Below are positions 1-64,000 of a stretch of DNA of 64,000 nucleotides, in pieces. Where the stretch lies: the NCBI RefSeq assembly GCF_001746295.1, contig NZ_MJAH01000001.1:973188-1037187 (forward strand). Reading direction: 5' to 3'. Made by a program: the position numbers and the translations under genes. This DNA comes from Streptomyces sp. LUP47B (GTDB lineage Bacteria > Actinomycetota > Actinomycetes > Streptomycetales > Streptomycetaceae). Numbering within the stretch: position 1 is the first letter of the stretch; each line of letters begins with the position of its first letter. The notes beneath the pieces were generated by a model. It did not search any database and was not told where the DNA came from. It saw only the letters and a program-made list of their open reading frames with translations.

Positions 1-2739
1 GATCTCGGTGATGTCGGCCTGCCGTATCTGCCGTTCACCGAGGTGCTGGGAGCGCTCGCCCAGGACGAGCGGTTCGCCGATGTTCTCGCCGCCTATCCGT
101 CGGTGGAGCGATTGCTGGGAGGCGGCGCTGTCGGCGACTCCGGTGGGCGGCTCCGGTTGTTCGAGGGGATCGCCGGGCTGCTCGCCGATCTCTCGGACAT
201 CGCTCCCCTGCTGCTCGTCCTGGAGGACCTGCACTGGGCCGATCAGTCGTCCCGCGATCTGCTGCGGTTCCTGCTCAGCCGGGGCATCCTCCAGCGGTCG
301 GCGGGTGGGGCGCCCACGCACCGGCTGGCCGTGCTCGCTTCGTACCGGGCGGATGATCTGCACCGGCGGCATCCGTTGCGTCCGCTGCTCGCCGAGCTGG
401 TGCGGCTGCCCGGGGTCGAGCGGCTGGAGTTGCGGCCGATGGCCGACGGCGAGGTGGCCCGCCTGGTGCGGTCCCTGCGGGAGGCTCCGCTGCCCGACCA
501 CACCGTGCGGCGGATCGTCGAGCGGGCCGAGGGCAACGCGTTCTACGCCGAGGAGTTGCTCGCCGCCACGGGGAGCGGGGACGGCGGGGTGCCCAGCGGG
601 CTCGCCGACGTGCTGCTGATCCGGTTCGAGCAGCTGTCCGACACGGCTCAGCAGGTGCTGCGCACCGCCGCCGTCGCCGGGCGGCGCGTCGAGCACGACC
701 TGCTGCGGGATGCCGTACGACTGCCCGAGGAAGAGCTGGAAACGGCGCTGCGGGAGGCCATCGGGCGACAGCTCCTGGTGCCCGGTGAGGGCGACACGTA
801 CGCGTTCCGGCATGCCCTCGCCCGTGAGGCCGTGTACGCCGATCTGCTGCCGGGCGAGCGGGCCCGGCTGCACGGGGCGTTCGCCCGGCTGCTCGATGCG
901 CGGGGACATCGGGCCGAGAGCGCGGCGGAGCGGGCCCACCACTACCGCGAGAGCCATGACCTGGCCGAGGCGCTCGCCGCGTCACTGGAGGCCGCGGACC
1001 ACGCCCGGCGGGTGGGCGCACCCGCCGAGGAGCTACGGCATCTGGAGGCGGCCCTCGACCTGTGGTCGGCGGTTGAGCCGACGGCGCGGCCCTCCGGCGA
1101 GGGCGTCGACCGGGTACGGCTCATGCTGCGGGCCTCGGCGGCGGCCGCGCACACCGGCGAACTGCACCGGGCGGTCTCGCTCACGCGCGCCGCGCTCGCC
1201 GGTGTCGGTCAGGAGGTGGACTCCGAACTCGCCGCCCGGGTGCGCTACACGCTCGCCGGGAACCTGATGAGCGTCGACAACCTCACCGCGGCCTTCGCCT
1301 ACAGCAGCGAGGCGCTCGCCATGATCCCCGCCGATCCTCCGTCCCGTACCTGGGTGTGGGCCGCGGCCACCCATGTGTTGGCGGCCCGGCAGGTCGGGGA
1401 GAACGAGGTCGCGCTGCGGGTCGCCCGGCAGGCGCTCGGCACCGCCGAGCAGTTGGGCGTGCCGGACGCCCAGGCGGATCTGCTGATCTCCCTGGCCGTC
1501 CTCGAAGGCGGCGGCCGTCGCACGGAGGCGGGGCGGGAGCGGTTGCGGCAGGCCCGGGAGCTGGCCCGGCGGGCGGGCAGCACCCCCGTGGAGATGCGCG
1601 CGCTGTTCAATCTCGCCGTCGGCTGCTTCGAGTCGGGGCACCTCGACGAGTGTCTGCCCTGGCTCACCGAAGGGCTGGACCGTGCCCGTCGCGCCGGGCT
1701 GCTGTCGTCGCCCTATCCGATGGAGATGCGCTACCTGAAGCTGCTGGTGCTGTACACGCTGGGCCGCTGGGACGACTGTGTCCGGGCGGCGCACGCCGAC
1801 GCCGAGGTGCTGCCCGCGGCCGGCGGGTACACGATGGCGCCCGCGCTGTACGTCGGGCTCGCGCGCGGCGACCTCAGGGCCGTCGACCGGGCGCGGGCGC
1901 TGCTGGAGGGGCCCTTCGACTGGATGGCCACGCTCGTCGCGGGCATCGCGCTGACCGACGCGGCGGCGCTGCGGGGCGATGCGGAGGACGCCGTGCAGCG
2001 GATGCGGTCCACCGTCGCGGCGCTGACCGACGACACCGGCGCGCTTCCTCACGTCACCGTCCGGCTGGCCGGCCTCGCGTTGTCCGCGGTCGCCGACCGG
2101 GCCTTCGATCTGCGCCGCAAGGGCGACCAGGCCGGGGCGCTTCGCTGGGCGGAGACCGCGACCGAGCTGGTGGAACTGGCCAGGATGACCGCCGCGCACG
2201 GCGAGCGCGGGATACCGCAGGGCCCGGAGGGGCAGGCCTGGCTGGCCCGGGCCGAGGCGGAGTGGACACGGGCCGCGTCGGGCCCGGACGCCGAGGCCTG
2301 GGCGAGGGCCGTCGCCGCGTTCGACTTCGGTGACGTGTACGAACCGGCCCGCTGCCGGCTGCGGTACGCCGAGGCCCTGCTCGCCGCCGACCGGCGTGGG
2401 GAGGCCGTGGCCGAGGCGCGTGCCGCTCGTGAGGTGTTCGCCCGGCTCGGCGCCACGGTGCTGCTCGACCAGGTCGACGAGCTGATCCGGCGCGGCCGGC
2501 TCGCCGAGGCCCCGCCCAGCGCGCAGCTGCTCACGGCCCGCGAGCAGGACGTGCTGCGGCTGCTCGCCCGGGGGCGCAGCAACCGCCAGATCGGCGAGGA
2601 GCTGTTCATCACCGGCAAGACGGCGAGTGTGCATGTCTCCAACATCCTGGCCAAGCTGGGTGCGGCGAGCCGCACCGAGGCCGTGGCCGTCGCCTACCGC
2701 AAGGGGTTGATCGCCCCGGAGACGACGGCCCGCGGCTGA
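1..2739 (+). CDS. LuxR-family (LAL-type) ATPase regulator, 5' end missing
   Basis: The reading frame is open from base 1, so the gene begins upstream; 912 residues are visible. It is a large ATP-binding LuxR (LAL) transcription regulator. The Walker A part is lost. A Walker B-like LLLVLEDLHWAD lies near visible residue 70. A long alpha-helical, TPR-like middle follows. The C-terminal HTH runs from about residue 843 (LTAREQDVLRLL) through the recognition helix VHVSNILAKLG. Known members respond to an unknown ligand and control catabolism or antibiotic clusters. It ends 7 bp before the convergent esterase gene. Being next to the glycan-degradation block it could control it, but that is only inference from position. 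Confidence 0.9.
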   Translation, partial: DLGDVGLPYLPFTEVLGALAQDERFADVLAAYPSVERLLGGGAVGDSGGRLRLFEGIAGLLADLSDIAPLLLVLEDLHWADQSSRDLLRFLLSRGILQRSAGGAPTHRLAVLASYRADDLHRRHPLRPLLAELVRLPGVERLELRPMADGEVARLVRSLREAPLPDHTVRRIVERAEGNAFYAEELLAATGSGDGGVPSGLADVLLIRFEQLSDTAQQVLRTAAVAGRRVEHDLLRDAVRLPEEELETALREAIGRQLLVPGEGDTYAFRHALAREAVYADLLPGERARLHGAFARLLDARGHRAESAAERAHHYRESHDLAEALAASLEAADHARRVGAPAEELRHLEAALDLWSAVEPTARPSGEGVDRVRLMLRASAAAAHTGELHRAVSLTRAALAGVGQEVDSELAARVRYTLAGNLMSVDNLTAAFAYSSEALAMIPADPPSRTWVWAAATHVLAARQVGENEVALRVARQALGTAEQLGVPDAQADLLISLAVLEGGGRRTEAGRERLRQARELARRAGSTPVEMRALFNLAVGCFESGHLDECLPWLTEGLDRARRAGLLSSPYPMEMRYLKLLVLYTLGRWDDCVRAAHADAEVLPAAGGYTMAPALYVGLARGDLRAVDRARALLEGPFDWMATLVAGIALTDAAALRGDAEDAVQRMRSTVAALTDDTGALPHVTVRLAGLALSAVADRAFDLRRKGDQAGALRWAETATELVELARMTAAHGERGIPQGPEGQAWLARAEAEWTRAASGPDAEAWARAVAAFDFGDVYEPARCRLRYAEALLAADRRGEAVAEARAAREVFARLGATVLLDQVDELIRRGRLAEAPPSAQLLTAREQDVLRLLARGRSNRQIGEELFITGKTASVHVSNILAKLGAASRTEAVAVAYRKGLIAPETTARG

Positions 2740-2746
2740 CGCTGCC

Positions 2747-3952
2747 TCAGTGGCCTGCGCAGTCCAGGCTGTTCAGGTCGACGGAGTCCGCCATCGCCTG
2801 CATGCCCTTGTCGTTGGGGTGGATGTGGTCCCCGCCGTCGAAGACGGGGAGCATCCGCTCCTGGTCGTAGGGGCTGCGCAGGACACGGTCGAAGTCGGTG
2901 ACCGCGTCGAACTCGTCGCTGTGGCTCCTGACGAAGTCGTTGACCTCCTGCCGTACGGCCTCGGCGGCCGGGTCCCATTCCGGCCAGCCCTTGAAGGGGG
3001 CGATGGTGGAGACGACCACGCACTTGCCGGCGTCGTGGGCCCGGTCGACGATCTCGCGGTACCCGGCGATCAGATCCGGTGCGGTGACACCGGTGTGGGC
3101 CTTGAGGTCGTTTACCCCCTCGAAGAGGAACACGGTGTGCACGCCCGGCTGGGAGAGGACGTCCCGGTCCAGCCGGTTCAGGGCGCTCGGCCCGGCGCCG
3201 TCGGCCAGCACCTTGTTGCCGGAGATCCCCTCGTTGGCCACGCCCTTGACCGTGGTGTGGGCTTTCTGGAGGCGGCGGGCGAGGTAGTCGGGCCAGCGGC
3301 GGTTGTGGTCGCTGGTGGACTGCCAGCCGTCGGTGATGGAGTCGCCGAGTGCGACCACGGCACCGGTGGCCGCGGGGGTGCGCACCGAGACCGCGTCGAG
3401 GTAGAACCACGACCCGATCGCTTCGGTCCAGTGGGCGCCGCTCTCCTCGGCGGTGTGGTCGCCCTGGGTGGCGTACGACGTCTGCAGGGCCATCCAGTGG
3501 CCGGTGACCGGACCCTCCGCGTCCGGGGTGTGGAGGCTGACGACCAGGTTCGACCCGGCGGCCAGCCTGCCGGACAAGGGGTCGCTGTACACCGTGGCGC
3601 CGGGTTCCACGGTGACGGAGGACGACCCGTCGAAGGTGAGCCGCCGGTTGCTGCCGCGCACCAGCTCGGCGTCCTTCAGCTGGAGACCGGCGTAGACGCT
3701 GTCGAAGGTGACCGGCTGGTGGCCGAACGCGTTGGAGAGCCGGATGCGCGGGTCCTGGCCGCCGACGCTGGTGTGCACGACCATGCGGTAGCCGCGGTCG
3801 GCGGCCGAGTCGCCGATGGCGTAGGCGCTCGTGCCCCAGGTGATCACCCCGTCGGGCGGGCTGACGGCGGCCGGTGCGGGCGTGGCCTGGAGTGCGGCGG
3901 CCGCGACCGTGACGGCGAGGAGTCGGGCCCCTCGGGCCGTCCGGCGCCTCAT
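2747..3952 (-). CDS. Secreted SGNH/GDSL esterase (XynE-like)
   Basis: 401 residues. A signal peptide covers about residues 1-28 (Arg-rich start, Ala-rich core, cut near APAAV). An N-terminal beta-rich domain (about 30-190) precedes the SGNH hydrolase domain. The nucleophile block ALGDSITDGW is near residue 202 and the C-terminal Asp/His pair lies in GGDHIHPND near 375. Family members de-acetylate polysaccharides or hydrolyse other esters outside the cell. The ATG at 3952 was chosen because it overlaps the stop of the upstream GH95 gene by 4 bp (ATGA), showing translational coupling. The frame stays open further upstream, but only as antisense-frame noise inside GH95. It probably strips acyl groups from the same glycan the neighbouring glycosidases attack. 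Confidence 0.88.
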   Translation of the reverse strand: MRRRTARGARLLAVTVAAAALQATPAPAAVSPPDGVITWGTSAYAIGDSAADRGYRMVVHTSVGGQDPRIRLSNAFGHQPVTFDSVYAGLQLKDAELVRGSNRRLTFDGSSSVTVEPGATVYSDPLSGRLAAGSNLVVSLHTPDAEGPVTGHWMALQTSYATQGDHTAEESGAHWTEAIGSWFYLDAVSVRTPAATGAVVALGDSITDGWQSTSDHNRRWPDYLARRLQKAHTTVKGVANEGISGNKVLADGAGPSALNRLDRDVLSQPGVHTVFLFEGVNDLKAHTGVTAPDLIAGYREIVDRAHDAGKCVVVSTIAPFKGWPEWDPAAEAVRQEVNDFVRSHSDEFDAVTDFDRVLRSPYDQERMLPVFDGGDHIHPNDKGMQAMADSVDLNSLDCAGH

Positions 3953-6291
3953 CGGTCGAAGCCCTTCAGGGTGACGGTGGCGCCCGGCTTCAGCGTCACC
4001 GTGCGGGCGCTTCCCGCGTACACGACCGTCGTGGTGCGGCCGCCGGTGCTGCGGATCCGTGTTTCGGTCGGTTTCCCATCCCGCCAGCGTAGATCCACGA
4101 CGAAGCCGCCGCGTGCCTTCACTCCCGTGAGGGAGCCGGAGGCGGCCCAGGCGTCGGGCAGGGCGGGCAGGAGTTCCAGGTGGCCGGGGCGGGAGTAGAG
4201 CAGCATCTCGATCATCGCCGCAGGGGTACCCAGATTCGCGTCGATCTGAAAGATTCCGCGGCCCTGTTCCACCTGGTACATGTCGAAGAGGTTGAAGGCG
4301 GTGCCGTTGCTGCCTCCGCTGGAGGGCCGGAGGTTGTTGACCACCAGCTGGTACGCCTTGTCGGCGTTCTTGAGGCGGGCCCAGCACAGAGCGCGCCAGG
4401 CGTTGGCCCAGCCGAAGCTCTCCATGCCGCGTGCGGTGAGCAGGGCGGTGGCACCCTCGACGATGTCGGCCGGGGTGGAGCCGTCGGGGCGGATGCGGTC
4501 GCCGGGGAAGAGACCCACGAGCGGCGACAGGTGGCGGTGGGTGGTCTCGCCGAGGTTGTCGGGGGACATCCACTCCTCCAGCCAGCCCGTGGTGGGGCTG
4601 ACCTGGGGAAGGTGCAGGCGCTTGCGCAGGCCCGCGATCGTGGCGGCGAACTCCGCGTCCTTCCTCAACTCGGCCGCGGCCGTGCAGTAGTTGCCGAACA
4701 GGGCCCACACGAGTTCCTGGGCGTACGTGATGCCCTTGGCGTCTAGCGGGCCGTGCTCGGGCGACCAGTCGCTGTCGGCGATCAGGACCTCCCGTGAAGT
4801 GCCCGGGAGGGTCGTGGTCAGCAGCCGCGCCTCCCAGAACTCGCAGGCGCCTCTCAGGAGGGGGTAGATCTTCTCCAGATGGGCGCGGGAGGCGGTGAAC
4901 TCGTAGTGCTCCCACAGGGAGTTGCACAGCCAGGCGTTGCCCGCCGGATGCCACCACCAGCCGCCTCCGCCGAAGGGGTTGGTGGAGATGGCCACCGTCC
5001 AGCCGGCGTTCTTCCCCGTGGAGTTGCGGTAGCGGTTGCGGGGGTCGTCGAACAGCCTGCGGGTGAGGTCGGTCCAGGACGGGAGCTGGGCGACGCAGTA
5101 GTCGGTGAACGTGTCGAAGCACTGGGACAGGCCGGTCCGGTCGGCTGCCCAGTAGTTCATCTGAATGTTGATGTCGGTGTGGTAGTCGCCCATCCAGTCC
5201 GGGTCGTTGCCGTCGAGCCACAGCCCCTGGAGGCCCAGCGGGAGGCTGCCGCGTGATCCCGCGATCATCAGGTAGCGGCCGAACTGCAGGTACTGGGCCT
5301 CCAGTTCGGAGTCGGGCACCCCGTCCCGGGCGCGTGCGCGCAGGCGCTCCCAGGTGTCGAGGGAGCGCTGCTCGGCGGAGGAGGTGCCGAGCGAGACATC
5401 CAACTGCCCGAACAGGGCGTGATGGTCGGCGATGTGGGTGTGCAGCAGGGTGTCCGCCGAGTGCCGGGCGGCGGCGCGGACCTTGGCGCGTGCGAGCTTG
5501 TGCGGGTCGAGGGACGGGTCACGGAAGTGCGCGGCGGCGTCGGGGGCGTAGTCGGTGCCCCCGCTCAGGACGACGGTGAGCTCCCTGCACCCGGTGAAGC
5601 CGATGTGCGGGCCCTCGACGGTGACACTGCCGCCGGAGCCGTACGCCGCGATGGCGGCCCCGTATCTCAGGCCGTTCGGGAGGGCGGCCCCGAAGGAGAC
5701 CGCGGGCTCCTCGCCATGGGTTCCCTCCAGTGTGATCGTGCCGGTGTAGCGGCCTCCTCCGCTCTGGCCGAAGTGCAGGACGATGACGTCGTCGGGGTGA
5801 CTGGCGAAGATCTGGCGTCGGTAGGTCACGCCGGAGCGGACGTACGACGTCTCGTTCACGCCCTGGGCGAGGTCGAGGGTGCGGCGGTAGCCGGAGACGG
5901 CGGACAGGTCGTGGTCGGGGATGTCGACGGTGAGCCGGGCCAGCAGGGTGAAGGAGCCGAAGTCCTGGCGGCCGTAGGGGAACTGACCGTCGGCGTCGAG
6001 GGTGTCGTTGAGGCCGCCGGTCCACAGGGTGGCGTCGGTGACGAGAAGGACTTCGCGGCCGGGGTCGTTGCTCGCGAGGGCGCCGAGGCGGCCGTTGCCG
6101 ACGGGCAGACCCTGTTCGATCATCGAGTGTTCGTCGGCGGGAGCCTGCCACCGGAGTCGGTGGCGTGGGTCGGCGTCGAGGGCGGGCGCGTCGGCGGGGC
6201 GTTGAGGTGCCGCGGTCGCGGTGAAGGTGGGCAGGGCGGCGAGGGCGGCGGTCAGCGCGAGGACACCGCGTCTGGACGGGGCGGGGGTCAT
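3949..6291 (-). CDS. Secreted GH95 alpha-L-fucosidase
   Basis: 780 residues, full length for the family. A twin-arginine-like export signal (SRRGVLALTAALAAL) starts the protein. The glycoside hydrolase 95 core has its usual active-site blocks. NIQMNYW near residue 373 carries the two catalytic Asn. SPEHG near 511 carries the Glu, and QIDANLGTP near 683 the Asp. GH95 enzymes are inverting 1,2-alpha-L-fucosidases; some plant-active members act on xyloglucan side chains or on alpha-L-galactose. The start has an AGGAG 6 nt upstream. It is the middle gene of a three-gene minus-strand unit, 20 bp after the GH27 gene and overlapping the esterase by 4 bp. Substrate specificity cannot be read from the sequence. 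Confidence 0.93.
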   Translation of the reverse strand: MTPAPSRRGVLALTAALAALPTFTATAAPQRPADAPALDADPRHRLRWQAPADEHSMIEQGLPVGNGRLGALASNDPGREVLLVTDATLWTGGLNDTLDADGQFPYGRQDFGSFTLLARLTVDIPDHDLSAVSGYRRTLDLAQGVNETSYVRSGVTYRRQIFASHPDDVIVLHFGQSGGGRYTGTITLEGTHGEEPAVSFGAALPNGLRYGAAIAAYGSGGSVTVEGPHIGFTGCRELTVVLSGGTDYAPDAAAHFRDPSLDPHKLARAKVRAAARHSADTLLHTHIADHHALFGQLDVSLGTSSAEQRSLDTWERLRARARDGVPDSELEAQYLQFGRYLMIAGSRGSLPLGLQGLWLDGNDPDWMGDYHTDINIQMNYWAADRTGLSQCFDTFTDYCVAQLPSWTDLTRRLFDDPRNRYRNSTGKNAGWTVAISTNPFGGGGWWWHPAGNAWLCNSLWEHYEFTASRAHLEKIYPLLRGACEFWEARLLTTTLPGTSREVLIADSDWSPEHGPLDAKGITYAQELVWALFGNYCTAAAELRKDAEFAATIAGLRKRLHLPQVSPTTGWLEEWMSPDNLGETTHRHLSPLVGLFPGDRIRPDGSTPADIVEGATALLTARGMESFGWANAWRALCWARLKNADKAYQLVVNNLRPSSGGSNGTAFNLFDMYQVEQGRGIFQIDANLGTPAAMIEMLLYSRPGHLELLPALPDAWAASGSLTGVKARGGFVVDLRWRDGKPTETRIRSTGGRTTTVVYAGSARTVTLKPGATVTLKGFDR

Positions 6292-6311
6292 GGCGGCTCC
6301 TGGAGGCTCGG

Positions 6312-8090
6312 TCAGGACTTCGGTACGTCGATCCGGTCGATGTCCGGTGCGTAGCCGGTGCCGCTGTCGAAGGTGATCGTGTTGGCGCCGGCCTTGAGCG
6401 TCACGGGCACGTACACGCTCGACACGGTGCCCCAGTCGCCGGTGGCGGGGAGCTTGTGGCGGGTGGCGCCGCCGCCGTTCGCCGAGATGTCCACCGAGCG
6501 GGCGTCACCGCTGATGTAGGAGACCTTGATCTGGTAGGTGCCGGCCTTGGCGACGACGACGTCGCGGAAGGTCAGGGTCCCGCCGAGGTACAAGTTGCCG
6601 ACCTTCTTTCCGTCGGAGCAGGCGGAGCAGTCGGCGACGGAGGCGTTGCCGCCGAGGGTGTTCGCGGCGGACTCGGCCTCGTATCCCGTGAAGGCCAGTC
6701 CGGCGCCGTGCGGGGTGACCGTGAACAGGCGCGAGCCGTGGGCGGGCAGGGCCTGGGTCACCTTGTTCTTGTAGGTGCCGAGGTTCTCGTGGTTCCACAG
6801 GTCTCGGACGGACGCGTTGCCGGTGAAGCCGAGGGTGGTCCAGTCGGCGGTGACGGCGGCGGGGGCGTCGGCGAGGTTGAACAGGGCGACGGTGTAGGTG
6901 CCGTCGGTGTTCTTGGCGGCCCAGACCTGCTGCGGGTCGGACGGGGTGACCGGGTGTGCGGGTGGGTTGGGGCCCTGGTTGAGGCCGATGACCTCGCGGT
7001 TGGTCAGCAGGGACACACCGTAGGAGTCCAGGCGGGTGAGGTCGTCGCCGGTGTACAGGGGGGACTTGGCGATGGCCCACAGGGTGGCGTAGCTCTGCCG
7101 TTCGGCCTTGGTCAGGCCGTCCATCTGTCCGTTGCCGACGTCGAGGGAGTCCAGGTCGTTCCAGCCGCCGGGTCCGGCGTGCCGGGTCCAGGCGGGGGTG
7201 TCGTCCCAGCGGTCGTCGACCGAGTTCTCCCAGCTGACGAGGGTGTTGCAGTAGCACTCGACGTCGGTGTCGATGCGCCAGCCCTGCGAGTACTTCTTCC
7301 AGTCGGCGGCGTGTCCGATGTCGAGGGACCAGGAGACTTCAAGATGGATGGGGCGGCCGGTGGCGGCTATCGCCTTGTTCCAGGCGGCCACGTCGGCAAC
7401 GTTGTCGTACTGGTCGCCGCTCTTCCCGGAGCCGGGGCCGACCCCGTCGAGCTTGAGGAAGTCGTAGCCCCAGCCGGCGATCAACTGGGCCTGGGAGTCG
7501 ATGTACTTGCCGGCGCACGGCTTGGCGAAGTCGAGCTTGTACGCGCTGTCCCAGCCGTTGGTGGTGCGCAGGTCGTCGTAGACGACGTCGGCGGTGGTGC
7601 AGCCGTCGGCGTTCCAGATGGGCGTCTTCCCGTCGCCGTACGCCCCCTTCTCCAGGCCGGCCGGGAGATAGATGCCGGCCTTGAGGCCCTTGGCGTGGAT
7701 GCGGTCGGCGACGGCCTTCATGCCGCTGGGGAAGCGGACGGGGTCGGGCTTCTGGCGGCCGTACTGGTCGAACCCGGACTTCCAGGCCTTGTCCATCCAC
7801 CAGCCGGCGTCGATGTTGACGTATTGGTAGCCGTACTTCTTCAGCTTGGCGGCCAGGGCGTCGGTCTGCTTCAGGACGTTGGCCTCGGTGAGGTAGCTGT
7901 AGTCGCCGTCAGGGTTGAGGCCGGGGTACTTGGACGACTGCATGCTCCAACTGGACCAGCCCATGTAGGGCTTGGCGGCGAGGGCGGGCGCGGGAGCGTC
8001 GGCGGCGTGGGCCGTGGGGACGGCGACCGCCGTGAGAGCGAGCACCAGCAGGGCTCTGGCGGGCAGGGCGAAGTACGAGGATGACCGCAT
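6312..8090 (-). CDS. Secreted GH27 glycosidase (alpha-galactosidase-like) with C-terminal CBM35
   Basis: 592 residues. A signal peptide spans about 1-30, followed by the GH27 barrel (MGWSSW near 45). The nucleophile Asp is in FLKLDG near 211 and the acid/base Asp in RIDTDVE near 273. An all-beta domain of the CBM35 type (from YEAESAAN, about 467-592) binds polysaccharide. GH27 includes alpha-galactosidases and, in Streptomyces, beta-L-arabinopyranosidases, so the sugar released is uncertain. The start at 8090 was chosen over an upstream in-frame TTG because GGAGG lies 8 nt before it. It is the first gene of the glycan block, downstream of the ROK repressor gene, and is probably co-regulated by it. 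Confidence 0.9.
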   Translation of the reverse strand: MRSSSYFALPARALLVLALTAVAVPTAHAADAPAPALAAKPYMGWSSWSMQSSKYPGLNPDGDYSYLTEANVLKQTDALAAKLKKYGYQYVNIDAGWWMDKAWKSGFDQYGRQKPDPVRFPSGMKAVADRIHAKGLKAGIYLPAGLEKGAYGDGKTPIWNADGCTTADVVYDDLRTTNGWDSAYKLDFAKPCAGKYIDSQAQLIAGWGYDFLKLDGVGPGSGKSGDQYDNVADVAAWNKAIAATGRPIHLEVSWSLDIGHAADWKKYSQGWRIDTDVECYCNTLVSWENSVDDRWDDTPAWTRHAGPGGWNDLDSLDVGNGQMDGLTKAERQSYATLWAIAKSPLYTGDDLTRLDSYGVSLLTNREVIGLNQGPNPPAHPVTPSDPQQVWAAKNTDGTYTVALFNLADAPAAVTADWTTLGFTGNASVRDLWNHENLGTYKNKVTQALPAHGSRLFTVTPHGAGLAFTGYEAESAANTLGGNASVADCSACSDGKKVGNLYLGGTLTFRDVVVAKAGTYQIKVSYISGDARSVDISANGGGATRHKLPATGDWGTVSSVYVPVTLKAGANTITFDSGTGYAPDIDRIDVPKS

Positions 8091-8130
8091 GGGTCGTACC
8101 TCCAATGGGGTGCGGGTGGGGTGCGGGTCG

Positions 8131-9309
8131 TTATCGGGTCGGGTCCGGGGTGATGAAGGACTGGATGGCGGTGGCGGCGGCTCCGCGGGCCCACTCGTCG
8201 AAGGGCAGCGGGTGGGTGCGGACGTCGCACTGGGCGGCGGAGCCGAAGGCGGCCCCGACGAAGGCGTCGCGGATCTGCTCGGCGAACAGGTCGTAGGCGG
8301 CGAGCCCCTCGCCGGAGATGATCACGCGCTCGGGGCCGAGGAGGTTGGCGACGGTGGCGATGCCCCGGCCGATCGCCTCGCCCGCACGCGCGTACACGTC
8401 CCGGGCTCCGGCGACCCCTTCGCGGGCCAGGTGCAGGGCCGCGGCGGCGTCGGGGAGTTCGGCCCCGGTGGCCTCGCGGACCTGCTGGACGATCGCGGCT
8501 TCCCCGGCGATCGCCTCGACGCAGCCGCGGTTGCCGCAGTGGCAGATCGGCCCGGCCGGGTCGACGGTCACATGGCCGATCTCCCCGGCCACCCCGTGCG
8601 CCCCGGCGACCACCCGGCCGTGCACCACCAGGCCGCAGCCGATGCCGGCGCCCACGGTGACCACGGCGAAGTCGGACAGGCCCACTCCGGCACCGAACCA
8701 CTGCTCGGCGACCGTCAGAGCGCGTACGTCGTTGTCGACGGTGACCGGCAAACCCGTGGTCATGGCGGCGAGTTCGGCGAGCGGCACGTCGCGCCACTCC
8801 AGGAAGGGCGAGTAGCGGACGGCGCCCTCGCCCCGGTCGACGTCACCGGAGACCGCGATGCCGAGACCCAGGACCGGAGCCGTGGAGCCGTCCGTCTCGG
8901 CCATGAGCCGCTGGACGAGTTCCGTGATGCTCGCGAGCACCGTCCTGGGCTCACGGTCGGGCAGCGGCAGGTGCCGGGCGACGCGGATACGGCAGCACAG
9001 GTCGGTGAGGACCCCGATGATCTCGTCGCCGGTGACCTTGACGCCGATGAACAGGGCCCGCCCTCCGTCGACCCGTACGAGGTTCGCGGGCCGCCCGAGC
9101 GCCGGTCGGGCCTCCTCGTCCGCGCCCTCCACCAGGTATCCGGCCTCGATGAGCGGCCGGACCGCCTTGGTGACGGCGGCCGGCGACAGACCGACCCGCC
9201 GGGCCACCTCCAGGCGGGGCAGGGGGCCCTGGGACAGGACGGTGGTGAACACCTGCGAGGCGGCGGGTGTGTTGGCGGGGAACGTCTCGGCGCGAGGGGT
9301 GAAGCGCAT
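8131..9309 (-). CDS. ROK-family transcriptional repressor
   Basis: 392 residues: an N-terminal winged HTH (about 10-70, PRLEVARRVGLSPAAV) fused to a ROK sugar-kinase-like domain. The zinc knuckle CHCGNRGC is near residue 253 and a glycine-rich nucleotide fold (VTVGAGIGCG) precedes it. Such proteins sense a sugar or sugar phosphate and repress nearby catabolic genes. An in-frame extension to 9414 has no support. The ATG at 9309 sits 7 nt after a -10 box (see the promoter entry), which implies a leaderless transcript. A 9+9 bp inverted repeat overlaps this promoter, so autoregulation is likely. The natural targets are the GH27-GH95-esterase genes 40 bp downstream. Confidence 0.9.
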   Translation of the reverse strand: MRFTPRAETFPANTPAASQVFTTVLSQGPLPRLEVARRVGLSPAAVTKAVRPLIEAGYLVEGADEEARPALGRPANLVRVDGGRALFIGVKVTGDEIIGVLTDLCCRIRVARHLPLPDREPRTVLASITELVQRLMAETDGSTAPVLGLGIAVSGDVDRGEGAVRYSPFLEWRDVPLAELAAMTTGLPVTVDNDVRALTVAEQWFGAGVGLSDFAVVTVGAGIGCGLVVHGRVVAGAHGVAGEIGHVTVDPAGPICHCGNRGCVEAIAGEAAIVQQVREATGAELPDAAAALHLAREGVAGARDVYARAGEAIGRGIATVANLLGPERVIISGEGLAAYDLFAEQIRDAFVGAAFGSAAQCDVRTHPLPFDEWARGAAATAIQSFITPDPTR

Positions 9310-9316
9310 GGCCGGG

Positions 9317-10682
<1,366 letters not shown>

Positions 10683-10747
10683 GCCCGCGGGAACCCCTGC
10701 CCCCTGGTGTGCGTTTTCCCGGCGAGCGACGACACCAGGGCGGCACG

Positions 10748-12157
10748 ATGAGCGAGTTGGTCCCCGGCGGCAATCTGCCCCTCCCCGAAGGGGCCGTCAC
10801 CGTGCGGGTGCCCGGCCCCTTCGACGTGTCCGCCCTCGTCACGGACGACGACGGCAAGGTCGGGGGCGACGCCGACTTCGTGTTCTACAACCAGCCCTCC
10901 GCTCCCGGCGCCCGGCTCTCCGGTGACACCCTGACCATCGATCCCCGGGGACTGCGCGCGGGCGCCTCCAGGGTCACGGTGGTCGTCAGCCCGGCCGACC
11001 CCGGCACCCCGCTGGGCCGGCTGCCCGCCCCGGTCCTTCAGGTCACCGGTGCGGGCGGCCGCCCGCTCGCCCGGTTCACGCCATCGCGGCCACGGCAGGA
11101 GACCGTCCTGCTGCTCGCGGAGATCTACCGGCGGGGCGACGGCTGGAAGCTGCGGGCGCTGGGGCAGGGATACGCGGACGGGCTCGCTGGGCTGGCGCGG
11201 GACTTCGGGGTGGACGTCACGGACGACACGCCGGCGACCGCGGTGCCTTTCGTGCCGTCGCCGGCAGCGGTGACACGCCGTGCCGCTGCTCCCGCCCTCC
11301 GGACGCCCTCGGGCTCGTCCCCGGCCCACCCGCCGTCTCCGACCCGATCCGCGCCCCCGCTCCGCTCCCCTGCGACCGCCGATCCGGGGGCCTTCCTCGC
11401 TCTGGTCAACTCGGCGCGCTCTGCGGCTGGTTCACCCGCGGTCGTGCTCGACCCCCGTCTCGCCGACGCCGCCCGCGCCCATGCCACCGCGATGGCCTCC
11501 GCGGACCGTCTCGGCGTGGAGGGCCCGGACGGCGTCTCCCTCTTCCAGCGGCTCACCGCCACCGGATTCGCGTACCTCACCGTCGGCGAGCACCTCGTCT
11601 CCGGTCCCCGCGACCCGTCCGAGTTCGTCGAGTACTGCCTGCGCACCGAGCAGCCCCGGCGGACCCTGCAGGATCCGGCCTTCAGCCACGTCGGTCTGGC
11701 CCACGCCGCCAACGGCCGCTCCGGCGACGTGTACTGGACGGCGCTGTGGGCCAGGCCGCTCACGCCCGACGGCCTGACGCGGACCGCCGACGAGGTGGTC
11801 AGCCTCACCAACCGCGAGCGCGCCCGGGCCGGTCTGCCGCCGCTCGGCGTCGATCCCCTCCTGGCCCGTGCCGCTCAGGCGTACAGCACCGACATGGCGG
11901 TCCGCGCCTTCTACTCCCACACCTCCCCCGAGGGCACCCAGCCCTGGGACCGGGCCGCCGCCGCGGGCTCGACCCGGCGCTCGATCGGGGAGAACATCGC
12001 GTGCGGCCAACGCTCGGCCGCCGAGGTCGTCGAGGGCTGGATGAACAGTCCGGGGCACCGCGCCAACATCCTCAAGCCCGGCTTCACCCACATCGGGATC
12101 GGCTTCGCGGGCGGCGGCCCGGCAGGCACGTACTGGACCCAGTTGTTCGGCGGCTGA
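10748..12157 (+). CDS. TerD-like domain fused to two CAP/SCP domains
   Basis: 469 residues. Residues 1-150 look like a TerD (tellurium-resistance) domain: an N-terminal VPGGNLPLP-type start, DADFVFYNQP, and AEIYRRGDGWKLRALGQGYADG. A Pro/Ala-rich linker (about 160-210) leads to two CAP (SCP/PR1) domains. The first (about 212-335) is divergent. The second (about 340-469) keeps HTSPEG, GENIACG, MNSPGHRANIL and THIGIGF. There is no signal peptide, which is odd for CAP domains, since these are usually extracellular. TerD proteins bind calcium and belong to a stress-response network. The start is 65 bp after the hydrolase stop. The exact function is unknown. Confidence 0.8.
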   Translation: MSELVPGGNLPLPEGAVTVRVPGPFDVSALVTDDDGKVGGDADFVFYNQPSAPGARLSGDTLTIDPRGLRAGASRVTVVVSPADPGTPLGRLPAPVLQVTGAGGRPLARFTPSRPRQETVLLLAEIYRRGDGWKLRALGQGYADGLAGLARDFGVDVTDDTPATAVPFVPSPAAVTRRAAAPALRTPSGSSPAHPPSPTRSAPPLRSPATADPGAFLALVNSARSAAGSPAVVLDPRLADAARAHATAMASADRLGVEGPDGVSLFQRLTATGFAYLTVGEHLVSGPRDPSEFVEYCLRTEQPRRTLQDPAFSHVGLAHAANGRSGDVYWTALWARPLTPDGLTRTADEVVSLTNRERARAGLPPLGVDPLLARAAQAYSTDMAVRAFYSHTSPEGTQPWDRAAAAGSTRRSIGENIACGQRSAAEVVEGWMNSPGHRANILKPGFTHIGIGFAGGGPAGTYWTQLFGG

Positions 12158-12181
12158 TTCCCGTACCCGGTGGGATCTTGG

Positions 12182-12198
12182 CGGAGGGTATCCCTCCG
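12182..12198. repeat. Short inverted repeat upstream of AIM24 gene
   Basis: CGGAGGG and CCCTCCG pair perfectly across a 3-nt TAT loop, 15 bp before the AIM24 start. It could be an operator or an RNA hairpin limiting read-through from the CAP gene. No T-run follows. Confidence 0.35.
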
Positions 12199-12213
12199 GG
12201 CCAGGATGCCCCC

Positions 12214-12891
12214 ATGAAGGGTGACCTCTTTTCCAGTGAGCACATGGTGCAGCCGGCCACGGCGCCGGGTATGACGGTCGAGAACTCCAAGTGCATCAGG
12301 TACGCGGTGCACGGCGAGATGCTCGCCCGCCAGGGGGCGATGGTCGCCTACCGCGGCAATCTCCAGTTCGAGCGCAAGGGCCAGGGCGTCGGGGGCATGC
12401 TCAAGCGGGCCGTCACCGGCGAGGGACTGCCGTTGATGGCGGTGCGCGGGCAGGGCGAGGCCTGGTTCGCACACGAGGCGCAGAACTGTTTCATCGTCGA
12501 CGTGGAACAGGGTGACGAGTTCACGGTCAACGGTCGCAACGTCCTGTGTTTCGACGCCTCGTTGGCGTACCGGATAGCAACCGTGAAGGGCGCGGGCATA
12601 GCCGGTGGCGGCCTGTTCAACAGCGTCTTCACCGGCCACGGCCGACTCGGGCTCGTCTGCGAGGGCAATCCGCTGGTGATCCCGGTCTCGCCGGAGTTCC
12701 CCGTGTACGTCGACACGGACGCGGTCGTCGGATGGACGGCGGGCCTCGCGACCTCGCTGCACCGTTCGCAGTCCATCGGGTCGATGCTGCGCGGCGGTTC
12801 CGGTGAGGCGGTGCAGCTGGTGCTGCAGGGCTCGGGATACGTCGTCGTACGGCCGAGTGAGGCGACCCCGCAGAAGGCGCAGCAGCACTGA
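12214..12891 (+). CDS. AIM24 family protein
   Basis: 225 residues, a single AIM24 (TIGR00266-like) beta-sandwich domain recognised from its glycine-rich, repeated beta-strand pattern (MVAYRGNLQFE, GEAWFAHEAQNCFIVDVE, AGGGLFNSVFTG, CEGNPLVIPV). Bacterial members have no settled role; in yeast the family is named for mitochondrial biogenesis. No signal peptide or membrane segment is visible. The ATG at 12214 has AGGA about 8 nt upstream. It follows the TerD-CAP gene, and AIM24 and TerD genes do occur near each other in actinomycetes, which hints at a shared stress role. A strong terminator follows. Confidence 0.85.
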   Translation: MKGDLFSSEHMVQPATAPGMTVENSKCIRYAVHGEMLARQGAMVAYRGNLQFERKGQGVGGMLKRAVTGEGLPLMAVRGQGEAWFAHEAQNCFIVDVEQGDEFTVNGRNVLCFDASLAYRIATVKGAGIAGGGLFNSVFTGHGRLGLVCEGNPLVIPVSPEFPVYVDTDAVVGWTAGLATSLHRSQSIGSMLRGGSGEAVQLVLQGSGYVVVRPSEATPQKAQQH

Positions 12892-12960
12892 GGCCCCAGG
12901 CAGTGATCTGCGCCTCAGAGGCAACCCGTCCGGCTCCGTCCACGTCTTGACCGGCAGCGG

Positions 12961-12994
12961 ATGAGCCCCGGCCCCCGGGCCGGGGCTCATTTTC
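12961..12994 (+). terminator. Strong intrinsic terminator after AIM24
   Basis: Two perfectly complementary 14-nt arms (12961-12974 and 12977-12990, ATGAGCCCCGGCCC and its complement) are separated by CC and followed by TTTT. It is a textbook hairpin plus U-run that closes the 9486-12891 group and insulates the TPR gene. Confidence 0.85.
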
Positions 12995-13010
12995 GAGGCA
13001 CTATGCACAC

Positions 13011-13051
13011 CATGTATACACAGCATGTATAGATGCGGTGTATACGGACGG
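13011..13051 (+). promoter_or_regulatory. Three 13-bp TGTATA iterons before the TPR gene
   Basis: TGTATA occurs at 13013, 13026 and 13039, an exact 13-bp period, in the contexts CATGTATACACAG, CATGTATAGATGC and GGTGTATACGGAC. The first copy is part of the palindrome TGTATACA. The array ends 11 bp before the start codon, so it is either a cluster of binding sites or overlaps the promoter itself (TATA elements). The binding protein is unknown. Confidence 0.5.
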
Positions 13052-13061
13052 AAAGGCATGC

Positions 13062-14102
13062 ATGTACGGCAAGGCATTCGCCCCGGAGTACCAGGGCGCG
13101 CTCACCACCCTCTCCGTGAACTCCTCGCTGGACGAGGTCCTGGCCGCCGGCACCGAGCAGTTGAGAGCGGCCGAGCGAGCCGGACGGCACGCGGAGGCGG
13201 CCCGCTCCGGACTCGCCGTCGCCGAGGCGCTGCGCAGGCTCGGCCGGGTCACCGACGCCGACCGCGCGTGGAAGGCGAGTTACCGGGCGGCCCGCCTGGC
13301 CGAGGACACCGCGGGCATGGCCTGGGCGCTGTGGAGCGGCGGCACGCTGGCCCGCCAGCGCGGCGTATTCGCCCTGGCCCGGCGGCTGTTGGGGCTGGCG
13401 GCCGAACTCGGCGAGCGTGGCGGCGATGTCGTCGTGCGCGGTTACTCGCTGGCGGGACTGGCCGAGACCGGCCGTATCCAGGGCGACTACGAGGCCGTCG
13501 GCCACCTGCACGAACAGCTACTGGCCGAGGCCAGACGACGTGGCGAGGCACGGCACACGGTGTGGGCGCTGTCCGGGATCGCGCAGATGCACCGCAACAC
13601 CGGGTCCTACGACACCGCGTTCGCCATGTTCGAGGAGGCGGCCGGGATCGCCGCGGGCGCCGACGACCGGCGCGGTCACGCCTGGGCGCTGCGCGGGCTC
13701 GCCGACCTCCTCTCCGTGCGCGACGGCGACACGGAGCGGGCCCTCGCCCTGCTGTCCGAGGCGGAGACGACCTGCCGGGAGATGAACCTGTCCAGCGCGC
13801 TGGCATACAACCACAAGATGCGCGGCAACGTGCTCTACCGCGCGGGGCGTTACCCCGAGGCCCGCGACGTGTACGAGCAGGCGCTCGCCGAGTTCCGCGC
13901 CATGAGCGAACCTCGCGGGGAGGCCCTGGCCCGGCTGGGGCTCGCCAAGTCCCTGGCCCGTCTGGGCCGCGACCGCGCCGAGACCGCGGCCGAACTGGAC
14001 GATCTGGCCCGCGTGCTGGAGCGGACCGGGCTGCGGCACGCGCGGGAGATGGTGGCGCGGGCCCAGGAGGAGTTCGGCGTGCGGACGGAGGCGGTACGGT
14101 GA
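13062..14102 (+). CDS. TPR-repeat protein
   Basis: 346 residues, almost wholly alpha-helical with repeated 30-40-residue helix pairs typical of tetratricopeptide repeats (for example ALAYNHKMRGNVLYRAGRYP and GYSLAGLAETGRIQGDYEAV). Such proteins are protein-interaction scaffolds. There is no DNA-binding or enzymatic motif. I chose the ATG at 13062, with GGAAAGG shortly upstream, over a GTG at 13038 that lies inside the iterons. Its stop overlaps the GTG start of the polyprenyl synthase (GTGA), so the two are translationally coupled and probably work together. What it scaffolds is not visible. Confidence 0.75.
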   Translation: MYGKAFAPEYQGALTTLSVNSSLDEVLAAGTEQLRAAERAGRHAEAARSGLAVAEALRRLGRVTDADRAWKASYRAARLAEDTAGMAWALWSGGTLARQRGVFALARRLLGLAAELGERGGDVVVRGYSLAGLAETGRIQGDYEAVGHLHEQLLAEARRRGEARHTVWALSGIAQMHRNTGSYDTAFAMFEEAAGIAAGADDRRGHAWALRGLADLLSVRDGDTERALALLSEAETTCREMNLSSALAYNHKMRGNVLYRAGRYPEARDVYEQALAEFRAMSEPRGEALARLGLAKSLARLGRDRAETAAELDDLARVLERTGLRHAREMVARAQEEFGVRTEAVR

Positions 14103-15073
14103 CCACGCTCGCAGCTCCCGAAGTCCTCACCCGCTCCCGCCGGTTGGTCCGGCCGGCGCTCCAGGAGGCGGTCGGCCGACTGCACCCGTGGGTGAGCGAG
14201 ATGGCCGCCTATTCCTTCGGCTGGTGCGAGGTCGGCGGCGCCCCGGCCATCGCGTCCGGCGGCAAGGGGGTGCGCCAGGCGCTCGCCGTGCTGGGTGCCG
14301 AGGCGGCCGGCGCGCCCGGGCGGGCCGGGGTGCCCGCGGCGGTCGCGGTGGAACTGGTGCACGTCTTCTCGCTGCTCCACGACGACATCATGGACGGCGA
14401 TCCGGCCCGGCGCGGCCGCCCCACGGTGTGGAAGGCGTACGGCACCGGCCCGGCCGTGCTCGCGGGTGACGCCCTGTTCGCGCTGGCCGTCGAGACCCTG
14501 GCCGATGCCGGCTCCGACGCCGTACGGCTCCTGTCCGCGGCACTGTCCGACCTGGTGCGTGGGCAGGCGGACGACCTCCTGTTCGCCACCCGCCCCTGGA
14601 CGGGACCGGAGCGGGTGCGGCCGGAGGAGTACCGGGCCATGGCCGAGCACAAGACCGGAGCGCTGCTGGGCTGCGCGGCGGCACTGGGTGCTCTGCTCGG
14701 CGGGGCGCCCCCGGCCACGGTGGCCGCCCTGGACCGGGCCGGGCGGCATCTGGGGGTCGCGTTCCAGATCGTCGACGACGTCCTGGGGATCTGGGGCGAC
14801 CCCCTCGTCACGGGCAAGCCCGTGCACGGCGATCTGCGGGAGCGCAAGAAGACGTTCCCGATACTGGCCGCGCTCGACTCACCGACACCTGCGGCGGCGC
14901 AGCTGGCGCGGCTCCTGGAGTCGGACGGGCCCCCGCAGGAGATGGCGGACCTGGTCGAGAAGTGCGGCGGCCGGTCGGCCGCCCTCGCCGAGGCCCGACG
15001 TCGCATGGCCTTGGCGGAGACCGCGTACGAGCTGCGGCCTTTGCTGGACTACCTGCTGCGGCGTGATCTGTGA
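14099..15073 (+). CDS. Polyprenyl (isoprenyl) diphosphate synthase
   Basis: 324 residues, trans-isoprenyl diphosphate synthase fold. The first aspartate-rich motif DDIMD is at residues 95-99, preceded by HVFSLLHD. The second, DDVLGIWGD, is near 226, with the KKTFPI lysine pair after it. It condenses IPP with allylic diphosphates to make a linear prenyl diphosphate; chain length is not certain from sequence. The GTG start at 14099 overlaps the TPR stop. The normal N-terminus shows no long disordered extension. It could feed precursor to terpenoid pathways such as the 2-methylisoborneol operon 18 kb away, but no link is shown here. Confidence 0.92.
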   Translation: MTTLAAPEVLTRSRRLVRPALQEAVGRLHPWVSEMAAYSFGWCEVGGAPAIASGGKGVRQALAVLGAEAAGAPGRAGVPAAVAVELVHVFSLLHDDIMDGDPARRGRPTVWKAYGTGPAVLAGDALFALAVETLADAGSDAVRLLSAALSDLVRGQADDLLFATRPWTGPERVRPEEYRAMAEHKTGALLGCAAALGALLGGAPPATVAALDRAGRHLGVAFQIVDDVLGIWGDPLVTGKPVHGDLRERKKTFPILAALDSPTPAAAQLARLLESDGPPQEMADLVEKCGGRSAALAEARRRMALAETAYELRPLLDYLLRRDL

Positions 15074-15143
15074 TGCCGAGTTGACCGGCGCCGGTCCTCG
15101 GGACAGGGTTCGAGATGAGCTCTCCCCGCCGGAAGGAATCGTC

Positions 15144-16103
15144 TTGATCGGGATCACGGACATCGAGCAGCAGGCCGGGCTGATCGCCGGGCACGTCGTA
15201 CGCACGCCGACCCTGCCCAGCCCCGGCCTGTCGGCGCTGCTCGGTGCTCCCGTCACCGTCAAGCTCGAACTGCTCCAGCGCACCGGCTCGTTCAAGGCGC
15301 GTGGGGCGACGGCCAAGCTGCTGTCGCTGAGTGAGGCGGAGCGGGCCGCCGGGGTCGTGGCGGTCAGCGGCGGCAACCACGGCATCGCCCTGGCCCACAT
15401 GGCGGCGGCGCTCGACGTCAAGGCGACGGTGGTCATGCCGCGTTCGGCGCCCGCCCGGTCGGTGGAGATCGTGGCGGCGGCCGGGGCCTCGTTGCGGCTG
15501 ACGGACGACATGGACGGCGCCTTCTCGCTCGTGAACCGGCTGCGGGACGAGGGGCTGACACTGGTCCACCCCTTCGACGACCCTCTGGTGATCGCGGGAC
15601 AGGGGACCGTCGGACTGGAACTCGCCGACGACGCGGGCGACCTCACCGACGTCCTCGTCAGCGTCGGGGGCGGCGGCCTGATCGCCGGGGTCGCGGCGGC
15701 GCTGCGGGCGCGTCGTCCGGGTGTCCGGGTCTGGGGTGTGGAGACCGAGGGCGCCGAGGCCATGTCCCGGGCACTCGCCGCGGGCGGGCCGGTGCCGGTC
15801 GCGCTGTCCTCCATCGTGTCCACGCTGAGCGCCCCGTCCGTCTCGCGGCTGACGTACGACCATGTGGCGGCTCTGGTCACCGAGGTTTTGGTGGTCCCGG
15901 ACCGGGAGGCCGTGCAGGGCTGTCTCGACCTCGCCGACCACGCCAAGGTGTGGGGCGAACCGGCGGCCGGATGTCTGCTGCCCGCCGCCCGGAGGGTGCT
16001 GGAGCGCGTCGGCGAGGACTGCCGGCTGGGTCTCGTCGTGTGCGGCGGCAACGCGACCACCGCCGACGTCATGGACTGGGCCGGGCGGTTCGGGCTGCGG
16101 TGA
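15144..16103 (+). CDS. PLP-dependent threonine/serine dehydratase-like enzyme
   Basis: 319 residues, fold-type II PLP enzyme. The Schiff-base Lys is in GSFKARGA near residue 51. The phosphate-binding or substrate loop SGGNHG is near 75, and the glycine cluster VGGGGL near 176. It has the size of catabolic threonine dehydratases and of serine racemase or hydroxyectoine-type dehydratases, and lacks the regulatory ACT domains of IlvA. The TTG at 15144 was chosen because GGAAGGA lies 6 nt upstream. It follows the polyprenyl synthase by 70 bp on the same strand, with no evident functional tie. Confidence 0.85.
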   Translation: MIGITDIEQQAGLIAGHVVRTPTLPSPGLSALLGAPVTVKLELLQRTGSFKARGATAKLLSLSEAERAAGVVAVSGGNHGIALAHMAAALDVKATVVMPRSAPARSVEIVAAAGASLRLTDDMDGAFSLVNRLRDEGLTLVHPFDDPLVIAGQGTVGLELADDAGDLTDVLVSVGGGGLIAGVAAALRARRPGVRVWGVETEGAEAMSRALAAGGPVPVALSSIVSTLSAPSVSRLTYDHVAALVTEVLVVPDREAVQGCLDLADHAKVWGEPAAGCLLPAARRVLERVGEDCRLGLVVCGGNATTADVMDWAGRFGLR

Positions 16104-16110
16104 ATGAAGT

Positions 16111-16155
16111 GCTCGACTGCGTTCGTTCTCCTGACTCGAAAGTCAGAAATCGAGC
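16111..16155. repeat. Nested inverted repeat / hairpin
   Basis: CTGACT (16131-16136) and AGTCAG (16141-16146) pair around a CGAA loop, and an outer GCTCGA (16111-16116) pairs with TCGAGC (16150-16155). It lies between the dehydratase stop and the pseudokinase start. It may act as a transcription end for the former, though no T-run follows, or as an operator for the latter. Confidence 0.4.
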
Positions 16156-16261
16156 AACCAGAAAGCGGATTCCATCGGTTGACGATTTGATTGAACGGAC
16201 CCCGCCGCACCCGCCGTACCTCTGTGAAAGGTGAGAGCCAGGGGTTCAGCGAGGGATGACC

Positions 16262-17905
16262 ATGGTCAAGGCGCACGTCTCCACACACGAGTTGGTCGCA
16301 GGACGGTACCGGCCCCTGGATGTCCTGCACCGCGAGACCAACCGGACCTGCTGGTACGGCGAGGACGTCGCGGCCGAACGCCCCTGTCTGCTCACCGAGA
16401 TCGGGCTGCCGGCCGGCACCGACGAGGAGACCTCGCTGCGCACGGCCGCGGGAGTCGTCCGGATGTCCAAGACCATGCGGGTCCTCTCCCCCGGCCGGAT
16501 CGCCGCGGTCGTGGACGCCGTCGTGCAGGAGGGCACCCTGTGGACCGTCACCGAGCCCGTCGACGGCATCCCCCTGGGCGAACTCCTCAGCCGACAGGGG
16601 ACGTTCGACCACGTGCGGGCGGCCCGCGTCGGCCTGGAGCTGCTGGAGGTGCTGGAGGCGGCGCACGGCGAGGGCATCACACACGGTGAACTCAGCCCGG
16701 GCCAGGTGTTCGTGCACCACCAGGGCTCCGTCGTCGTGACCGGCTGGGGCCTGGCCGGCGCGACCCTCGCCCCCCGGCTCTCGGCACCGTCGTACGCCTC
16801 CCCCGAGCAGGCCCGCGACGAACGCATCGGGCCGGCCGCCGACCTGTGGGCGCTCGGCGCGATTCTCTACACGCTGGTCGAGGGACGTCCGCCCTTCCGT
16901 GACCGCGACCGGCCCGCGGCCACCTTGAAGGGCGTCGACCGGCTGCCGCTCAGGGCCCCGGTGCGCGCCGGACCGCTCACCCAGACCGTGCAGGGGCTGC
17001 TGCGCAAGGACTCCCGGGAGCGGCTGAGCCGCACCGCCGTGCGGGGCGCCCTCCTCCGGGTTCTCGACGAGGACCCCGACGCGGCCCTGCCGGAGGAACC
17101 CAGGTCCCCCCGGCTGCGTGTCCTGCACGGCGTGGCCCCGGGTCGCGGCAGCCGCCTCCTGATCGCGGGGACCGCCGTGGCCGTCGTCGCGGTGGCCGCC
17201 GCCGTCCTCACCGTCACCAAGGCGCTGCCCGGCGGCGACAGTGCGACGACAGGCGAGGCGCCCGCCCCGTCCGCGTCGGCCTCCGCCTCCGCGCCCGCCC
17301 CACCGCCTCCGGCCCCCTCCCCGTCGGTCACCGCACCCGGCAGCCGCACCGACGAGAGCGTCGAACCGCCAGCGACGCCCAAGCCCACGCCCACGCGCAC
17401 GCCGAGCCGGACGGCCTCTCCCACCACGGGCACGGGGCTGCCGTCCGGATACAGCGAGTACCACTCCCCCGAAGGCTTCTCCGTCGCCCTGCCCAAGGGA
17501 TGGAAGCCACTGGAGACGCAACGCCAGGGCGACCTGGCGTACCGCGTCACGTTCGGCGCCTCCGGTGACCCGCGCACGCTCGCCGTCACCTACAGCAAGG
17601 CCGTCGGCACGGACGCCGTGGCCGTGTGGCGCGACGACGTGGAGCCGGGCCTGGAGAACAACCCCGGCTACGAGCGCCTCGGTGACATCCGCGCCACGAC
17701 CTTCCAGGGCCACGAGGCCGCCGACATGCAGTGGGTCGAGGACGTCGACGGCACCCGGGTGCGGACCTTCGGCCGCGGTTTCCTCATCGGCGGGGGCCGC
17801 GGCTACTCACTGCGCTGGACAACCCCGGCGGCCGACTGGAACGACGCCGCCAACCAGGTGGCGCTGGACACCTTCCTGAGCACCCTCCACGTGCCCTCAG
17901 GCTGA
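16262..17905 (+). CDS. Membrane-anchored protein-kinase-like protein lacking catalytic residues (pseudokinase)
   Basis: 547 residues. Residues about 8-275 follow the PASTA/Hanks-type kinase fold (YASPEQARDE, ADLWALGAILYTLVEGRPPF). The catalytic residues are gone, however. There is no glycine loop or VAxK lysine, the HRD motif reads HGELSPGQVF near 142, and DFG reads GWG near 161. One membrane helix (about 299-318) and a Pro/Ser/Thr-rich linker lead to an outside domain (about 400-547). It probably senses or scaffolds rather than phosphorylates. The ATG at 16262 was preferred to that at 16256 because GAGGG then sits 7 nt upstream. It overlaps the convergent hydrolase by 9 bp. Confidence 0.83.
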   Translation: MVKAHVSTHELVAGRYRPLDVLHRETNRTCWYGEDVAAERPCLLTEIGLPAGTDEETSLRTAAGVVRMSKTMRVLSPGRIAAVVDAVVQEGTLWTVTEPVDGIPLGELLSRQGTFDHVRAARVGLELLEVLEAAHGEGITHGELSPGQVFVHHQGSVVVTGWGLAGATLAPRLSAPSYASPEQARDERIGPAADLWALGAILYTLVEGRPPFRDRDRPAATLKGVDRLPLRAPVRAGPLTQTVQGLLRKDSRERLSRTAVRGALLRVLDEDPDAALPEEPRSPRLRVLHGVAPGRGSRLLIAGTAVAVVAVAAAVLTVTKALPGGDSATTGEAPAPSASASASAPAPPPPAPSPSVTAPGSRTDESVEPPATPKPTPTRTPSRTASPTTGTGLPSGYSEYHSPEGFSVALPKGWKPLETQRQGDLAYRVTFGASGDPRTLAVTYSKAVGTDAVAVWRDDVEPGLENNPGYERLGDIRATTFQGHEAADMQWVEDVDGTRVRTFGRGFLIGGGRGYSLRWTTPAADWNDAANQVALDTFLSTLHVPSG

Positions 17906-19324
17906 GCGCGGCGCGCGCATCCGCCGCAGCGGTCCGCCGTGCAGGGGCTGGGTGCGCCAGCGCGCGGTGAAGGTCCGGTCCCCGAGCGAGCACGTCACCA
18001 GCAGGTGGTGCGGTGTCTCCAGGAAAGCCACGTCGACGGCGAGGGTCTCCGCGTCGGTCCAGCCACCGCTCACCGCGACCGGCACGGGCTCGTCGGCCAC
18101 CGTCCAGCGGTCCTCCCCGGCTCGGAGCCCCAGTTCCAGCCGGTCGCCGTCGTCGACGAGCGTCACGCGGCCCCGCGGGTCCACCTCGACCGCGCTCAGG
18201 GACGGCTGGTCGGCGCAGGCACCGCCGTACGGAGTGAAGGCGGTGTTCCAGTCCGCCACCCGGTCCGCGGGGGCCGCCTTGCCCTCGGCGGGCGGCAGCG
18301 CCAGCCGTGCCAGACGGTCGGCCAGGGCCGCGTCCACCGCCTCGCGGCCGGGCAGCGGGCCGGCCCCGAACGCGGGGAGCAGATGCTCCCAGGCCAGGTC
18401 CAGCACCTTCTGCATGTCCACGGTCTCCGAGGTGATCGCCAGCACCGCGTCCTGCTCGGGCAGCACCACGCAGAACTGCCCGTACGCCCCGTCCCCGCGG
18501 TAGCCGTGCCGCGCCATCCAGAACTGGAAGCCGTAGCCCTGCTGCCAGTCCGACCAGCCGCCCGCCGCCGGCACCTCGTGCGCGATCTGGACCCGCGTCG
18601 CCTCGGCCACCCATGACTCGGGCAGCAGCCGCTCGCCCTCCCACACCCCGCCCCGCAGATACAGCAGACCGAGCCTGGCGATGGCGTCGGTGGTGGCGTG
18701 CAGCCCGCTGAAACCGAGCTCACGGCCCCTGCGGTCGGGGATCCAGGCCACCTCGCCGATCCCGAGCGGCTCGAACAGCCGGGGCCGCAGGTACTCGGTG
18801 AGCTTCTGACCCGTGACGCGCTGGACGATCGCGGCGAGGGCGTAGGTGGCGGGCTGGTTGTAGGCGAAGACCGTGCCCGGGTCCCGGTCGGGCGGCACCA
18901 GCAGGAAGCCCCGGACGAGCTCCTCGCGGTCCTGTGCGCGCGCCCGGTCCAGTGTCTCCTCGAGATGACCGCTGGCCATCGACGCCACATGCCGTACGAG
19001 CATCGCGCGGCTGCGCGGGTCGGTGACATCGGCCTCGAACTCCGGGAAGTGCGAGATCACCGGGTCGTCGAGCCCGATCAGTCCCTCGGCGAGGGCGAAC
19101 CCGGCGGCCGTCGCGGTGAAGCTCTTGCTGAGCGAGTAGAGGAGGTGGAGCCGGTCCGGGGCGTACGGCGCCCACCAGCCCGAGGCCACCACCTGACCGT
19201 GGCGCAGCAGCATCAGGCTGTGCGGCTCGATGGCCGGGTCGGCTTCGAGGGCGTCGAGGAAGGCCTGTATGCCGGCGGCGTCGACGCCCTGGGCGGCGGG
19301 GGTGCTGGTGGGCAGGGAGCTCAT
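17897..19324 (-). CDS. Serine hydrolase, beta-lactamase family (cytoplasmic)
   Basis: 475 residues. The beta-lactamase-like domain (about 1-330) carries SLSK (nucleophile Ser near 64) and YNQ near 156. A C-terminal beta-rich domain (about 350-475) follows. No signal peptide is seen, so unlike the hydrolase at 9486 it should act inside the cell, probably as an esterase or amidase of unknown substrate. The ATG at 19324 has GAGAGGA about 7 nt upstream. Its 3' end overlaps that of the pseudokinase gene tail to tail. Confidence 0.85.
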   Translation of the reverse strand: MSSLPTSTPAAQGVDAAGIQAFLDALEADPAIEPHSLMLLRHGQVVASGWWAPYAPDRLHLLYSLSKSFTATAAGFALAEGLIGLDDPVISHFPEFEADVTDPRSRAMLVRHVASMASGHLEETLDRARAQDREELVRGFLLVPPDRDPGTVFAYNQPATYALAAIVQRVTGQKLTEYLRPRLFEPLGIGEVAWIPDRRGRELGFSGLHATTDAIARLGLLYLRGGVWEGERLLPESWVAEATRVQIAHEVPAAGGWSDWQQGYGFQFWMARHGYRGDGAYGQFCVVLPEQDAVLAITSETVDMQKVLDLAWEHLLPAFGAGPLPGREAVDAALADRLARLALPPAEGKAAPADRVADWNTAFTPYGGACADQPSLSAVEVDPRGRVTLVDDGDRLELGLRAGEDRWTVADEPVPVAVSGGWTDAETLAVDVAFLETPHHLLVTCSLGDRTFTARWRTQPLHGGPLRRMRAPRSA

Positions 19325-19410
19325 GGGGGCATCCTCTCTTGTTCCCCGGCCTTGATCGAGAGGGCCCCGGAAGCCCGTTTTCCCCTCCGGTCACCGGGGA
19401 CTCGGCCCTC

Positions 19411-20382
19411 ATGGTGCAAATCGGATACACGATGATGACCGAGCAGGCCGGCCCTCGAGAGCTCGTCGGCCATGTGGTGCGGGCCGAGGAGGTGGGCTAC
19501 GACTTCTCGGTGACCTCGGACCACTACTTCCCGTGGCTGCGGACGCAGGGACACTCGCCGTACGCGTGGAGCGTGCTCGGGGCTGCCGCCCAGGCGACCT
19601 CCCGCATCCCGCTGATGACGTACGTGACCTGTCCGTCCTTCCGCTACCACCCGGCGGTGGTGGCGCAGAAGGCGGCGACGATACAGCTGCTCTCGGAGGG
19701 CCGGTTCCGGCTGGGGCTCGGCTCCGGCGAGAACCTGAACGAGCATGTTGTGGGCGGCGGCTGGCCCTCGGCCGACGTACGGCACGAGAGGCTGGAAGAG
19801 GCGGTGGAGATCATCCGCGCGCTGTTCCGGGGCGGCCATGTGAACCACCGCGGGAACCACTTCGACGTGGAGTCGGCCCGGCTGTGGGACCTGCCGGACG
19901 AGCCGCCGCAGATCGGCATCGCCGTCTCCGGCGAACAGTCCTGCGAACTGGCCGGCCGCCTCGCCGACCTGGTCATCGCCACGGAGCCCAAGGCCGGCCT
20001 GCTCGACGCGTTCGACCGGCACGGCGGCGAGGGCAAGCCGCGCGTGGGGCAACTGCCCGTCTGCTACGACCCCGACCGGGACACGGCGGTCAAGCGGGCG
20101 CACTCCCAGTTCCGCTGGTTCGGCAGCGGCTGGAAGGTCAACTCCGAGCTCCCGCACCCGGATGCCTTCGAGGCGGCCACGCAGTTCGTCACGCCCGACG
20201 ACGTCGCGGAGTCGATTCCCTGCGGCGACGACCCGGACGACTTCGTCGAGGCGGTACGGCCGTACGCGGAAGCGGGCTTCACCGAGATCGCCCTGGTGCA
20301 GATCGGCGGGGACTCGCAGGCGGAGTTCCTGGACTGGTCGGCGAAGACGCTGCTGCCCGCGCTGCGCGACGCGTTCGCCTGA
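19411..20382 (+). CDS. LLM-class F420-dependent oxidoreductase
   Basis: 323 residues, luciferase-like TIM barrel of the F420-dependent subgroup (IGYTMMTEQAGPRELV start, SDHYFPW near 35, GLGSGENLNEHV near 107). It resembles the F420-dependent glucose-6-phosphate dehydrogenase-like family (TIGR03557 type). Such enzymes use reduced coenzyme F420 for hydride transfer; the substrate is unknown. The ATG at 19411 begins the conserved part; an in-frame extension upstream to 19339 is not needed. It is divergent from the serine hydrolase. Confidence 0.87.
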   Translation: MVQIGYTMMTEQAGPRELVGHVVRAEEVGYDFSVTSDHYFPWLRTQGHSPYAWSVLGAAAQATSRIPLMTYVTCPSFRYHPAVVAQKAATIQLLSEGRFRLGLGSGENLNEHVVGGGWPSADVRHERLEEAVEIIRALFRGGHVNHRGNHFDVESARLWDLPDEPPQIGIAVSGEQSCELAGRLADLVIATEPKAGLLDAFDRHGGEGKPRVGQLPVCYDPDRDTAVKRAHSQFRWFGSGWKVNSELPHPDAFEAATQFVTPDDVAESIPCGDDPDDFVEAVRPYAEAGFTEIALVQIGGDSQAEFLDWSAKTLLPALRDAFA

Positions 20383-20475
20383 GCGGGCCGGACCGCCCGG
20401 CGGTGCCCGGACGTGCAATAGGCTTCCGACCCGCACATCGTGCGGTCCGAACGAGCCTGCCCAGGAGAAGCACCC

Positions 20476-21531
20476 GTGACCCTAGCGATCGACCCGTCCG
20501 ACACGTCCTCCCAGGCCACGGTCGAGACGTCCGGCGCGCCCCTGTCCGACCTCGTAGCGCGGGACGCCCGGGAGTTCGGTGTCTACGCGCGGACCGGCGG
20601 ATGGGCCTTCGGCCTGATGGTGGCGCGCAGCGTGCGGCCCGGCGGCCAGAGCGCGGACGAGACGCCGAAGGTGTCCGCGAAGGAGTTCGCCGAGCTCGCC
20701 GGCTGCTCGCCCGAGCGCGTCATGCGCTACTACAAGGCCTGGGACCGGGCCGCCGACGACGGGATGGTCCCGCAGTTCGAGGCGCTGGCGCCGGGCCAGG
20801 ACGTGGAGCTGCCGGACGCCGACGTGTGGCTCGACTACTACGTCTCCCGCAACAGCGCCGGCTCCGAGCGGGGCACCGCCATCGCCGAGGCCGCCGAGGC
20901 CGAGGGCATCCGGCCCACCAAGGCCCTGGAGGTCGCCGAGAACCCGACCGCGCTGCGCGCCGCGATCCTCGCCGACCCCTCCACCGCCCGGGCCGCGCGC
21001 GGCGCACTGCTCGACCGGATCAAGGAGGACCCGGAGCTCCAGGCCTCGCTGGCCCGGGACGTGGTGCGCACGGACGACCTGAAGAAGGCCGTGGCCACCG
21101 AGAGCCGCGCGGCCGACCGGATCGGATACGTCCGCCAGATCGCCGAGTCCGGTCAGGTCAGGACCCCGGCCGGGCAGACCATCGACGCGCCCGTGGACCT
21201 GCGCCAGGAGGCCGAGCGGCACCTGTCCCTCCTCGAGGAGCTGGAGGAGGACGAGGACACCGGTGAGTGGGCGGCCGAGGCCTTCGACACCATGAAGTCC
21301 CTTGTCGCCGAGGCCGTGGAGGCCGACCCCGAACTCCGGGTCCAGGAACGGCGGACGAAGTTCTACAACAGCCTCCAGAAGGCCACCAAGGTGTTCGAGG
21401 AGCTGACCTTCGACGACGCCCAGGACTTCTACGAGGACGACATGGTCCAGCAACTGGAGGAACTCCAGCAGGCCATCGCCTCGTGCATCACCGCCTTGCG
21501 CACCGCGAAGGTGAATCACCCGGACGGCTGA
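20476..21531 (+). CDS. Conserved actinomycete hypothetical protein with HTH-like segment
   Basis: 351 residues, acidic and mostly helical, with no signal or membrane segment. A region near residues 70-95 (KEFAELAGCSPERVMRYYKAW) looks like a helix-turn-helix. A coiled-coil acidic stretch rich in EELEEDEDTGEW lies near 255, and the C-terminus is helical. I do not recognise a named family; a DNA-binding role is possible from the HTH-like part only. The GTG start at 20476 has GGAG 8 nt upstream. It sits 93 bp after the F420 enzyme and 61 bp before the SsgA-like gene. Confidence 0.7.
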   Translation: MTLAIDPSDTSSQATVETSGAPLSDLVARDAREFGVYARTGGWAFGLMVARSVRPGGQSADETPKVSAKEFAELAGCSPERVMRYYKAWDRAADDGMVPQFEALAPGQDVELPDADVWLDYYVSRNSAGSERGTAIAEAAEAEGIRPTKALEVAENPTALRAAILADPSTARAARGALLDRIKEDPELQASLARDVVRTDDLKKAVATESRAADRIGYVRQIAESGQVRTPAGQTIDAPVDLRQEAERHLSLLEELEEDEDTGEWAAEAFDTMKSLVAEAVEADPELRVQERRTKFYNSLQKATKVFEELTFDDAQDFYEDDMVQQLEELQQAIASCITALRTAKVNHPDG

Positions 21532-21592
21532 GCATCTTAGGCGTGTGAGGGGTACTAGAGGGCGACACGTCGCTCTTCCCGGAGGCCTTCAG

Positions 21593-22030
21593 GTGAACTC
21601 CTTCGTCCCCAGAACCGCGCACAAGACTCTGGTCGTGCAACTGCAGGCGGGCGGCACGGGCCGTTGCCCCGTGCTCGCCCACCTCGGCTACGACGCGGCG
21701 GACCCGTTCGCCGTCACCGCTGTCTTCAGCCATGACGGCCGGGTGCTGGCCCGGTGGCGGCTGGACCGCGAGATGCTCGCCGAAGGACTGCGCGGTCCGG
21801 TCGGGGTCGGCGACGTGCGGCTCAGCCCCGTCTCGACCGGCGTCTGGGAGGAGCTGCGCATGGAGTTCTACGGCGACGCCCGCTCCGACGGGGGCCGCCA
21901 GCACGCCGTGGTCTTCGCCTGGGCCCCGGCGCTGGCGTCCTTCCTGCGGGAGACCCGCGAGATCGTGCCGCCGGGACAGGAGGAGGTCAGCGTGGACGAC
22001 TTCCTGGCCTCGGTCATCGCGGGAGGCTGA
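21593..22030 (+). CDS. SsgA-like protein (SALP), sporulation/cell-division family
   Basis: 145 residues. It matches the SsgA/SsgB family across its length: CPVLAHLGYDAADPFAV, a WRLDREMLAEGL segment, GVGDVRLSP, and the C-terminal VPPGQE..VDDFL. SALPs exist only in morphologically complex actinomycetes and guide septum placement and spore-wall steps. Which paralogue this is cannot be decided by eye. The GTG start at 21593 has GGAGG 7 nt upstream; longer in-frame starts lack this. Confidence 0.87.
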   Translation: MNSFVPRTAHKTLVVQLQAGGTGRCPVLAHLGYDAADPFAVTAVFSHDGRVLARWRLDREMLAEGLRGPVGVGDVRLSPVSTGVWEELRMEFYGDARSDGGRQHAVVFAWAPALASFLRETREIVPPGQEEVSVDDFLASVIAGG

Positions 22031-22127
22031 GACAGGGGCCGGTGCGCACCCGGCCTGAGTAGCCGTACTCATGCCGCCGTCCTCCCCCGGCCCCCACGAT
22101 GAGAGCTCCTACGACAAGGAGCACCTC

Positions 22128-22820
22128 ATGACCACTGTGCGACGCTTCCTGCCGGTCCTGCTCGCGTGGGCCGTGGTCGCCGCGCTGGTCCTGTCCGCCT
22201 GGGACCCGCGCGACCGCACCACCTGGTTCCTGGAGACCGTGTGGGTTCTGGTCGGGCTGCCGCTGATCGTGTTCACGTGGCGCCGCTTCCCGCTGACCGA
22301 TCTGCTGTGCTGTCTGCTCGCGGTCCACGCGCTCGTACTGATCGTGGGCGGTCACTACACCTACGCGCAGGTGCCGCTCGGCGACTGGGTGCGGGACACG
22401 TTCGGGCTCGACCGCAATCCGTACGACCGTTTCGGCCACCTCATGCAGGGCTTCGTGCCGGCGGTCCTCGTACGGGAGCTGCTCAGCCGTACCTCACCGC
22501 TGCGGGGCAGCCGCTGGCTGGCGCCGCTGACGGTGTGCGCGTGTCTGGCCTTCAGTGCCGTGTTCGAGATGCTGGAGTGGGCGGCCGCGGTGATCGGAGG
22601 TCAGGCGGCGGACGCCTTCCTGGCCACGCAGGGCGATGTGTGGGACACCCAGTGGGACATGTTCTGCGCGCTGATCGGCGCCACGGTGTCCGTGATCACG
22701 CTGAGCCATCTGCACGACCGGCAGCTGGACGCGCCGCGGGTCACCTCGTCGTATAGCGCCGACGCGTCCACAGGGGCACTCCGAACCAGCACACCAGGTA
22801 CCAGGCCACGACTGCGGTGA
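22128..22820 (+). CDS. YjdF/DUF2238-family integral membrane protein
   Basis: 230 residues with about six membrane helices (from FLPVLLAWAVVAALVL at the start). The family blocks DRFGHLMQGF, FEMLEWAAAVIGG and GDVWDTQWDMF are present. The function of DUF2238 proteins is unknown. AAGGAG lies 7 nt before the ATG at 22128. The last 26 codons overlap the convergent membrane-protein gene by 80 bp, so the hydrophilic tail after LHDRQLD may be dispensable. Confidence 0.85.
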   Translation: MTTVRRFLPVLLAWAVVAALVLSAWDPRDRTTWFLETVWVLVGLPLIVFTWRRFPLTDLLCCLLAVHALVLIVGGHYTYAQVPLGDWVRDTFGLDRNPYDRFGHLMQGFVPAVLVRELLSRTSPLRGSRWLAPLTVCACLAFSAVFEMLEWAAAVIGGQAADAFLATQGDVWDTQWDMFCALIGATVSVITLSHLHDRQLDAPRVTSSYSADASTGALRTSTPGTRPRLR

Positions 22821-23226
22821 CGAGCCAGGGCACCCAGTCGTCGTGGGTCGCCACGCGCAGTATCAGCAGCAGGGCGGCCGTCATCGTCGTGAGCAGGAGA
22901 ACCAGTCCCACGAAGGTCAGACGGGAGGCGATCCGCACGGCCTGGGGTTTGATGCGCCGCCCCGAGACGAGGCGGTGCAGTGAGACCGGTCCTATGAGGG
23001 CTCCGGTGGCGCAGGAGCCGAGGACGACGGTCACGATGTAGATGACCTGGTCCGTGTGGGCGAGGTCGTCGTACTTGGGTGTGAAGACCACGGTGAGCAG
23101 GAAGCCGAACAGGATCTGAACGCCTGTCTGGGCGACGCGGATCTCCTGGATGAGTTCGCCCCACATGCGGTCCGCGCGCTCGTCCTCGGTCTCGTCGCGG
23201 CCCGTCCGTCTCACCGTCTCGACCAT
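22741..23226 (-). CDS. DUF6328-like small membrane protein
   Basis: 161 residues with four predicted membrane helices (QILFGFLLTVVF, VIYIVTVVLGSCATGALIG, LTFVGLVLLLTTMTAALLLIL, WLVTAVVAWYLVCWF) and a charged N-terminus (RDETEDERADRMWGELIQEIRVAQTG) typical of this actinomycete family. Function is unknown. The ATG at 23226 has no good ribosome binding site. Its 3' end runs 80 bp into the convergent YjdF gene. Confidence 0.75.
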   Translation of the reverse strand: MVETVRRTGRDETEDERADRMWGELIQEIRVAQTGVQILFGFLLTVVFTPKYDDLAHTDQVIYIVTVVLGSCATGALIGPVSLHRLVSGRRIKPQAVRIASRLTFVGLVLLLTTMTAALLLILRVATHDDWVPWLVTAVVAWYLVCWFGVPLWTRRRYTTR

Positions 23227-23310
23227 GCGGTACGGGTATCCGGTGGCTGATCGTTCAAACAGCGCGGCTCCGTGAGCAGCGAGAAGCCGCCTCTCGGAGC
23301 CGGGCGCGGC

Positions 23311-24294
23311 TCACCAGCGGTTCTCGACCTGGTCCTTGATCCGGCGGTCGTAGAGGTCCCGGACGGCGGCGAGGGTCTCACCGGACAGCGGCGGCAGCTT
23401 GGCGGCGGCCGCGTTGGCGCGGGCCTGTTCGGGCGAGCGGGCGCCGGGGATGACGGTGGTGACGCCCGGCTGTTCGATGATCCACCGCAGGGCGAGCTGG
23501 GCCGGGGTGTAACCCTCGGGGGCGAGCGCGGAGAACTCGGCGGCGGCCTCGACACCGGTCGTGTAGTCCACGCCGGAGAAGGTCTCACCGACGTCGAAGG
23601 CCTCGCCGTGCCGGTTGTAGGCGCGGTGGTCGTTCTCCGGGAAGACCGTGTCCTTGGTGTACTTTCCGGACAGCAGGCCCGAGGCCAGCGGGACCCTGGC
23701 GATGATGCCGACGCCCGCCTCCCGCGCGGCGGGGAGCACTTCGCGCAGCGGCTTCATGCGGAAGGCGTTGAGGATGATCTGCACACTGGCCACACCCGGC
23801 CGGGCGATCGCCGTCAGCGCCTCCTCACTGGTCTCGACGCTGACGCCGTAGTGGGCGATGCGCTCCTCCTCGACCAGGGTGTCGAGGGCGTCGAACACCT
23901 CGTCGGTGGAGTAGACGGGCGTCGGCGGGCAGTGCAGCTGGACCAGGTCGATGCGGTCGACGCCGAGATTGCGGCGCGAACGGTCGTTCCAGGCCCGGAA
24001 GTTGTCGAGGACGTAGTTCTCCGGGATCTGGTCGGCCCGCCGGCCCATCTTCGTCGCGACCAGCACGTGCAGGTCGGGCCGGCCGCTCAGGAAGGTGGCG
24101 ATGGTCTGCTCGCTGCGCCCGTCGCCGTACACGTCCGCCGTGTCGAAGAAGGTGACCCCCGACTCGGCCGCCGCCTCCAGCACCGAGAGGGCTTCCTTGT
24201 CGTCGACGTCTCCCCAGTCGGCCCCCAGCTGCCAGGTGCCGAGTCCGACCACGGATGCGTGCTGCTGCGACCTGCCGAATGTGCGCTCGTCCAT
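23311..24294 (-). CDS. Aldo/keto reductase
   Basis: 327 residues, complete (alpha/beta)8 aldo/keto reductase. The catalytic tetrad is visible: Asp51 and Tyr56 in DTADVYGDG, Lys82 in ATKMG and His121 in LVQLHCPP. It reduces aldehydes or ketones with NADPH; the substrate is unknown. C-terminal NADPH-binding residues lie in IPGARSPEQARAN. It is a stand-alone gene, one of three aldo/keto reductases in the window (others at 55630 and 63413). Confidence 0.92.
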   Translation of the reverse strand: MDERTFGRSQQHASVVGLGTWQLGADWGDVDDKEALSVLEAAAESGVTFFDTADVYGDGRSEQTIATFLSGRPDLHVLVATKMGRRADQIPENYVLDNFRAWNDRSRRNLGVDRIDLVQLHCPPTPVYSTDEVFDALDTLVEEERIAHYGVSVETSEEALTAIARPGVASVQIILNAFRMKPLREVLPAAREAGVGIIARVPLASGLLSGKYTKDTVFPENDHRAYNRHGEAFDVGETFSGVDYTTGVEAAAEFSALAPEGYTPAQLALRWIIEQPGVTTVIPGARSPEQARANAAAAKLPPLSGETLAAVRDLYDRRIKDQVENRW

Positions 24295-24430
24295 GGCGTC
24301 AGTCTGTCATCCGTCGCCGACCTGCGCGGAACGGGCCGCTCCGGGCCGGCATCGAGGAATTATTCACTCACATGGGTGACACGCATCGACGTAAGGCATG
24401 CACGTGTCAACGAGCGCCTAGCGTGATCCC

Positions 24431-26143
24431 GTGACTGATCGTTCAGTGAGCAACCATCCGCAGGACGACTCGTCCTGGTCCCGCCGCGGCTTCCTTCTCA
24501 GCGCCGCGGCCCTGGCCGCCGTACCGATTCTGCTGCCGGCTGACCCGGCGGCCGCGGCCGAGCAACTGCCCGACTTCCCGGCGGGCGTGGCCCTGCACCG
24601 TTCGGCGTACCGCAACTGGGTCGGCGAGATCACCGCCGACGGGCTGTGGGCCTGTGCCCCGACCGGCCCGGACCAGGTGGCCGAGGTCGTCAACTGGGCC
24701 TGGCGGCACGGCTGGCGGGTGCGCGCCCGGGGCTCCTCGCACGGCTGGTCGCCCCTCACCGTCACGGAGGGCACGGCCTCGGACGCGCCCGTCCTCCTCG
24801 TCGACACCGCCTCCCACCTCACCGGCCTGTCCCTGGACTCCGCCTCCGCCGTGCGGGCCGGCACCGGCGTCACGCTGGAGGCGCTGCTCACCTATCTGGA
24901 GGGGCACGGGCTCGGGGTCACCGCCGCGCCCGCCCCAGGCGATCTCACCCTGGGCGGCGCGCTGGCGGTCGACGCGCACGGCACCGCCGTTCCGGCCGAC
25001 GGGGAGCAGCGGCTGCCGGGACAGACGTACGGCTCACTCAGCAATCGCATCCTGTCGTTGACGGCGGTGGTGTGGGACGAGGACAGCGGGGCGTACGTGC
25101 CGCGTGAGTTCAGCCGTGCCGAGGCCGACAGCGCGGCCCTGCTCACCCATCTGGGGCGGGCCTTCGTGACCGAGGTCGTGCTGCGGGTCGGCGCCAACAG
25201 CAATCTGCGGTGTGTCAGCCGGGTCGACATTCCGGCGGCCGAGCTCTTCGCGGCCCCCGGCGGTGACGGGCGGACCTTCGCGAGCTTCCTGGAGGAGGCC
25301 GGACGGGTCGAGGCGATCTGGTTCGCCTACACGGAGTTCCCGTGGCTGAAGGTGTGGAGCGTGGCGCCGACCAGGCCGCTGACCTCACGGCGCGTGACCT
25401 CGCCGTACAACTACCCCTTCTCCGACAACGTCCCGACCTTGGTCGCGGATCTGGCCGGGCGGATGGTGTCGGACGCGGCCTGGTATCTGGCGCCGGTGCT
25501 CGGGAACGCGCAGCTGGACGTGGCGACGGTGGGGCTCACGGCAACACTGTCGGCGGACATCTGGGGGCCGTCGAAGAACACGCTGCTCTACATCAAGCCG
25601 ACGACACTCAGGGTGACCGCGAACGGGTACGCGGTGCTGACCGGCCGGGATCAAGTGCAGCGGGTCGTCTCGGAGTTCACGGACTTCTACCGGGAGCGGC
25701 TCGACGCGTACACGGCGCAGGGGCGGTTCCCGGTCAACGGCACGGTGGAGATCAGGGTCACCGGGCTCGATGATCCGGCCGAGGCCGGCTTGGAGGGGGC
25801 GCGGGCTCCGCTGCTGTCGGCGTTGCGGGCGGATCAGGAGCATCCCGAGTGGGACACGGCGGTGTGGCTGGACATCCTCACGCTGCCGGGGACGCCGTAC
25901 GCGGAGGCGTTCCTGCGGGAGATCGAGCAGTTCCTCGTCGACGGCTACGACGGGACGCGCGTCGAGTGGTCCAAGGGGTGGGCCTACACGGACGACGCCG
26001 TGTGGGAGGACGAGGAGGTGCTGGGGACGGTCATTCCCGGTTCGTTCGGTGAGGCGGTGTGGGGCCAGGCCGCGGGGGTGCTGGACCGGCTCGATCCGCA
26101 CGGTGTGTTCGGCAACGCCTTCCTGGACCGGCTGTTCCGTTAG
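24431..26143 (+). CDS. Tat-exported FAD-linked oxidase (cholesterol-oxidase / aldonolactone-oxidase type)
   Basis: 570 residues. A twin-arginine signal (SRRGFLLSAAALAAVP, Arg18-Arg19) with AAAAEQLP cleavage starts it. The FAD-binding-4 domain (about 60-240) contains ARGSSHGWSPL, whose His is in the place used for covalent flavin linkage in this superfamily, and APGDLTLGGALAVDAHG. The C-terminal part resembles the substrate-binding domain of type II cholesterol oxidase; a sugar-lactone oxidase is the alternative. The GTG at 24431 is supported by a -10-like TAGCGT (24419-24424) 6 nt upstream, meaning a leaderless mRNA. It overlaps the convergent TetR gene by 4 bp. Confidence 0.83.
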   Translation: MTDRSVSNHPQDDSSWSRRGFLLSAAALAAVPILLPADPAAAAEQLPDFPAGVALHRSAYRNWVGEITADGLWACAPTGPDQVAEVVNWAWRHGWRVRARGSSHGWSPLTVTEGTASDAPVLLVDTASHLTGLSLDSASAVRAGTGVTLEALLTYLEGHGLGVTAAPAPGDLTLGGALAVDAHGTAVPADGEQRLPGQTYGSLSNRILSLTAVVWDEDSGAYVPREFSRAEADSAALLTHLGRAFVTEVVLRVGANSNLRCVSRVDIPAAELFAAPGGDGRTFASFLEEAGRVEAIWFAYTEFPWLKVWSVAPTRPLTSRRVTSPYNYPFSDNVPTLVADLAGRMVSDAAWYLAPVLGNAQLDVATVGLTATLSADIWGPSKNTLLYIKPTTLRVTANGYAVLTGRDQVQRVVSEFTDFYRERLDAYTAQGRFPVNGTVEIRVTGLDDPAEAGLEGARAPLLSALRADQEHPEWDTAVWLDILTLPGTPYAEAFLREIEQFLVDGYDGTRVEWSKGWAYTDDAVWEDEEVLGTVIPGSFGEAVWGQAAGVLDRLDPHGVFGNAFLDRLFR

Positions 26144-26724
26144 GGCGTCAGGTGGACCTGCACCGTGGGGGCGTACCGGTCCACCACGTCCTCCACGGCG
26201 GTCGCCCTCAGCTCGGTGCCCCGGGCGATGCCGTACATCACGCCCAGGCCCAGGAGGGTGCCCACCGCCAGTTCGGCGCGCAGGCCGGCGTCGGGGCCCT
26301 GCAGGCGCTCCGCGAGGCGTTCGACCACCTGGGAACGGAAGTTGACGCGCAGGATGTCACCGTGTTCGCCCTGGACGGGGGCGAAGGCGATCCGGAGCAG
26401 GGGGTCGGCGCCCCGCTCGATCTGGCCGGTGAGGACATGGCGGACCATGTGACGGCCCAGTTCGTCCAGCGGGGCGTCGAGCAGGGCCGTCGCGTCGGAC
26501 TCGAAGGACATGACGCGGGCGAGGAGGGCGTCCTTGTTGCCGAAGTACTTCACGATCAACGGCGGGCTGACTCCGGCGCGTTCGGCGACCGCCTTCAGGG
26601 TGATGTCCGCGTGGGGGGTGCGGGCCAGCAGATAGCGGGCCGCCCTGAGGATGGCGGCCTTGGTCGCCTCGGCGTCCCGGCGGGCGGTCGTGGTGGTGGG
26701 GGGCGTTGTGGTCACACCACTCAT
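26140..26724 (-). CDS. TetR-family repressor, partner of the MFS exporter
   Basis: 194 residues. The N-terminal TetR HTH (about 20-65) shows AILRAARYLLAR, ITLKAVAERAGVSPPLIVKYFGNKDALL. The C-terminal ligand domain is of the type with VMSFESDATALLDAPLDELGRHMV. The ATG at 26724 overlaps the exporter stop by 4 bp (ATGA), so it is co-translated with it. It most likely represses the exporter operon by binding the paired palindromes at 28230-28269. The frame is open far upstream, but only as noise within the exporter gene. Confidence 0.9.
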   Translation of the reverse strand: MSGVTTTPPTTTTARRDAEATKAAILRAARYLLARTPHADITLKAVAERAGVSPPLIVKYFGNKDALLARVMSFESDATALLDAPLDELGRHMVRHVLTGQIERGADPLLRIAFAPVQGEHGDILRVNFRSQVVERLAERLQGPDAGLRAELAVGTLLGLGVMYGIARGTELRATAVEDVVDRYAPTVQVHLTP

Positions 26725-28199
26725 GCTCCCTCCATCGCCTCGTTCCGTGCTCCCCGGGTGCGGCCCTTGGCCCGGCGGGTTTCCTCGGGGGCGGAGTCGC
26801 CGGGGATGGTCAGTGCCGCCGCGCACGCCGCGAGGGCTATGGCGCCCGCCATGGCGAAGGCCATCAGGTAGCCGTGCAGGGTGGGCACGAGTGCGCCGCC
26901 GACCGGGCTGGTGTGGTGGACCAGTACCGCCGCGACCGCCGCGCTGGAGGCGGCCTGGCCGATGGTGCGCATCAGGACGTTGACGCCGTTGGCGGAGGCC
27001 GTCTGCTCGGCCGGGACGGCGCGCAGGATCAGCGTGGGCAGCGCCGAGTAGGCGAGGGTGGTGCCGGTGGCCACCACGGTCGCGCCCAGGATGATCATCC
27101 ACAGATCGCGGCTGTCCGCGATGCGTACCGCGTAGCCGCACGCCATGACGGCGGCGCCGAGGGCGAGCGTGACGCGCGGACCACGGGAGGTGGAGATCCG
27201 GGCCGAGAGCGGTGAGAACAGGAGCATGGTGACTCCGCCCGGCAGCAGGCACAGGCCGGTGGCCACGATCGACAGACCGAGTCCGTAGCCGGTGGCCTTC
27301 GGCGCCTGCACGAGCTGGGCCGTGACCAGGGAGTTGGCGTAGAACGCGAAGCCGGTGAGCAGGGCTGCCACATGGGACAGGCCCACCCGCGGCCGGGTGA
27401 CCAGCCGCAGGTCGACCAGGGGCTGGTCGGTGCGCAGTTGGCGCCACCACCACAGGGCCAGGACGGCGACGGACACCAGGAACAGCCCCAGGACCCGGGG
27501 GCTGCCCCAGCCCCACTGCCCGCCCTGGGACACCCCGAGCAGCAGGCTCACCAGGCCCACGGCCAGTCCCAGGGCGCCCTGCACATCGAAGCGGCCGGGC
27601 TGTCGTACCGGTGACTCGCGGACCGCCCACCACACGGCCGTGACGCCCAGGGCGCCGAGGGCGCTGGTCATCCAGAACATGGTGTGCCAGTCGGCGTACT
27701 GGACGACCATCGCGGCCAGCGGCAGACCGAGCGCGGCGCCGATACCGACCGTGGAGCTCATCATGGCGACCGCGGAACCCCGGCGCTCCGGCGGCAGTTC
27801 GTCACGCAGGATGCTGATCGACAGCGGCACCACGGCGGCGGCGGCGCCCTGCAGGGCGCGAGCCGCGATGAGCACGGTGATGTCGGACGACAGGGCGCAC
27901 ATCACCGAGCCGAGCGTCATCAGGCCGAGGGCGCCGGTCAGTACCCGGCGCTTGCCGTACATGTCACCGGCACGGCCGAGCACCGGGGTGAGGACCGCGC
28001 CGGCGAGCAGGGTCGCCGTGACCATCCAGGAGACGGCGCCGGGCGAGGAGTGGGTCAGCCGGGGCAGGTCCGGCAGCAGCGGGACGACCACGGTCTGCAT
28101 GACCGCCATGAGCGTGCCGCACATCGCCAGCACCGGGACGGTGAGCCGGGTCCGCAGGCTTGCTCCGCGCGGCGGGGATATCGGGCCCTGCTGGTCCAT
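26721..28199 (-). CDS. MFS exporter, DHA2 (EmrB/QacA) type
   Basis: 492 residues with about 14 membrane helices, as in DHA2 drug:proton antiporters. Motif A-like GRAGDMYGKRRV follows helix 2 (about residues 75-87). Motif C-like GIGAALGLPL lies in helix 5. It probably expels a toxic or endogenous small molecule. It is the first gene of a two-gene unit with the TetR regulator. Two 16-18 bp palindromes and a possible -35/-10 lie just upstream. Confidence 0.92.
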   Translation of the reverse strand: MDQQGPISPPRGASLRTRLTVPVLAMCGTLMAVMQTVVVPLLPDLPRLTHSSPGAVSWMVTATLLAGAVLTPVLGRAGDMYGKRRVLTGALGLMTLGSVMCALSSDITVLIAARALQGAAAAVVPLSISILRDELPPERRGSAVAMMSSTVGIGAALGLPLAAMVVQYADWHTMFWMTSALGALGVTAVWWAVRESPVRQPGRFDVQGALGLAVGLVSLLLGVSQGGQWGWGSPRVLGLFLVSVAVLALWWWRQLRTDQPLVDLRLVTRPRVGLSHVAALLTGFAFYANSLVTAQLVQAPKATGYGLGLSIVATGLCLLPGGVTMLLFSPLSARISTSRGPRVTLALGAAVMACGYAVRIADSRDLWMIILGATVVATGTTLAYSALPTLILRAVPAEQTASANGVNVLMRTIGQAASSAAVAAVLVHHTSPVGGALVPTLHGYLMAFAMAGAIALAACAAALTIPGDSAPEETRRAKGRTRGARNEAMEGA

Positions 28200-28212
28200 C
28201 GGCGCTCCGGAC

Positions 28213-28269
28213 TCGATACGGAAAACGGGGTGAATGACAATTCACTTTAGCGGTGAATCGCCATTCACC
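28213..28269 (-). promoter_or_regulatory. Paired TetR operators and exporter promoter
   Basis: Site 1 is GTGAAT-GACA-ATTCAC (28230-28245) and site 2 is GGTGAAT-CGCC-ATTCACC (28252-28269 with flanks). Both are perfect palindromes with the same half-site and centres 23 bp apart, about two helix turns. On the minus strand a -35-like TTGTCA (28235-28240) and -10-like TATCGA (28213-28218) are 16 nt apart. Site 1 therefore covers the -35. Site 2 lies between the promoter and the upstream monooxygenase stop. Confidence 0.75.
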
Positions 28270-28293
28270 CAATACCCGTCCAGGGCCGCCGAG

Positions 28294-29511
28294 CTACTTG
28301 CGGGAAGCCAGCTCCCGTGCGTGCACGCTGCGCGCCACCTTCGGCCCGAGCCAGCACTTGACCCTGCGCAGCGCCTCCAGCTGCCCGGCGGCCTTGTCGA
28401 GCCGGTAGTACAGCTGAGGCGGGAAATAGGGCAGCAGCGGCGAGTGACGCTGACCGAGCAGGGCGAACATCTGCTCCGGGGGCAGGCCGATGTAGCGCGG
28501 CAGGTTCTCGTACCACTGGGCGCTGTAGCGGGCCGCGCTCTGGATGGAGAGCAGTTCCGACCTGCGCTGCCGCTCGTAGCGGGCGAGGGCCTGCGGAAGC
28601 TCGGTGTGCCGGTGCAGGGAGTCGGCCAGGGCGATGGCGTCCTCCAGGGCGAGGGTGGTGCCGGCGCCGATGGAGTAGTGGGTGGTGTGGGCCGCGTCGC
28701 CGAGGAGGACGAGGTTGTCGCGGTGCCAGGTGCGGTTGGTGAGGGTGCGGAAGCTGAGCCATTGGGCGCCGCCCGACCCGGCGGAGCGGCCGATCAGGGG
28801 CTGACCGTCGAGGACGTCGGCGAACAGCTTCTCCAGCAGGGCCAGTCCGTCGGCCTCGTTCGCACTGCCGAGGCCGAGGCCGGTCCAGGTCTCGGGCGCG
28901 CACTCGACGACACAGGTGCTGCCTTCGGGGCCGAAGGGATAGCCGTAGCACCAGACCCAGCCGTGGTCGGTCTCGACGAAGGCGAAGGTGAAGGAGTCGA
29001 AGACCTTGCTGGTGCCGAGCCAGATGTAGCGGTTGCGGCCTTCCCTGATCTCGGCGCCGAAGTGGTCGGCGTGTCCGGTGCGCAGGGAGCTGTGCACGCC
29101 GTCGCCGGCCACGACGAGGTCGGCCTCGGGGAGGTTGCCGTGGGTGATCTCGTGCTCGAACTCCAGCCGCACACCCAGCGAGCGGGCCCGCTCGGCGAGG
29201 ATCTCCAGCAGTCGGTGGCGGCCGATGCCGAAGCCCGGGTCGCTGCCGCGCCGGGTGACCAGGTTCCGTACCCGGGCCTCGCCCTCGTTCCAGGTGACCG
29301 AGGCCTCCTCGATCGCGCGGGACGACTCGGAGTCGTGGGCGTGGAGCTTGTCGAGCAGTCCGCGCCAGTAGGTGACGCCCCAGCCGTAGGTCGAGCCCTC
29401 CGGGTTGCGCTCGTGGACAGTGATGTCGTGGGACGGGTCCTGCCGCTTCAGCAGGACGGAGAGATACAGACCGGCGGGCCCGCCGCCGACGCAGGCGACC
29501 TTCACACGCAC
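28294..29511 (-). CDS. FAD-dependent monooxygenase (aromatic hydroxylase type)
   Basis: 405 residues, class A flavoprotein hydroxylase. The Rossmann motif CVGGGPAGLY is at residues 7-16. A DG block lies in VVAGDGVHSSLR near 135, and the GD motif LLGDAAHTTHYSIGAG near 272. The start (VERNPEGSTYGWGV region) resembles salicylyl-CoA/anthraniloyl-CoA hydroxylase N-termini. It uses NAD(P)H and oxygen to hydroxylate an aromatic substrate. The start is GTG. The palindrome AGTAATTACT is just upstream. It lies 94 bp ahead of the exporter gene and may supply its substrate, but the operators between them suggest separate transcription. Confidence 0.88.
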   Translation of the reverse strand: MRVKVACVGGGPAGLYLSVLLKRQDPSHDITVHERNPEGSTYGWGVTYWRGLLDKLHAHDSESSRAIEEASVTWNEGEARVRNLVTRRGSDPGFGIGRHRLLEILAERARSLGVRLEFEHEITHGNLPEADLVVAGDGVHSSLRTGHADHFGAEIREGRNRYIWLGTSKVFDSFTFAFVETDHGWVWCYGYPFGPEGSTCVVECAPETWTGLGLGSANEADGLALLEKLFADVLDGQPLIGRSAGSGGAQWLSFRTLTNRTWHRDNLVLLGDAAHTTHYSIGAGTTLALEDAIALADSLHRHTELPQALARYERQRRSELLSIQSAARYSAQWYENLPRYIGLPPEQMFALLGQRHSPLLPYFPPQLYYRLDKAAGQLEALRRVKCWLGPKVARSVHARELASRK

Positions 29512-29515
29512 CCCT

Positions 29516-29525
29516 AGTAATTACT
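29516..29525. promoter_or_regulatory. AT-rich palindrome at the monooxygenase start
   Basis: AGTAATTACT is a perfect 10-bp palindrome 4 bp upstream of the GTG start. A MarR- or TetR-type repressor could bind here; none is encoded next to it. Confidence 0.35.
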
Positions 29526-29719
29526 CAAAGCGATCGATTGGCAACGCAGAGTAGCAGTCCGGGATGCGCGTCCACCTCGGACGCTTACGGGTGAGCCCGT
29601 CGTGTCAGTCAGGGGCCGGCGACTTCGACAGCGAGTAACGATCGTCTCGTCCGGTTTGCCGCGCAGGTCGTGCGGTACCCGCGCCGTACACACCGACAGG
29701 ACGAAGGAGGGATTCACCC

Positions 29720-30172
29720 GTGTCGCAGGTCGAGGAATCCATCGAGGTGGGCGTGCCGGTGCATACCGCCTACAACCAGTGGACGCAGTTCGAGACCTTC
29801 CCCGAGTTCATGAGCGGGGTCGAGCGCATCGAACAGCGCACCGACACGCTCACGCACTGGGTGACCAACGTCAACGGCGTGCACAGGGAGTTCGACGCGG
29901 AGATCACCGAGCAGATCCCGGACGAGCGGGTCGCGTGGACCACGATCGCCGGCGAGGCCAAGCAGGCGGGTGCCGTGACCTTCCACCGCCTCGACGACGC
30001 CCACACCAAGGTGATGCTCCAGATGGACTTCCATCCGGACACCATCACCGAGAAGGTCGGCGACAAGCTCGGGTTCGTGAAGCGGCAGACCAAGGGTGAC
30101 CTGGAGCGCTTCAAGACGTTCATCGAAGAGCGTGGTCAGGAGACCGGCGAGTGGCGCGGAGCGGTCATCTGA
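29720..30172 (+). CDS. SRPBCC-family (polyketide cyclase/START-like) protein
   Basis: 150 residues, single START-like fold: EVGVPVHTAYNQWTQFETFPEFM, DERVAWTTIAGEAKQAGAVTF and LQMDFHPDT are typical. Such small cytoplasmic proteins bind hydrophobic ligands or membranes; this subgroup is usually annotated cyclase/dehydrase without proof. The GTG start has GAAGGAGGG about 7 nt upstream. It is a single gene, convergent with RNase HI. Confidence 0.85.
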   Translation: MSQVEESIEVGVPVHTAYNQWTQFETFPEFMSGVERIEQRTDTLTHWVTNVNGVHREFDAEITEQIPDERVAWTTIAGEAKQAGAVTFHRLDDAHTKVMLQMDFHPDTITEKVGDKLGFVKRQTKGDLERFKTFIEERGQETGEWRGAVI

Positions 30173-30193
30173 CCGTCGCGCCCGGACCGGCCG

Positions 30194-30889
30194 CTAACCG
30201 GCCGCCTCCGTACGGCACTCCGGGTGCCCCCAGCCCTGGGCGTTCTTCGCGATGGGCTCGCCCGCCGCGTAGGGACGTCCGCACAGGCACCGGCCGGGGA
30301 ACTTGGCCTTGATCGTACGAGAAGACGAACCGCCGCTCCGCTTGGGCGACTTGGCCCGGGCGGGGCGGTCGGCTTTCGGGGTGTCCGGCGACGACGGCGG
30401 CTGCGGAGAGCCGAGTTCGCTGCTCGCGGGCTCCTGGACGATCGCCGCCTGGCTGGCGGCGCGGTCGGCGAAGTCGTTCAGCGGGTCGCCGTCGACCTGG
30501 TGGGCGGGGACGTAACGGAACTCGACCGAACGTCCGTCGAGCAGTTCGTCGATGCGGACGACGAGGTCCTGGTTGGCGACCGGCTTGCCCGCGGAGGTCT
30601 TCCAGCCGTTGCGCTTCCACCCGGGCAGCCAGGTGGTGACGGCCTTCATGGCGTACTGCGAGTCCATCCGGATCTCCAGCGGCACATCCGGGTCGGTCGC
30701 CGCCAACAGCCGCTCCAGTGCGGTGAGTTCGGCGACGTTGTTGGTGGCCTTGCCGAGCGGGCCGGCCTCCCAGCGGTCCGGTGTCTCCGACTCGTCGGCG
30801 ATGACCCAGGCCCAGGCCGCAGGTCCAGGATTTCCCTTCGAAGCGCCGTCGCACGCGGCCACCAGTCGTTCACGCATGCGCTCGATCAT
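30194..30889 (-). CDS. Ribonuclease HI-type protein with C-terminal Cys/His tail
   Basis: 231 residues. The RNase H fold (about 5-150) keeps the acidic active site: Asp in ACDGASKGNPGP, Glu in NNVAELTALERLL, Asp in MDSQYAMK and Asp in NDFADRAAS. It cleaves RNA in RNA-DNA hybrids. After a Pro/Ser/Lys-rich linker, the last 35 residues contain CLCGRPYAAGEP..HPEC, a possible metal-binding knuckle not part of the core enzyme. The start is either 30889 or the ATG four codons later; neither has a clear ribosome binding site. It lies 23 bp after the TetR gene, so it may be co-transcribed with it. Confidence 0.87.
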   Translation of the reverse strand: MIERMRERLVAACDGASKGNPGPAAWAWVIADESETPDRWEAGPLGKATNNVAELTALERLLAATDPDVPLEIRMDSQYAMKAVTTWLPGWKRNGWKTSAGKPVANQDLVVRIDELLDGRSVEFRYVPAHQVDGDPLNDFADRAASQAAIVQEPASSELGSPQPPSSPDTPKADRPARAKSPKRSGGSSSRTIKAKFPGRCLCGRPYAAGEPIAKNAQGWGHPECRTEAAG

Positions 30890-30912
30890 GCCATGAGCGG
30901 AGGGACGCCCCT

Positions 30913-31494
30913 TCACTCCACCGTGACCACCATGGCCACGACCCTGCGGACCTCCCCCTCCCCGGGCGTCGCACCTTCCGTGTCGGCGAAGAGGAGATGC
31001 GCCGCCCCGATCAGCGCGGGGGCGAGGAGGTCCACGTCGGCGTCGGCCGGTACGCGCCCCAGGTCGCGCTCCGCGGCGAGATAGCCGGCCACCATCGCGG
31101 TCGCCTCCCGCAGCACCGGCACTCCCCCACCCCTCGCCTCGCGCAACCGGGCCCGCAGGGCGTCGCGCGCGATGACCAGGCCGACGATCCGCAGGGCGAT
31201 CGTCCCGAAGAGCTCGGTCAGGGCCGCGGTGAGGTTGTCGACGACCGTGCCGGTCCCGGCCGACTCGCGCAGGGCCCGGGAGCGGGCCTCGATACGCCCG
31301 ATGCGGTCGAGCACCAGGTCGGCGAGAAACGCGTCGAAGTCCTCGAAGTGGCGGTGCAGAACCCCCTTGGCGACCCCTGCCTCGGTGGTGACCGCCCGGC
31401 TGGTCAGCGCGTTCGCCCCGGCCCGCAGCAGGATCCGCTCGGCGGCGTCGAACAACTGCTCCCGCACATCGCGGATGGCGATCCCTGTCGGCAC
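30913..31494 (-). CDS. TetR-family repressor, divergent from methyltransferase
   Basis: 193 residues. The TetR HTH (about 10-55) shows EQLFDAAERILLRAG, LTSRAVTTEAGVAKGVLHRHFEDFDAFL. The ligand domain is helical. The GTG at 31494 was chosen over a GTG at 31506 because GAGG lies 7 nt upstream of it. It is divergent from the SAM methyltransferase and the gap is filled by a large palindrome with two operator-like repeats, so it very likely represses itself and the methyltransferase. The ligand is unknown. Confidence 0.9.
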   Translation of the reverse strand: MPTGIAIRDVREQLFDAAERILLRAGANALTSRAVTTEAGVAKGVLHRHFEDFDAFLADLVLDRIGRIEARSRALRESAGTGTVVDNLTAALTELFGTIALRIVGLVIARDALRARLREARGGGVPVLREATAMVAGYLAAERDLGRVPADADVDLLAPALIGAAHLLFADTEGATPGEGEVRRVVAMVVTVE

Positions 31495-31532
31495 GGCCCA
31501 CCTCACTCTTTCTCGAACATCCTCCCTGATTC

Positions 31533-31581
31533 TTGTCGAGTGGGCATGCGCCCACCTAGAGTGGGCGCATGCCCACTCGAC
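31533..31581 (+). promoter_or_regulatory. 47-bp palindrome: two TetR operators over a leaderless promoter
   Basis: Arms 31535-31555 and 31561-31581 are perfectly complementary over 21 bp with a CTAGA centre. Each arm holds its own near-palindrome, GTGGGC-N4-GCCCAC at 31540-31555 and 31561-31576, centres 21 bp apart. On the plus strand TTGTCG (31533-31538), 18 nt and TAGAGT (31557-31562) form a promoter, and the methyltransferase ATG at 31569 begins 6 nt after the -10, inside the second arm. Repressor binding would cover the -35, the -10 and the start codon at once. Confidence 0.8.
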
Positions 31582-32360
31582 CTCGGGAACAGCAGCCGCA
31601 CACCCGACGCGACATCGCCGAGTCGTACGGCTCGGACGCCGAGCGCTACGACCGGACCCGCCCCCGCTATCCCGACGCCCTGGTGGAGCGGATCGCTGCC
31701 GGGAGTCCCGGCCGGGACGTCCTGGACGTGGGCACGGGCACCGGCATCGCCGGGCTGGCGTTCCGGGCGCACGGCTGCCGGGTGCTCGGGGTGGAACCCG
31801 ACGCCCGGATGGCCGCGTTCGCGCGTTCCAAGGGGCTCGACGTCGAAGTCGCCACGTTCGAGGACTGGGATCCGGCCGGCCGCGCCTTCGACGCGGTCGT
31901 GGCGGGGACCGTCTGGCACTGGGTCGACCCCGTCGCCGGCGCGGACCGGGCGCTGCGGCCGGGCGGACGGCTGGCCCTGTTCTGGAACGCCTTCCAGCCC
32001 GCGAACGACGTGGCCGAGGCGTTCACCGAGGCGTACGCCCGGGCCGTGCCCGACATGCCGATGGACTGGCGCCGGATGACCGGCCCGGACGCCTACGCGG
32101 GCGTCTGCGCCACCGCGGCCGACGGAATCCGGAAGTCGGCCGCTTTCGGTGAGCCGGAGGAGTGGCGCTTCGAGTGGGACCGGGTCTACACCCGCGAGGA
32201 GTGGCTGGACCAGGTACCCACCTTCGGCGGCCACGGGCAGTTGCCCGCCGAGAAGCTCGACGCCCTGCTCGGCGGTCTCGGTGACGCCGTCGACGCGATG
32301 GGCGGGAGCTTCTCGATGCACTACACAGCCGTGGTGGTCACGGCGGTGCGCAGCAGCTAG
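31569..32360 (+). CDS. Class I SAM-dependent methyltransferase
   Basis: 263 residues, Rossmann-type methyltransferase of the UbiE/methyltransferase-11 group. The SAM motif LDVGTGTGIAG is near residue 52, followed by GVEPDARM and by GTVWHWVDP near 115. The substrate is unknown; control by an adjacent TetR suggests a small-molecule or stress role. The ATG at 31569 has no ribosome binding site and lies inside the palindromic operator, consistent with leaderless initiation. It shares the layout YDRxRPxYPxAL and AWHW-DP with the methyltransferase at 44297. Its stop overlaps the convergent VOC gene by 4 bp. Confidence 0.87.
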   Translation: MPTRPREQQPHTRRDIAESYGSDAERYDRTRPRYPDALVERIAAGSPGRDVLDVGTGTGIAGLAFRAHGCRVLGVEPDARMAAFARSKGLDVEVATFEDWDPAGRAFDAVVAGTVWHWVDPVAGADRALRPGGRLALFWNAFQPANDVAEAFTEAYARAVPDMPMDWRRMTGPDAYAGVCATAADGIRKSAAFGEPEEWRFEWDRVYTREEWLDQVPTFGGHGQLPAEKLDALLGGLGDAVDAMGGSFSMHYTAVVVTAVRSS

Positions 32361-33157
32361 GGCACGTCGGAGATCTGGGGCATGTCGCCCTGGGTCGTCG
32401 TCACGTCGATCACCGAGAAGCTCGCGCCCTGCGGATCACTGAGGGCGGCGAACCGGCCGAACGGGGAGTCCATGGGCCCGAAGCGCAGGATGCCGCCGAG
32501 CTTCGTGGCGCGGGCGACGGCGTCGTCGCAGTTGTCGACGCTGAAGTAGACGTTGATGTACGCCGGCACCTCGGGCGGGAAGTCGTCCGTCATCTTCATG
32601 CGACCGAGGACGGTGCTGTCGCCGACGTTGAACATACGGAAATCGACGGCGTCGTCCTGCATCTGCCGGGCGCTGTAGCCGAAGACGGCCGGGAAGAACG
32701 CGTCGGACTTCTCGGGTTCGCGGGTGTAGACCTCGGCCCAGCAGAACGCCCCCGGCTGCTCGGGCGGCGCCTCGAAGCCCTCGTGGGTGCCTGCCTGCCA
32801 CACGCCGAAGACGACGCCGCTCGGGTCGCGGGCCAGACACATCGTGCCGAAGTCGCCGACCTGCATCGGTTCCATGAGCACTTCGCCGCCGTTGTCACGG
32901 ATCTTGCGGGCGGTGGCGGAGACATCCGGCGACGCGAGGTACAGGCACCACTGCGAGTGGCCCTCCTGGCCGGGCATCGGCGGCACGACGGCGGCGACGG
33001 CCTTCCCGTCCACGTAGGCCTGCGTGTAGTTGCCGAACTCCGACGACGACTCGCCGAAGGTCCAGCCGAGGACGTCGCCGTAGAAGCTCTTGGCCCCTTC
33101 GACGTCGCTGAACATCGCGTCGGCCCAACAGGGGGTTCCCTCAGGTTGTACGGCCAT
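32357..33157 (-). CDS. Two-domain VOC (glyoxalase-like) protein
   Basis: 266 residues made of two vicinal-oxygen-chelate domains (about 8-125 and 135-260). Marks are CWADAMFSDVEGAKSFYGDVLGW in the first and FCWAEVYTREPEKSDAFFPAVFG in the second. Such proteins bind a metal and act as dioxygenases, lyases or drug-binding resistance proteins; the Streptomyces hydroxylase-like group is close. GGGAAAGG lies upstream of the ATG at 33157. Confidence 0.86.
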   Translation of the reverse strand: MAVQPEGTPCWADAMFSDVEGAKSFYGDVLGWTFGESSSEFGNYTQAYVDGKAVAAVVPPMPGQEGHSQWCLYLASPDVSATARKIRDNGGEVLMEPMQVGDFGTMCLARDPSGVVFGVWQAGTHEGFEAPPEQPGAFCWAEVYTREPEKSDAFFPAVFGYSARQMQDDAVDFRMFNVGDSTVLGRMKMTDDFPPEVPAYINVYFSVDNCDDAVARATKLGGILRFGPMDSPFGRFAALSDPQGASFSVIDVTTTQGDMPQISDVP

Positions 33158-33616
33158 GATCGCGGCCTTTCCCGTATCGGTGGTCGGTACGACTCCACAC
33201 GCTAGTCACGGGTGCGCCCGACCGCGCGCCGAACGGACGATTCCGCTTCAGACGGGATGGAAGGGATGCTCTCCGCGATCTGGAGCTTCCATGACGATCC
33301 GGGCATGGTCGGTGGCGGCTCCGGGACCAGTCGAGGAAGGCGGTCTCCGGGTTCGTCGCGACAACCGGTCCCGGAGCCGGGTGACGACCGGGCGCTGCGG
33401 GACCCGAAGGCGGGGCGCTTCGACGGGGCGGCCGTACTGGTGAACGACCCGTCCCGAGGAGCACGGGGGCACTCATGATGCGCCGACTGCCTCACCGGCA
33501 AGGTTTACACCTTCACGACCGTGAAGCCGCCCCCTTCACGCCCTGATCAGGCGACCGCCCCGGCTGTTTGGCTGGTCCTCGCGCAAGGCCAGCCCGCTCA
33601 CCTCCCAGGAGGGAAT
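33158..33616. other. Intergenic leader region of the 2-methylisoborneol operon
   Basis: 459 bp without a gene I can support. The first 320 bp hold short open frames on both strands with poor codon bias and no recognisable product; a decayed gene is possible. The last 110 bp hold the palindrome at 33511-33526 and a weaker GGCTGG/CCAGCC pair (33570-33575, 33589-33594) that could form a leader hairpin. I see no convincing -35/-10 pair. Confidence 0.5.
33511..33526. promoter_or_regulatory. Palindromic operator upstream of the encapsulin/MIB operon
   Basis: CTTCACG-AC-CGTGAAG is a perfect 7+2+7 palindrome about 90 bp upstream of the first start codon, and a further CTTCACG half-site lies at 33534-33540. 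It is the only strong palindrome before the operon and so the best candidate regulatory site. The cognate factor is unknown. Confidence 0.5.
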
Positions 33617-35053
33617 GTGTCCACACCGGACAGCGCCACCGGCCCCGCCGTCGACGAACCCGACCCCCCGTCCGAAGACCGGCTCACCAGCCTCAGCACC
33701 ACGGCCGCCCGGCAACTCGCCACCACCACCAAGTCCGAACCCCAGATGCAGGCCATCAGCTCCCGCTGGCTGCTGCGCATGCTGCCGTGGGTGGACGTGA
33801 AGGGCGGCACCTACCGGGTCAACCGGCGCCTCCAGCTCCGGGTGGGCCGAGGCCGGGTGCAGTTCGAACAGAACGGCGCCGACGACATCAGGGTCATCCC
33901 CCAGACACTCACCGAACTCCCCACTCTGCGCGGTTACTCCGACACCGAGGTCCTCAAAGAGCTCGCGACCCGCTTCCGGGTGCGGGAGATCCGCGCCGGC
34001 CAGGTCCTGGTCGAGGCCGGGCAGCCGGTCACCGAGGCCTACCTCGTCGTGCACGGCCGCTTCACCCGTTTCACCGAGGGCAAGTACGGTGAGGAGGAGA
34101 TCGTCGGTGTCGTCACCGACGGCGCCCAGATGGGCGACGAGGCCATAGGGCAGCCCGATCCGCTGTGGCTGAGCTCGGTCCGGGCCGAGACCGCGGGCGT
34201 GGTGCTGACCCTGCCCTGGTCGGTGGTCACCGAGTTCACCGAGCGGGTCCCGTCCCTCGCGGCCCATCTGGAGGCCTACGCGCGGCGGCAGAGCCTGCCG
34301 ATGAACCGCAAGGGCGAGGCCGACGTCCCCGTCCAGGCGGGGCACGTCGGGGAGCCGACGATCAACGGCGGCTACGTCGACTACGAACTCGCCCCGCGTG
34401 AGTACGAGTTGTCCCTCACCCAGACCGTGCTGCGGGTCCACACCCGGGTCGCCGACCTCTACAACAACCCGATGGACCAGACCGAGCAGCAACTCCGGCT
34501 CACCATCGAGGAGATCCGCGAGCGCCAGGAGTGGGAGCTGGTCAACAACCGGGAGTTCGGGCTGCTGCACAACGCCGACCACGGCCAGCGCGTCAGCACC
34601 TTCACCGGGCCGCCGACCCCCGACGACATGGACGAACTGCTCGCCATGCGCCGCAAGACCAAACTGTTCCTCGCCCATCCGAAGGCCATCGCGGCGTTCT
34701 TCCGGCAGTGCAACCGGCGCGGTCTGGTGCCGGGCACGGCGAGCGTCGAGGGGCACGAGATCCCCGCCTGGCGGGGAGTGCCGATCTTCCCCTGCAACAA
34801 GATCCCGGTCAGCCCGCAGCACACCAGCAGCATCATCGCGCTGCGCACCGGGGAGGGCGACCAGGGTGCCATCGGGCTCTACCAGACGGGCATCCCCGAG
34901 GAGTACCAACCCGGCCTGAACGTACGGTTCATGGGCATCGGCGCCAACTCGATCATCCGCTACCTCGTCACCGCCTACTACTCGATGGCCATCCTCGTAC
35001 CCGACGCGGTCGGGATCCTGGAGAACGCCCAGATCGGGCGGACGGCCGAGTGA
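33617..35053 (+). CDS. Family 2B encapsulin-type shell protein with cyclic-nucleotide-binding domain (EshA-like)
   Basis: 478 residues, close to EshA-type proteins. N-terminal residues 1-35 are disordered. The HK97-like shell fold (E-loop and P/A-domain pieces) is split by an inserted Crp-type cyclic-nucleotide-binding domain at about 115-225 ([38 protein letters not shown]). The shell C-terminal half contains [30 protein letters not shown] and [12 protein letters not shown]. Family 2B proteins self-assemble into about 30-nm compartments that load terpene cyclases. The GTG start at 33617 follows AGGAGGG closely; the longer frame to 33521 is not needed. Its stop overlaps the cyclase GTG. Confidence 0.9.
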
Positions 35054-36096
35054 CCGCGATGAGCACCCAGTCCTTGCCGGGGCCGCCCGACATCGCGAGC
35101 ACCCTGCGCGCCGGCCGGCCCGGCGGGGCGATCCCCGGTCTGAGGTACCGGAAAGTCGCCCCCGCCGACCCGGTGAAGGCCGCGGAGATCGACCGCAGGC
35201 TCGAGGCCTGGGCCCGGCGCCTGGAGCTGTTCCCCGAGACATGGAACGGGGACTTCTCCGGGTTCCAGTTCGGCAGGGCCGTGGTGCTGCAACACCCGGA
35301 GGCGGCCGATCCTGAACGCCTCACCGTGGCCGGGAAGCTGCTCCTCGCCGAGAACATCGTCGACAACTGCTACTGCGAGGAGGACGAGGACAAGGGCGGT
35401 TCGCGCAGTGGCCTCGGCGGACGGCTGGTCCTGGCCCAGTCGGCACTCGACCCGTACCACGGCCCGCCCGACCTCCAGGAGCGGTGGCTGAGCGGAGTGC
35501 AGGCCGACGGGCCGCTCAGGTCGTACCACTGGGCCCTCAAGGACTACGCCGTCATCGCCACTCCCAGCCAGACAGACCGGTTCCTGCACGACATCGCCCG
35601 GCTCCACCTCGGCTATCTGGGCGAGGCCGCCTGGGGCGAGACCCGGTACATGCCCCGGGTATGGGAGTACCTGGTGATGCGGCAGTTCAACAACTTCCGT
35701 CCCTGTCTGTCGATCGTCGACGCGATCGACGGCTGGGAACTGCCCGAGGCGGTGTACGCCCGCCCCGAGATCCAGCGCCTCACCGCACTCGCCGGCAACG
35801 CCACCACCCTCGTCAACGACCTGTACTCCTTCACCAAGGAACTGGCCGACCCCACCCATCTCAACCTGCCCCAGGTCATCGCCGCCAACGAGCGGTGCGG
35901 GCTCAAGGCCGCCTATCTGAAGGCCGTCGGGATCCACAACCAGATCATGGATGCCTTCGACGAGGAGTCGGCCCTGCTCTCCGCCACGTCACCGCTCGTG
36001 GAGCGCTACACCCGGAGCCTGTCCGACTGGGTCGCCGGAAACCACGAGTGGCACGCCACCAACAGCCACCGCTACCACCTGCCCAACTACTGGTAG
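35050..36096 (+). CDS. tpc: 2-methylisoborneol synthase (terpene cyclase)
   Basis: 348 residues from the GTG at 35050 (overlapping the shell-gene stop as GTGA), or 345 from the ATG at 35059. It cyclises 2-methylgeranyl diphosphate to 2-methylisoborneol. The metal motifs are DNCYCEEDE near residue 105 (the family normally reads DDCYCED) and NDLYSFTKE near 257, with the usual [16 protein letters not shown]-type end. From memory Streptomyces coelicolor MIB synthase is about 440 residues with a long Pro/Ala-rich N-terminus; here only some 35-40 residues precede the core. That tail is the presumed encapsulin-loading signal, so this version is unusually short. Its place between shell and methyltransferase makes the call firm. 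Confidence 0.92.
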
Positions 36097-36148
36097 AGCG
36101 CGACCGCATGACAGAACGTCACCCACGCACCAGCACGAGGAGTCACCG

Positions 36149-37027
36149 TTGACCACCGCCCCCCACGCCGGCACCCGGACCATTCCCGTGCCGACCCAGT
36201 CGACGTACCAGAGCCGAGTCGCGGACTACTGGAACGCCGAGGAGAACCCGGTCAACCTCGAACTCGGAAAGCTCGACGACCTCTACCACCACCACTACGG
36301 CATCGGGGAGGCCGACCGCTCCGTCCTCGACGAACCCGATCCGGCACGGCGGCGGGAGCGGATCACCGCCGAACTGCACCGCCTCGAACACGCCCAGGCG
36401 GAATTCCTCGCGGCCCGGCTCGGAACGCTCCGTCCCGAGGACCGTGTCTTCGACGCGGGGTGCGGGCGCGGCGGCGGCAGTGTCGTGGCACATCTGCGGC
36501 ACGGCTGCCACGCCGACGGCGTCACCATCTCCGAGAAGCAGGCGGAGTTCGCCAACGCCCATGCCCGCAAGCGGGGCATCGACGACCGGGTGCGCTACCA
36601 CCACCGCAACATGCTCGACACCGGGCTGCCCTCCGGGGCCTACGCGGCCTCCTGGAACAACGAGTCGACCATGTACGTCGAGCTCGACCTGCTGTTCGCC
36701 GAGCACGCGCGGCTGCTGCGCCGCGGCGGACGCTACGTGGTGATCACCGGTTGCTACAACGACACCTACGGACAGGCATCCCGTGAGGTCTCGCTCATCA
36801 ACGCCCACTACATCTGCGACATCCATCCCCGCTCGGCGTATTTCCGCGCCATGGCCCGCAACCGGCTGGTGCCGGTGCACGTGGAGGACCTCACCGAGGC
36901 GGCCCTGCCCTACTGGGAACTGCGCAAGAAGGCCGACCATCTGGTCACGGGAATCGAGGACACCTTCCTGACGGCCTACCGGAACGGCAGTTTCCAGTAC
37001 CTGCTCATCGCCGCCGACCGCGTCTGA
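36149..37027 (+). CDS. gppmt: Geranyl diphosphate 2-C-methyltransferase
   Basis: 292 residues, SAM-dependent C-methyltransferase that adds a methyl group to C2 of geranyl diphosphate, the step before MIB synthase. The SAM motif DAGCGRGGGSV is near residue 109. The substrate-end block YAASWNNESTMYVELD and TGCYNDTYG follow, and the N-terminus reads VADYWNAEENPVNLELGKLDDLYHHHYG. The TTG start at 36149 is fixed by GAGGAG 6 nt upstream; the ATG at 36110 runs into a stop. It is the last gene of the operon, 52 bp after the cyclase. Confidence 0.94.
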   Translation: MTTAPHAGTRTIPVPTQSTYQSRVADYWNAEENPVNLELGKLDDLYHHHYGIGEADRSVLDEPDPARRRERITAELHRLEHAQAEFLAARLGTLRPEDRVFDAGCGRGGGSVVAHLRHGCHADGVTISEKQAEFANAHARKRGIDDRVRYHHRNMLDTGLPSGAYAASWNNESTMYVELDLLFAEHARLLRRGGRYVVITGCYNDTYGQASREVSLINAHYICDIHPRSAYFRAMARNRLVPVHVEDLTEAALPYWELRKKADHLVTGIEDTFLTAYRNGSFQYLLIAADRV

Positions 37028-37042
37028 ACCGAAGGACCGGGC

Positions 37043-37076
37043 CGTCCGCGCCGGGGCACACGCTCCGGCGCGGACG
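37043..37076 (+). terminator. Hairpin after the MIB operon
   Basis: CGTCCGCGCCGG (37043-37054) pairs perfectly with CCGGCGCGGACG (37065-37076) around a 10-nt loop, 16 bp after the methyltransferase stop. There is no T-run, as is common in Streptomyces terminators. Confidence 0.6.
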
Positions 37077-37144
37077 CGTACGGCGGTTTCGCGATCCCCG
37101 CACCGCACGTGTCCGCGCCGGAACCCCCCCGCGCGGCTCCCCCC

Positions 37145-37173
37145 TTGAACCGTGGTGCTTACTGTTCTACCTT
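37145..37173 (+). promoter_or_regulatory. Candidate promoter of the two-component pair
   Basis: TTGAAC (37145-37150), a 17-nt spacer and TACCTT (37168-37173) lie 78 bp before the response-regulator start, downstream of the MIB terminator. The -10 is weak, so this is a suggestion only. Confidence 0.35.
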
Positions 37174-37250
37174 CGCCACATGGTCTGGGCATCAACGCCC
37201 GCTCATCAGCGACACAACGGGCGGGTACCGGACGGGCCAGGTGATGCGGA

Positions 37251-37925
37251 ATGCGCCCGCACCTCGCCCTGATCGAGGATGAGCCCGACTTCGCACTGAT
37301 GTGCCGTTCGTATCTGGAGCGGGCCGGATTCACCGTCACCTGGGCCATGGACGCCCGGGCCGGAAAGTCCGTGCTCCACGAGAGCCGCGTGGACCTCGCG
37401 ATCCTGGACCTGGGCCTCCCGGACGGCAGCGGCCTCGAACTGCTGCGGGCGCTCAGGTCCACGAGCCGGCTCCCGGTCATCGTCGTCTCGGGACGCGGTG
37501 CGGAGACGGACCGGGTGGCGGGGCTGGAGATCGGCGCGGACGACTACCTGGTCAAGCCGTTCTCCCAACGCGAACTGGTGGCCCGTATTCACGCGGTGCT
37601 GCGCCGCTCCCGACCGCCGGACGAGTCGACGGTGATCCAGGCCGGCTCCCTGCTCATGGACACGGCGGCGCGGCAGGCCTCCGTCGACGGCACCGTGCTG
37701 ACCCTGCGCCCCAAGGAGTTCGCGCTGCTGGAGATGCTGGCCGCCGCGCCCGGCAGGGTGTTCTCGGCGGAGCAGCTGCTGGAGCGGATCTGGGGTTCGT
37801 CCTGGCAGCAGTCCGCGACCGTCGTCGAGCATGTGTACCGGCTGCGCGGCAAACTCGCCGGGCTGCCCGCCCCCGCACCGCGGATCACCACGGTCCGCGG
37901 CTTCGGTTACCGCCTCGACCCCTGA
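37251..37925 (+). CDS. OmpR/PhoB-family response regulator
   Basis: 224 residues. The receiver domain (1-115) has acidic pair ED at 9-10, phospho-acceptor Asp53 in ILDLGLPDG and Lys102 in DDYLVKPF. The winged-helix DNA-binding domain (about 130-222) ends in the family-typical TTVRGFGYRLDP. It is the output partner of the hybrid kinase 27 bp downstream. Targets are not visible; the gene follows the MIB operon on the same strand but behind a terminator-like hairpin. Confidence 0.92.
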   Translation: MRPHLALIEDEPDFALMCRSYLERAGFTVTWAMDARAGKSVLHESRVDLAILDLGLPDGSGLELLRALRSTSRLPVIVVSGRGAETDRVAGLEIGADDYLVKPFSQRELVARIHAVLRRSRPPDESTVIQAGSLLMDTAARQASVDGTVLTLRPKEFALLEMLAAAPGRVFSAEQLLERIWGSSWQQSATVVEHVYRLRGKLAGLPAPAPRITTVRGFGYRLDP

Positions 37926-37952
37926 GACACCGGCCCGGCCAGGAGGCCGCCC

Positions 37953-39614
37953 ATGCCCGATGCCCCGGACTTCCGGCGCCTGTTCGACTCGAACCTGTCC
38001 CCCCTGCTCGTCCTCACCCCCGACTTCGTCATCGTCGAGGTCAACCGCGCCTATCTGACGGCCACGCGCACCGGGCGCGGCATCGTGGGGCGGCCGATCT
38101 TCGACGTGTTCCCCGACAATCCCGAGGACCCGTCGGCCGACGGCGTGGCCAATCTGCGCCGCTCGCTGGAGACGGTGGTGGCGAGCGGCCGTACGGACAC
38201 CATGGCCCTGCAGCGCTACGACATCCCGACGGGCGAGGACGGCGTCTTCGCCGAGCGGTACTGGAGTCCGGTCAACGCCCCGGTCCTGGACGGCGAGGGG
38301 CGGCTCACGCACATCATCCACCGGGTCGAGGACGTCACGGAGTTCGTGCATCTGCGTCTGGTGGGGCGGGAGCAGCAGCGGGCGGTCGCCGACGCGCAGA
38401 TGCGCGCGGAGGGCATGGAGATCGACCTGTTCGTGCGGGCGCGGGAGATCCGCGAGGTGAACGAGCAGCTGAGCCGGGCCAACGGCGAGCTGGACGCGGC
38501 CGGGCACAGGCTGCGGGAGGAGCAGCGGGCCAAGGACCGCTTCATCGCCACGCTCTCGCACGAACTGCGCAACCCCCTCGCCGCCGCGACGGCGGCCACC
38601 GAACTGCTCGCCCTCGACATACCGGAGGGTCATCCGGCGCTGGCCGTCCTGGAGCGGCAGCTCGGCACGCTCGCCCGGATGAGCAACGACCTGCTGGACG
38701 GCACCCGGGCGGTGACCGGGCGGCTGGAGCTGGTGCGGGAGCCGGTCGACGTACGCTCGGTCGTCGAGGGCGCGTGCGCGGACATCCGCGGCCTCTTCGC
38801 GCACGACGGCCGTCCGCTCGACGTACGGCTGCCCGCCGCGCCCCTCGTCGTGGACGGCGACCGGCTGCGGCTCGCGCAGGTACTGACGAACCTGCTGTCG
38901 AACGCGCTCAAGTACACCCGGCCCGGCGGGCGCACCGAGGTGGAGCTCGCGGCCGGGGCCGGTGAGGTACGGCTGTCCGTGCGGGACGACGGCATCGGCT
39001 TCGAGCCCGGTCAGGCCGAGGAACTGTTCGGAGTGTTCATGCGGGCGGCCCCCGCCGGTCCCGACACGCCGGAGGGCCTGGGGCTGGGGCTCGCCGTCGC
39101 GCGGACGATCGTGGAACTGCACGACGGCCGGATCGGCGCACACAGCGACGGGCCCGGCAAGGGAGCGACGTTCACGGTGGTCCTGCCCACTGTCGCCCCC
39201 ACGGCCCCGCCGCGATCGCGGCCCACGGCCGCCCGGTCCGCCCCGCGCCGGCTGGCCGTCCTGATCGTGGAGGACAACGAGGACCTGGCCGCGACCTACC
39301 ACACGCTGCTGGAGCGGCAGGGTCACCGCGTCACGACCGTGCACACCGGCGCCGCCGCGCTCGCCGTGACCGGTACCGAGGCGTTCGACGTCGTGCTGTG
39401 CGACCTGGGTCTGCCGGACATCGACGGCCACACCGTCGCCCGCCGGATGCGGGCGGGGCAGAACGGCGAGCGGCTCCGGCTCATCGCGGTCTCCGGCTTC
39501 AGCCGGGGCACCGACCGTGCGCTGTCCCGGGAGGCCGGGTTCGACGCCCATCTGACCAAGCCGCTGCCGCTGGCCGAGCTGACGGACATCCTGGAGCGTC
39601 CGGACGGCGACTGA
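37953..39614 (+). CDS. Cytoplasmic PAS hybrid sensor histidine kinase with C-terminal receiver
   Basis: 553 residues with no membrane helix. The PAS domain (about 5-130) is followed by a coiled coil (135-195), HisKA with phospho-His203 in LSHELRNP, HATPase (about 300-410; NLLSNALKYTRPGG, DDGIGFEPG, GLGLGLAVARTIV) and a receiver (about 425-545) with Asp484 in LCDLGLPD and Lys536. Being soluble, it senses an internal cue through PAS. AGGAGG lies 6 nt upstream of the ATG. It surely signals to the upstream response regulator; the C-terminal receiver may serve as a phosphate relay or sink. Confidence 0.92.
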   Translation: MPDAPDFRRLFDSNLSPLLVLTPDFVIVEVNRAYLTATRTGRGIVGRPIFDVFPDNPEDPSADGVANLRRSLETVVASGRTDTMALQRYDIPTGEDGVFAERYWSPVNAPVLDGEGRLTHIIHRVEDVTEFVHLRLVGREQQRAVADAQMRAEGMEIDLFVRAREIREVNEQLSRANGELDAAGHRLREEQRAKDRFIATLSHELRNPLAAATAATELLALDIPEGHPALAVLERQLGTLARMSNDLLDGTRAVTGRLELVREPVDVRSVVEGACADIRGLFAHDGRPLDVRLPAAPLVVDGDRLRLAQVLTNLLSNALKYTRPGGRTEVELAAGAGEVRLSVRDDGIGFEPGQAEELFGVFMRAAPAGPDTPEGLGLGLAVARTIVELHDGRIGAHSDGPGKGATFTVVLPTVAPTAPPRSRPTAARSAPRRLAVLIVEDNEDLAATYHTLLERQGHRVTTVHTGAAALAVTGTEAFDVVLCDLGLPDIDGHTVARRMRAGQNGERLRLIAVSGFSRGTDRALSREAGFDAHLTKPLPLAELTDILERPDGD

Positions 39615-39696
39615 ACCACGCCGTGTGTCTTCCCCCTCGGGCCCGGCTGTGCTTGCCTGGGGAACCGTTTTTCGGCGACCGGGGCGGGAGTCGCGC

Positions 39697-40596
39697 ATGC
39701 GGACATCGTGGATCGTGGGGGTACTGACCGCAGTCCTGCTGCTCGGCGCCTGCAGCGACCCGTCGGACGGACCGGAGACGGCGCCACCGACCCCGGACGT
39801 CTCCCGGGCGGCCACCACGCATCAGCGCGCCCAGGCCTCCCCGAGCGCCTCCGCGGCCGTCGTCGCCCCGCGTGTGCTGTATCTCGGCGACTCGCTCGCC
39901 ATGGAGGCCCAGCAGGTCCTCGGGCAACAGCTGCGCCGGGACCTGCGGGCGACGTACACGAGCGCGCCGTACTCGGGGACCACGCCGTGCGACTACCTGG
40001 AGGGCACCGGGAAGAGGTCGCTGGTGCCCGACCGGGACAAGGCGGCCGCGCTGGTCCGCGCGCAGCACCCGGACTTCGTGGTGCTGCAGTTCTGGGGCAA
40101 CGCCTGGGGCTACACGTGGTGCATGGACGGGATCAGCCATGCCGCCTCGCCGCAGAAGTACTTCAGCAGGTACCGGGCCGACCTTCGCCGGCTGACCGAC
40201 CAGATCGCGGCGGCGGGCGGTGAGCGACGGCCACGGATCGTGTGGGTGGCGCAGGGCCCGGACCCGATCACCCCCGACCGGGTCCGGCGCGTCAACGAGC
40301 TGTACGAGGAGCAGGCGGCCGCCTCCGGGGACGTCGTCGCCGACGCGGGCGCGACGGTGGCACCCGCCGGGTCCCGGTACACCTGGGTGCAGTACCTGCC
40401 GTGCACCTCCTACGAGCACGAGCATGCCGACTACTGCACCCAGCCGGACCGCGACCGCACCGCCCTGCACCTCGACAAGGACTATCTGCACTTCTGTCTG
40501 GCGCCCACCACGTCCACGCCCAGGCCCTGTCCGGCCCGCTCCCCCGGCATCCTGCGGATCGCCCGGGAGATCACGCGGGTGATCGGGGCGTCCTGA
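39697..40596 (+). CDS. SGNH-hydrolase-like lipoprotein
   Basis: 299 residues. A lipoprotein signal has lipobox LLGAC with Cys19, then a Ser/Thr/Pro/Ala linker (about 20-50). The SGNH-like domain starts with VLYLGDSLAMEA near 64; ends with LDKDYLHFC near 268. The family (often the OafB/AlgX-like acyltransferase-associated type) modifies acyl groups on surface polymers. The ATG at 39697 was chosen for the signal and GGGAG 7 nt upstream. It lies 82 bp after the kinase gene and may be part of the same unit. Confidence 0.78.
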   Translation: MRTSWIVGVLTAVLLLGACSDPSDGPETAPPTPDVSRAATTHQRAQASPSASAAVVAPRVLYLGDSLAMEAQQVLGQQLRRDLRATYTSAPYSGTTPCDYLEGTGKRSLVPDRDKAAALVRAQHPDFVVLQFWGNAWGYTWCMDGISHAASPQKYFSRYRADLRRLTDQIAAAGGERRPRIVWVAQGPDPITPDRVRRVNELYEEQAAASGDVVADAGATVAPAGSRYTWVQYLPCTSYEHEHADYCTQPDRDRTALHLDKDYLHFCLAPTTSTPRPCPARSPGILRIAREITRVIGAS

Positions 40597-40624
40597 GGAC
40601 GGTTCGTGAGCGTTCGAGGAGTGT

Positions 40625-41107
40625 TCACTCGCCCGCGTAGGCCTTGTCCAGGGCGGCGACGTCGAACTTGCTCATGGCCATGAACGCCTTCATCACCCGG
40701 GCCGACTTCGCCGGGTCCGGGTCGGTGACCATGGCCTGCAGCCGGTCCGGTACCACCTGCCAGGACAGGCCGTACCTGTCCTTGAGCCAGCCGCAGGGGC
40801 CGGGCTCGCCACCGCCCTCGGTGAGTTTGCTCCAGTAGTAGTCGATCTCCTCCTGGTTCTCGCAGAAGACCATGAAGGAGACGGCCTCGGTGAACTTGAA
40901 CTCGGGGCCGCCGTTCAGCGCGAGGAACCGCTGGCCGTTGGCCGTGAACTCGACGGTCAGCACGCTGCCGGCGGGCTGGGGCGCCCCCTCCGGATAGCGG
41001 GCGATCTCCCCGATGCTGGAGTTCTTGAAGACGGAGACGTAGTAGTGGGCGGCCTCCTCCGCCTGGCCGTCGAACCAGAGACAAGTGGTGAAACCTTCGG
41101 TGGTCAT
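40625..41107 (-). CDS. PhnB-type VOC protein
   Basis: 160 residues, single glyoxalase-like fold of the 3-demethylubiquinone-9-methyltransferase/PhnB group. TTCLWFDGQAEEAAHYYVSVF at its start and EEIDYYWSKLTEGG with CGWLKDRYGLSWQV are its marks. Its biochemical role is unknown. GGAGG lies 5 nt upstream of the ATG at 41107. It is divergent from the epoxide hydrolase. Confidence 0.88.
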   Translation of the reverse strand: MTTEGFTTCLWFDGQAEEAAHYYVSVFKNSSIGEIARYPEGAPQPAGSVLTVEFTANGQRFLALNGGPEFKFTEAVSFMVFCENQEEIDYYWSKLTEGGGEPGPCGWLKDRYGLSWQVVPDRLQAMVTDPDPAKSARVMKAFMAMSKFDVAALDKAYAGE

Positions 41108-41232
41108 GCGTACCTCCTGGGGTGGTGAGAACGTCCGTCATCTGTGTCGACCGATCCTCGCCGCGGAACTCATCGGTCGGGCCGCCGGTTAATCCAGATG
41201 GCCGATACACCGGTGCGCACTAGCATCCGGGC

Positions 41233-42444
41233 ATGACGTCTGCGCCCACAGAGCACCCGGACCCGGTCCTGCCCTTCCGCCTCGACATTCCGCAGAGCGA
41301 CCTGGCCGACCTCCACGACCGGCTCGACCGCACCCGCTGGCCCGACGACCTCTCGGCCACCGGCTGGGCGTACGGGGTGCCGGCCGGCTATCTGCGTGGA
41401 CTCGCGCACCACTGGAGGCACTCCTACGACTGGCGTGCGGCCGAGGCACGGCTGAACGAGTGGCCGCAGTTCACGACCGTCATCGACGGGACGACCGTCC
41501 ACTTCGCCCACGTCCGCTCCCCCGAGCCGGACGCCACCCCGCTGGTCATCACGCACGGCTGGCCTGGCTCGATCGTCGAATTCCTGGACGTGGTGGGCCC
41601 GTTGGCCGATCCGGTGGCCCACGGCGGCGACCCGGCCGACGCCTTCCACGTCGTCGTACCGAGCATCCCCGGTTTCGGACTGTCGGGGCCGCCCGCCGAC
41701 ACGGGCTGGGAGGCGGGCCGGATCGCCGACGCGTGGGCCGAGCTGATGACGCGGCTCGGCTACGAGCGGTTCGGCGCTCAGGGCGGCGACTGGGGCTCGG
41801 CGATCTCACGGGAGCTGGGCCGCGCCCACCCCGAGCGGGTCATCGGCGTCCACCTCAATCTGCTGCCGGGCGCTCAGGCGACGCACGAACCGACCGAGGA
41901 GGAACTCGCCCCCCTCCCACCGGAGCAACGGGAGCGCGCGCTGGAGTCGTGGCGCCGGTGGAGCGCCTGGTCGGGCGAGGGCACCGGCTACGCCGTTCTG
42001 CACTCCACCCGGCCGCAGACCGTCGCCTACGCGCTCACCGACTCGCCGGTGGGCCAACTCGCCTGGATCGTCGAGAAGTTCCAGGAGTGGACCGACTCCG
42101 CGGAGCTGCCCGAGGAGGCCGTGGACCGGGACCGGCTGCTGACCAACGTCATGCTGTACTGGCTGACCGGGACCGCCGGTTCGGCCGCCCGGATCTACTA
42201 CGAGCGGGCGCACGCCACGGGCGCGAGGGCCGCCCGGCCCACCGAACCGTCGACCGCGCCGACCGCCCTCGCCGTCTTCCCGGCCGAGATCCAGATCCCG
42301 CTGCGGCACAAGGCGGAACGCACCGAGAACCTCGTGCGCTGGACCGAGTTCGACCGCGGCGGCCACTTCGCGGCGATGGAGGAACCGGACCTGCTGGTCG
42401 ACGACGTGCGGGCGTTCTTCCGGCAGTTGCGCGAGAAGGACTGA
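41233..42444 (+). CDS. Epoxide hydrolase (EHN plus alpha/beta-hydrolase)
   Basis: 403 residues. The N-terminal EHN domain (about 14-110: FRLDIPQSDLADLHDRLDRTRWPD) precedes an alpha/beta-hydrolase core. The oxyanion motif THGWPGS is near 108, the nucleophile Asp186 lies in GGDWGS and the catalytic His in GGHFAAMEEPD near 378. It hydrolyses epoxides to diols. No ribosome binding site is seen; TAGCAT (41221-41226) sits 6 nt before the ATG, pointing to a leaderless mRNA. Confidence 0.9.
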   Translation: MTSAPTEHPDPVLPFRLDIPQSDLADLHDRLDRTRWPDDLSATGWAYGVPAGYLRGLAHHWRHSYDWRAAEARLNEWPQFTTVIDGTTVHFAHVRSPEPDATPLVITHGWPGSIVEFLDVVGPLADPVAHGGDPADAFHVVVPSIPGFGLSGPPADTGWEAGRIADAWAELMTRLGYERFGAQGGDWGSAISRELGRAHPERVIGVHLNLLPGAQATHEPTEEELAPLPPEQRERALESWRRWSAWSGEGTGYAVLHSTRPQTVAYALTDSPVGQLAWIVEKFQEWTDSAELPEEAVDRDRLLTNVMLYWLTGTAGSAARIYYERAHATGARAARPTEPSTAPTALAVFPAEIQIPLRHKAERTENLVRWTEFDRGGHFAAMEEPDLLVDDVRAFFRQLREKD

Positions 42445-42464
42445 GGTCCCCGCGGGGCCCGCGC

Positions 42465-42494
42465 TCTGCCGGTGGCGAATCTGCCACCGGCAGA
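42465..42494 (+). promoter_or_regulatory. Two abutting PopR-type boxes upstream of clpP3
   Basis: TCTGCC-ACC-GGCAGA (42480-42494) is a perfect match in form to the PopR recognition palindrome I recall (TTCTGCC-N3-GGCAGAA). Directly before it, TCTGCC-GGT-GGCGAA (42465-42479) is a second, half-degenerate copy with the same 15-bp length. Together they also form a longer 12+6+12 inverted repeat. They lie 72 bp before clpP3. Confidence 0.8.
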
Positions 42495-42566
42495 GAAACC
42501 GCTTCGGGGCATCGTCCGAGGTCAACAGTGGAGCCGACGGCATCCCTACGACCACGAGGACAGCCC

Positions 42567-43190
42567 ATGACTTCCATCAGGGCCGAGGAGGGCGACACCC
42601 CTCCCACCCGCTTCGACGACCAACTGGCCGCCCAACTCCTCGCCCAGCGCATCGTGCTGCTGGGCACCCAGGTCGACGAGGTCTCCGCCAACCGCGTCTG
42701 CTCCCAGCTGCTTGTCCTGTCCGCGGAGGACCCGCGCACCGACATCAGCCTGTACATCAACAGTCCGGGCGGCTCCGTGTACGCGGGCCTCGCCATCTAC
42801 GACACGATGCGGCTGATTCCCAACGACGTGTCGACGCTCGCCATGGGTTTCGCGGCCAGCATGGGCCAGTTCCTGCTCTGCGGCGGCACCCCCGGCAAGC
42901 GGTACGCCCTGCCCAACGCCCGGATCATGATGCACCAGGGGTCCGCGGGCATCGGCGGGACCACCGCCGACATCCTGATCCAGGCAGAGAACCTGGATCA
43001 CAGCAAACAGACCATGGAGCGACTCCTCTCCGAGAACACGGGCCAGACACCGGAGACCATCGCCCGCGACGGCGACCGCGACCGCTGGTTCACGGCCGAG
43101 GAGGCCAGGGAGTACGGCATGGTGGACCGGGTCCTGGAGTCCCTTGCGGACGTCCGCCCGGCCGCCTCCAAGCGACGGATGGGGCTGTGA
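42567..43190 (+). CDS. clpP3: ATP-dependent Clp protease proteolytic subunit ClpP3
   Basis: 207 residues. The complete serine-protease triad is visible: Ser98 in GFAASMG, His123 in MMHQGS and Asp172 in GDRDRWF. It forms the barrel chamber that degrades unfolded or tagged proteins handed over by Clp ATPases. It is the first gene of clpP3-clpP4, 1 bp before clpP4. In S. lividans this operon is off unless ClpP1/ClpP2 activity falls and PopR accumulates. PopR-type boxes lie upstream. GAGGA is 6 nt before the ATG. Confidence 0.93.
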
Positions 43191-43191
43191 C

Positions 43192-43794
43192 ATGGCGAAC
43201 TACACGATTCCGTACGTCGTCGAGCGGACCGCGCACGGCGAGCGGTCCTCCGACGTGTTCAGCCGGCTGCTGTCCGAGCGGATCATCTTCCTCGGCACCG
43301 AGATCGACGACGGCGTGGCCAACGTCGTGATCGCGCAGCTGCTGCATCTGGAGTCGGCGGCGCCGGAGAACGAGATCTCGATCTACATCAACTCCCCCGG
43401 CGGCTCGTTCACTTCGCTGATGGCGATCTACGACACGATGACCTACGTGCAGGCGCCGATCTCGACGCTCTGCGTGGGCCAGGCGGCCTCCACCGCGGCC
43501 GTCCTGCTGGCCGGAGGGGATCCCGGCCGACGGCTCGTGCTGGAGCACGCGCGCGTGCTGCTCGGCCAGCCCGCCTCGGGCGGCAGCCGCGGCGCGATCT
43601 CCGATCTCGCCCTGCAGGCCAAGGAGATGGTCCGCATCCGCTCCCAGGTCGAGCAGGTGCTGGCCCGCCACACCCACCACGACATCGCGACCCTGCGCGC
43701 GGACATGGACCGTGACAAGGTGTTCACCGCGGACGAGGCCGTGGAGTACGGGCTGGCCGACGAGGTGGTGAGCCGGCGCCTCGTGACGGTCTGA
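43192..43794 (+). CDS. clpP4: ClpP4, Clp protease subunit lacking the catalytic histidine
   Basis: 200 residues, ClpP fold throughout ([23 protein letters not shown]). Ser100 in GQAAS and Asp175 in MDRDKVF are in place, but where active ClpPs have IHQP this protein reads LLGQP, with Gly125 in the His position. It may therefore be catalytically inert and act as a structural or activating ring partner of ClpP3. It starts 1 bp after clpP3 ends, so it is co-translated. Confidence 0.9.
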
Positions 43795-43812
43795 GGCACC
43801 GGCCCCGCCGTC

Positions 43813-44241
43813 TCAGGCCGCCAGGCACATCCCGTTGTACGGCGATCCCGGCACCGCACGGCGGCTGCGCGCCGAGTGCCGGGTGAGCTCACCCTGGGCC
43901 AGGGAGAGCAGATCGCCGAGGCCGAGGCCCAGGGCGTTGGCGGCGGCCGCGAGAACCTCCGAGGAGGCCTCCTTGCGGCCGCGCTCCACCTCCGAGAGAT
44001 AGGGCATCGAGATCCGGGCCGCGTCGGCCACGTCCTTGAGCGTGCGCTCCTGGGCGAGACGCTCGCGACGCAGGACGTCTCCGACGAGGTCACGCCACAG
44101 GGGTTCCCTGGTCTGCCTGTCGGCGGGCTTTCCCGGCGGGGTCGTGGCGGGGCGTTCGGACACTGGGCGGGCGGTCCCCGGGCGCACGGACTGCGGGCGC
44201 AGGGGGATCACGCGGGCTTGGTTCGGCGCTTCATTGCTCAC
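43813..44241 (-). CDS. popR: PopR, XRE-type regulator of clpP3-clpP4
   Basis: 142 residues. The N-terminal 45 residues are Pro/Arg-rich. An XRE HTH follows (about 55-112: RTLKDVADAARISMPYLSEVERGRKEASSEVL). The protein ends in MCLAA. In S. lividans PopR activates clpP3-clpP4 and is itself destroyed by ClpP1/P2 through its two C-terminal alanines; the same end is seen here. The start is GTG. TAGGCT (minus strand, 44248-44253) lies 6 nt upstream, pointing to a leaderless mRNA. It is convergent with clpP4, 18 bp apart. Confidence 0.88.
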   Translation of the reverse strand: MSNEAPNQARVIPLRPQSVRPGTARPVSERPATTPPGKPADRQTREPLWRDLVGDVLRRERLAQERTLKDVADAARISMPYLSEVERGRKEASSEVLAAAANALGLGLGDLLSLAQGELTRHSARSRRAVPGSPYNGMCLAA

Positions 44242-44296
44242 CGGCCCAGCCTAAATTCCGTGGCCGCCATGGGAAGGGTGCGGCATTCTGCCCTGG

Positions 44297-45109
44297 GTGG
44301 AATCGTCCGACAGGAAAGTGCGGAACCCGGTGCTGCGCGAGACGTTCAACGAAGCGGCGGAGCTCTACGACAGGGCGCGACCGGGCTATCCGCCGGCTCT
44401 GGTCTCGGAGATGGCCCGGGTGGCGGGCCTCGGCCCTGGAAGCCGTGTCCTGGAGGTGGCTCCCGGGACCGGCCAGCTCACCCGCGCCCTGGCCGCGTCC
44501 GGCTGCCGCATCACCGCCGTGGAACTGGGGGACGCGATGGCGGCGGTCGCCCGGCGGCAACTGGCCGGTTTCCCCCGTGTCGAGGTGCGCCACGCGGACT
44601 TCGAGGGCTGGCCCCTGCCGGACGAGCCCTTCGACCTGGTCGCCTGTGCCACCGCATGGCACTGGCTCGACCCGGCGGTCCGCGTGGAGAAGTCCGCGGC
44701 CGCGCTGCGCCCGGGTGGGCACCTCGCCGTGGTCGTCACCTCGCATGTCGCGGGCGGCTCCGTCGACTTCTTCGCCCGGGCCCAGGACTGCTACGAACGC
44801 TGGGATCCGGCCACACCGCCCGGGCTGCGCCTCCAGCCGTCGTCGGAGATCCCCTCGGACACGGAGGAGTTCGAGAGCTGCCCGCGCTTCGCTGAGGTCA
44901 CGGTGACCCGTTTCGAGCAGGACATCACCTACACCACCGACCAGTACATCGACGTTCTCCTGACCTACTCGGGCCACCGGGCCCTCGACAGCACCCGCCG
45001 CGACGGCCTGCTGGCCTGCATCGGGGACCTGATCGAGTCGCGCCACGGCGGCCGTGTCACCAAGCGGTACCTCCACGAGCTGATCGTCGCGACCCGGGTC
45101 GGTCCCTGA
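44297..45109 (+). CDS. Class I SAM-dependent methyltransferase
   Basis: 270 residues, methyltransferase-11 type. The SAM motif LEVAPGTGQLTR is near 52, ELGDAM follows, and ACATAWHWLDP lies near 114. The start is GTG (44297). The substrate is unknown. The N-terminus ETFNEAAELYDRARPGYPPAL and the AWHWLDP block resemble the TetR-controlled methyltransferase at 31569, so the two are probably distant paralogues. Confidence 0.85.
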   Translation: MESSDRKVRNPVLRETFNEAAELYDRARPGYPPALVSEMARVAGLGPGSRVLEVAPGTGQLTRALAASGCRITAVELGDAMAAVARRQLAGFPRVEVRHADFEGWPLPDEPFDLVACATAWHWLDPAVRVEKSAAALRPGGHLAVVVTSHVAGGSVDFFARAQDCYERWDPATPPGLRLQPSSEIPSDTEEFESCPRFAEVTVTRFEQDITYTTDQYIDVLLTYSGHRALDSTRRDGLLACIGDLIESRHGGRVTKRYLHELIVATRVGP

Positions 45110-45145
45110 GCAGCGTCGATTTCGCGCCACCCGGCGACTTGCCGG

Positions 45146-45245
45146 GCATGCGTCGTCACTCCTCGGGTACGCGCAAGGTGAGGGAGCTGCGGGCGGTTGG
45201 TCTGCCGGTGGCCCGGGGACGCATATGTCGTCGCGTTCCGGGTAC
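45146..45245 (+). promoter_or_regulatory. Two tandem SigB-type promoters
   Basis: GCAT-N15-GGGTAC occurs twice: 45146-45170 and 45221-45245, 75 bp apart. Both fit the SigB-family consensus GNNT-N14-16-GGGTAY. The spacers are alike too (both contain CGTCGTC or TGTCGTC). They lie 160 and 85 bp before the sigma-factor start, so the gene is probably autoregulated by its own or a sister sigma factor. Confidence 0.75.
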
Positions 45246-45329
45246 ACGGTGGGGCGCGCCATCCGCAGGACCCGAGACAACCCAGGCCGAAGAGGCAGAC
45301 GTCGAGCCGTGACTTTCGTGGGAGAGGTA

Positions 45330-46226
45330 ATGCATACCGTCGTCACCGCCGTGAACCGTTCGGAGGCACAGGTCGCCGAGCACGCCAGCGGGACCAGGAC
45401 GGGTGAGACACCGCTGCCGGGAGTCGAAGAACCGCGGGCCGTCGCACCGCGGGACGCGCGGGAGCTGTCCCGTCAGTTCTTCCACCGTCTGACCGAGCTC
45501 GAGGAGGGGACGCACGAGTACCAGTACGCGCGCAACACCCTCATTGAGATGAACATGTCGCTCGTGCGCTTCGCAGCCGGAAGGTTCCGGGGCCGCGGGG
45601 ACGACATGGAGGACATCGTCCAGACCGGCATGATCGGCCTGATCAAGGCGATCGACCGGTTCGAGGTGTCCCGGGAGGTCGAGTTCACGTCGTTCGCGCT
45701 GCCCTACATCGTCGGCGAGATCAAGCGCTTCTTCCGTGACACCACCTGGGCGGTGCACGTCCCCCGGCGTCTGCAGGAGCTGCGCGTCGAGCTGGCCAAG
45801 GCCCGCGAGGAGCTCGCCAGCCGTCTGGACCGGGACCCGTCGGTGGCCGAACTGGCCACCCTGATGAACATCTCCGAGAACGAGGTGATCGAGGCCCAGA
45901 TCGCCTCGAACGGCTACAACTCCTCGTCCCTGGACGCGGCCCTGACCGGCGACGGCCCCGAGGGCGGCGAAGCGGTGCTCGCCGACTTCATCGGTGTGGA
46001 GGAGGACGGGCTGCGGCTCGTCGAGGACTTCCAGTCACTCGCCCCGCTGATGGCCGAGCTCAGCGACCGCGACCGGCAGATCATCCACATGCGGTTCGTG
46101 GAGGAGGCCACCCAGTCGGAGATCGGTGAGCGGCTCGGCTGCTCGCAGATGCATGTGTCCCGGCTGATCAAGCGGATCATCACACGGCTGCGCGAGGGCA
46201 TGCTGGGCGAGCTGGGCTGCGCCTGA
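45330..46226 (+). CDS. RNA polymerase sigma factor, SigB/F/G family (SigL-like)
   Basis: 298 residues. Region 2 (about 65-140) has GRGDDMEDIVQTGMIGLIKAIDRF, region 3 has VHVPRRLQELRVEL and region 4 RQIIHMRFVEEATQSEIGERLGCSQMHVSRLIKRI. This is the actinomycete stress/development sigma group. S. coelicolor has a member, SigL, near its clpP3-clpP4 genes as I recall, so this is probably its orthologue. The ATG at 45330 follows GGAGAGG; an upstream GTG at 45309 is possible. Two SigB-type promoters precede it. An RsbW-like ATPase gene is convergent and could be its anti-sigma factor. Confidence 0.9.
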   Translation: MHTVVTAVNRSEAQVAEHASGTRTGETPLPGVEEPRAVAPRDARELSRQFFHRLTELEEGTHEYQYARNTLIEMNMSLVRFAAGRFRGRGDDMEDIVQTGMIGLIKAIDRFEVSREVEFTSFALPYIVGEIKRFFRDTTWAVHVPRRLQELRVELAKAREELASRLDRDPSVAELATLMNISENEVIEAQIASNGYNSSSLDAALTGDGPEGGEAVLADFIGVEEDGLRLVEDFQSLAPLMAELSDRDRQIIHMRFVEEATQSEIGERLGCSQMHVSRLIKRIITRLREGMLGELGCA

Positions 46227-46246
46227 CGCATACGGACAGCGCGAAA

Positions 46247-46276
46247 AGCGGGTGCCGTCCCAGGACGGCACCCGCT
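46247..46276. terminator. Bidirectional terminator between sigma factor and ATPase genes
   Basis: AGCGGGTGCCGTCC (46247-46260) pairs perfectly with its complement (46263-46276) around CA. AAAA precedes it on the plus strand, giving a T-run for the minus-strand ATPase gene; the plus strand has none. Confidence 0.8.
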
Positions 46277-46292
46277 GCACGACCGGGCGGGT

Positions 46293-46751
46293 TCATTCCT
46301 TGCTGCTGAAGCCCAGGACGGCCCTGACGCGCTTGCCCACCGGTACGCGTTCCGCCGCGACCTCGCGCGCCAGCACGTGCACGATCTCCAGGCCGTGCCG
46401 GCCCACGCGCTGAGGATCCCGCGGGAACCTGCGGGGCAGGGTGGCGCTGCTGTCGTAGACCGTGACGGTGACCGTGGCGTCGGTGCCCTCCAGCTCGAGG
46501 ATGTACGGCCCGTTGCTGTGCCGGTCGGCGTTGGTGACGAGTTCGCTCACCACGAGGAGCACCTCCTCCTCGGTGCGGTCACCGATGGCGGCACACCACT
46601 CGGTTCTGAGCCTGCCGAGGAAGTCCGCGGCGAACGACCGCGCCTCGGCGATACTTCCCGGCTCCCCGGTGTAGTGCGCCGCTCGCCGTAGGGGTTCCAC
46701 GGGCACGTCGAAACCAGTCGGTATCACTGCCCCGTCCAGGTGCTCGATCAT
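46293..46751 (-). CDS. RsbW-like ATP-binding protein (possible anti-sigma factor)
   Basis: 152 residues, a stand-alone GHKL ATPase domain. The N-box is ELVTNADRHSNG near 72, and a shortened G-box GRHGLEIVHVLA lies near 117. Proteins of this kind bind SigB-family sigma factors as switch kinases. Streptomyces has dozens of them and most are not paired. The neighbouring sigma gene makes this one a candidate partner. Start at 46751. Confidence 0.82.
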   Translation of the reverse strand: MIEHLDGAVIPTGFDVPVEPLRRAAHYTGEPGSIAEARSFAADFLGRLRTEWCAAIGDRTEEEVLLVVSELVTNADRHSNGPYILELEGTDATVTVTVYDSSATLPRRFPRDPQRVGRHGLEIVHVLAREVAAERVPVGKRVRAVLGFSSKE

Positions 46752-46838
46752 GCGTTTCTCTCTCGGAAGCCGGACTGGCCGGACGCTGCTGCACCAGTGC
46801 TCGTACCCCGAGCCACGCGCCGCAGTCCAGGTGACGCG

Positions 46839-48056
46839 TCACATCACCCAGGACACCGGACCGCTGGACAGGGACGCCGACTGTGTGGTGCCGGGCGTGG
46901 TGTCGGAGGCCTGGGGCGACGACTTCGGTGCCGAGGAGTCGGGTGTGGAGGGCTCGTCACTCGAGGATTCGCTGGTGGGCGGCTGCGAGGAGGGCGTCTT
47001 GGGGGCCGGTGAGGACGGGGCGGTCGAGGTCGGCGGGCAGGGACTCGCCGATCCGGAGGGCGTGGCTCCCTTGGACGTGGAGACGCAGGGCGACGGAGAG
47101 GTCGGGGGTGGCGTGGACACGCTCACCGACGGGGAGGGCCTGACCGGCGGGTGGGTCTTGTGGTCCTTGCCCCCGGTGTCGCCGCGGTGCCGGGCGATCC
47201 AGTCGTGATGGTCGGGGTCGTAGATCACGAAGATGTTGATGACCGTCGTGGAGGGTGCGACCACGACCACGTTCGAGGGCTGGTAGGACGACCAGGTGTC
47301 GCCGGTGGGCTTCGGCGTGGTCTGCTGGGCGACCGGCGGTGTCAGCGGGTTGCCGCAGGCGCAGCGGGTGCGGGGCACGCCGTGGGAGTCGACGAGGACG
47401 GCGGTGCCGGCCTGGAGGACGGCCTGATAACTGGTGGGGCCGCCGTCGCGGTAGCCGTGGTTGGTGACGCGGGTGTCCATGCGCAGCTGGACGGGTGTGA
47501 GCGAGCGCAGATAGGCCGGGACTCCGGTCGGCTGGACGCCGGCGACCGAGGCGAACGCCCTGTTCTTCGAAGGATCCGCCTGAAGGGCCTTGACCTGCTT
47601 CTCGACGTCGCAGCTGGAGACGTTGCGGGTGCCGCCGTAGAGACCGGGGGCGCCGCCGTCGACGCCGCGTACGGCGTTGGCGGGCTCGGAGGTGTCCGTC
47701 GGGGAGGCGGAGACGGGCGGGACGGAGCTGTCCTTCGCGGTCGACTCGGTGAAGGGGTCGGGGCCGGTCTTGGCGGCGGCCTGGAGGAAGACCTCGCCGT
47801 CGCCGCCGGCCGAGGTGGAGCCGCCGTCGGAGCGGGTGAAGACAACCGCGAGGACTACGGCGGCGACCACCGCGGCGGCGATCACCGCGACGCGCGGCGC
47901 CGACCTCCACCAGGGGCGGCGGGGTTCGGGCGCGGATGCCCCGCCGCTGCTGTCCGGGGGCTGCGAAGGCGGGCCCGAAGGCGGCTGCGAGGGGCCCGAG
48001 AGCGGGCCTGAGGGCGGCCCCGTGGGACGGCCGGAGGACGGAGGTTCGACGCTCAC
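46839..48056 (-). CDS. DUF6777-like Pro-rich membrane-anchored protein
   Basis: 405 residues: a cytosolic Pro/Ser/Gly-rich tail (1-45), one membrane helix (about 54-72, VAVIAAAVVAAVVLAVVF), an outside domain (about 85-290) with three Cys (SSCDVEK, TRCACGNP) that may form disulphides, and a very long Pro/Ser/Thr tail. The outside domain resembles DUF6777 of Streptomyces proteins. Role unknown; probably a cell-wall-facing protein. The low-complexity ends are typical of secreted actinomycete anchors. Confidence 0.75.
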   Translation of the reverse strand: MSVEPPSSGRPTGPPSGPLSGPSQPPSGPPSQPPDSSGGASAPEPRRPWWRSAPRVAVIAAAVVAAVVLAVVFTRSDGGSTSAGGDGEVFLQAAAKTGPDPFTESTAKDSSVPPVSASPTDTSEPANAVRGVDGGAPGLYGGTRNVSSCDVEKQVKALQADPSKNRAFASVAGVQPTGVPAYLRSLTPVQLRMDTRVTNHGYRDGGPTSYQAVLQAGTAVLVDSHGVPRTRCACGNPLTPPVAQQTTPKPTGDTWSSYQPSNVVVVAPSTTVINIFVIYDPDHHDWIARHRGDTGGKDHKTHPPVRPSPSVSVSTPPPTSPSPCVSTSKGATPSGSASPCPPTSTAPSSPAPKTPSSQPPTSESSSDEPSTPDSSAPKSSPQASDTTPGTTQSASLSSGPVSWVM

Positions 48057-48217
48057 GAGCTCTTCTTCTTCCCGACTCGGGATTCCTGCGGCCGCGATGC
48101 GTTTTGCCCCGATTCAGCCGCATTTTCCGTGCCCTACCCATTGTCTGCACCGGCCCTGTGCCGCCCGCAAGCGGACGCGGACGGACCTCCCGGCAGGCGC
48201 CCGGTGCCGGGGCTGCT

Positions 48218-48223
48218 TAGCGT
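48218..48223 (+). promoter_or_regulatory. TAGCGT -10 box, leaderless start
   Basis: TAGCGT lies exactly 6 nt before the GTG of the streptophobe gene and supports that start. The same hexamer at the same distance precedes the genes at 24431 and (7 nt) 62953. Confidence 0.5.
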
Positions 48224-48229
48224 GGCAGG

Positions 48230-49507
48230 GTGATCCCGCAACCCCCCTTTGACCAGGCAGTCGTCGCTCGCCACGGTTGGGCGCAGGCCGTGGCCACGGT
48301 CCTGGTCGCGCTGGGCGCCATGGGGGTGGTGGCCGCGCTGGGGCTGTGGGCGGCGGGTGCGTCCGACCTTCCGGACAACGCTTTCCCCCGGGTCGTCGCG
48401 GCGACCGTCGTCACCGCGGTCGGGGGCACGATCAAGCTGTCGGGAAGCGCGGGAGGGCTCGCCGACACCAAGGCCGGGCTCACCGTGATCCCTCTCTCCG
48501 TCAGTCTGACCGGTGCGCTGGTGCTCGGCGCGGGCTTTCTGCGCCCGCTACGGCACCGGGCGGTCGCGGCCGGCCGGGAGCTCGCCGGATGGGCGGCCCG
48601 GATCGCCGTCGTGTGGCTGGCGGCGCTCCTCGCCCTGGCCTACGCGGCCCGCCAGACGTTCAAGCTCTCCCTCGGCGACGACACGCTGAGCGACCTGGGA
48701 GATCTCTTCGGTGTCTCCCCCGAGGTCGGTTTCACCACGGACGTGCCGCAGACCCTCTTGTTCGGCCTGCTGTGGATGGCCGGCGTACTGCTGCTGGCCC
48801 TGCTGGTGTCGGCCAGGGCTCCGCTGCCCGGTCGGCTGGTGCCGTTCCAGGAGTCGGTACGGCCGGCCGCACACGCCATGGTCGTCCTGCTGCTCGCCTA
48901 CGTCGTCCTCGGCACCCTCATCGCCCTCGTCGTCGCCGTGACGCGTGGCCATGCCCGCGAGACGCTCGCGGTGATTCTGCTGGGCATGCCGAACCTGGTC
49001 TGGCTCACCCTGACCATCGGCCTCGGCGCCACCTGGAACGGCCGGGTGGAAGGGCCCTTCGGACTGCCCATGCCGCACCTCCTGGACGAGGTGCTGCGCT
49101 CCAAGGACACCGCCACGCTGAATCTGCGGACTCTCGCCGAGCACGACGGCCGCGTCTGGTGGCTGGTGGTCGTCGACGCGGTCCTGCTGCTCGCCGTGGC
49201 GTTCCTGATGGCGGCCCGCTCACCCGCCCGGGTCCGCGCCTGGCAGCACGCCGTGCACATGGCGGTCGCCCTCGCCCTGACGGTTCTCATGATCTGCCTC
49301 GTGGGCCGGATCTCCGCCCAGTACGGACTGTCGGTACTCGGCATCGGTGACCTCGGGGGCGGCCTGGGCGGCAAGCTGTTCCTCGAGCCGGAGCTCTGGG
49401 CGGCGGTCGGTCTCGGCGCCCTGTGGGGCCTGGTCACCGGTTTCCTCGGCGCCCTGCTGGCACGGCCGGTGCGACGCAAAGGAGAGATCAAACCGGCTGA
49501 CGCGTGA
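48230..49507 (+). CDS. Streptophobe-family polytopic membrane protein
   Basis: 425 residues, with about 10 hydrophobic helices (for example AVATVLVALGAMGVVAALGLW and MVVLLLAYVVLGTLIALVVAV). The layout, with VVAATVVTAVGGTIKLSG and a hydrophilic segment WNGRVEGPFGLPMPHLLDEVL, fits the mostly hydrophobic Streptomyces-restricted family called streptophobe. Its function is unknown. The GTG start at 48230 is supported by TAGCGT 6 nt upstream. Divergent from the DUF6777-like gene. Confidence 0.75.
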   Translation: MIPQPPFDQAVVARHGWAQAVATVLVALGAMGVVAALGLWAAGASDLPDNAFPRVVAATVVTAVGGTIKLSGSAGGLADTKAGLTVIPLSVSLTGALVLGAGFLRPLRHRAVAAGRELAGWAARIAVVWLAALLALAYAARQTFKLSLGDDTLSDLGDLFGVSPEVGFTTDVPQTLLFGLLWMAGVLLLALLVSARAPLPGRLVPFQESVRPAAHAMVVLLLAYVVLGTLIALVVAVTRGHARETLAVILLGMPNLVWLTLTIGLGATWNGRVEGPFGLPMPHLLDEVLRSKDTATLNLRTLAEHDGRVWWLVVVDAVLLLAVAFLMAARSPARVRAWQHAVHMAVALALTVLMICLVGRISAQYGLSVLGIGDLGGGLGGKLFLEPELWAAVGLGALWGLVTGFLGALLARPVRRKGEIKPADA

Positions 49508-49552
49508 CGCGGGGGCGTGGCAGGGTGCGCTCAGCCGAGGAAAGGGCACCGC

Positions 49553-49966
49553 ATGCCGTTGGCTCTCGAAGACCGCCTGGCCGTGACCGAGTTGATCGCG
49601 CTGCACGGGCACCTGGTGGACGCCGGGGCGCTGGACCGGATGGACGAGGTCTTCACCGCGGACGTCGTCTACGACGTGTCCGACTTCGGCCAGGGTGAAC
49701 TCACCGGGCTCGTCGCGGTCAAGGACGCGGCCCTGGCTCTGGGTGCCGGAAACCCCGTGGCGCACCACGTCACCAATGTGCTCGTCGAGGAGATCACCGA
49801 CGACCGGGTCCACGCCCGGTCCAAGGGCCTCGGCGTCATGGCGGACGGCTCGTGCGGCTCCGTCACGTACGAGGACACCGTGATCCGCGTGGGTGCGCGG
49901 TGGCGGATCAGCCACCGCAGGGTGCTGGCGCGGAAGTCGCCGTTGAACGGCCTGGGCCGGCGCTGA
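49553..49966 (+). CDS. SnoaL/NTF2-like protein
   Basis: 137 residues, a single cone-shaped NTF2-like fold (RLAVTELIALHGHLVDAGAL, NPVAHHVTNVLVEEI, WRISHRRVLARK). Such proteins are small hydroxysteroid-isomerase-like enzymes or ligand-binding subunits. No catalytic call is possible. The ATG at 49553 has AAGGG 6 nt upstream. Its stop abuts the convergent kinase gene. Confidence 0.83.
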   Translation: MPLALEDRLAVTELIALHGHLVDAGALDRMDEVFTADVVYDVSDFGQGELTGLVAVKDAALALGAGNPVAHHVTNVLVEEITDDRVHARSKGLGVMADGSCGSVTYEDTVIRVGARWRISHRRVLARKSPLNGLGRR

Positions 49967-50944
49967 CTACCACCCCCGGACCACCGGCTCCGCCCAGCCG
50001 GGTGGGGGTTTCGGCCGGGTTGCCGGTGGTTCCGCGGTCGGCAGGGCGACCTCCGTCGGGGGGTGGGCGCCCGTCGCCGCCGAGCGGAGGGCCGCGACGA
50101 AGGCCAGGCAGGAGTCGTGGCGGTCCTCGGGCGCCTTGGCGAGGGCCTTGGCGAACACCGCGTCGAGTGGTGCGGGGAGGCCGGGGCGGGACTCGGAGAG
50201 GGCGGGCGGGGCGTCGTACTGGTGGGCCCACAGCAGGGCCATGTCGTCGTCGCGGCGGAAGGGCGGGTGGCCCGTGAGGGACTCATGGACCACGCAGGCG
50301 AAGCCGTACACGTCGCAGCGGCCGTCGACCGGGCGGCCCGAGATCTGCTCGGGGGCCACGTAGTCGAGGGTGCCCACGAACTGGCCGACCGTCGTGAACC
50401 CGGTCAGCGACAGGGACTTCTTCGTGAGGCCGAAGTCGGTGAGGTAGGTGTGCTCGGGGTGGTCGCTGTCGGTGCCGCGGGCGACCAGGATGTTGCCGGG
50501 TTTCACGTCCCGGTGGACAAGCCCGTGCTCGTGGGCCGCGTCGAGCGCGGAGGCGATCTGGGCGGCGATCCGCAAGGCGGTCGGGAGGGGCAGCGGGCCC
50601 TGGCGGTCCAGGAGATGACGCAGGTCGCTGCCGGCGACGTACCGCATGGCGATGTACAGAACGCCGTCCGTCTCGCCCGCCTCGAAGACGGGGACGATGT
50701 GCGGGTGGTCGATCGCGGCGGCCACCCGGGACTCGTGGCTGAAGCGGTTGCGGAAGGTGTCGTTGCGGGCCAGTTCGGGAGCCAGCAGCTTCAGCGCCAC
50801 CGTGCGGTCCAGGCGCAGGTCCCGGGCCCGGTAGACGACGGCCATGCCACCGCGTCCGATCTCCTGCTCGATGCGGTAGCTCGCGACCTGTCTGCCGACC
50901 AGTTCGGAGGGGCTGCCGGAGAAGAGGCTGGTCTCACGTGCCAT
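49967..50944 (-). CDS. Serine/threonine protein kinase
   Basis: 325 residues, with all Hanks motifs intact: glycine loop GRGGMAVVY, Lys52 in ALKLL, HRD at 144-146 (HRDVKPGN), DFG at 170-172 and APEQ. It ends in a short Pro-rich tail with no membrane helix, so it is soluble. It lies last in the FHA-ABC exporter operon and overlaps the SH3-like gene by 11 bp. By analogy with the mycobacterial PknF/Rv1747 pair it should phosphorylate threonines that the exporter's FHA domains bind. Confidence 0.92.
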   Translation of the reverse strand: MARETSLFSGSPSELVGRQVASYRIEQEIGRGGMAVVYRARDLRLDRTVALKLLAPELARNDTFRNRFSHESRVAAAIDHPHIVPVFEAGETDGVLYIAMRYVAGSDLRHLLDRQGPLPLPTALRIAAQIASALDAAHEHGLVHRDVKPGNILVARGTDSDHPEHTYLTDFGLTKKSLSLTGFTTVGQFVGTLDYVAPEQISGRPVDGRCDVYGFACVVHESLTGHPPFRRDDDMALLWAHQYDAPPALSESRPGLPAPLDAVFAKALAKAPEDRHDSCLAFVAALRSAATGAHPPTEVALPTAEPPATRPKPPPGWAEPVVRGW

Positions 50945-51482
50945 CGCGCGTCACGACCTGGGTGGGGGCGTGTCCGCCCGCTTGTGGCCCGTCCGCTTGA
51001 GGCCCGTCATCGGTGGCGTAGGTGTTCAGCCGGGTCCCGTCCGCGTACACCCAGCGTCCGTGCTGGGCGTCGTACAGCCACATGTGCTCCCCGTCGACGA
51101 CCACCCCGATCCGCAGTCCCCGCGTGCGCCCGCGGAACGCCTCCCCGTCGAGGCCGCCGCCGGCCAGCTCCTCGACCGCGGCCCGGTAACGGGCGAGGGC
51201 CTCGTCGGCGCGGGCCAGCAGGGGGCGTGGGTCGGCGGCGCGGGTCAGCGGGCTGTCGGAGGCGGGGGGATCCTGCGGTACGGCGACCAGGTGGCGGCCG
51301 TCGACCCAGGCGGACCAGCCGTTGGCGCACAGGACGTGGGCCCAGTCGCCGCGTCGCTCCAGGAGCTGGACGGGCAGGAGCGGGTCGAGGGGGACGGTGG
51401 GGCGGGCCGGGTCGGGGGCGTCCCAGGCGGGCATGCCCTGGCCGGGGACGACATGGGTGGGCCGGAAGTCGGGGGTGGTCAT
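50934..51482 (-). CDS. SH3-like hypothetical protein between exporter and kinase
   Basis: 182 residues, no signal or membrane segment. Residues about 8-65 (THVVPGQGMPAWDAPDP, LERRGDWAHVLCANGWSAWVDGRHL) look like an SH3-type barrel. A helix (about 88-112) and a beta segment containing VVVDGEHMWLYDAQ follow. I do not recognise a named family. It is 7 bp after the exporter gene and overlaps the kinase start by 11 bp, so the three are surely co-expressed. An adaptor role is inference. Confidence 0.72.
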   Translation of the reverse strand: MTTPDFRPTHVVPGQGMPAWDAPDPARPTVPLDPLLPVQLLERRGDWAHVLCANGWSAWVDGRHLVAVPQDPPASDSPLTRAADPRPLLARADEALARYRAAVEELAGGGLDGEAFRGRTRGLRIGVVVDGEHMWLYDAQHGRWVYADGTRLNTYATDDGPQADGPQAGGHAPTQVVTRDGT

Positions 51483-51489
51483 CGGCGGC

Positions 51490-53823
51490 CTACTTCCGCA
51501 TGACCGCGGGCTCGTGGCGGCGCAGCAGCCGGGAGACGACGTAGCCGAAGAGCACGGAGAGGACGACGAGCATGCCGATGTTCAGCAGCCACACGCCCGC
51601 CGAGTGCTTGAACAACGGATCGGCGGTGAGGTCGCCCGGCACGATCCGGGCGAGGCCGATCGTGCCGGCCATCGCTCCGAGGGCCCAGCGCGAGGGCACC
51701 AGCCAGGACAGCTGTTCCAAGCCGGGCACACCGTCGAGCTGCAGCAGGGCCCCGCAGAAGACGACCTGGACGATGGCGAGCAGCACGAGCAGCGGCATCG
51801 TCACCTCCTCCTTGCGCACCAGCGCGGACACGAGCAGACCGAGCATCATCGCCGTGAACCCCAGCAGGGCGACGGCGATGGTGATCTCGGCAAGGGGCGG
51901 CATCAACACGCCTTCGCCGCCGGGCGCGTTGAGGTCGACCCCGAGGAGGGCGACCAAGGTCAGGACCACCGCCTGCACGACGGTGATCGTGCCCAGCACG
52001 ACGACCTTGGACATCAGATACGCCGATCTGGACAGGCCGACGGCTCGTTCGCGCTGGTAGATGACCCGCTCCTTCACCAGTTCGCGCACGGCGTTCGCGG
52101 CGCCGGTGAGGACGCCTCCGACGCACAGGATGAGCAGCGCGTTCATCGCGGTCTCTTGCGTGAGTCGGCCGCCCGCGAGGGCCCGTGCCATGGCGCCCAT
52201 GACGAACGGCAGGGCGATCATGATGGCGAGGAAGGTGCGGTCGGCACCGAGAGCGGCGCTGTAGCGGCGGATCAGGGTGCCGAGCTGGGCGCCGCGGCTG
52301 CGGGGCCTCGGCGGGGGCGCGATGATGACCGGCTCGGAGCGGGGCATCCGCGGCTGTGCGGTGGCCTCGGCGACGTACTGGTGCTGGAAGGACGAGAGGC
52401 GGAAGTCGCCCACCCAGTCGCGCTCCTGGTCCCTTTCGAAGGCCTCGAACGCCTCGGGCCACTGCGCGAAACCGAAGTAGGCGAGGGCGTCCTCGGGCGG
52501 GCCGTAGTAGGCGATCCGGCCCCCGGGAGCGAGGACGAGGAGGCGGTCGCAGACGTCGAGGCTCAGCACGCTGTGGGTGACGACGATGACCGTGCGGCCG
52601 TCGTCGGCGAGGCCGCGCAGCATGTGCATCACCGAGCGGTCCATACCGGGGTCGAGGCCGGAGGTCGGCTCGTCGAGGAAGAGCAGGGAGGGCTTGGTCA
52701 GCAGCTCCAGGGCCACGCTGACCCGCTTGCGCTGGCCGCCGGACAGGCTGTGCACGGGCTGGGTGGCTCGCTGCTCCAGGCCGAGTTCCCGGATGACCTC
52801 GTCGACCCGGGCCCGGCGCTCGGCCTTGGCGGTGTCCTGCGGGAAGCGCAGTTCGGCGGCGTAGGACAGGGCGCTGCGGACGGTGAGCTGGGCGTGCAGG
52901 ATGTCGTCCTGCGGGACCAGGCCGATGCGCTGGCGCAGCTCGGCGTAGTCGCGGTAGAGGTCGCGACCGTCATAGAGGACGGTGCCGTGGTCGGCGGGAC
53001 GCTGTCCGGTGAGGGCGTTCAGGAGGGTGGACTTTCCGGCGCCGCTCGGGCCGACGACCGCGAGCAGGCACTTCTCCCCCACCGGGAAGGACACGTGGTC
53101 GAGCAGGGTCTTGCGGCCGTGGTCGACGGCGACCGTGAGGTCCTGGACGTCGAGGGAGACCTCGCCGGTGTCGACGTACTCCTGGAGTGTGTCGCCGACC
53201 AGGCAGAACGCCGAGTGGCCGATGCCGACGATGTCACCGGGGCCGATGGCGGCGCCGGTGACGGGCCGGCCGTTGAGATAGGTGCCGTTGTGGCTGCCCA
53301 GGTCGGCGATCTCGTAGCTGTCGTCGGGCAGGGCGCGCAGCTCGGCGTGGTGGCGGGAGACGACGAGGTCGTCGATGACGAGGTCGTTGTCGTCGGCGCG
53401 GCCGATACGGACCGTGCGGGTGGGCAGCGGGCGGACGGCGGTGGGCCGCCGGAAGGTGCCGGTCAGGCCCGGCATCGAGACGGCGGACGGGCGCTCGGGG
53501 GCGAGGCGGCCCAGCAGGACCGCGCAGGGGCCGTCGGCGGGGCTGCCGAAGTGGATCACGCTGCCGGGGCCGACGTCCCGCTCGCGGACGCGGCGGCCGT
53601 CGGCGAAGGTGCCGTTGGTGCTGTTCTCGTCCGCGAGGGTCCAGTGGTCGGCCTCGGGTCGCAGCACCGCGTGGTGCCAGGAGACCCGGGCGTCGTCGAT
53701 GACGATGTCGCTCAACGGGTCGCGTCCGACATGGTAGTCGTGGCCCGGGCTCATCACCGTGGAGCCGGTGTCGGTCTCCAGGACGAGCTCGGGCGCCGTC
53801 GGTGCGACCGGCCGCTCCGCCAT
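51490..53823 (-). CDS. FHA-FHA-ABC half-transporter (ABCG/Rv1747-like exporter)
   Basis: 777 residues. Two phosphothreonine-binding FHA domains lie at about 10-105 (HVGRDPLSD, DENSTNGTF) and 130-225 (RIGRADDND, SRHHAEL, LGSHNGTYL). The ABC ATPase runs about 225-470 with Walker A GPSGAGKST, signature LSGGQRKRVS and Walker B LLFLDEPTSGLD. An ABC2-type membrane domain with about six helices fills 520-777. The linker between the FHA domains is Thr-rich (GLTGTFRRPTAV), a likely phosphorylation site. The architecture equals M. tuberculosis Rv1747, a cell-envelope exporter regulated by PknF. A TAGAAT -10 lies 6 nt before the ATG. Confidence 0.93.
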   Translation of the reverse strand: MAERPVAPTAPELVLETDTGSTVMSPGHDYHVGRDPLSDIVIDDARVSWHHAVLRPEADHWTLADENSTNGTFADGRRVRERDVGPGSVIHFGSPADGPCAVLLGRLAPERPSAVSMPGLTGTFRRPTAVRPLPTRTVRIGRADDNDLVIDDLVVSRHHAELRALPDDSYEIADLGSHNGTYLNGRPVTGAAIGPGDIVGIGHSAFCLVGDTLQEYVDTGEVSLDVQDLTVAVDHGRKTLLDHVSFPVGEKCLLAVVGPSGAGKSTLLNALTGQRPADHGTVLYDGRDLYRDYAELRQRIGLVPQDDILHAQLTVRSALSYAAELRFPQDTAKAERRARVDEVIRELGLEQRATQPVHSLSGGQRKRVSVALELLTKPSLLFLDEPTSGLDPGMDRSVMHMLRGLADDGRTVIVVTHSVLSLDVCDRLLVLAPGGRIAYYGPPEDALAYFGFAQWPEAFEAFERDQERDWVGDFRLSSFQHQYVAEATAQPRMPRSEPVIIAPPPRPRSRGAQLGTLIRRYSAALGADRTFLAIMIALPFVMGAMARALAGGRLTQETAMNALLILCVGGVLTGAANAVRELVKERVIYQRERAVGLSRSAYLMSKVVVLGTITVVQAVVLTLVALLGVDLNAPGGEGVLMPPLAEITIAVALLGFTAMMLGLLVSALVRKEEVTMPLLVLLAIVQVVFCGALLQLDGVPGLEQLSWLVPSRWALGAMAGTIGLARIVPGDLTADPLFKHSAGVWLLNIGMLVVLSVLFGYVVSRLLRRHEPAVMRK

Positions 53824-53829
53824 GCCAAG

Positions 53830-53835
53830 ATTCTA
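53830..53835 (-). promoter_or_regulatory. TAGAAT -10 box of the FHA-ABC operon
   Basis: On the minus strand TAGAAT is 6 nt from the ATG and no ribosome binding site exists, which implies a leaderless mRNA. No good -35 is seen. Confidence 0.45.
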
Positions 53836-53902
53836 CCGATTCGCCACCTTTGCCGCCCGGCGGAGCGGATCGGGCGGCGCGCACAGAGGGCACCGGCCCG
53901 GC

Positions 53903-54313
53903 TCAGGCGACCGGCGTGAAGAGCGCCGAGGCCGTCCGGTGCATTCTCACCGCGTCCACGGACTCGGCGAGCAGTTCGTACTCGGTGGTGTCGTCACTGG
54001 CGGCGATCCGGACCAGCCGACCGGCCGCCAACTCGTCGGCGACCAGATCCTGTTGGTGCAGGTCGGCGCACCAGGCCCGCATGACGGCCGGCACGTCGAG
54101 CACGGTACCGGCGACGGGAGCGAGGGCGCCCGCAGGGAAGTACTCGGCCTCGGGCTGCGGGTCTAATCGGTCGGCGATCCACGAGGCCCGGTCGCGTAAC
54201 CACCACAGGGCGAGGGCGAGGGTGGGTGCGCGATAGGTTCCGAGAGGTACGCCGATGCGCCGCCCGTCGCAGATGCCGTACCCCGTGACATGGCACAGGA
54301 ATTCGTCGTGCAC
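53903..54313 (-). CDS. Hypothetical protein
   Basis: 136 residues, no signal or membrane segment. Sequence features are HVTGYGICDGRRIGVPLGTYRAPTL at the start and a helical middle (LALALWWLRDRASWIADRL). I do not recognise the family. The GTG start has GGGGGAG 7 nt upstream, which supports expression. It is a stand-alone gene upstream of the FHA-ABC operon on the same strand, 79 bp away. Confidence 0.62.
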   Translation of the reverse strand: MHDEFLCHVTGYGICDGRRIGVPLGTYRAPTLALALWWLRDRASWIADRLDPQPEAEYFPAGALAPVAGTVLDVPAVMRAWCADLHQQDLVADELAAGRLVRIAASDDTTEYELLAESVDAVRMHRTASALFTPVA

Positions 54314-54644
54314 GATCCACTCCCCCGCTTGCTCCGTTCACCTGGCGGCAGGGCCTCGCTTTCGTGCGGCTCATGCGCGGTACGCGGTTCTCAGTGCTGT
54401 ACGTGACGGGCTCTTCGCTCGACGTGAAGGACCTGTCAGTCGAGTATGTTCACTACTGAAACACTGTCACCACACCTTTTTGGCCAGTCTCCTGGCATAT
54501 TCGCCCACCCTCCTGGCCGAAATCTGACGGGTACACGCTCAAACGTCATTACCCGGGAAGTAATCGACGGTTCCGAGGGGCGCGGGCAGAGTTGCGATAT
54601 CAGGTCCCACCAGCACAGACGACCTCGACGGAGGCTGATCACCC
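54314..54644. other. AT-richer intergenic region
   Basis: 331 bp with no gene. It is visibly richer in A/T than its surroundings, as expected for promoters of the two divergent genes. It contains ATTAC-N7-GTAAT (54548-54564), a possible operator before the NTF2-like gene, and GCCAG-TCTC-CTGGC (54483-54496). No clear -35/-10 pair can be assigned. Confidence 0.5.
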
Positions 54645-55028
54645 ATGCCCGCGAACACCGATCGTTACGAGAACGCCGTCAGCCGCTACTTCGAAGCCTG
54701 GAACGCCAGGGAGCCGCAGGCACGTACGAAAGCCGTGGCGGCCGCCTGGGCGGTGGGCGGCGGCTACACCGACCCGCTCGCCGACGTGGCCGGCCATGAG
54801 CAGATCGCCGGGGTCATCGCGGCGGCCCACGAGCAGTTCCCCGGTTTCGCCTTCCGGCTCACCGGCGCCGTCGACGGACATCACGACACGGCGCGTTTCT
54901 CCTGGGAACTCGTGAACGAAGTCGATGGCTCGGCGCCCGTCGCCGGATCCGACGTGATCACGCTGGCCGGTGACGGCCGGATCGAGAGCGTACTCGGATT
55001 CCTCGACCGGGTTCCGGACGGGGCGTGA
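54645..55028 (+). CDS. NTF2/SnoaL-like protein
   Basis: 127 residues, single NTF2-like domain ([58 protein letters not shown]). Members of this DUF-type group are annotated as SnoaL-like polyketide cyclases or isomerases without proof. GGAGG lies 11 nt upstream. It is followed 71 bp later by the DUF1905 gene. Confidence 0.83.
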
Positions 55029-55099
55029 GCGACGGCCGCGATGAGTTCTCCCCTCGCCGGTGGTCTCTTGGAGAGAAGCCAGCGGCGAGGGAGGACCTC

Positions 55100-55384
55100 A
55101 TGGCCACCACCGGAGGAGTGGACGCGGAATTCACCGCGGTCCTCAGCAGGAAACCGGAGAAGGGCAGTTGGACCTGTGTCCACTGGCCCGCCTCCGTCGA
55201 GTTCTTCGGCACCCGCGGACTGGTGAAGGTCCGCGGGACGATCGACGGACACCCCTTCCAGAGCTCCTTCATGGCGCTCGGGGACGGCACCCACATGCTG
55301 CCCGTGAAGGCCGACGTGCGGAAGGCCATCGGGAAGGAGGCCGGGGACACGGTCACCGTGCGGATCGAGGAGCGAACCGGCTGA
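55100..55384 (+). CDS. DUF1905-family protein
   Basis: 94 residues, the DUF1905 beta-barrel: [67 protein letters not shown]. Function unknown. The ATG at 55100 was chosen because GAGGGAGG lies just upstream and the domain begins at once; the frame is open back to a GTG at 55025 that overlaps the NTF2 gene. Confidence 0.83.
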
Positions 55385-55564
55385 GCACGCCTGCCCCACG
55401 GGGTCGACGCGGCGGCGACAGTACGCCCGTGGAAGCGATCGTGACGCACGACGACTCGGAGCGGCCGGTGGCGTGACGGGCGCCCAGCAGCGGCGCTCCG
55501 ACCGCGTGCAGGCCGCCACCCCGGGTCGGTCACCCCTGGCCGTGGGGACGGCAGGGCAATGGGC

Positions 55565-55593
55565 ACGGGCACCGGCCTGAAGCCGGTGCCCGT
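55565..55593. terminator. Hairpin terminator between convergent genes
   Basis: ACGGGCACCGGC (55565-55576) pairs perfectly with GCCGGTGCCCGT (55582-55593) around CTGAA. It lies between the DUF1905 gene and the convergent aldo/keto reductase and can serve both. No T-run. Confidence 0.65.
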
Positions 55594-55629
55594 CCGTTCA
55601 ACCTCCCGCGGCCATCACGGCCACGTCGG

Positions 55630-56625
<996 letters not shown>

Positions 56626-56750
56626 CGCGACTCCAGAGGGGTTGGCACGGTGGAACCAGGGGTCTTGAACCTGTGTCCACTCTTTCGCGACCTGGGGGCA
56701 TTGGTCCAACAGAAGAATCCGATGGAATTCAGCGGATAGGCTTCTCAATC

Positions 56751-57668
56751 ATGGAACTACGCCATCTCCAACACTTCGTGGCGGTCGCCGAGGACCAGCA
56801 CTTCACCCGGGCCGCCGAGCGGCTTCTGGTGTCCCAGTCGGGACTGTCGGCGTCCATCCGGGCGCTGGAGCGGGAGCTGCAGACCCCGCTGTTCGTGCGG
56901 ACCACGCGCCGGGTGACGCTCACCCCGGCGGGGCGGGCACTGCTCGGCGAGGCCGAGCGGATCCTCGCGCAGGTGCGCGCGGCCCACGAGGCGGTGGCGG
57001 CCGTGCAGGGGGTGCTGCGCGGGATGCTCGCGCTGGGTTCCGAGCAGTGCATCGCCGGGCTGCATGTGGCGGGGCTGCTCGCGGCGTTCCGGCGGCAGCA
57101 CGCGGACGTGGAGATCTGTCTGCGCCAGGCGGGGTCCGCCGCCCTCGCCGAGGAGGTCGCCGCCGGACGGCTCGATCTGGCGTTCGCCGTGCGGGCGGCG
57201 CAGCAGGACACCGACCAGCTGCGTGTCGTACCGCTGTCGAGCGAGCCCATGACGGTGCTGTGCCACCCCAGCCACCGGCTCGCGGCGGTCGGGGCGGCCG
57301 TGACGCCGGAGGATCTGGGCGGCGAGGTCTTCGTCGACTTCCATCCGGACTGGGGCCCGCGCCGCACCACCGACGCCGCCTTCGCCGCCGCGGGACTGCG
57401 TCGCAACGTCGCGCTGGAGGTCAACGACGTGCACAGTCTGCTCGACCTCGTGGACGAGAACCTCGGCGTGGCCGTCGTTCCCCAGCACTTCCGGCACAAA
57501 CGGTCGTCGCTCACGGCTCTGCCGGTCAAGGGCACCGGCGAGACCGTGTACGAGACGGTCGCCCTGCTGCCGCCCTCGCAGGCGACGAGCCCGGCGGCGC
57601 GGGCGCTGATGGCGCTGCTGGAAACAGGGGGCTTGGGTACACCCCAGGACGGGGCCCACCCCTCGTGA
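56751..57668 (+). CDS. LysR-family transcriptional regulator
   Basis: 305 residues. The winged HTH (1-60) reads MELRHLQHFVAVAEDQHFTRAAERLLVSQSGLSASI. The effector-binding domain (about 90-295) is typical. LysR proteins usually regulate the divergent gene, here the YghZ-type reductase 125 bp away, so a role in carbonyl stress is plausible. ATG at 56751. Confidence 0.92.
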   Translation: MELRHLQHFVAVAEDQHFTRAAERLLVSQSGLSASIRALERELQTPLFVRTTRRVTLTPAGRALLGEAERILAQVRAAHEAVAAVQGVLRGMLALGSEQCIAGLHVAGLLAAFRRQHADVEICLRQAGSAALAEEVAAGRLDLAFAVRAAQQDTDQLRVVPLSSEPMTVLCHPSHRLAAVGAAVTPEDLGGEVFVDFHPDWGPRRTTDAAFAAAGLRRNVALEVNDVHSLLDLVDENLGVAVVPQHFRHKRSSLTALPVKGTGETVYETVALLPPSQATSPAARALMALLETGGLGTPQDGAHPS

Positions 57669-57735
57669 CCTGATCCGTCCCGCACACCAGACTCGTGACC
57701 GTTCCCGAGAACAACTACGGTCAGGAGTAGGGAAG

Positions 57736-59235
57736 ATGACGGATCCCACCCGACGGAACGTACTGCGCGGCGCGGCGGCGGTCACGGCGGCCGGAGCTCT
57801 CGTCGGCACCGGAGCGGGCGCGCTGCCCGCCGCGGCGGCGCCCCGGACAGCGCGCCGCTTCCCCTTCCTGGAGGGCGCGTTCGAACCCGTCACCGAGGAG
57901 CTGACGGCCTTCGACCTGCCGGTCACCGGACGCGTCCCCCGCGAGCTGAACGGCCGCTACCTGCGCACCGGCCCCAACGTGCTCGGCCTGGAGGACCCGC
58001 GCGCCCACCACTGGATGCTCGGCGACGGCATGGTGCACGGCGTCCGGCTGCGCGAGGGCCGTGCGGAGTGGTACCGCAACCGCTGGGTGCGCTCGTCCCA
58101 GGTCGCGAAGAAGCTGGGCGAGCCCTACCCGGGCCCGGTGCCGCCGGACGACTTCCCCTGCAACACCCACGTGATCCCGCACCGGGGGCGGATCCTGGCG
58201 CTCCAGGAGAGCGGACCGCTGCCGTACGAGCTCGACGACGAGCTGAACACCGTGGGCACGTACGACTTCCGGGGCACCCTGGAGGGCGCGTTCACCGCGC
58301 ACACCAAGTTCGACGCCCACGCCGGCGAGCTGCACGCGATCGCCTACTACCCGACCTGGGACCACGTGCGGCACCTGGTCGTGAACCCGGCGGGCCGCGT
58401 CTCGCGCAGCACACGGATCCCGGTGGCGGACGCGCCGATGATCCACGACTTCGCGCTCACCGAGAACCATGTGGTGATCCTCGACATGCCGGTCACATTC
58501 GACCCGGCGGGCGCCGAGCGCGGCGACATCGTGCCGTACGTCTGGAACGACCGGCATCCCGCCCGGGTCGGCGTGCTGCCCCGCGCCGGGGGTGCGGTCC
58601 GCTGGTTCGAGGTCGACCCGGTGTACTACTCGCACACCCTCAACGCGTACGAGGAGGGCCCGAACCTGGTGATCGACATGACCAACTTCGACGCGCCGTT
58701 CCTCGTGGCGGGCAACGGCTCGGGAGGGCCGTACGGGGCGGGCACCCCGCGCCTTGACCGCTGGACGGTCGACCTGCGTCAGGGGCGGGTCCGGACCCGG
58801 ACCCTCGACGACCGTCCTCAGGAATTCCCGCGCGTGAACGAGTCGTTGGTGTCCCGCCGGCACCGCTACGGCTACTCGGCGGCGGCCGCGGAGATGGCGG
58901 CGGCCTATCAGGCGGTCGACGGCAACCCGCCTCCCGACCGTGCGTTCAGCAACGCGCTCATCAAGCACGACCTGCTGAGGGGAACCTCGCAGACGCACCG
59001 GCTGCCCCGGGGCGCGGCGGCGAGCGAGGCCGTGTTCGTGCCGTCCGACCCCTGCGACGAGCGGGCCGCCGAGGACGACGGGTACGCGATCGCGTATGTG
59101 CACAACCCCGATCGCGGGGCCTCGGACCTGGTGATTCTCGCGGCCCAGGACTTCAGCGGCGAGCCGGTCGCCCGGATCCATCTGCCGGGGCGGGTGCCGC
59201 TGGGCTTCCACGGGAGCTGGATTCCCGACGCGTGA
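57736..59235 (+). CDS. Tat-signal carotenoid oxygenase (carotenoid-cleavage dioxygenase family)
   Basis: 499 residues. A twin-arginine signal (TRRNVLRGAAAVTAAG) is unusual but known in Streptomyces members. The seven-bladed propeller carries the four iron-binding His in TKFDAHAG near 196, MIHDFALTE near 236, YYSHTLNAYE near 299 and GFHGSW at the end. It cleaves a double bond of a carotenoid, stilbene or similar substrate with oxygen. AGGAG/GGGAAG precede the ATG. It is 67 bp after the LysR gene; no carotenoid genes are near. Confidence 0.92.
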   Translation: MTDPTRRNVLRGAAAVTAAGALVGTGAGALPAAAAPRTARRFPFLEGAFEPVTEELTAFDLPVTGRVPRELNGRYLRTGPNVLGLEDPRAHHWMLGDGMVHGVRLREGRAEWYRNRWVRSSQVAKKLGEPYPGPVPPDDFPCNTHVIPHRGRILALQESGPLPYELDDELNTVGTYDFRGTLEGAFTAHTKFDAHAGELHAIAYYPTWDHVRHLVVNPAGRVSRSTRIPVADAPMIHDFALTENHVVILDMPVTFDPAGAERGDIVPYVWNDRHPARVGVLPRAGGAVRWFEVDPVYYSHTLNAYEEGPNLVIDMTNFDAPFLVAGNGSGGPYGAGTPRLDRWTVDLRQGRVRTRTLDDRPQEFPRVNESLVSRRHRYGYSAAAAEMAAAYQAVDGNPPPDRAFSNALIKHDLLRGTSQTHRLPRGAAASEAVFVPSDPCDERAAEDDGYAIAYVHNPDRGASDLVILAAQDFSGEPVARIHLPGRVPLGFHGSWIPDA

Positions 59236-59251
59236 CGCGGCGCGATGCGCG

Positions 59252-59773
59252 ATGGTGGACACCATGCATGCAAAGGACATCCTCATCGGCGCGTACACCC
59301 GCATCCAGGAAGAGGTCCACGCGGCCGTCGAAGGCCTGGCCCTCGACGACCTCCACCGTCGCCCCGGCCCCGACGCCAACTCCGTCGCCTGGCTGGTCTG
59401 GCATCTCACCCGCGTCCAGGACGACCACGTGGCCGGCGCCCTCGGCCTCGACCAGGTCTGGCTGACACAGGACTGGGAGAAGCGCTTCGGCCTGGACCTG
59501 AAGCCCCGTGACATCGGGTACGGCCACACCTCCGCGCAGGTCGCCACGGTGCGGGTCGACTCCCCCGACCTGCTGACCGGGTACTACGACGCCGTGCACG
59601 CCCAGACCCTCGAAGCCCTGCGCGGTCTGACCGCCGGGGACCTGGACCGGGTCGTGGACGAGAACTGGGATCCGCCGGTCACCCTCGCGGTCCGGTTGGT
59701 CAGCGTCCTGTCCGACGATCTCCAGCACGTCGGACAGGCCGCTTATGTGCGGGGGCTGCTTCAGAGCGCGTAG
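59252..59773 (+). CDS. DinB/DUF664-family protein (mycothiol-dependent type)
   Basis: 173 residues, four-helix DinB fold. The metal-binding His are in [11 protein letters not shown] near 50 and 57 and [12 protein letters not shown] near 160. The family includes mycothiol S-transferases, small detoxifying enzymes of actinomycetes. The start is 59252 or the ATG four codons later, which has GGTGGA closer. Its last 13 bp overlap the convergent adenosine deaminase gene. Confidence 0.85.
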
Positions 59774-60825
59774 CCCGGCAGGACGACCTCGTCGATGAGG
59801 GCCTTGCGCTCGTCGAACGGGATGAAGGCGCTCTTGAGCGCGTTCACCGTGACCGTGCGCAGGTCCTCGACCGTCCAGCCCGCTTCCTCGACCAGCAGGG
59901 ACATCTCCCGGGTCATCGTCGTACCGGACACGAGTCGGTTGTCGGTGTTGAGGGTGACCCGGAAGCCCAGGTCCTTCAGAGCCGTGATCGGGTGCTCGGC
60001 GATCGAGGTGGCGGCGCCGGTTTGCAGGTTGGAGGTCGGGCACATCTCCAGCGCGATACGGCGGTCCCGGACCCAGCCCGCGAGCCGGCCGAGCTTGCCG
60101 TCGACGATGTCGTCGGTGATCCGCACGCCGTGGCCGAGGCGCTGGGCGCCGCACACCTGCACGGCCTGGTGGATGCTGGGCAGGCCGTGGGCCTCACCGG
60201 CGTGGATGGTGAAGGGCACGTTCTCGCGGCGCAGGTGCTCGAAGGCGTCCCGGTGGTCGGCGGCCGGGAAGCCGTCCTCGGCGCCCGCGATGTCGAAGCC
60301 GACGACACCGGCGTCCCGGAACGCCACGGCCAGGTCAGCGGCCTCGCGCACCCGGTCGAACATCCGCATTCCGCACAGCAGCGTGCCGACCCGCACCGGA
60401 GTGCCCGCGGCGGCGGCCTTCGCCATACCGGCGGCCAGGCCCTCCTGGACCGTCTCGACGACCTCGGACATGGCCAGCCCGCCGTTGGTGTTCAGCTCGG
60501 GGGCATAGCGCACCTCGCCGTAGACGACCCCGTCGGCGGCCAGGTCGAGGACGTACTCCTCGGCCGTGCGCAGCAGGCCCTCGCGGGTCTGCATGACGGC
60601 GAGGGTGTGCTCGAAGGTGGCTATGTAGCGGACCAGGTCCCCGGAGTTGGCGGCCTCGAAGTACCAGGCGGCGAGCTCGTCCGGGTCGGTGGTGGGCAGG
60701 GTGTGGCCGACCTCCGCCGCGAGCTCCACCACGGTGGCGGGGCGCAGGCCGCCGTCGAGGTGGTCGTGCAGGACGGCCTTGGGGAGGCGGCGGATCAGTG
60801 GGGCGTCTACGCGCGTAGCGGTCAT
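59761..60825 (-). CDS. add: Adenosine deaminase
   Basis: 354 residues, amidohydrolase fold. Zinc ligands are His20 and His22 in VLHDHLDG, the His in TIHAGEAHG (near 213) and Asp in [10 protein letters not shown] (near 303). The catalytic Glu is in HAGE. It converts adenosine to inosine in purine salvage. GAGGAAGA lies upstream of the ATG. It is followed, same strand upstream side by 42 bp, by the VOC gene at 60868, probably one unit. Confidence 0.94.
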
Positions 60826-60867
60826 GGCGGGGTCTTCCTCGGACTTCGAACAGGGGTGGCGTGGAGG

Positions 60868-61260
60868 TCAGTCGGCGCGCTGGAGCAGGTCCCAGCGGTT
60901 TCCGTAGAGGTCCTGGAAGACGGCGACCGAGCCGTAGGGCTCGTGGCGCGGCTCCTCCAGGAAGGTGACGCCGGCGCCGAGCATGCGGGCGTGGTCGCGG
61001 GCGAAGTCGTCGGTGTGCAGGAAGAAGCCGACGCGTCCGCCGGTCTGGTTCCCCACCCGAGTCTGCTGGGCCTCGTCCTTGGCACGGGCGAGCAGCAGGT
61101 CGGTGCCGCCTTCGGGTCCGCCCGGCCGTACGACGACCCAGCGGGAGCCGTCGGGACGGGGCGCGTCTTCGACGAGCCGGAAGCCGAGGGCTTCGGTGTA
61201 GAAGCGAATCGCCTCGTCGTAGTCGTCGACGACGAGGGTGACCAGGGCGATGCGTCTCAT
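60868..61260 (-). CDS. VOC-family (glyoxalase-like) protein
   Basis: 130 residues, single VOC domain: IALVTLVVDDYDEAIRFYTEALGF, FLHTDDFARDHARML, VAVFQDLYGNRWDLLQ. The pattern His/Glu metal sites fit a glyoxalase or dioxygenase-like protein of unknown substrate. GAGAGG lies before the ATG at 61260. It precedes adenosine deaminase in the same direction, 42 bp apart. Confidence 0.87.
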   Translation of the reverse strand: MRRIALVTLVVDDYDEAIRFYTEALGFRLVEDAPRPDGSRWVVVRPGGPEGGTDLLLARAKDEAQQTRVGNQTGGRVGFFLHTDDFARDHARMLGAGVTFLEEPRHEPYGSVAVFQDLYGNRWDLLQRAD

Positions 61261-61464
61261 CGGAACCTCTCGGGACGGCTGCCCGACGGGTGGTCGGCAG
61301 GTGGTTGACGGGAGAGGTTATACGTAAAACGTCATCGGCGCCAGTCCGGTCTTCCGGGGCTCTTGTGCCCCGGCCGTACGGGGCGTGACAGGCTGGTGAT
61401 CACCGCCGGGGTCACGGCTCCGGCGCCCCCCCGTCACCGGACTGCCGCACAGGAGTCGAGCACC

Positions 61465-62172
61465 ATGACAGAACTGCCGAAGTCGACTGGAGCTCCCGCC
61501 CGCCAGAACGTCACCTTCCCGAGCGGCGGCACCACCGCGCACGGCTATCTGGCGCTGCCGCCGTCCGGAAGCGGGCCGGGCGTCATCGTCATCCAGGAGT
61601 GGTGGGGCCTGACCGACCACATCGCCGACGTCGCCGACCGGCTGGCGGCGGAGGGCTTCGTGGCGCTCGCCCCCGACCTGTACGGCGGCAATGTCGCCCA
61701 CGAGAGCGCCGAGGCCCTGCGGATGATGCAGGACCTCCCGGTCTCGCGGGGTGTGGAACTGCTCTCCGGCGCGGTGGACCACCTGCTCTCGCTGGACGAG
61801 GTCACCTCGGACACCGTCGGCGCGGTCGGCTTCTGCATGGGCGGCGGATTCGTCCTGTACCTGGCGGCGGCCGACCCCCGGGTGAGCGCGGCGGTGCCGT
61901 TCTACGGCGTGATCCAGGGCGAGCTGCCCGACTTCTCGGGCCTGAAGGCGGAGATCCTGGGCCACTACGGCGAGCTCGACGAGAGCATCCCGACGAAGAG
62001 CCTCGACGCTCTGCGCGAGGCGGTCCGTGAGCAGTCCGGAATCACCCCGGACCTGCGCCTCTACCCGGCGAACCACGCCTTCTTCAACGACGGGCGCCCG
62101 GTCTACGACGCCGAGTCCGCGACCCGCGCGTGGGAGAGCACGGTGCCCTTCCTACACGAGCGGCTGGGTTAG
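61465..62172 (+). CDS. Dienelactone hydrolase family protein
   Basis: 235 residues, alpha/beta-hydrolase. The dienelactone-hydrolase marks are VIVIQEWWGL (Glu near 47), the nucleophile Cys in VGFCMGGG near 132, Asp in HYGELDESIP near 180 and His in YPANHAFFND near 206. It hydrolyses dienelactones in aromatic degradation or similar esters. The ATG at 61465 was chosen for AGGAG 9 nt upstream. A gene-free repeat region follows. Confidence 0.9.
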   Translation: MTELPKSTGAPARQNVTFPSGGTTAHGYLALPPSGSGPGVIVIQEWWGLTDHIADVADRLAAEGFVALAPDLYGGNVAHESAEALRMMQDLPVSRGVELLSGAVDHLLSLDEVTSDTVGAVGFCMGGGFVLYLAAADPRVSAAVPFYGVIQGELPDFSGLKAEILGHYGELDESIPTKSLDALREAVREQSGITPDLRLYPANHAFFNDGRPVYDAESATRAWESTVPFLHERLG

Positions 62173-62952
62173 GGGCTGCGCTGAGGACCGGGGCGACTGC
62201 GAGGCGGGGGTGCCTGCGGCGGCTCGGACCGGCTGCAAGCGCGGGTGCCCTGCGGCGGACCGGACTGTCTGCAAAGCGCAGGTGCCCCTGCGGCGGCTCG
62301 GCGCTGCTGCAAGGCCAGGCACCCTGCGCCGATCAGGCCAACTGCAAAGCGCGGGCGCCCCGCTGGCTGGACGGCCTGCAAGGCGGGGTGCCCTGGGACG
62401 GATCGGGGCTGCTGCGGTCAGCCGTGCTCGGTCGGCTGCGGCGGGCGCGGCCCGGTGCGTCCAGCCGGGCGGAGGAGTAGTCGGTGACGGCGGCGTGCCC
62501 GGTCGGCTCACGCGGGACCGGTGCCGCCGGCCAGACAGCGAAGAAAGCCGTGCCGGCGGCCTGCGCGGTCGGCTCACGCGGGCGCGTCCCGGTGCGTCCA
62601 GCCATACGGCCGGGGAGCCCGTGGCAACGGCCTGTCCAGTCAGCTCAAGGGGCACCGATCCGCACAGCAAGAGACCCATGACGGCGGCCTGCCCGGTCAG
62701 CTCGCGCTCAGCCGCACAGCTGAGGCGCCCGTGACGGCGGGAGCTGTGTGGTCGGGATGTCGGCCGAGGGGTCCCCGCTCGAGTGAGTGCGAATTTAGGG
62801 ACGGTGACGGCACACTGGCGGAAAGCCGCCGGGAGGGTGCGCGTCGGTGTCATGGTCCGCCCGGCACGACCCACAGGGGCCGGCGCCTCCGTCGGCGGTC
62901 GTAGGGCCCCGGACCGAGGCGCCGGGGCCAGGCGGCCGGTAGCGTCCCGGCC
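62173..62952. repeat. Gene-free region of two imperfect tandem-repeat families
   Basis: 780 bp without a credible gene. Family A: seven copies of a 34-38 bp unit (about 36) starting at 62197, 62233, 62269, 62307, 62342, 62376 and 62412, each opening CTGCAAAGCGCGGGTGCC or a variant. Family B: four to five copies of a 53-71 bp unit at 62484, 62550, 62621, 62678 and 62731, each opening GTGACGGCGGCCTGCCCGG or close to it and sharing CGGTCGGCTCACG. Indels of 1-2 bp shift frame between units, so the array is probably not coding. Confidence 0.7.
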
Positions 62953-63408
62953 ATGACGATCACCGAGAGCCGCAGCCTCGAACAGCGCAAGCGCGACGTA
63001 CTGACCCGGCTGGAGCGCGAGATGGACATCTGGGTGGCCTCGGCGGACGCCGACGGACTGCCGTGTCTGGTCGCGCTGTGGTTCGTCTGGGACGGGGAGT
63101 CCGTCTGGCTGTCCACGCGGATCACCAATCCCACGGGCCGCAATCTGCGCGACGGCGGGCGCACCCGGCTGGCGTTCGGGGACACCCAGGACGTCGTGCT
63201 CATCGACGGGGATGTGCGGACCTACGGCGGTGACGACGTTCCGCCCGCGGCGATCGAGGTCTTCATGGCGAAGACGGGCTGGGACCCGCGCCGCGACAGT
63301 GCCTCCTACGCCTTCTTCCAGGTGCGCCCGCGCACGGTGCAGGCCCTCCACGGGCAGCACGAGATGCGCGGGCGGCACGTCATGCGGGACGGCGTGTGGG
63401 CCGTCTGA
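62953..63408 (+). CDS. Pyridoxamine-5'-phosphate-oxidase-like flavin/F420-binding protein
   Basis: 151 residues, split-barrel fold: WVASADADGLPCLVALWFVWDG, VWLSTRITNPTGRNLRDGGRTRLAFGD, VRTYGGDD. In actinomycetes such proteins are FMN- or F420-dependent reductases. No ribosome binding site precedes the ATG; TAGCGT (62940-62945) 7 nt upstream suggests a leaderless mRNA. Convergent with the last gene. Confidence 0.83.
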   Translation: MTITESRSLEQRKRDVLTRLEREMDIWVASADADGLPCLVALWFVWDGESVWLSTRITNPTGRNLRDGGRTRLAFGDTQDVVLIDGDVRTYGGDDVPPAAIEVFMAKTGWDPRRDSASYAFFQVRPRTVQALHGQHEMRGRHVMRDGVWAV

Positions 63409-63412
63409 TTTC

Positions 63413-64000
63413 TCAACCGGCCTTCTGATGCAGTGAGTTCAGGATGTCCAGCTCGTCGTCGCTGAGTCGCAGCGCGCCCGCCGCGATGTTCTCGGCGAGG
63501 TGGTCGGGGTTGCCGGTGCCGGGGATCGCCAGGACGTGCGGGCCCTGGGCGAGGGTCCAAGCGAGCCGGACCTGGGCGGGGGTCGCGTCGTGCGCCCGTG
63601 CGACGGCGAGCACCGCCTCGTCGTGGGCGGTGGTCGCGCCCTCGGCTCCGGCGTCCCCGGCGATCGCGAAGAACGGCACGAAGGCGATGCCCTGTTCGCC
63701 GCAGATCCGCACCATGTCGTCGGTGACCCGGTTGCGGGAGTCGAGCCCGAAACGGTTCTGCACAGATACCACCGGCGCGATGGCCTGCGCATCGGCGAGG
63801 TGCCGGGGCTCGACGTCGGAGATGCCGAGGTGCCGGATCAGGCCCTTGTCACGCAGTTCGGCCAGGGCCCCGAAGTGCTCGGCGACCGAGTCCTGGCGCA
63901 TCCGGCGGAGGTACACCAGGTCGAGGTGGTCGCGGCCGAGCTGGCGCAGGTTCTCCTCGACGTGACCGCGCAGGTCTTCCGGCCGGGCCGAGGTGCCCCA
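63413..64000 (-). CDS. Aldo/keto reductase, 5' end cut by the window
   Basis: 195 residues visible; the frame stays open to the last base, so the start lies beyond it. Visible marks are LGRDHLDLVYLRRM (the catalytic His position reads Arg-rich YLRRM), HLGISDVEPRHL and the NADPH-binding end VLAIPGTGNPDHLAENI. It reduces carbonyl compounds; the Asp/Tyr/Lys part of the tetrad is outside the window. Confidence 0.88.
   Translation of the reverse strand, partial: WGTSARPEDLRGHVEENLRQLGRDHLDLVYLRRMRQDSVAEHFGALAELRDKGLIRHLGISDVEPRHLADAQAIAPVVSVQNRFGLDSRNRVTDDMVRICGEQGIAFVPFFAIAGDAGAEGATTAHDEAVLAVARAHDATPAQVRLAWTLAQGPHVLAIPGTGNPDHLAENIAAGALRLSDDELDILNSLHQKAG

Follow-up and report, generated by a model that had tools for sequence, protein, structure and literature searches.

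In the 64,000-nucleotide stretch of Streptomyces DNA analysed here (the window), a gene for a TetR-family regulator and a gene for a SAM-dependent methyltransferase diverge from start codons that are 75 bp apart, with two putative palindromic operators between them, as expected of a TetR-type divergon. These operators are part of a much longer perfect palindrome, which also holds the methyltransferase start codon. This raises the question whether the palindrome acts as one unit or as two operators, which protein would bind it and how a gene that starts inside an operator would be expressed. The reading that we favour, and consider very probable, is that of an autoregulated TetR divergon with a leaderless methyltransferase gene as its target (Table 1).

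The palindrome is composed of two arms of 21 nt each, GTCGAGTGGGCATGCGCCCAC (31535-31555) and GTGGGCGCATGCCCACTCGAC (31561-31581), which are 100% complementary and separated by the 5-nt spacer CTAGA. Its length is far beyond chance: across 30 simulated windows with matched dinucleotide make-up, the longest perfect inverted repeat (spacer of up to 20 nt) was 10-16 bp, compared with 21 bp in the real window. An earlier, sequence-only reading had described a 47-bp palindrome with complementary 21-bp arms and a GTGGGC-N4-GCCCAC site in each arm, and both observations are borne out. It had placed the palindrome at 31533-31581 with the -35, the -10 and the ATG all inside; the -10 and the ATG are indeed within it, but the 47 bp begin at 31535, position 31533 being the start of the -35, so that the first 2 bp of this element lie outside. 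The centres of the two operators are 21 bp apart in this strain.

Table 1. Features of the divergon, with positions in the window; promoter elements and the leaderless start are predicted from comparison of relatives.
Feature	Position	Strand	Remarks
TetR-family regulator, 193 aa	30913..31494	-	conserved GTG at 31494; GAGG, Shine-Dalgarno-like, at about 31501-31504
-35-like TTGTCG	31533..31538	+	inferred; TTGACG in most relatives
47-bp perfect palindrome	31535..31581	.	two 21-bp arms and spacer CTAGA; full-length symmetry strain-specific
Operator 1, GTGGGC-ATGC-GCCCAC	31540..31555	.	between -35 and -10; 18 bp (31539-31556) when the flanking bases are included
-10-like TAGAGT (TAnnnT type)	31557..31562	+	inferred
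Operator 2, GTGGGC-GCAT-GCCCAC	31561..31576	.	overlaps the -10; holds ATG CCC AC
SAM-dependent methyltransferase, 263 aa	31569..32360	+	predicted leaderless; starts inside operator 2 (MPT)

The regulator has an N-terminal helix-turn-helix (PF00440, 31.9 bits against a cut-off of 24) and a predicted all-helical fold (AlphaFold2 mean pLDDT 90.9), for which FadR, NemR, EthR2 and KstR are the best PDB matches, and it scores 26.1 against a cut-off of 150 bits with the model for γ-butyrolactone receptors of the ScbR/ArpA/CprB kind (NCBIfam ScbR_bind_reg). Its reading frame is extendable to 31506; the GTG at 31494 is the most likely start, because relatives start there too (MPTG). A five-codon reading frame in front of tetR (ATG TTC GAG AAA GAG TGA) was rejected as a gene, since only some members of the closest clade retain its start and stop, and this region is more likely the Shine-Dalgarno region. 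The methyltransferase has a class I SAM-dependent domain and fold (PF13489, 48.6 bits against a cut-off of 27; also PF08241 and PF13649), the nearest structure being HvrF, solved with pantaphos, with one yeast and one bacterial trans-aconitate methyltransferase, OxaG and GtmA lower in the list. These fold neighbours are small-molecule methyltransferases and point to a likely detoxifying or tailoring reaction; with the trans-aconitate 2-methyltransferase model (NCBIfam PRK14103) the protein scores 34.6 against a cut-off of 320 bits.

Relatives of this TetR were sought by similarity among 394 genomes of the genus Streptomyces and across a collection that covers about 85,000 species, and 110 related loci were picked, which, being chosen by likeness to this TetR, are not independent samples. 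They span several actinomycete families (including Streptomyces, Kitasatospora, Nocardia, Frankia, Nonomuraea, Actinomadura, Kutzneria, Saccharothrix and Plantactinospora) and nearly all of them have the divergent methyltransferase. An operator pair, that is two GTGGGC-N4-GCCCAC-like sites, adjoins tetR in 105 of the 110, with the centres 20 bp apart in 50 loci, 21 bp in 54 and 23 bp in one; the ATG is found at the same place inside operator 2 in 100 loci, and the consensus reads TTGACG-AGTGGGC-RNNY-GCCCACT-(C)ATA-GTGGGC-GC-ATG-CCC-ACT-nTA-CC. The exact pair is present in 59 of the 394 Streptomyces genomes, once in each except G085 (twice), and the reversed control gave 0. Two loci, in Kutzneria (L043) and Micromonospora (L093), encode the TetR orthologue without the methyltransferase; one of them keeps a single operator, as if operators 1 and 2 had recombined, and the other has a degenerate pair.

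The sequence-only reading had proposed that other Streptomyces be compared; the divergon with its operator pair recurs there, whereas the perfect 21-bp arms are not shared. Perfect 21-bp symmetry about the midpoint is found in this strain alone among 98 distinct relatives, its outer arms GTCGA/TCGAC are peculiar to it, CCAGC replaces the right-hand TCGAC in the closest relatives (TetR 94-95% identical), and mirror symmetry of the operator cores is not clearly enriched (17 observed versus 12.6 by chance). Together, these comparisons argue that the conserved unit is two separate 18-bp operators, AGTGGGC-RNNY-GCCCACT, and not one 47-bp palindrome or hairpin, and the importance first attached to the long palindrome itself is not supported. 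A palindrome that acts as a whole, whether as a DNA cruciform, as a hairpin in the tetR 5′ leader or as the full dyad of a higher-order repressor complex, would be in keeping with the very stable hairpin into which its DNA strand folds (-31.8 kcal/mol, z -10.7) and with the fact that a tetR transcript begun to the right of 31581 would carry this hairpin, but with the outer arms missing in close relatives, and the symmetry and core mirroring as described, we regard it as highly improbable. The palindrome was also considered as an RNA element and as a terminator, and both were rejected: Rfam matches were all weak, below the gathering score and mostly to eukaryotic miRNA and snoRNA families, which is an effect of the hairpin shape, and no terminator was found.

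For the two-operator divergon, the promoter of the methyltransferase is supported by comparison. In about 100 loci, TTGAC-like and TAnnnT-like hexamers flank operator 1 and the ATG follows 6 nt past the -10; in this strain, the -35/-10 spacer is 18 bp and the -10 likewise ends 6 nt 5′ of the ATG at 31569. The reading frame contains a stop at 31557, in the -10 itself, and no other start codon before 31683 (codon 39), so 31569 is the only workable start. The methyltransferase mRNA is predicted to be leaderless and to begin at the AUG within operator 2, as had been proposed from the single sequence and is now supported by the promoters of relatives; the accompanying claim, that no hairpin can form in this mRNA, is supported too, provided transcription begins at the ATG. 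In Streptomyces coelicolor, leaderless mRNAs arise from 21% of primary start sites (PMC4895711). Alternatively, the gene may be transcribed from a promoter further upstream, which would place the operators in the leader of an mRNA that is not leaderless. A strict Escherichia coli sigma-70 consensus scan indeed calls no promoter for the methyltransferase, but the hexamers and their spacing to the ATG are kept in the loci mentioned above, the loci share no conserved sequence upstream of the -35, no obvious Shine-Dalgarno sequence precedes the ATG and the -10 keeps its distance from the ATG at loci with decayed operators, which makes an upstream promoter very unlikely.

With the start codon inside it, operator 2 reads ATG CCC ACT, which gives Met-Pro-Thr in the protein. 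ACT stands at codon 3 in 90 of 96 loci, whereas it accounts for about 2% of the remaining Thr codons of these genes; at codon 4, 75 of 98 loci have NTA, against a background of 0.5% in the rest of the same genes. This enrichment indicates that the DNA constrains the protein, and the locus illustrates cleanly how the demands of operator and promoter hold a protein-coding sequence in place. On the opposite strand, codons 3-4 read TAnAGT in most relatives, an actinobacterial -10-like hexamer that may be the tetR -10, abutting the other side of operator 2, or an extension of the operator. This hexamer is missing in the present strain and its clade, and the tetR promoter is therefore not placeable here.

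Three comparative lines tie the operators to the neighbouring TetR. Firstly, operator 1 is lost, with the -10 and ATG kept, in all of the only four available loci with the methyltransferase and no TetR match at E 1e-30 (G228, G233, G091 and G105); operator 2 is nearly intact in two of them, presumably because its left edge and the ATG also serve promoter and start. At a further locus with only a distant TetR (G168), the operator pair persists with 2 mismatches. Secondly, a sister TetR clade (loci L157-L176; 42-52% identity, 100/100 support) is accompanied by tandem operators of the form ATGGGC-N4-GCCCAT/A, with 21 bp as their commonest spacing, which adjoin a divergent and different SAM methyltransferase gene with a Shine-Dalgarno leader. 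Thirdly, all 110 orthologues share the residue R48 in the recognition helix, whereas each of the 20 sisters has A or T there, and we take this residue to align with a position at which TetR contacts DNA. A different regulator, for example another of the many TetR proteins of Streptomyces, might bind the operators instead; this seems most improbable, since operator 1 is lost where the neighbouring TetR is missing, half-site and recognition-helix residue shift together between the two clades, and no further promoter site suited to a global regulator was found in the genome. The one third exact GTGGGC-N4-GCCCAC in the 11-Mb genome is located in an apparent coding region rather than a promoter, and near matches do not outnumber those of the reversed control; the operator pair is the only promoter site found in this genome, and a multi-target regulon was rejected. 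For the neighbouring TetR, the comparison thus provides a defined operator, an R48 to A/T difference that accompanies a change of half-site, and naturally occurring loci that either have or lack the repressor.

Geometry, conservation, the constraint on codons 3-4 and the loss of operator 1 are read from the sequence, and from such patterns we infer TetR binding, repression, the start site and release by a ligand. In the proposed model, one TetR dimer would sit on each operator in the uninduced state, both on the same face of the DNA, since 21 bp correspond to two helical turns. With operator 1 occupying the -35/-10 spacer and operator 2 reaching over the -10 and the start point, RNA polymerase could not initiate transcription of the methyltransferase gene, and the tetR promoter, within the same short region, would probably be shut as well. 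A small ligand, perhaps the methyltransferase substrate, would then free TetR and allow the leaderless mRNA to be made from the AUG in operator 2. Conservation in relatives supports the earlier proposal of a TetR/methyltransferase divergon with two operators covering the promoter; its idea that one repressor covers everything fares less well, two dimers, one per operator, being more likely.

The proposed mechanism is of a known kind. Like Tn10-type tetR/tetA, the locus combines a divergent repressor and target with two palindromic operators over promoters in a short intergenic region (PMC3511530), but here the target is a methyltransferase and not an efflux pump, and the operators nearly abut, one of them holding the ATG of a gene predicted to be leaderless. 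In Streptomyces TetR divergons whose gaps are shorter than 200 bp (ActR, SCO4099, SGR3979, SCO7222 and SCO3367), the divergent neighbour is likewise repressed, with one to three palindromic operators in the gap; their operator words differ, and neither a leaderless target nor a start-codon operator is reported for them in PMC3511530. Where a TetR regulator lies within 200 bp of a divergent gene, repression of that gene was seen in 5/5 published cases tested (PMC3511530), and, since leaderless mRNAs are also abundant in Streptomyces (PMC4895711), the proposed mechanism is the ordinary expectation. A dyad operator in the -35/-10 spacer and a leaderless mRNA, there mapped by 5′-RACE, are combined in Mesorhizobium NreA/nreAXY (PMC12724321), although NreA is a CsoR/RcnR-type metal sensor with one operator and its genes are not divergent. 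In the case of QacR and CprB, two TetR-family dimers bind one DNA stretch cooperatively (PMC4150764), but share one overlapping site (22 bp for CprB), whereas here two separate palindromes lie 21 bp apart. S. coelicolor TamR is described as regulating a small-molecule methyltransferase of similar fold, and metabolites relieve its DNA binding (PMC5487221); TamR, however, is a MarR protein, and the present methyltransferase is far below the trans-aconitate methyltransferase cut-off. The open-access papers searched contained no mention of the operator words or of this TetR/methyltransferase pair, and the subfamily, its operator and the coding-start constraint appear undescribed there.

For this strain alone, the locus would be an ordinary one-target repressor switch; across actinomycetes, it represents a conserved, apparently unstudied regulator. 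A wider reading, which we put forward tentatively as possible rather than probable, is that of a widespread, undescribed TetR subfamily with a compact cassette in which operator, promoter and start codon coincide. Two divergent promoters that abut and exclude each other would have operator 2 as their common core, with the forward -10 to the left of the operator and, for the majority of relatives, the reverse TAnAGT to its right, within codons 3-4 of the methyltransferase gene. DNA binding would thereby dictate the Met-Pro-Thr N-terminus of unrelated targets (methyltransferase and P450), and the sister clade with its altered helix would control a second methyltransferase class.

The double-operator cassette occurs twice in G085 (L144 2565-5662) and in G006 (L145 1478-4611), before a P450 gene and before the methyltransferase gene; the P450 start codon is again inside operator 2 and the protein begins MPTIPP, and a tryptophan halogenase gene adjoins the G006 locus. 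In G256 and G215 (L177-L180), the TetR orthologue is encoded near an apparent terpenoid biosynthetic cluster, judged by eye from protein starts, with P450s and prenyl-transfer-like and isoprenoid-pathway-like genes as neighbours, and a methyltransferase gene in that region carries a single operator in its -35/-10 spacer. Within the window itself, positions 33521-37027 (+) hold an operon-like run of genes whose products are a SrpI-like shell protein of encapsulin type that includes a cyclic-nucleotide-binding domain, a terpene synthase and a methyltransferase; the run resembles a 2-methylisoborneol locus, with 2-methylisoborneol as the presumed product.
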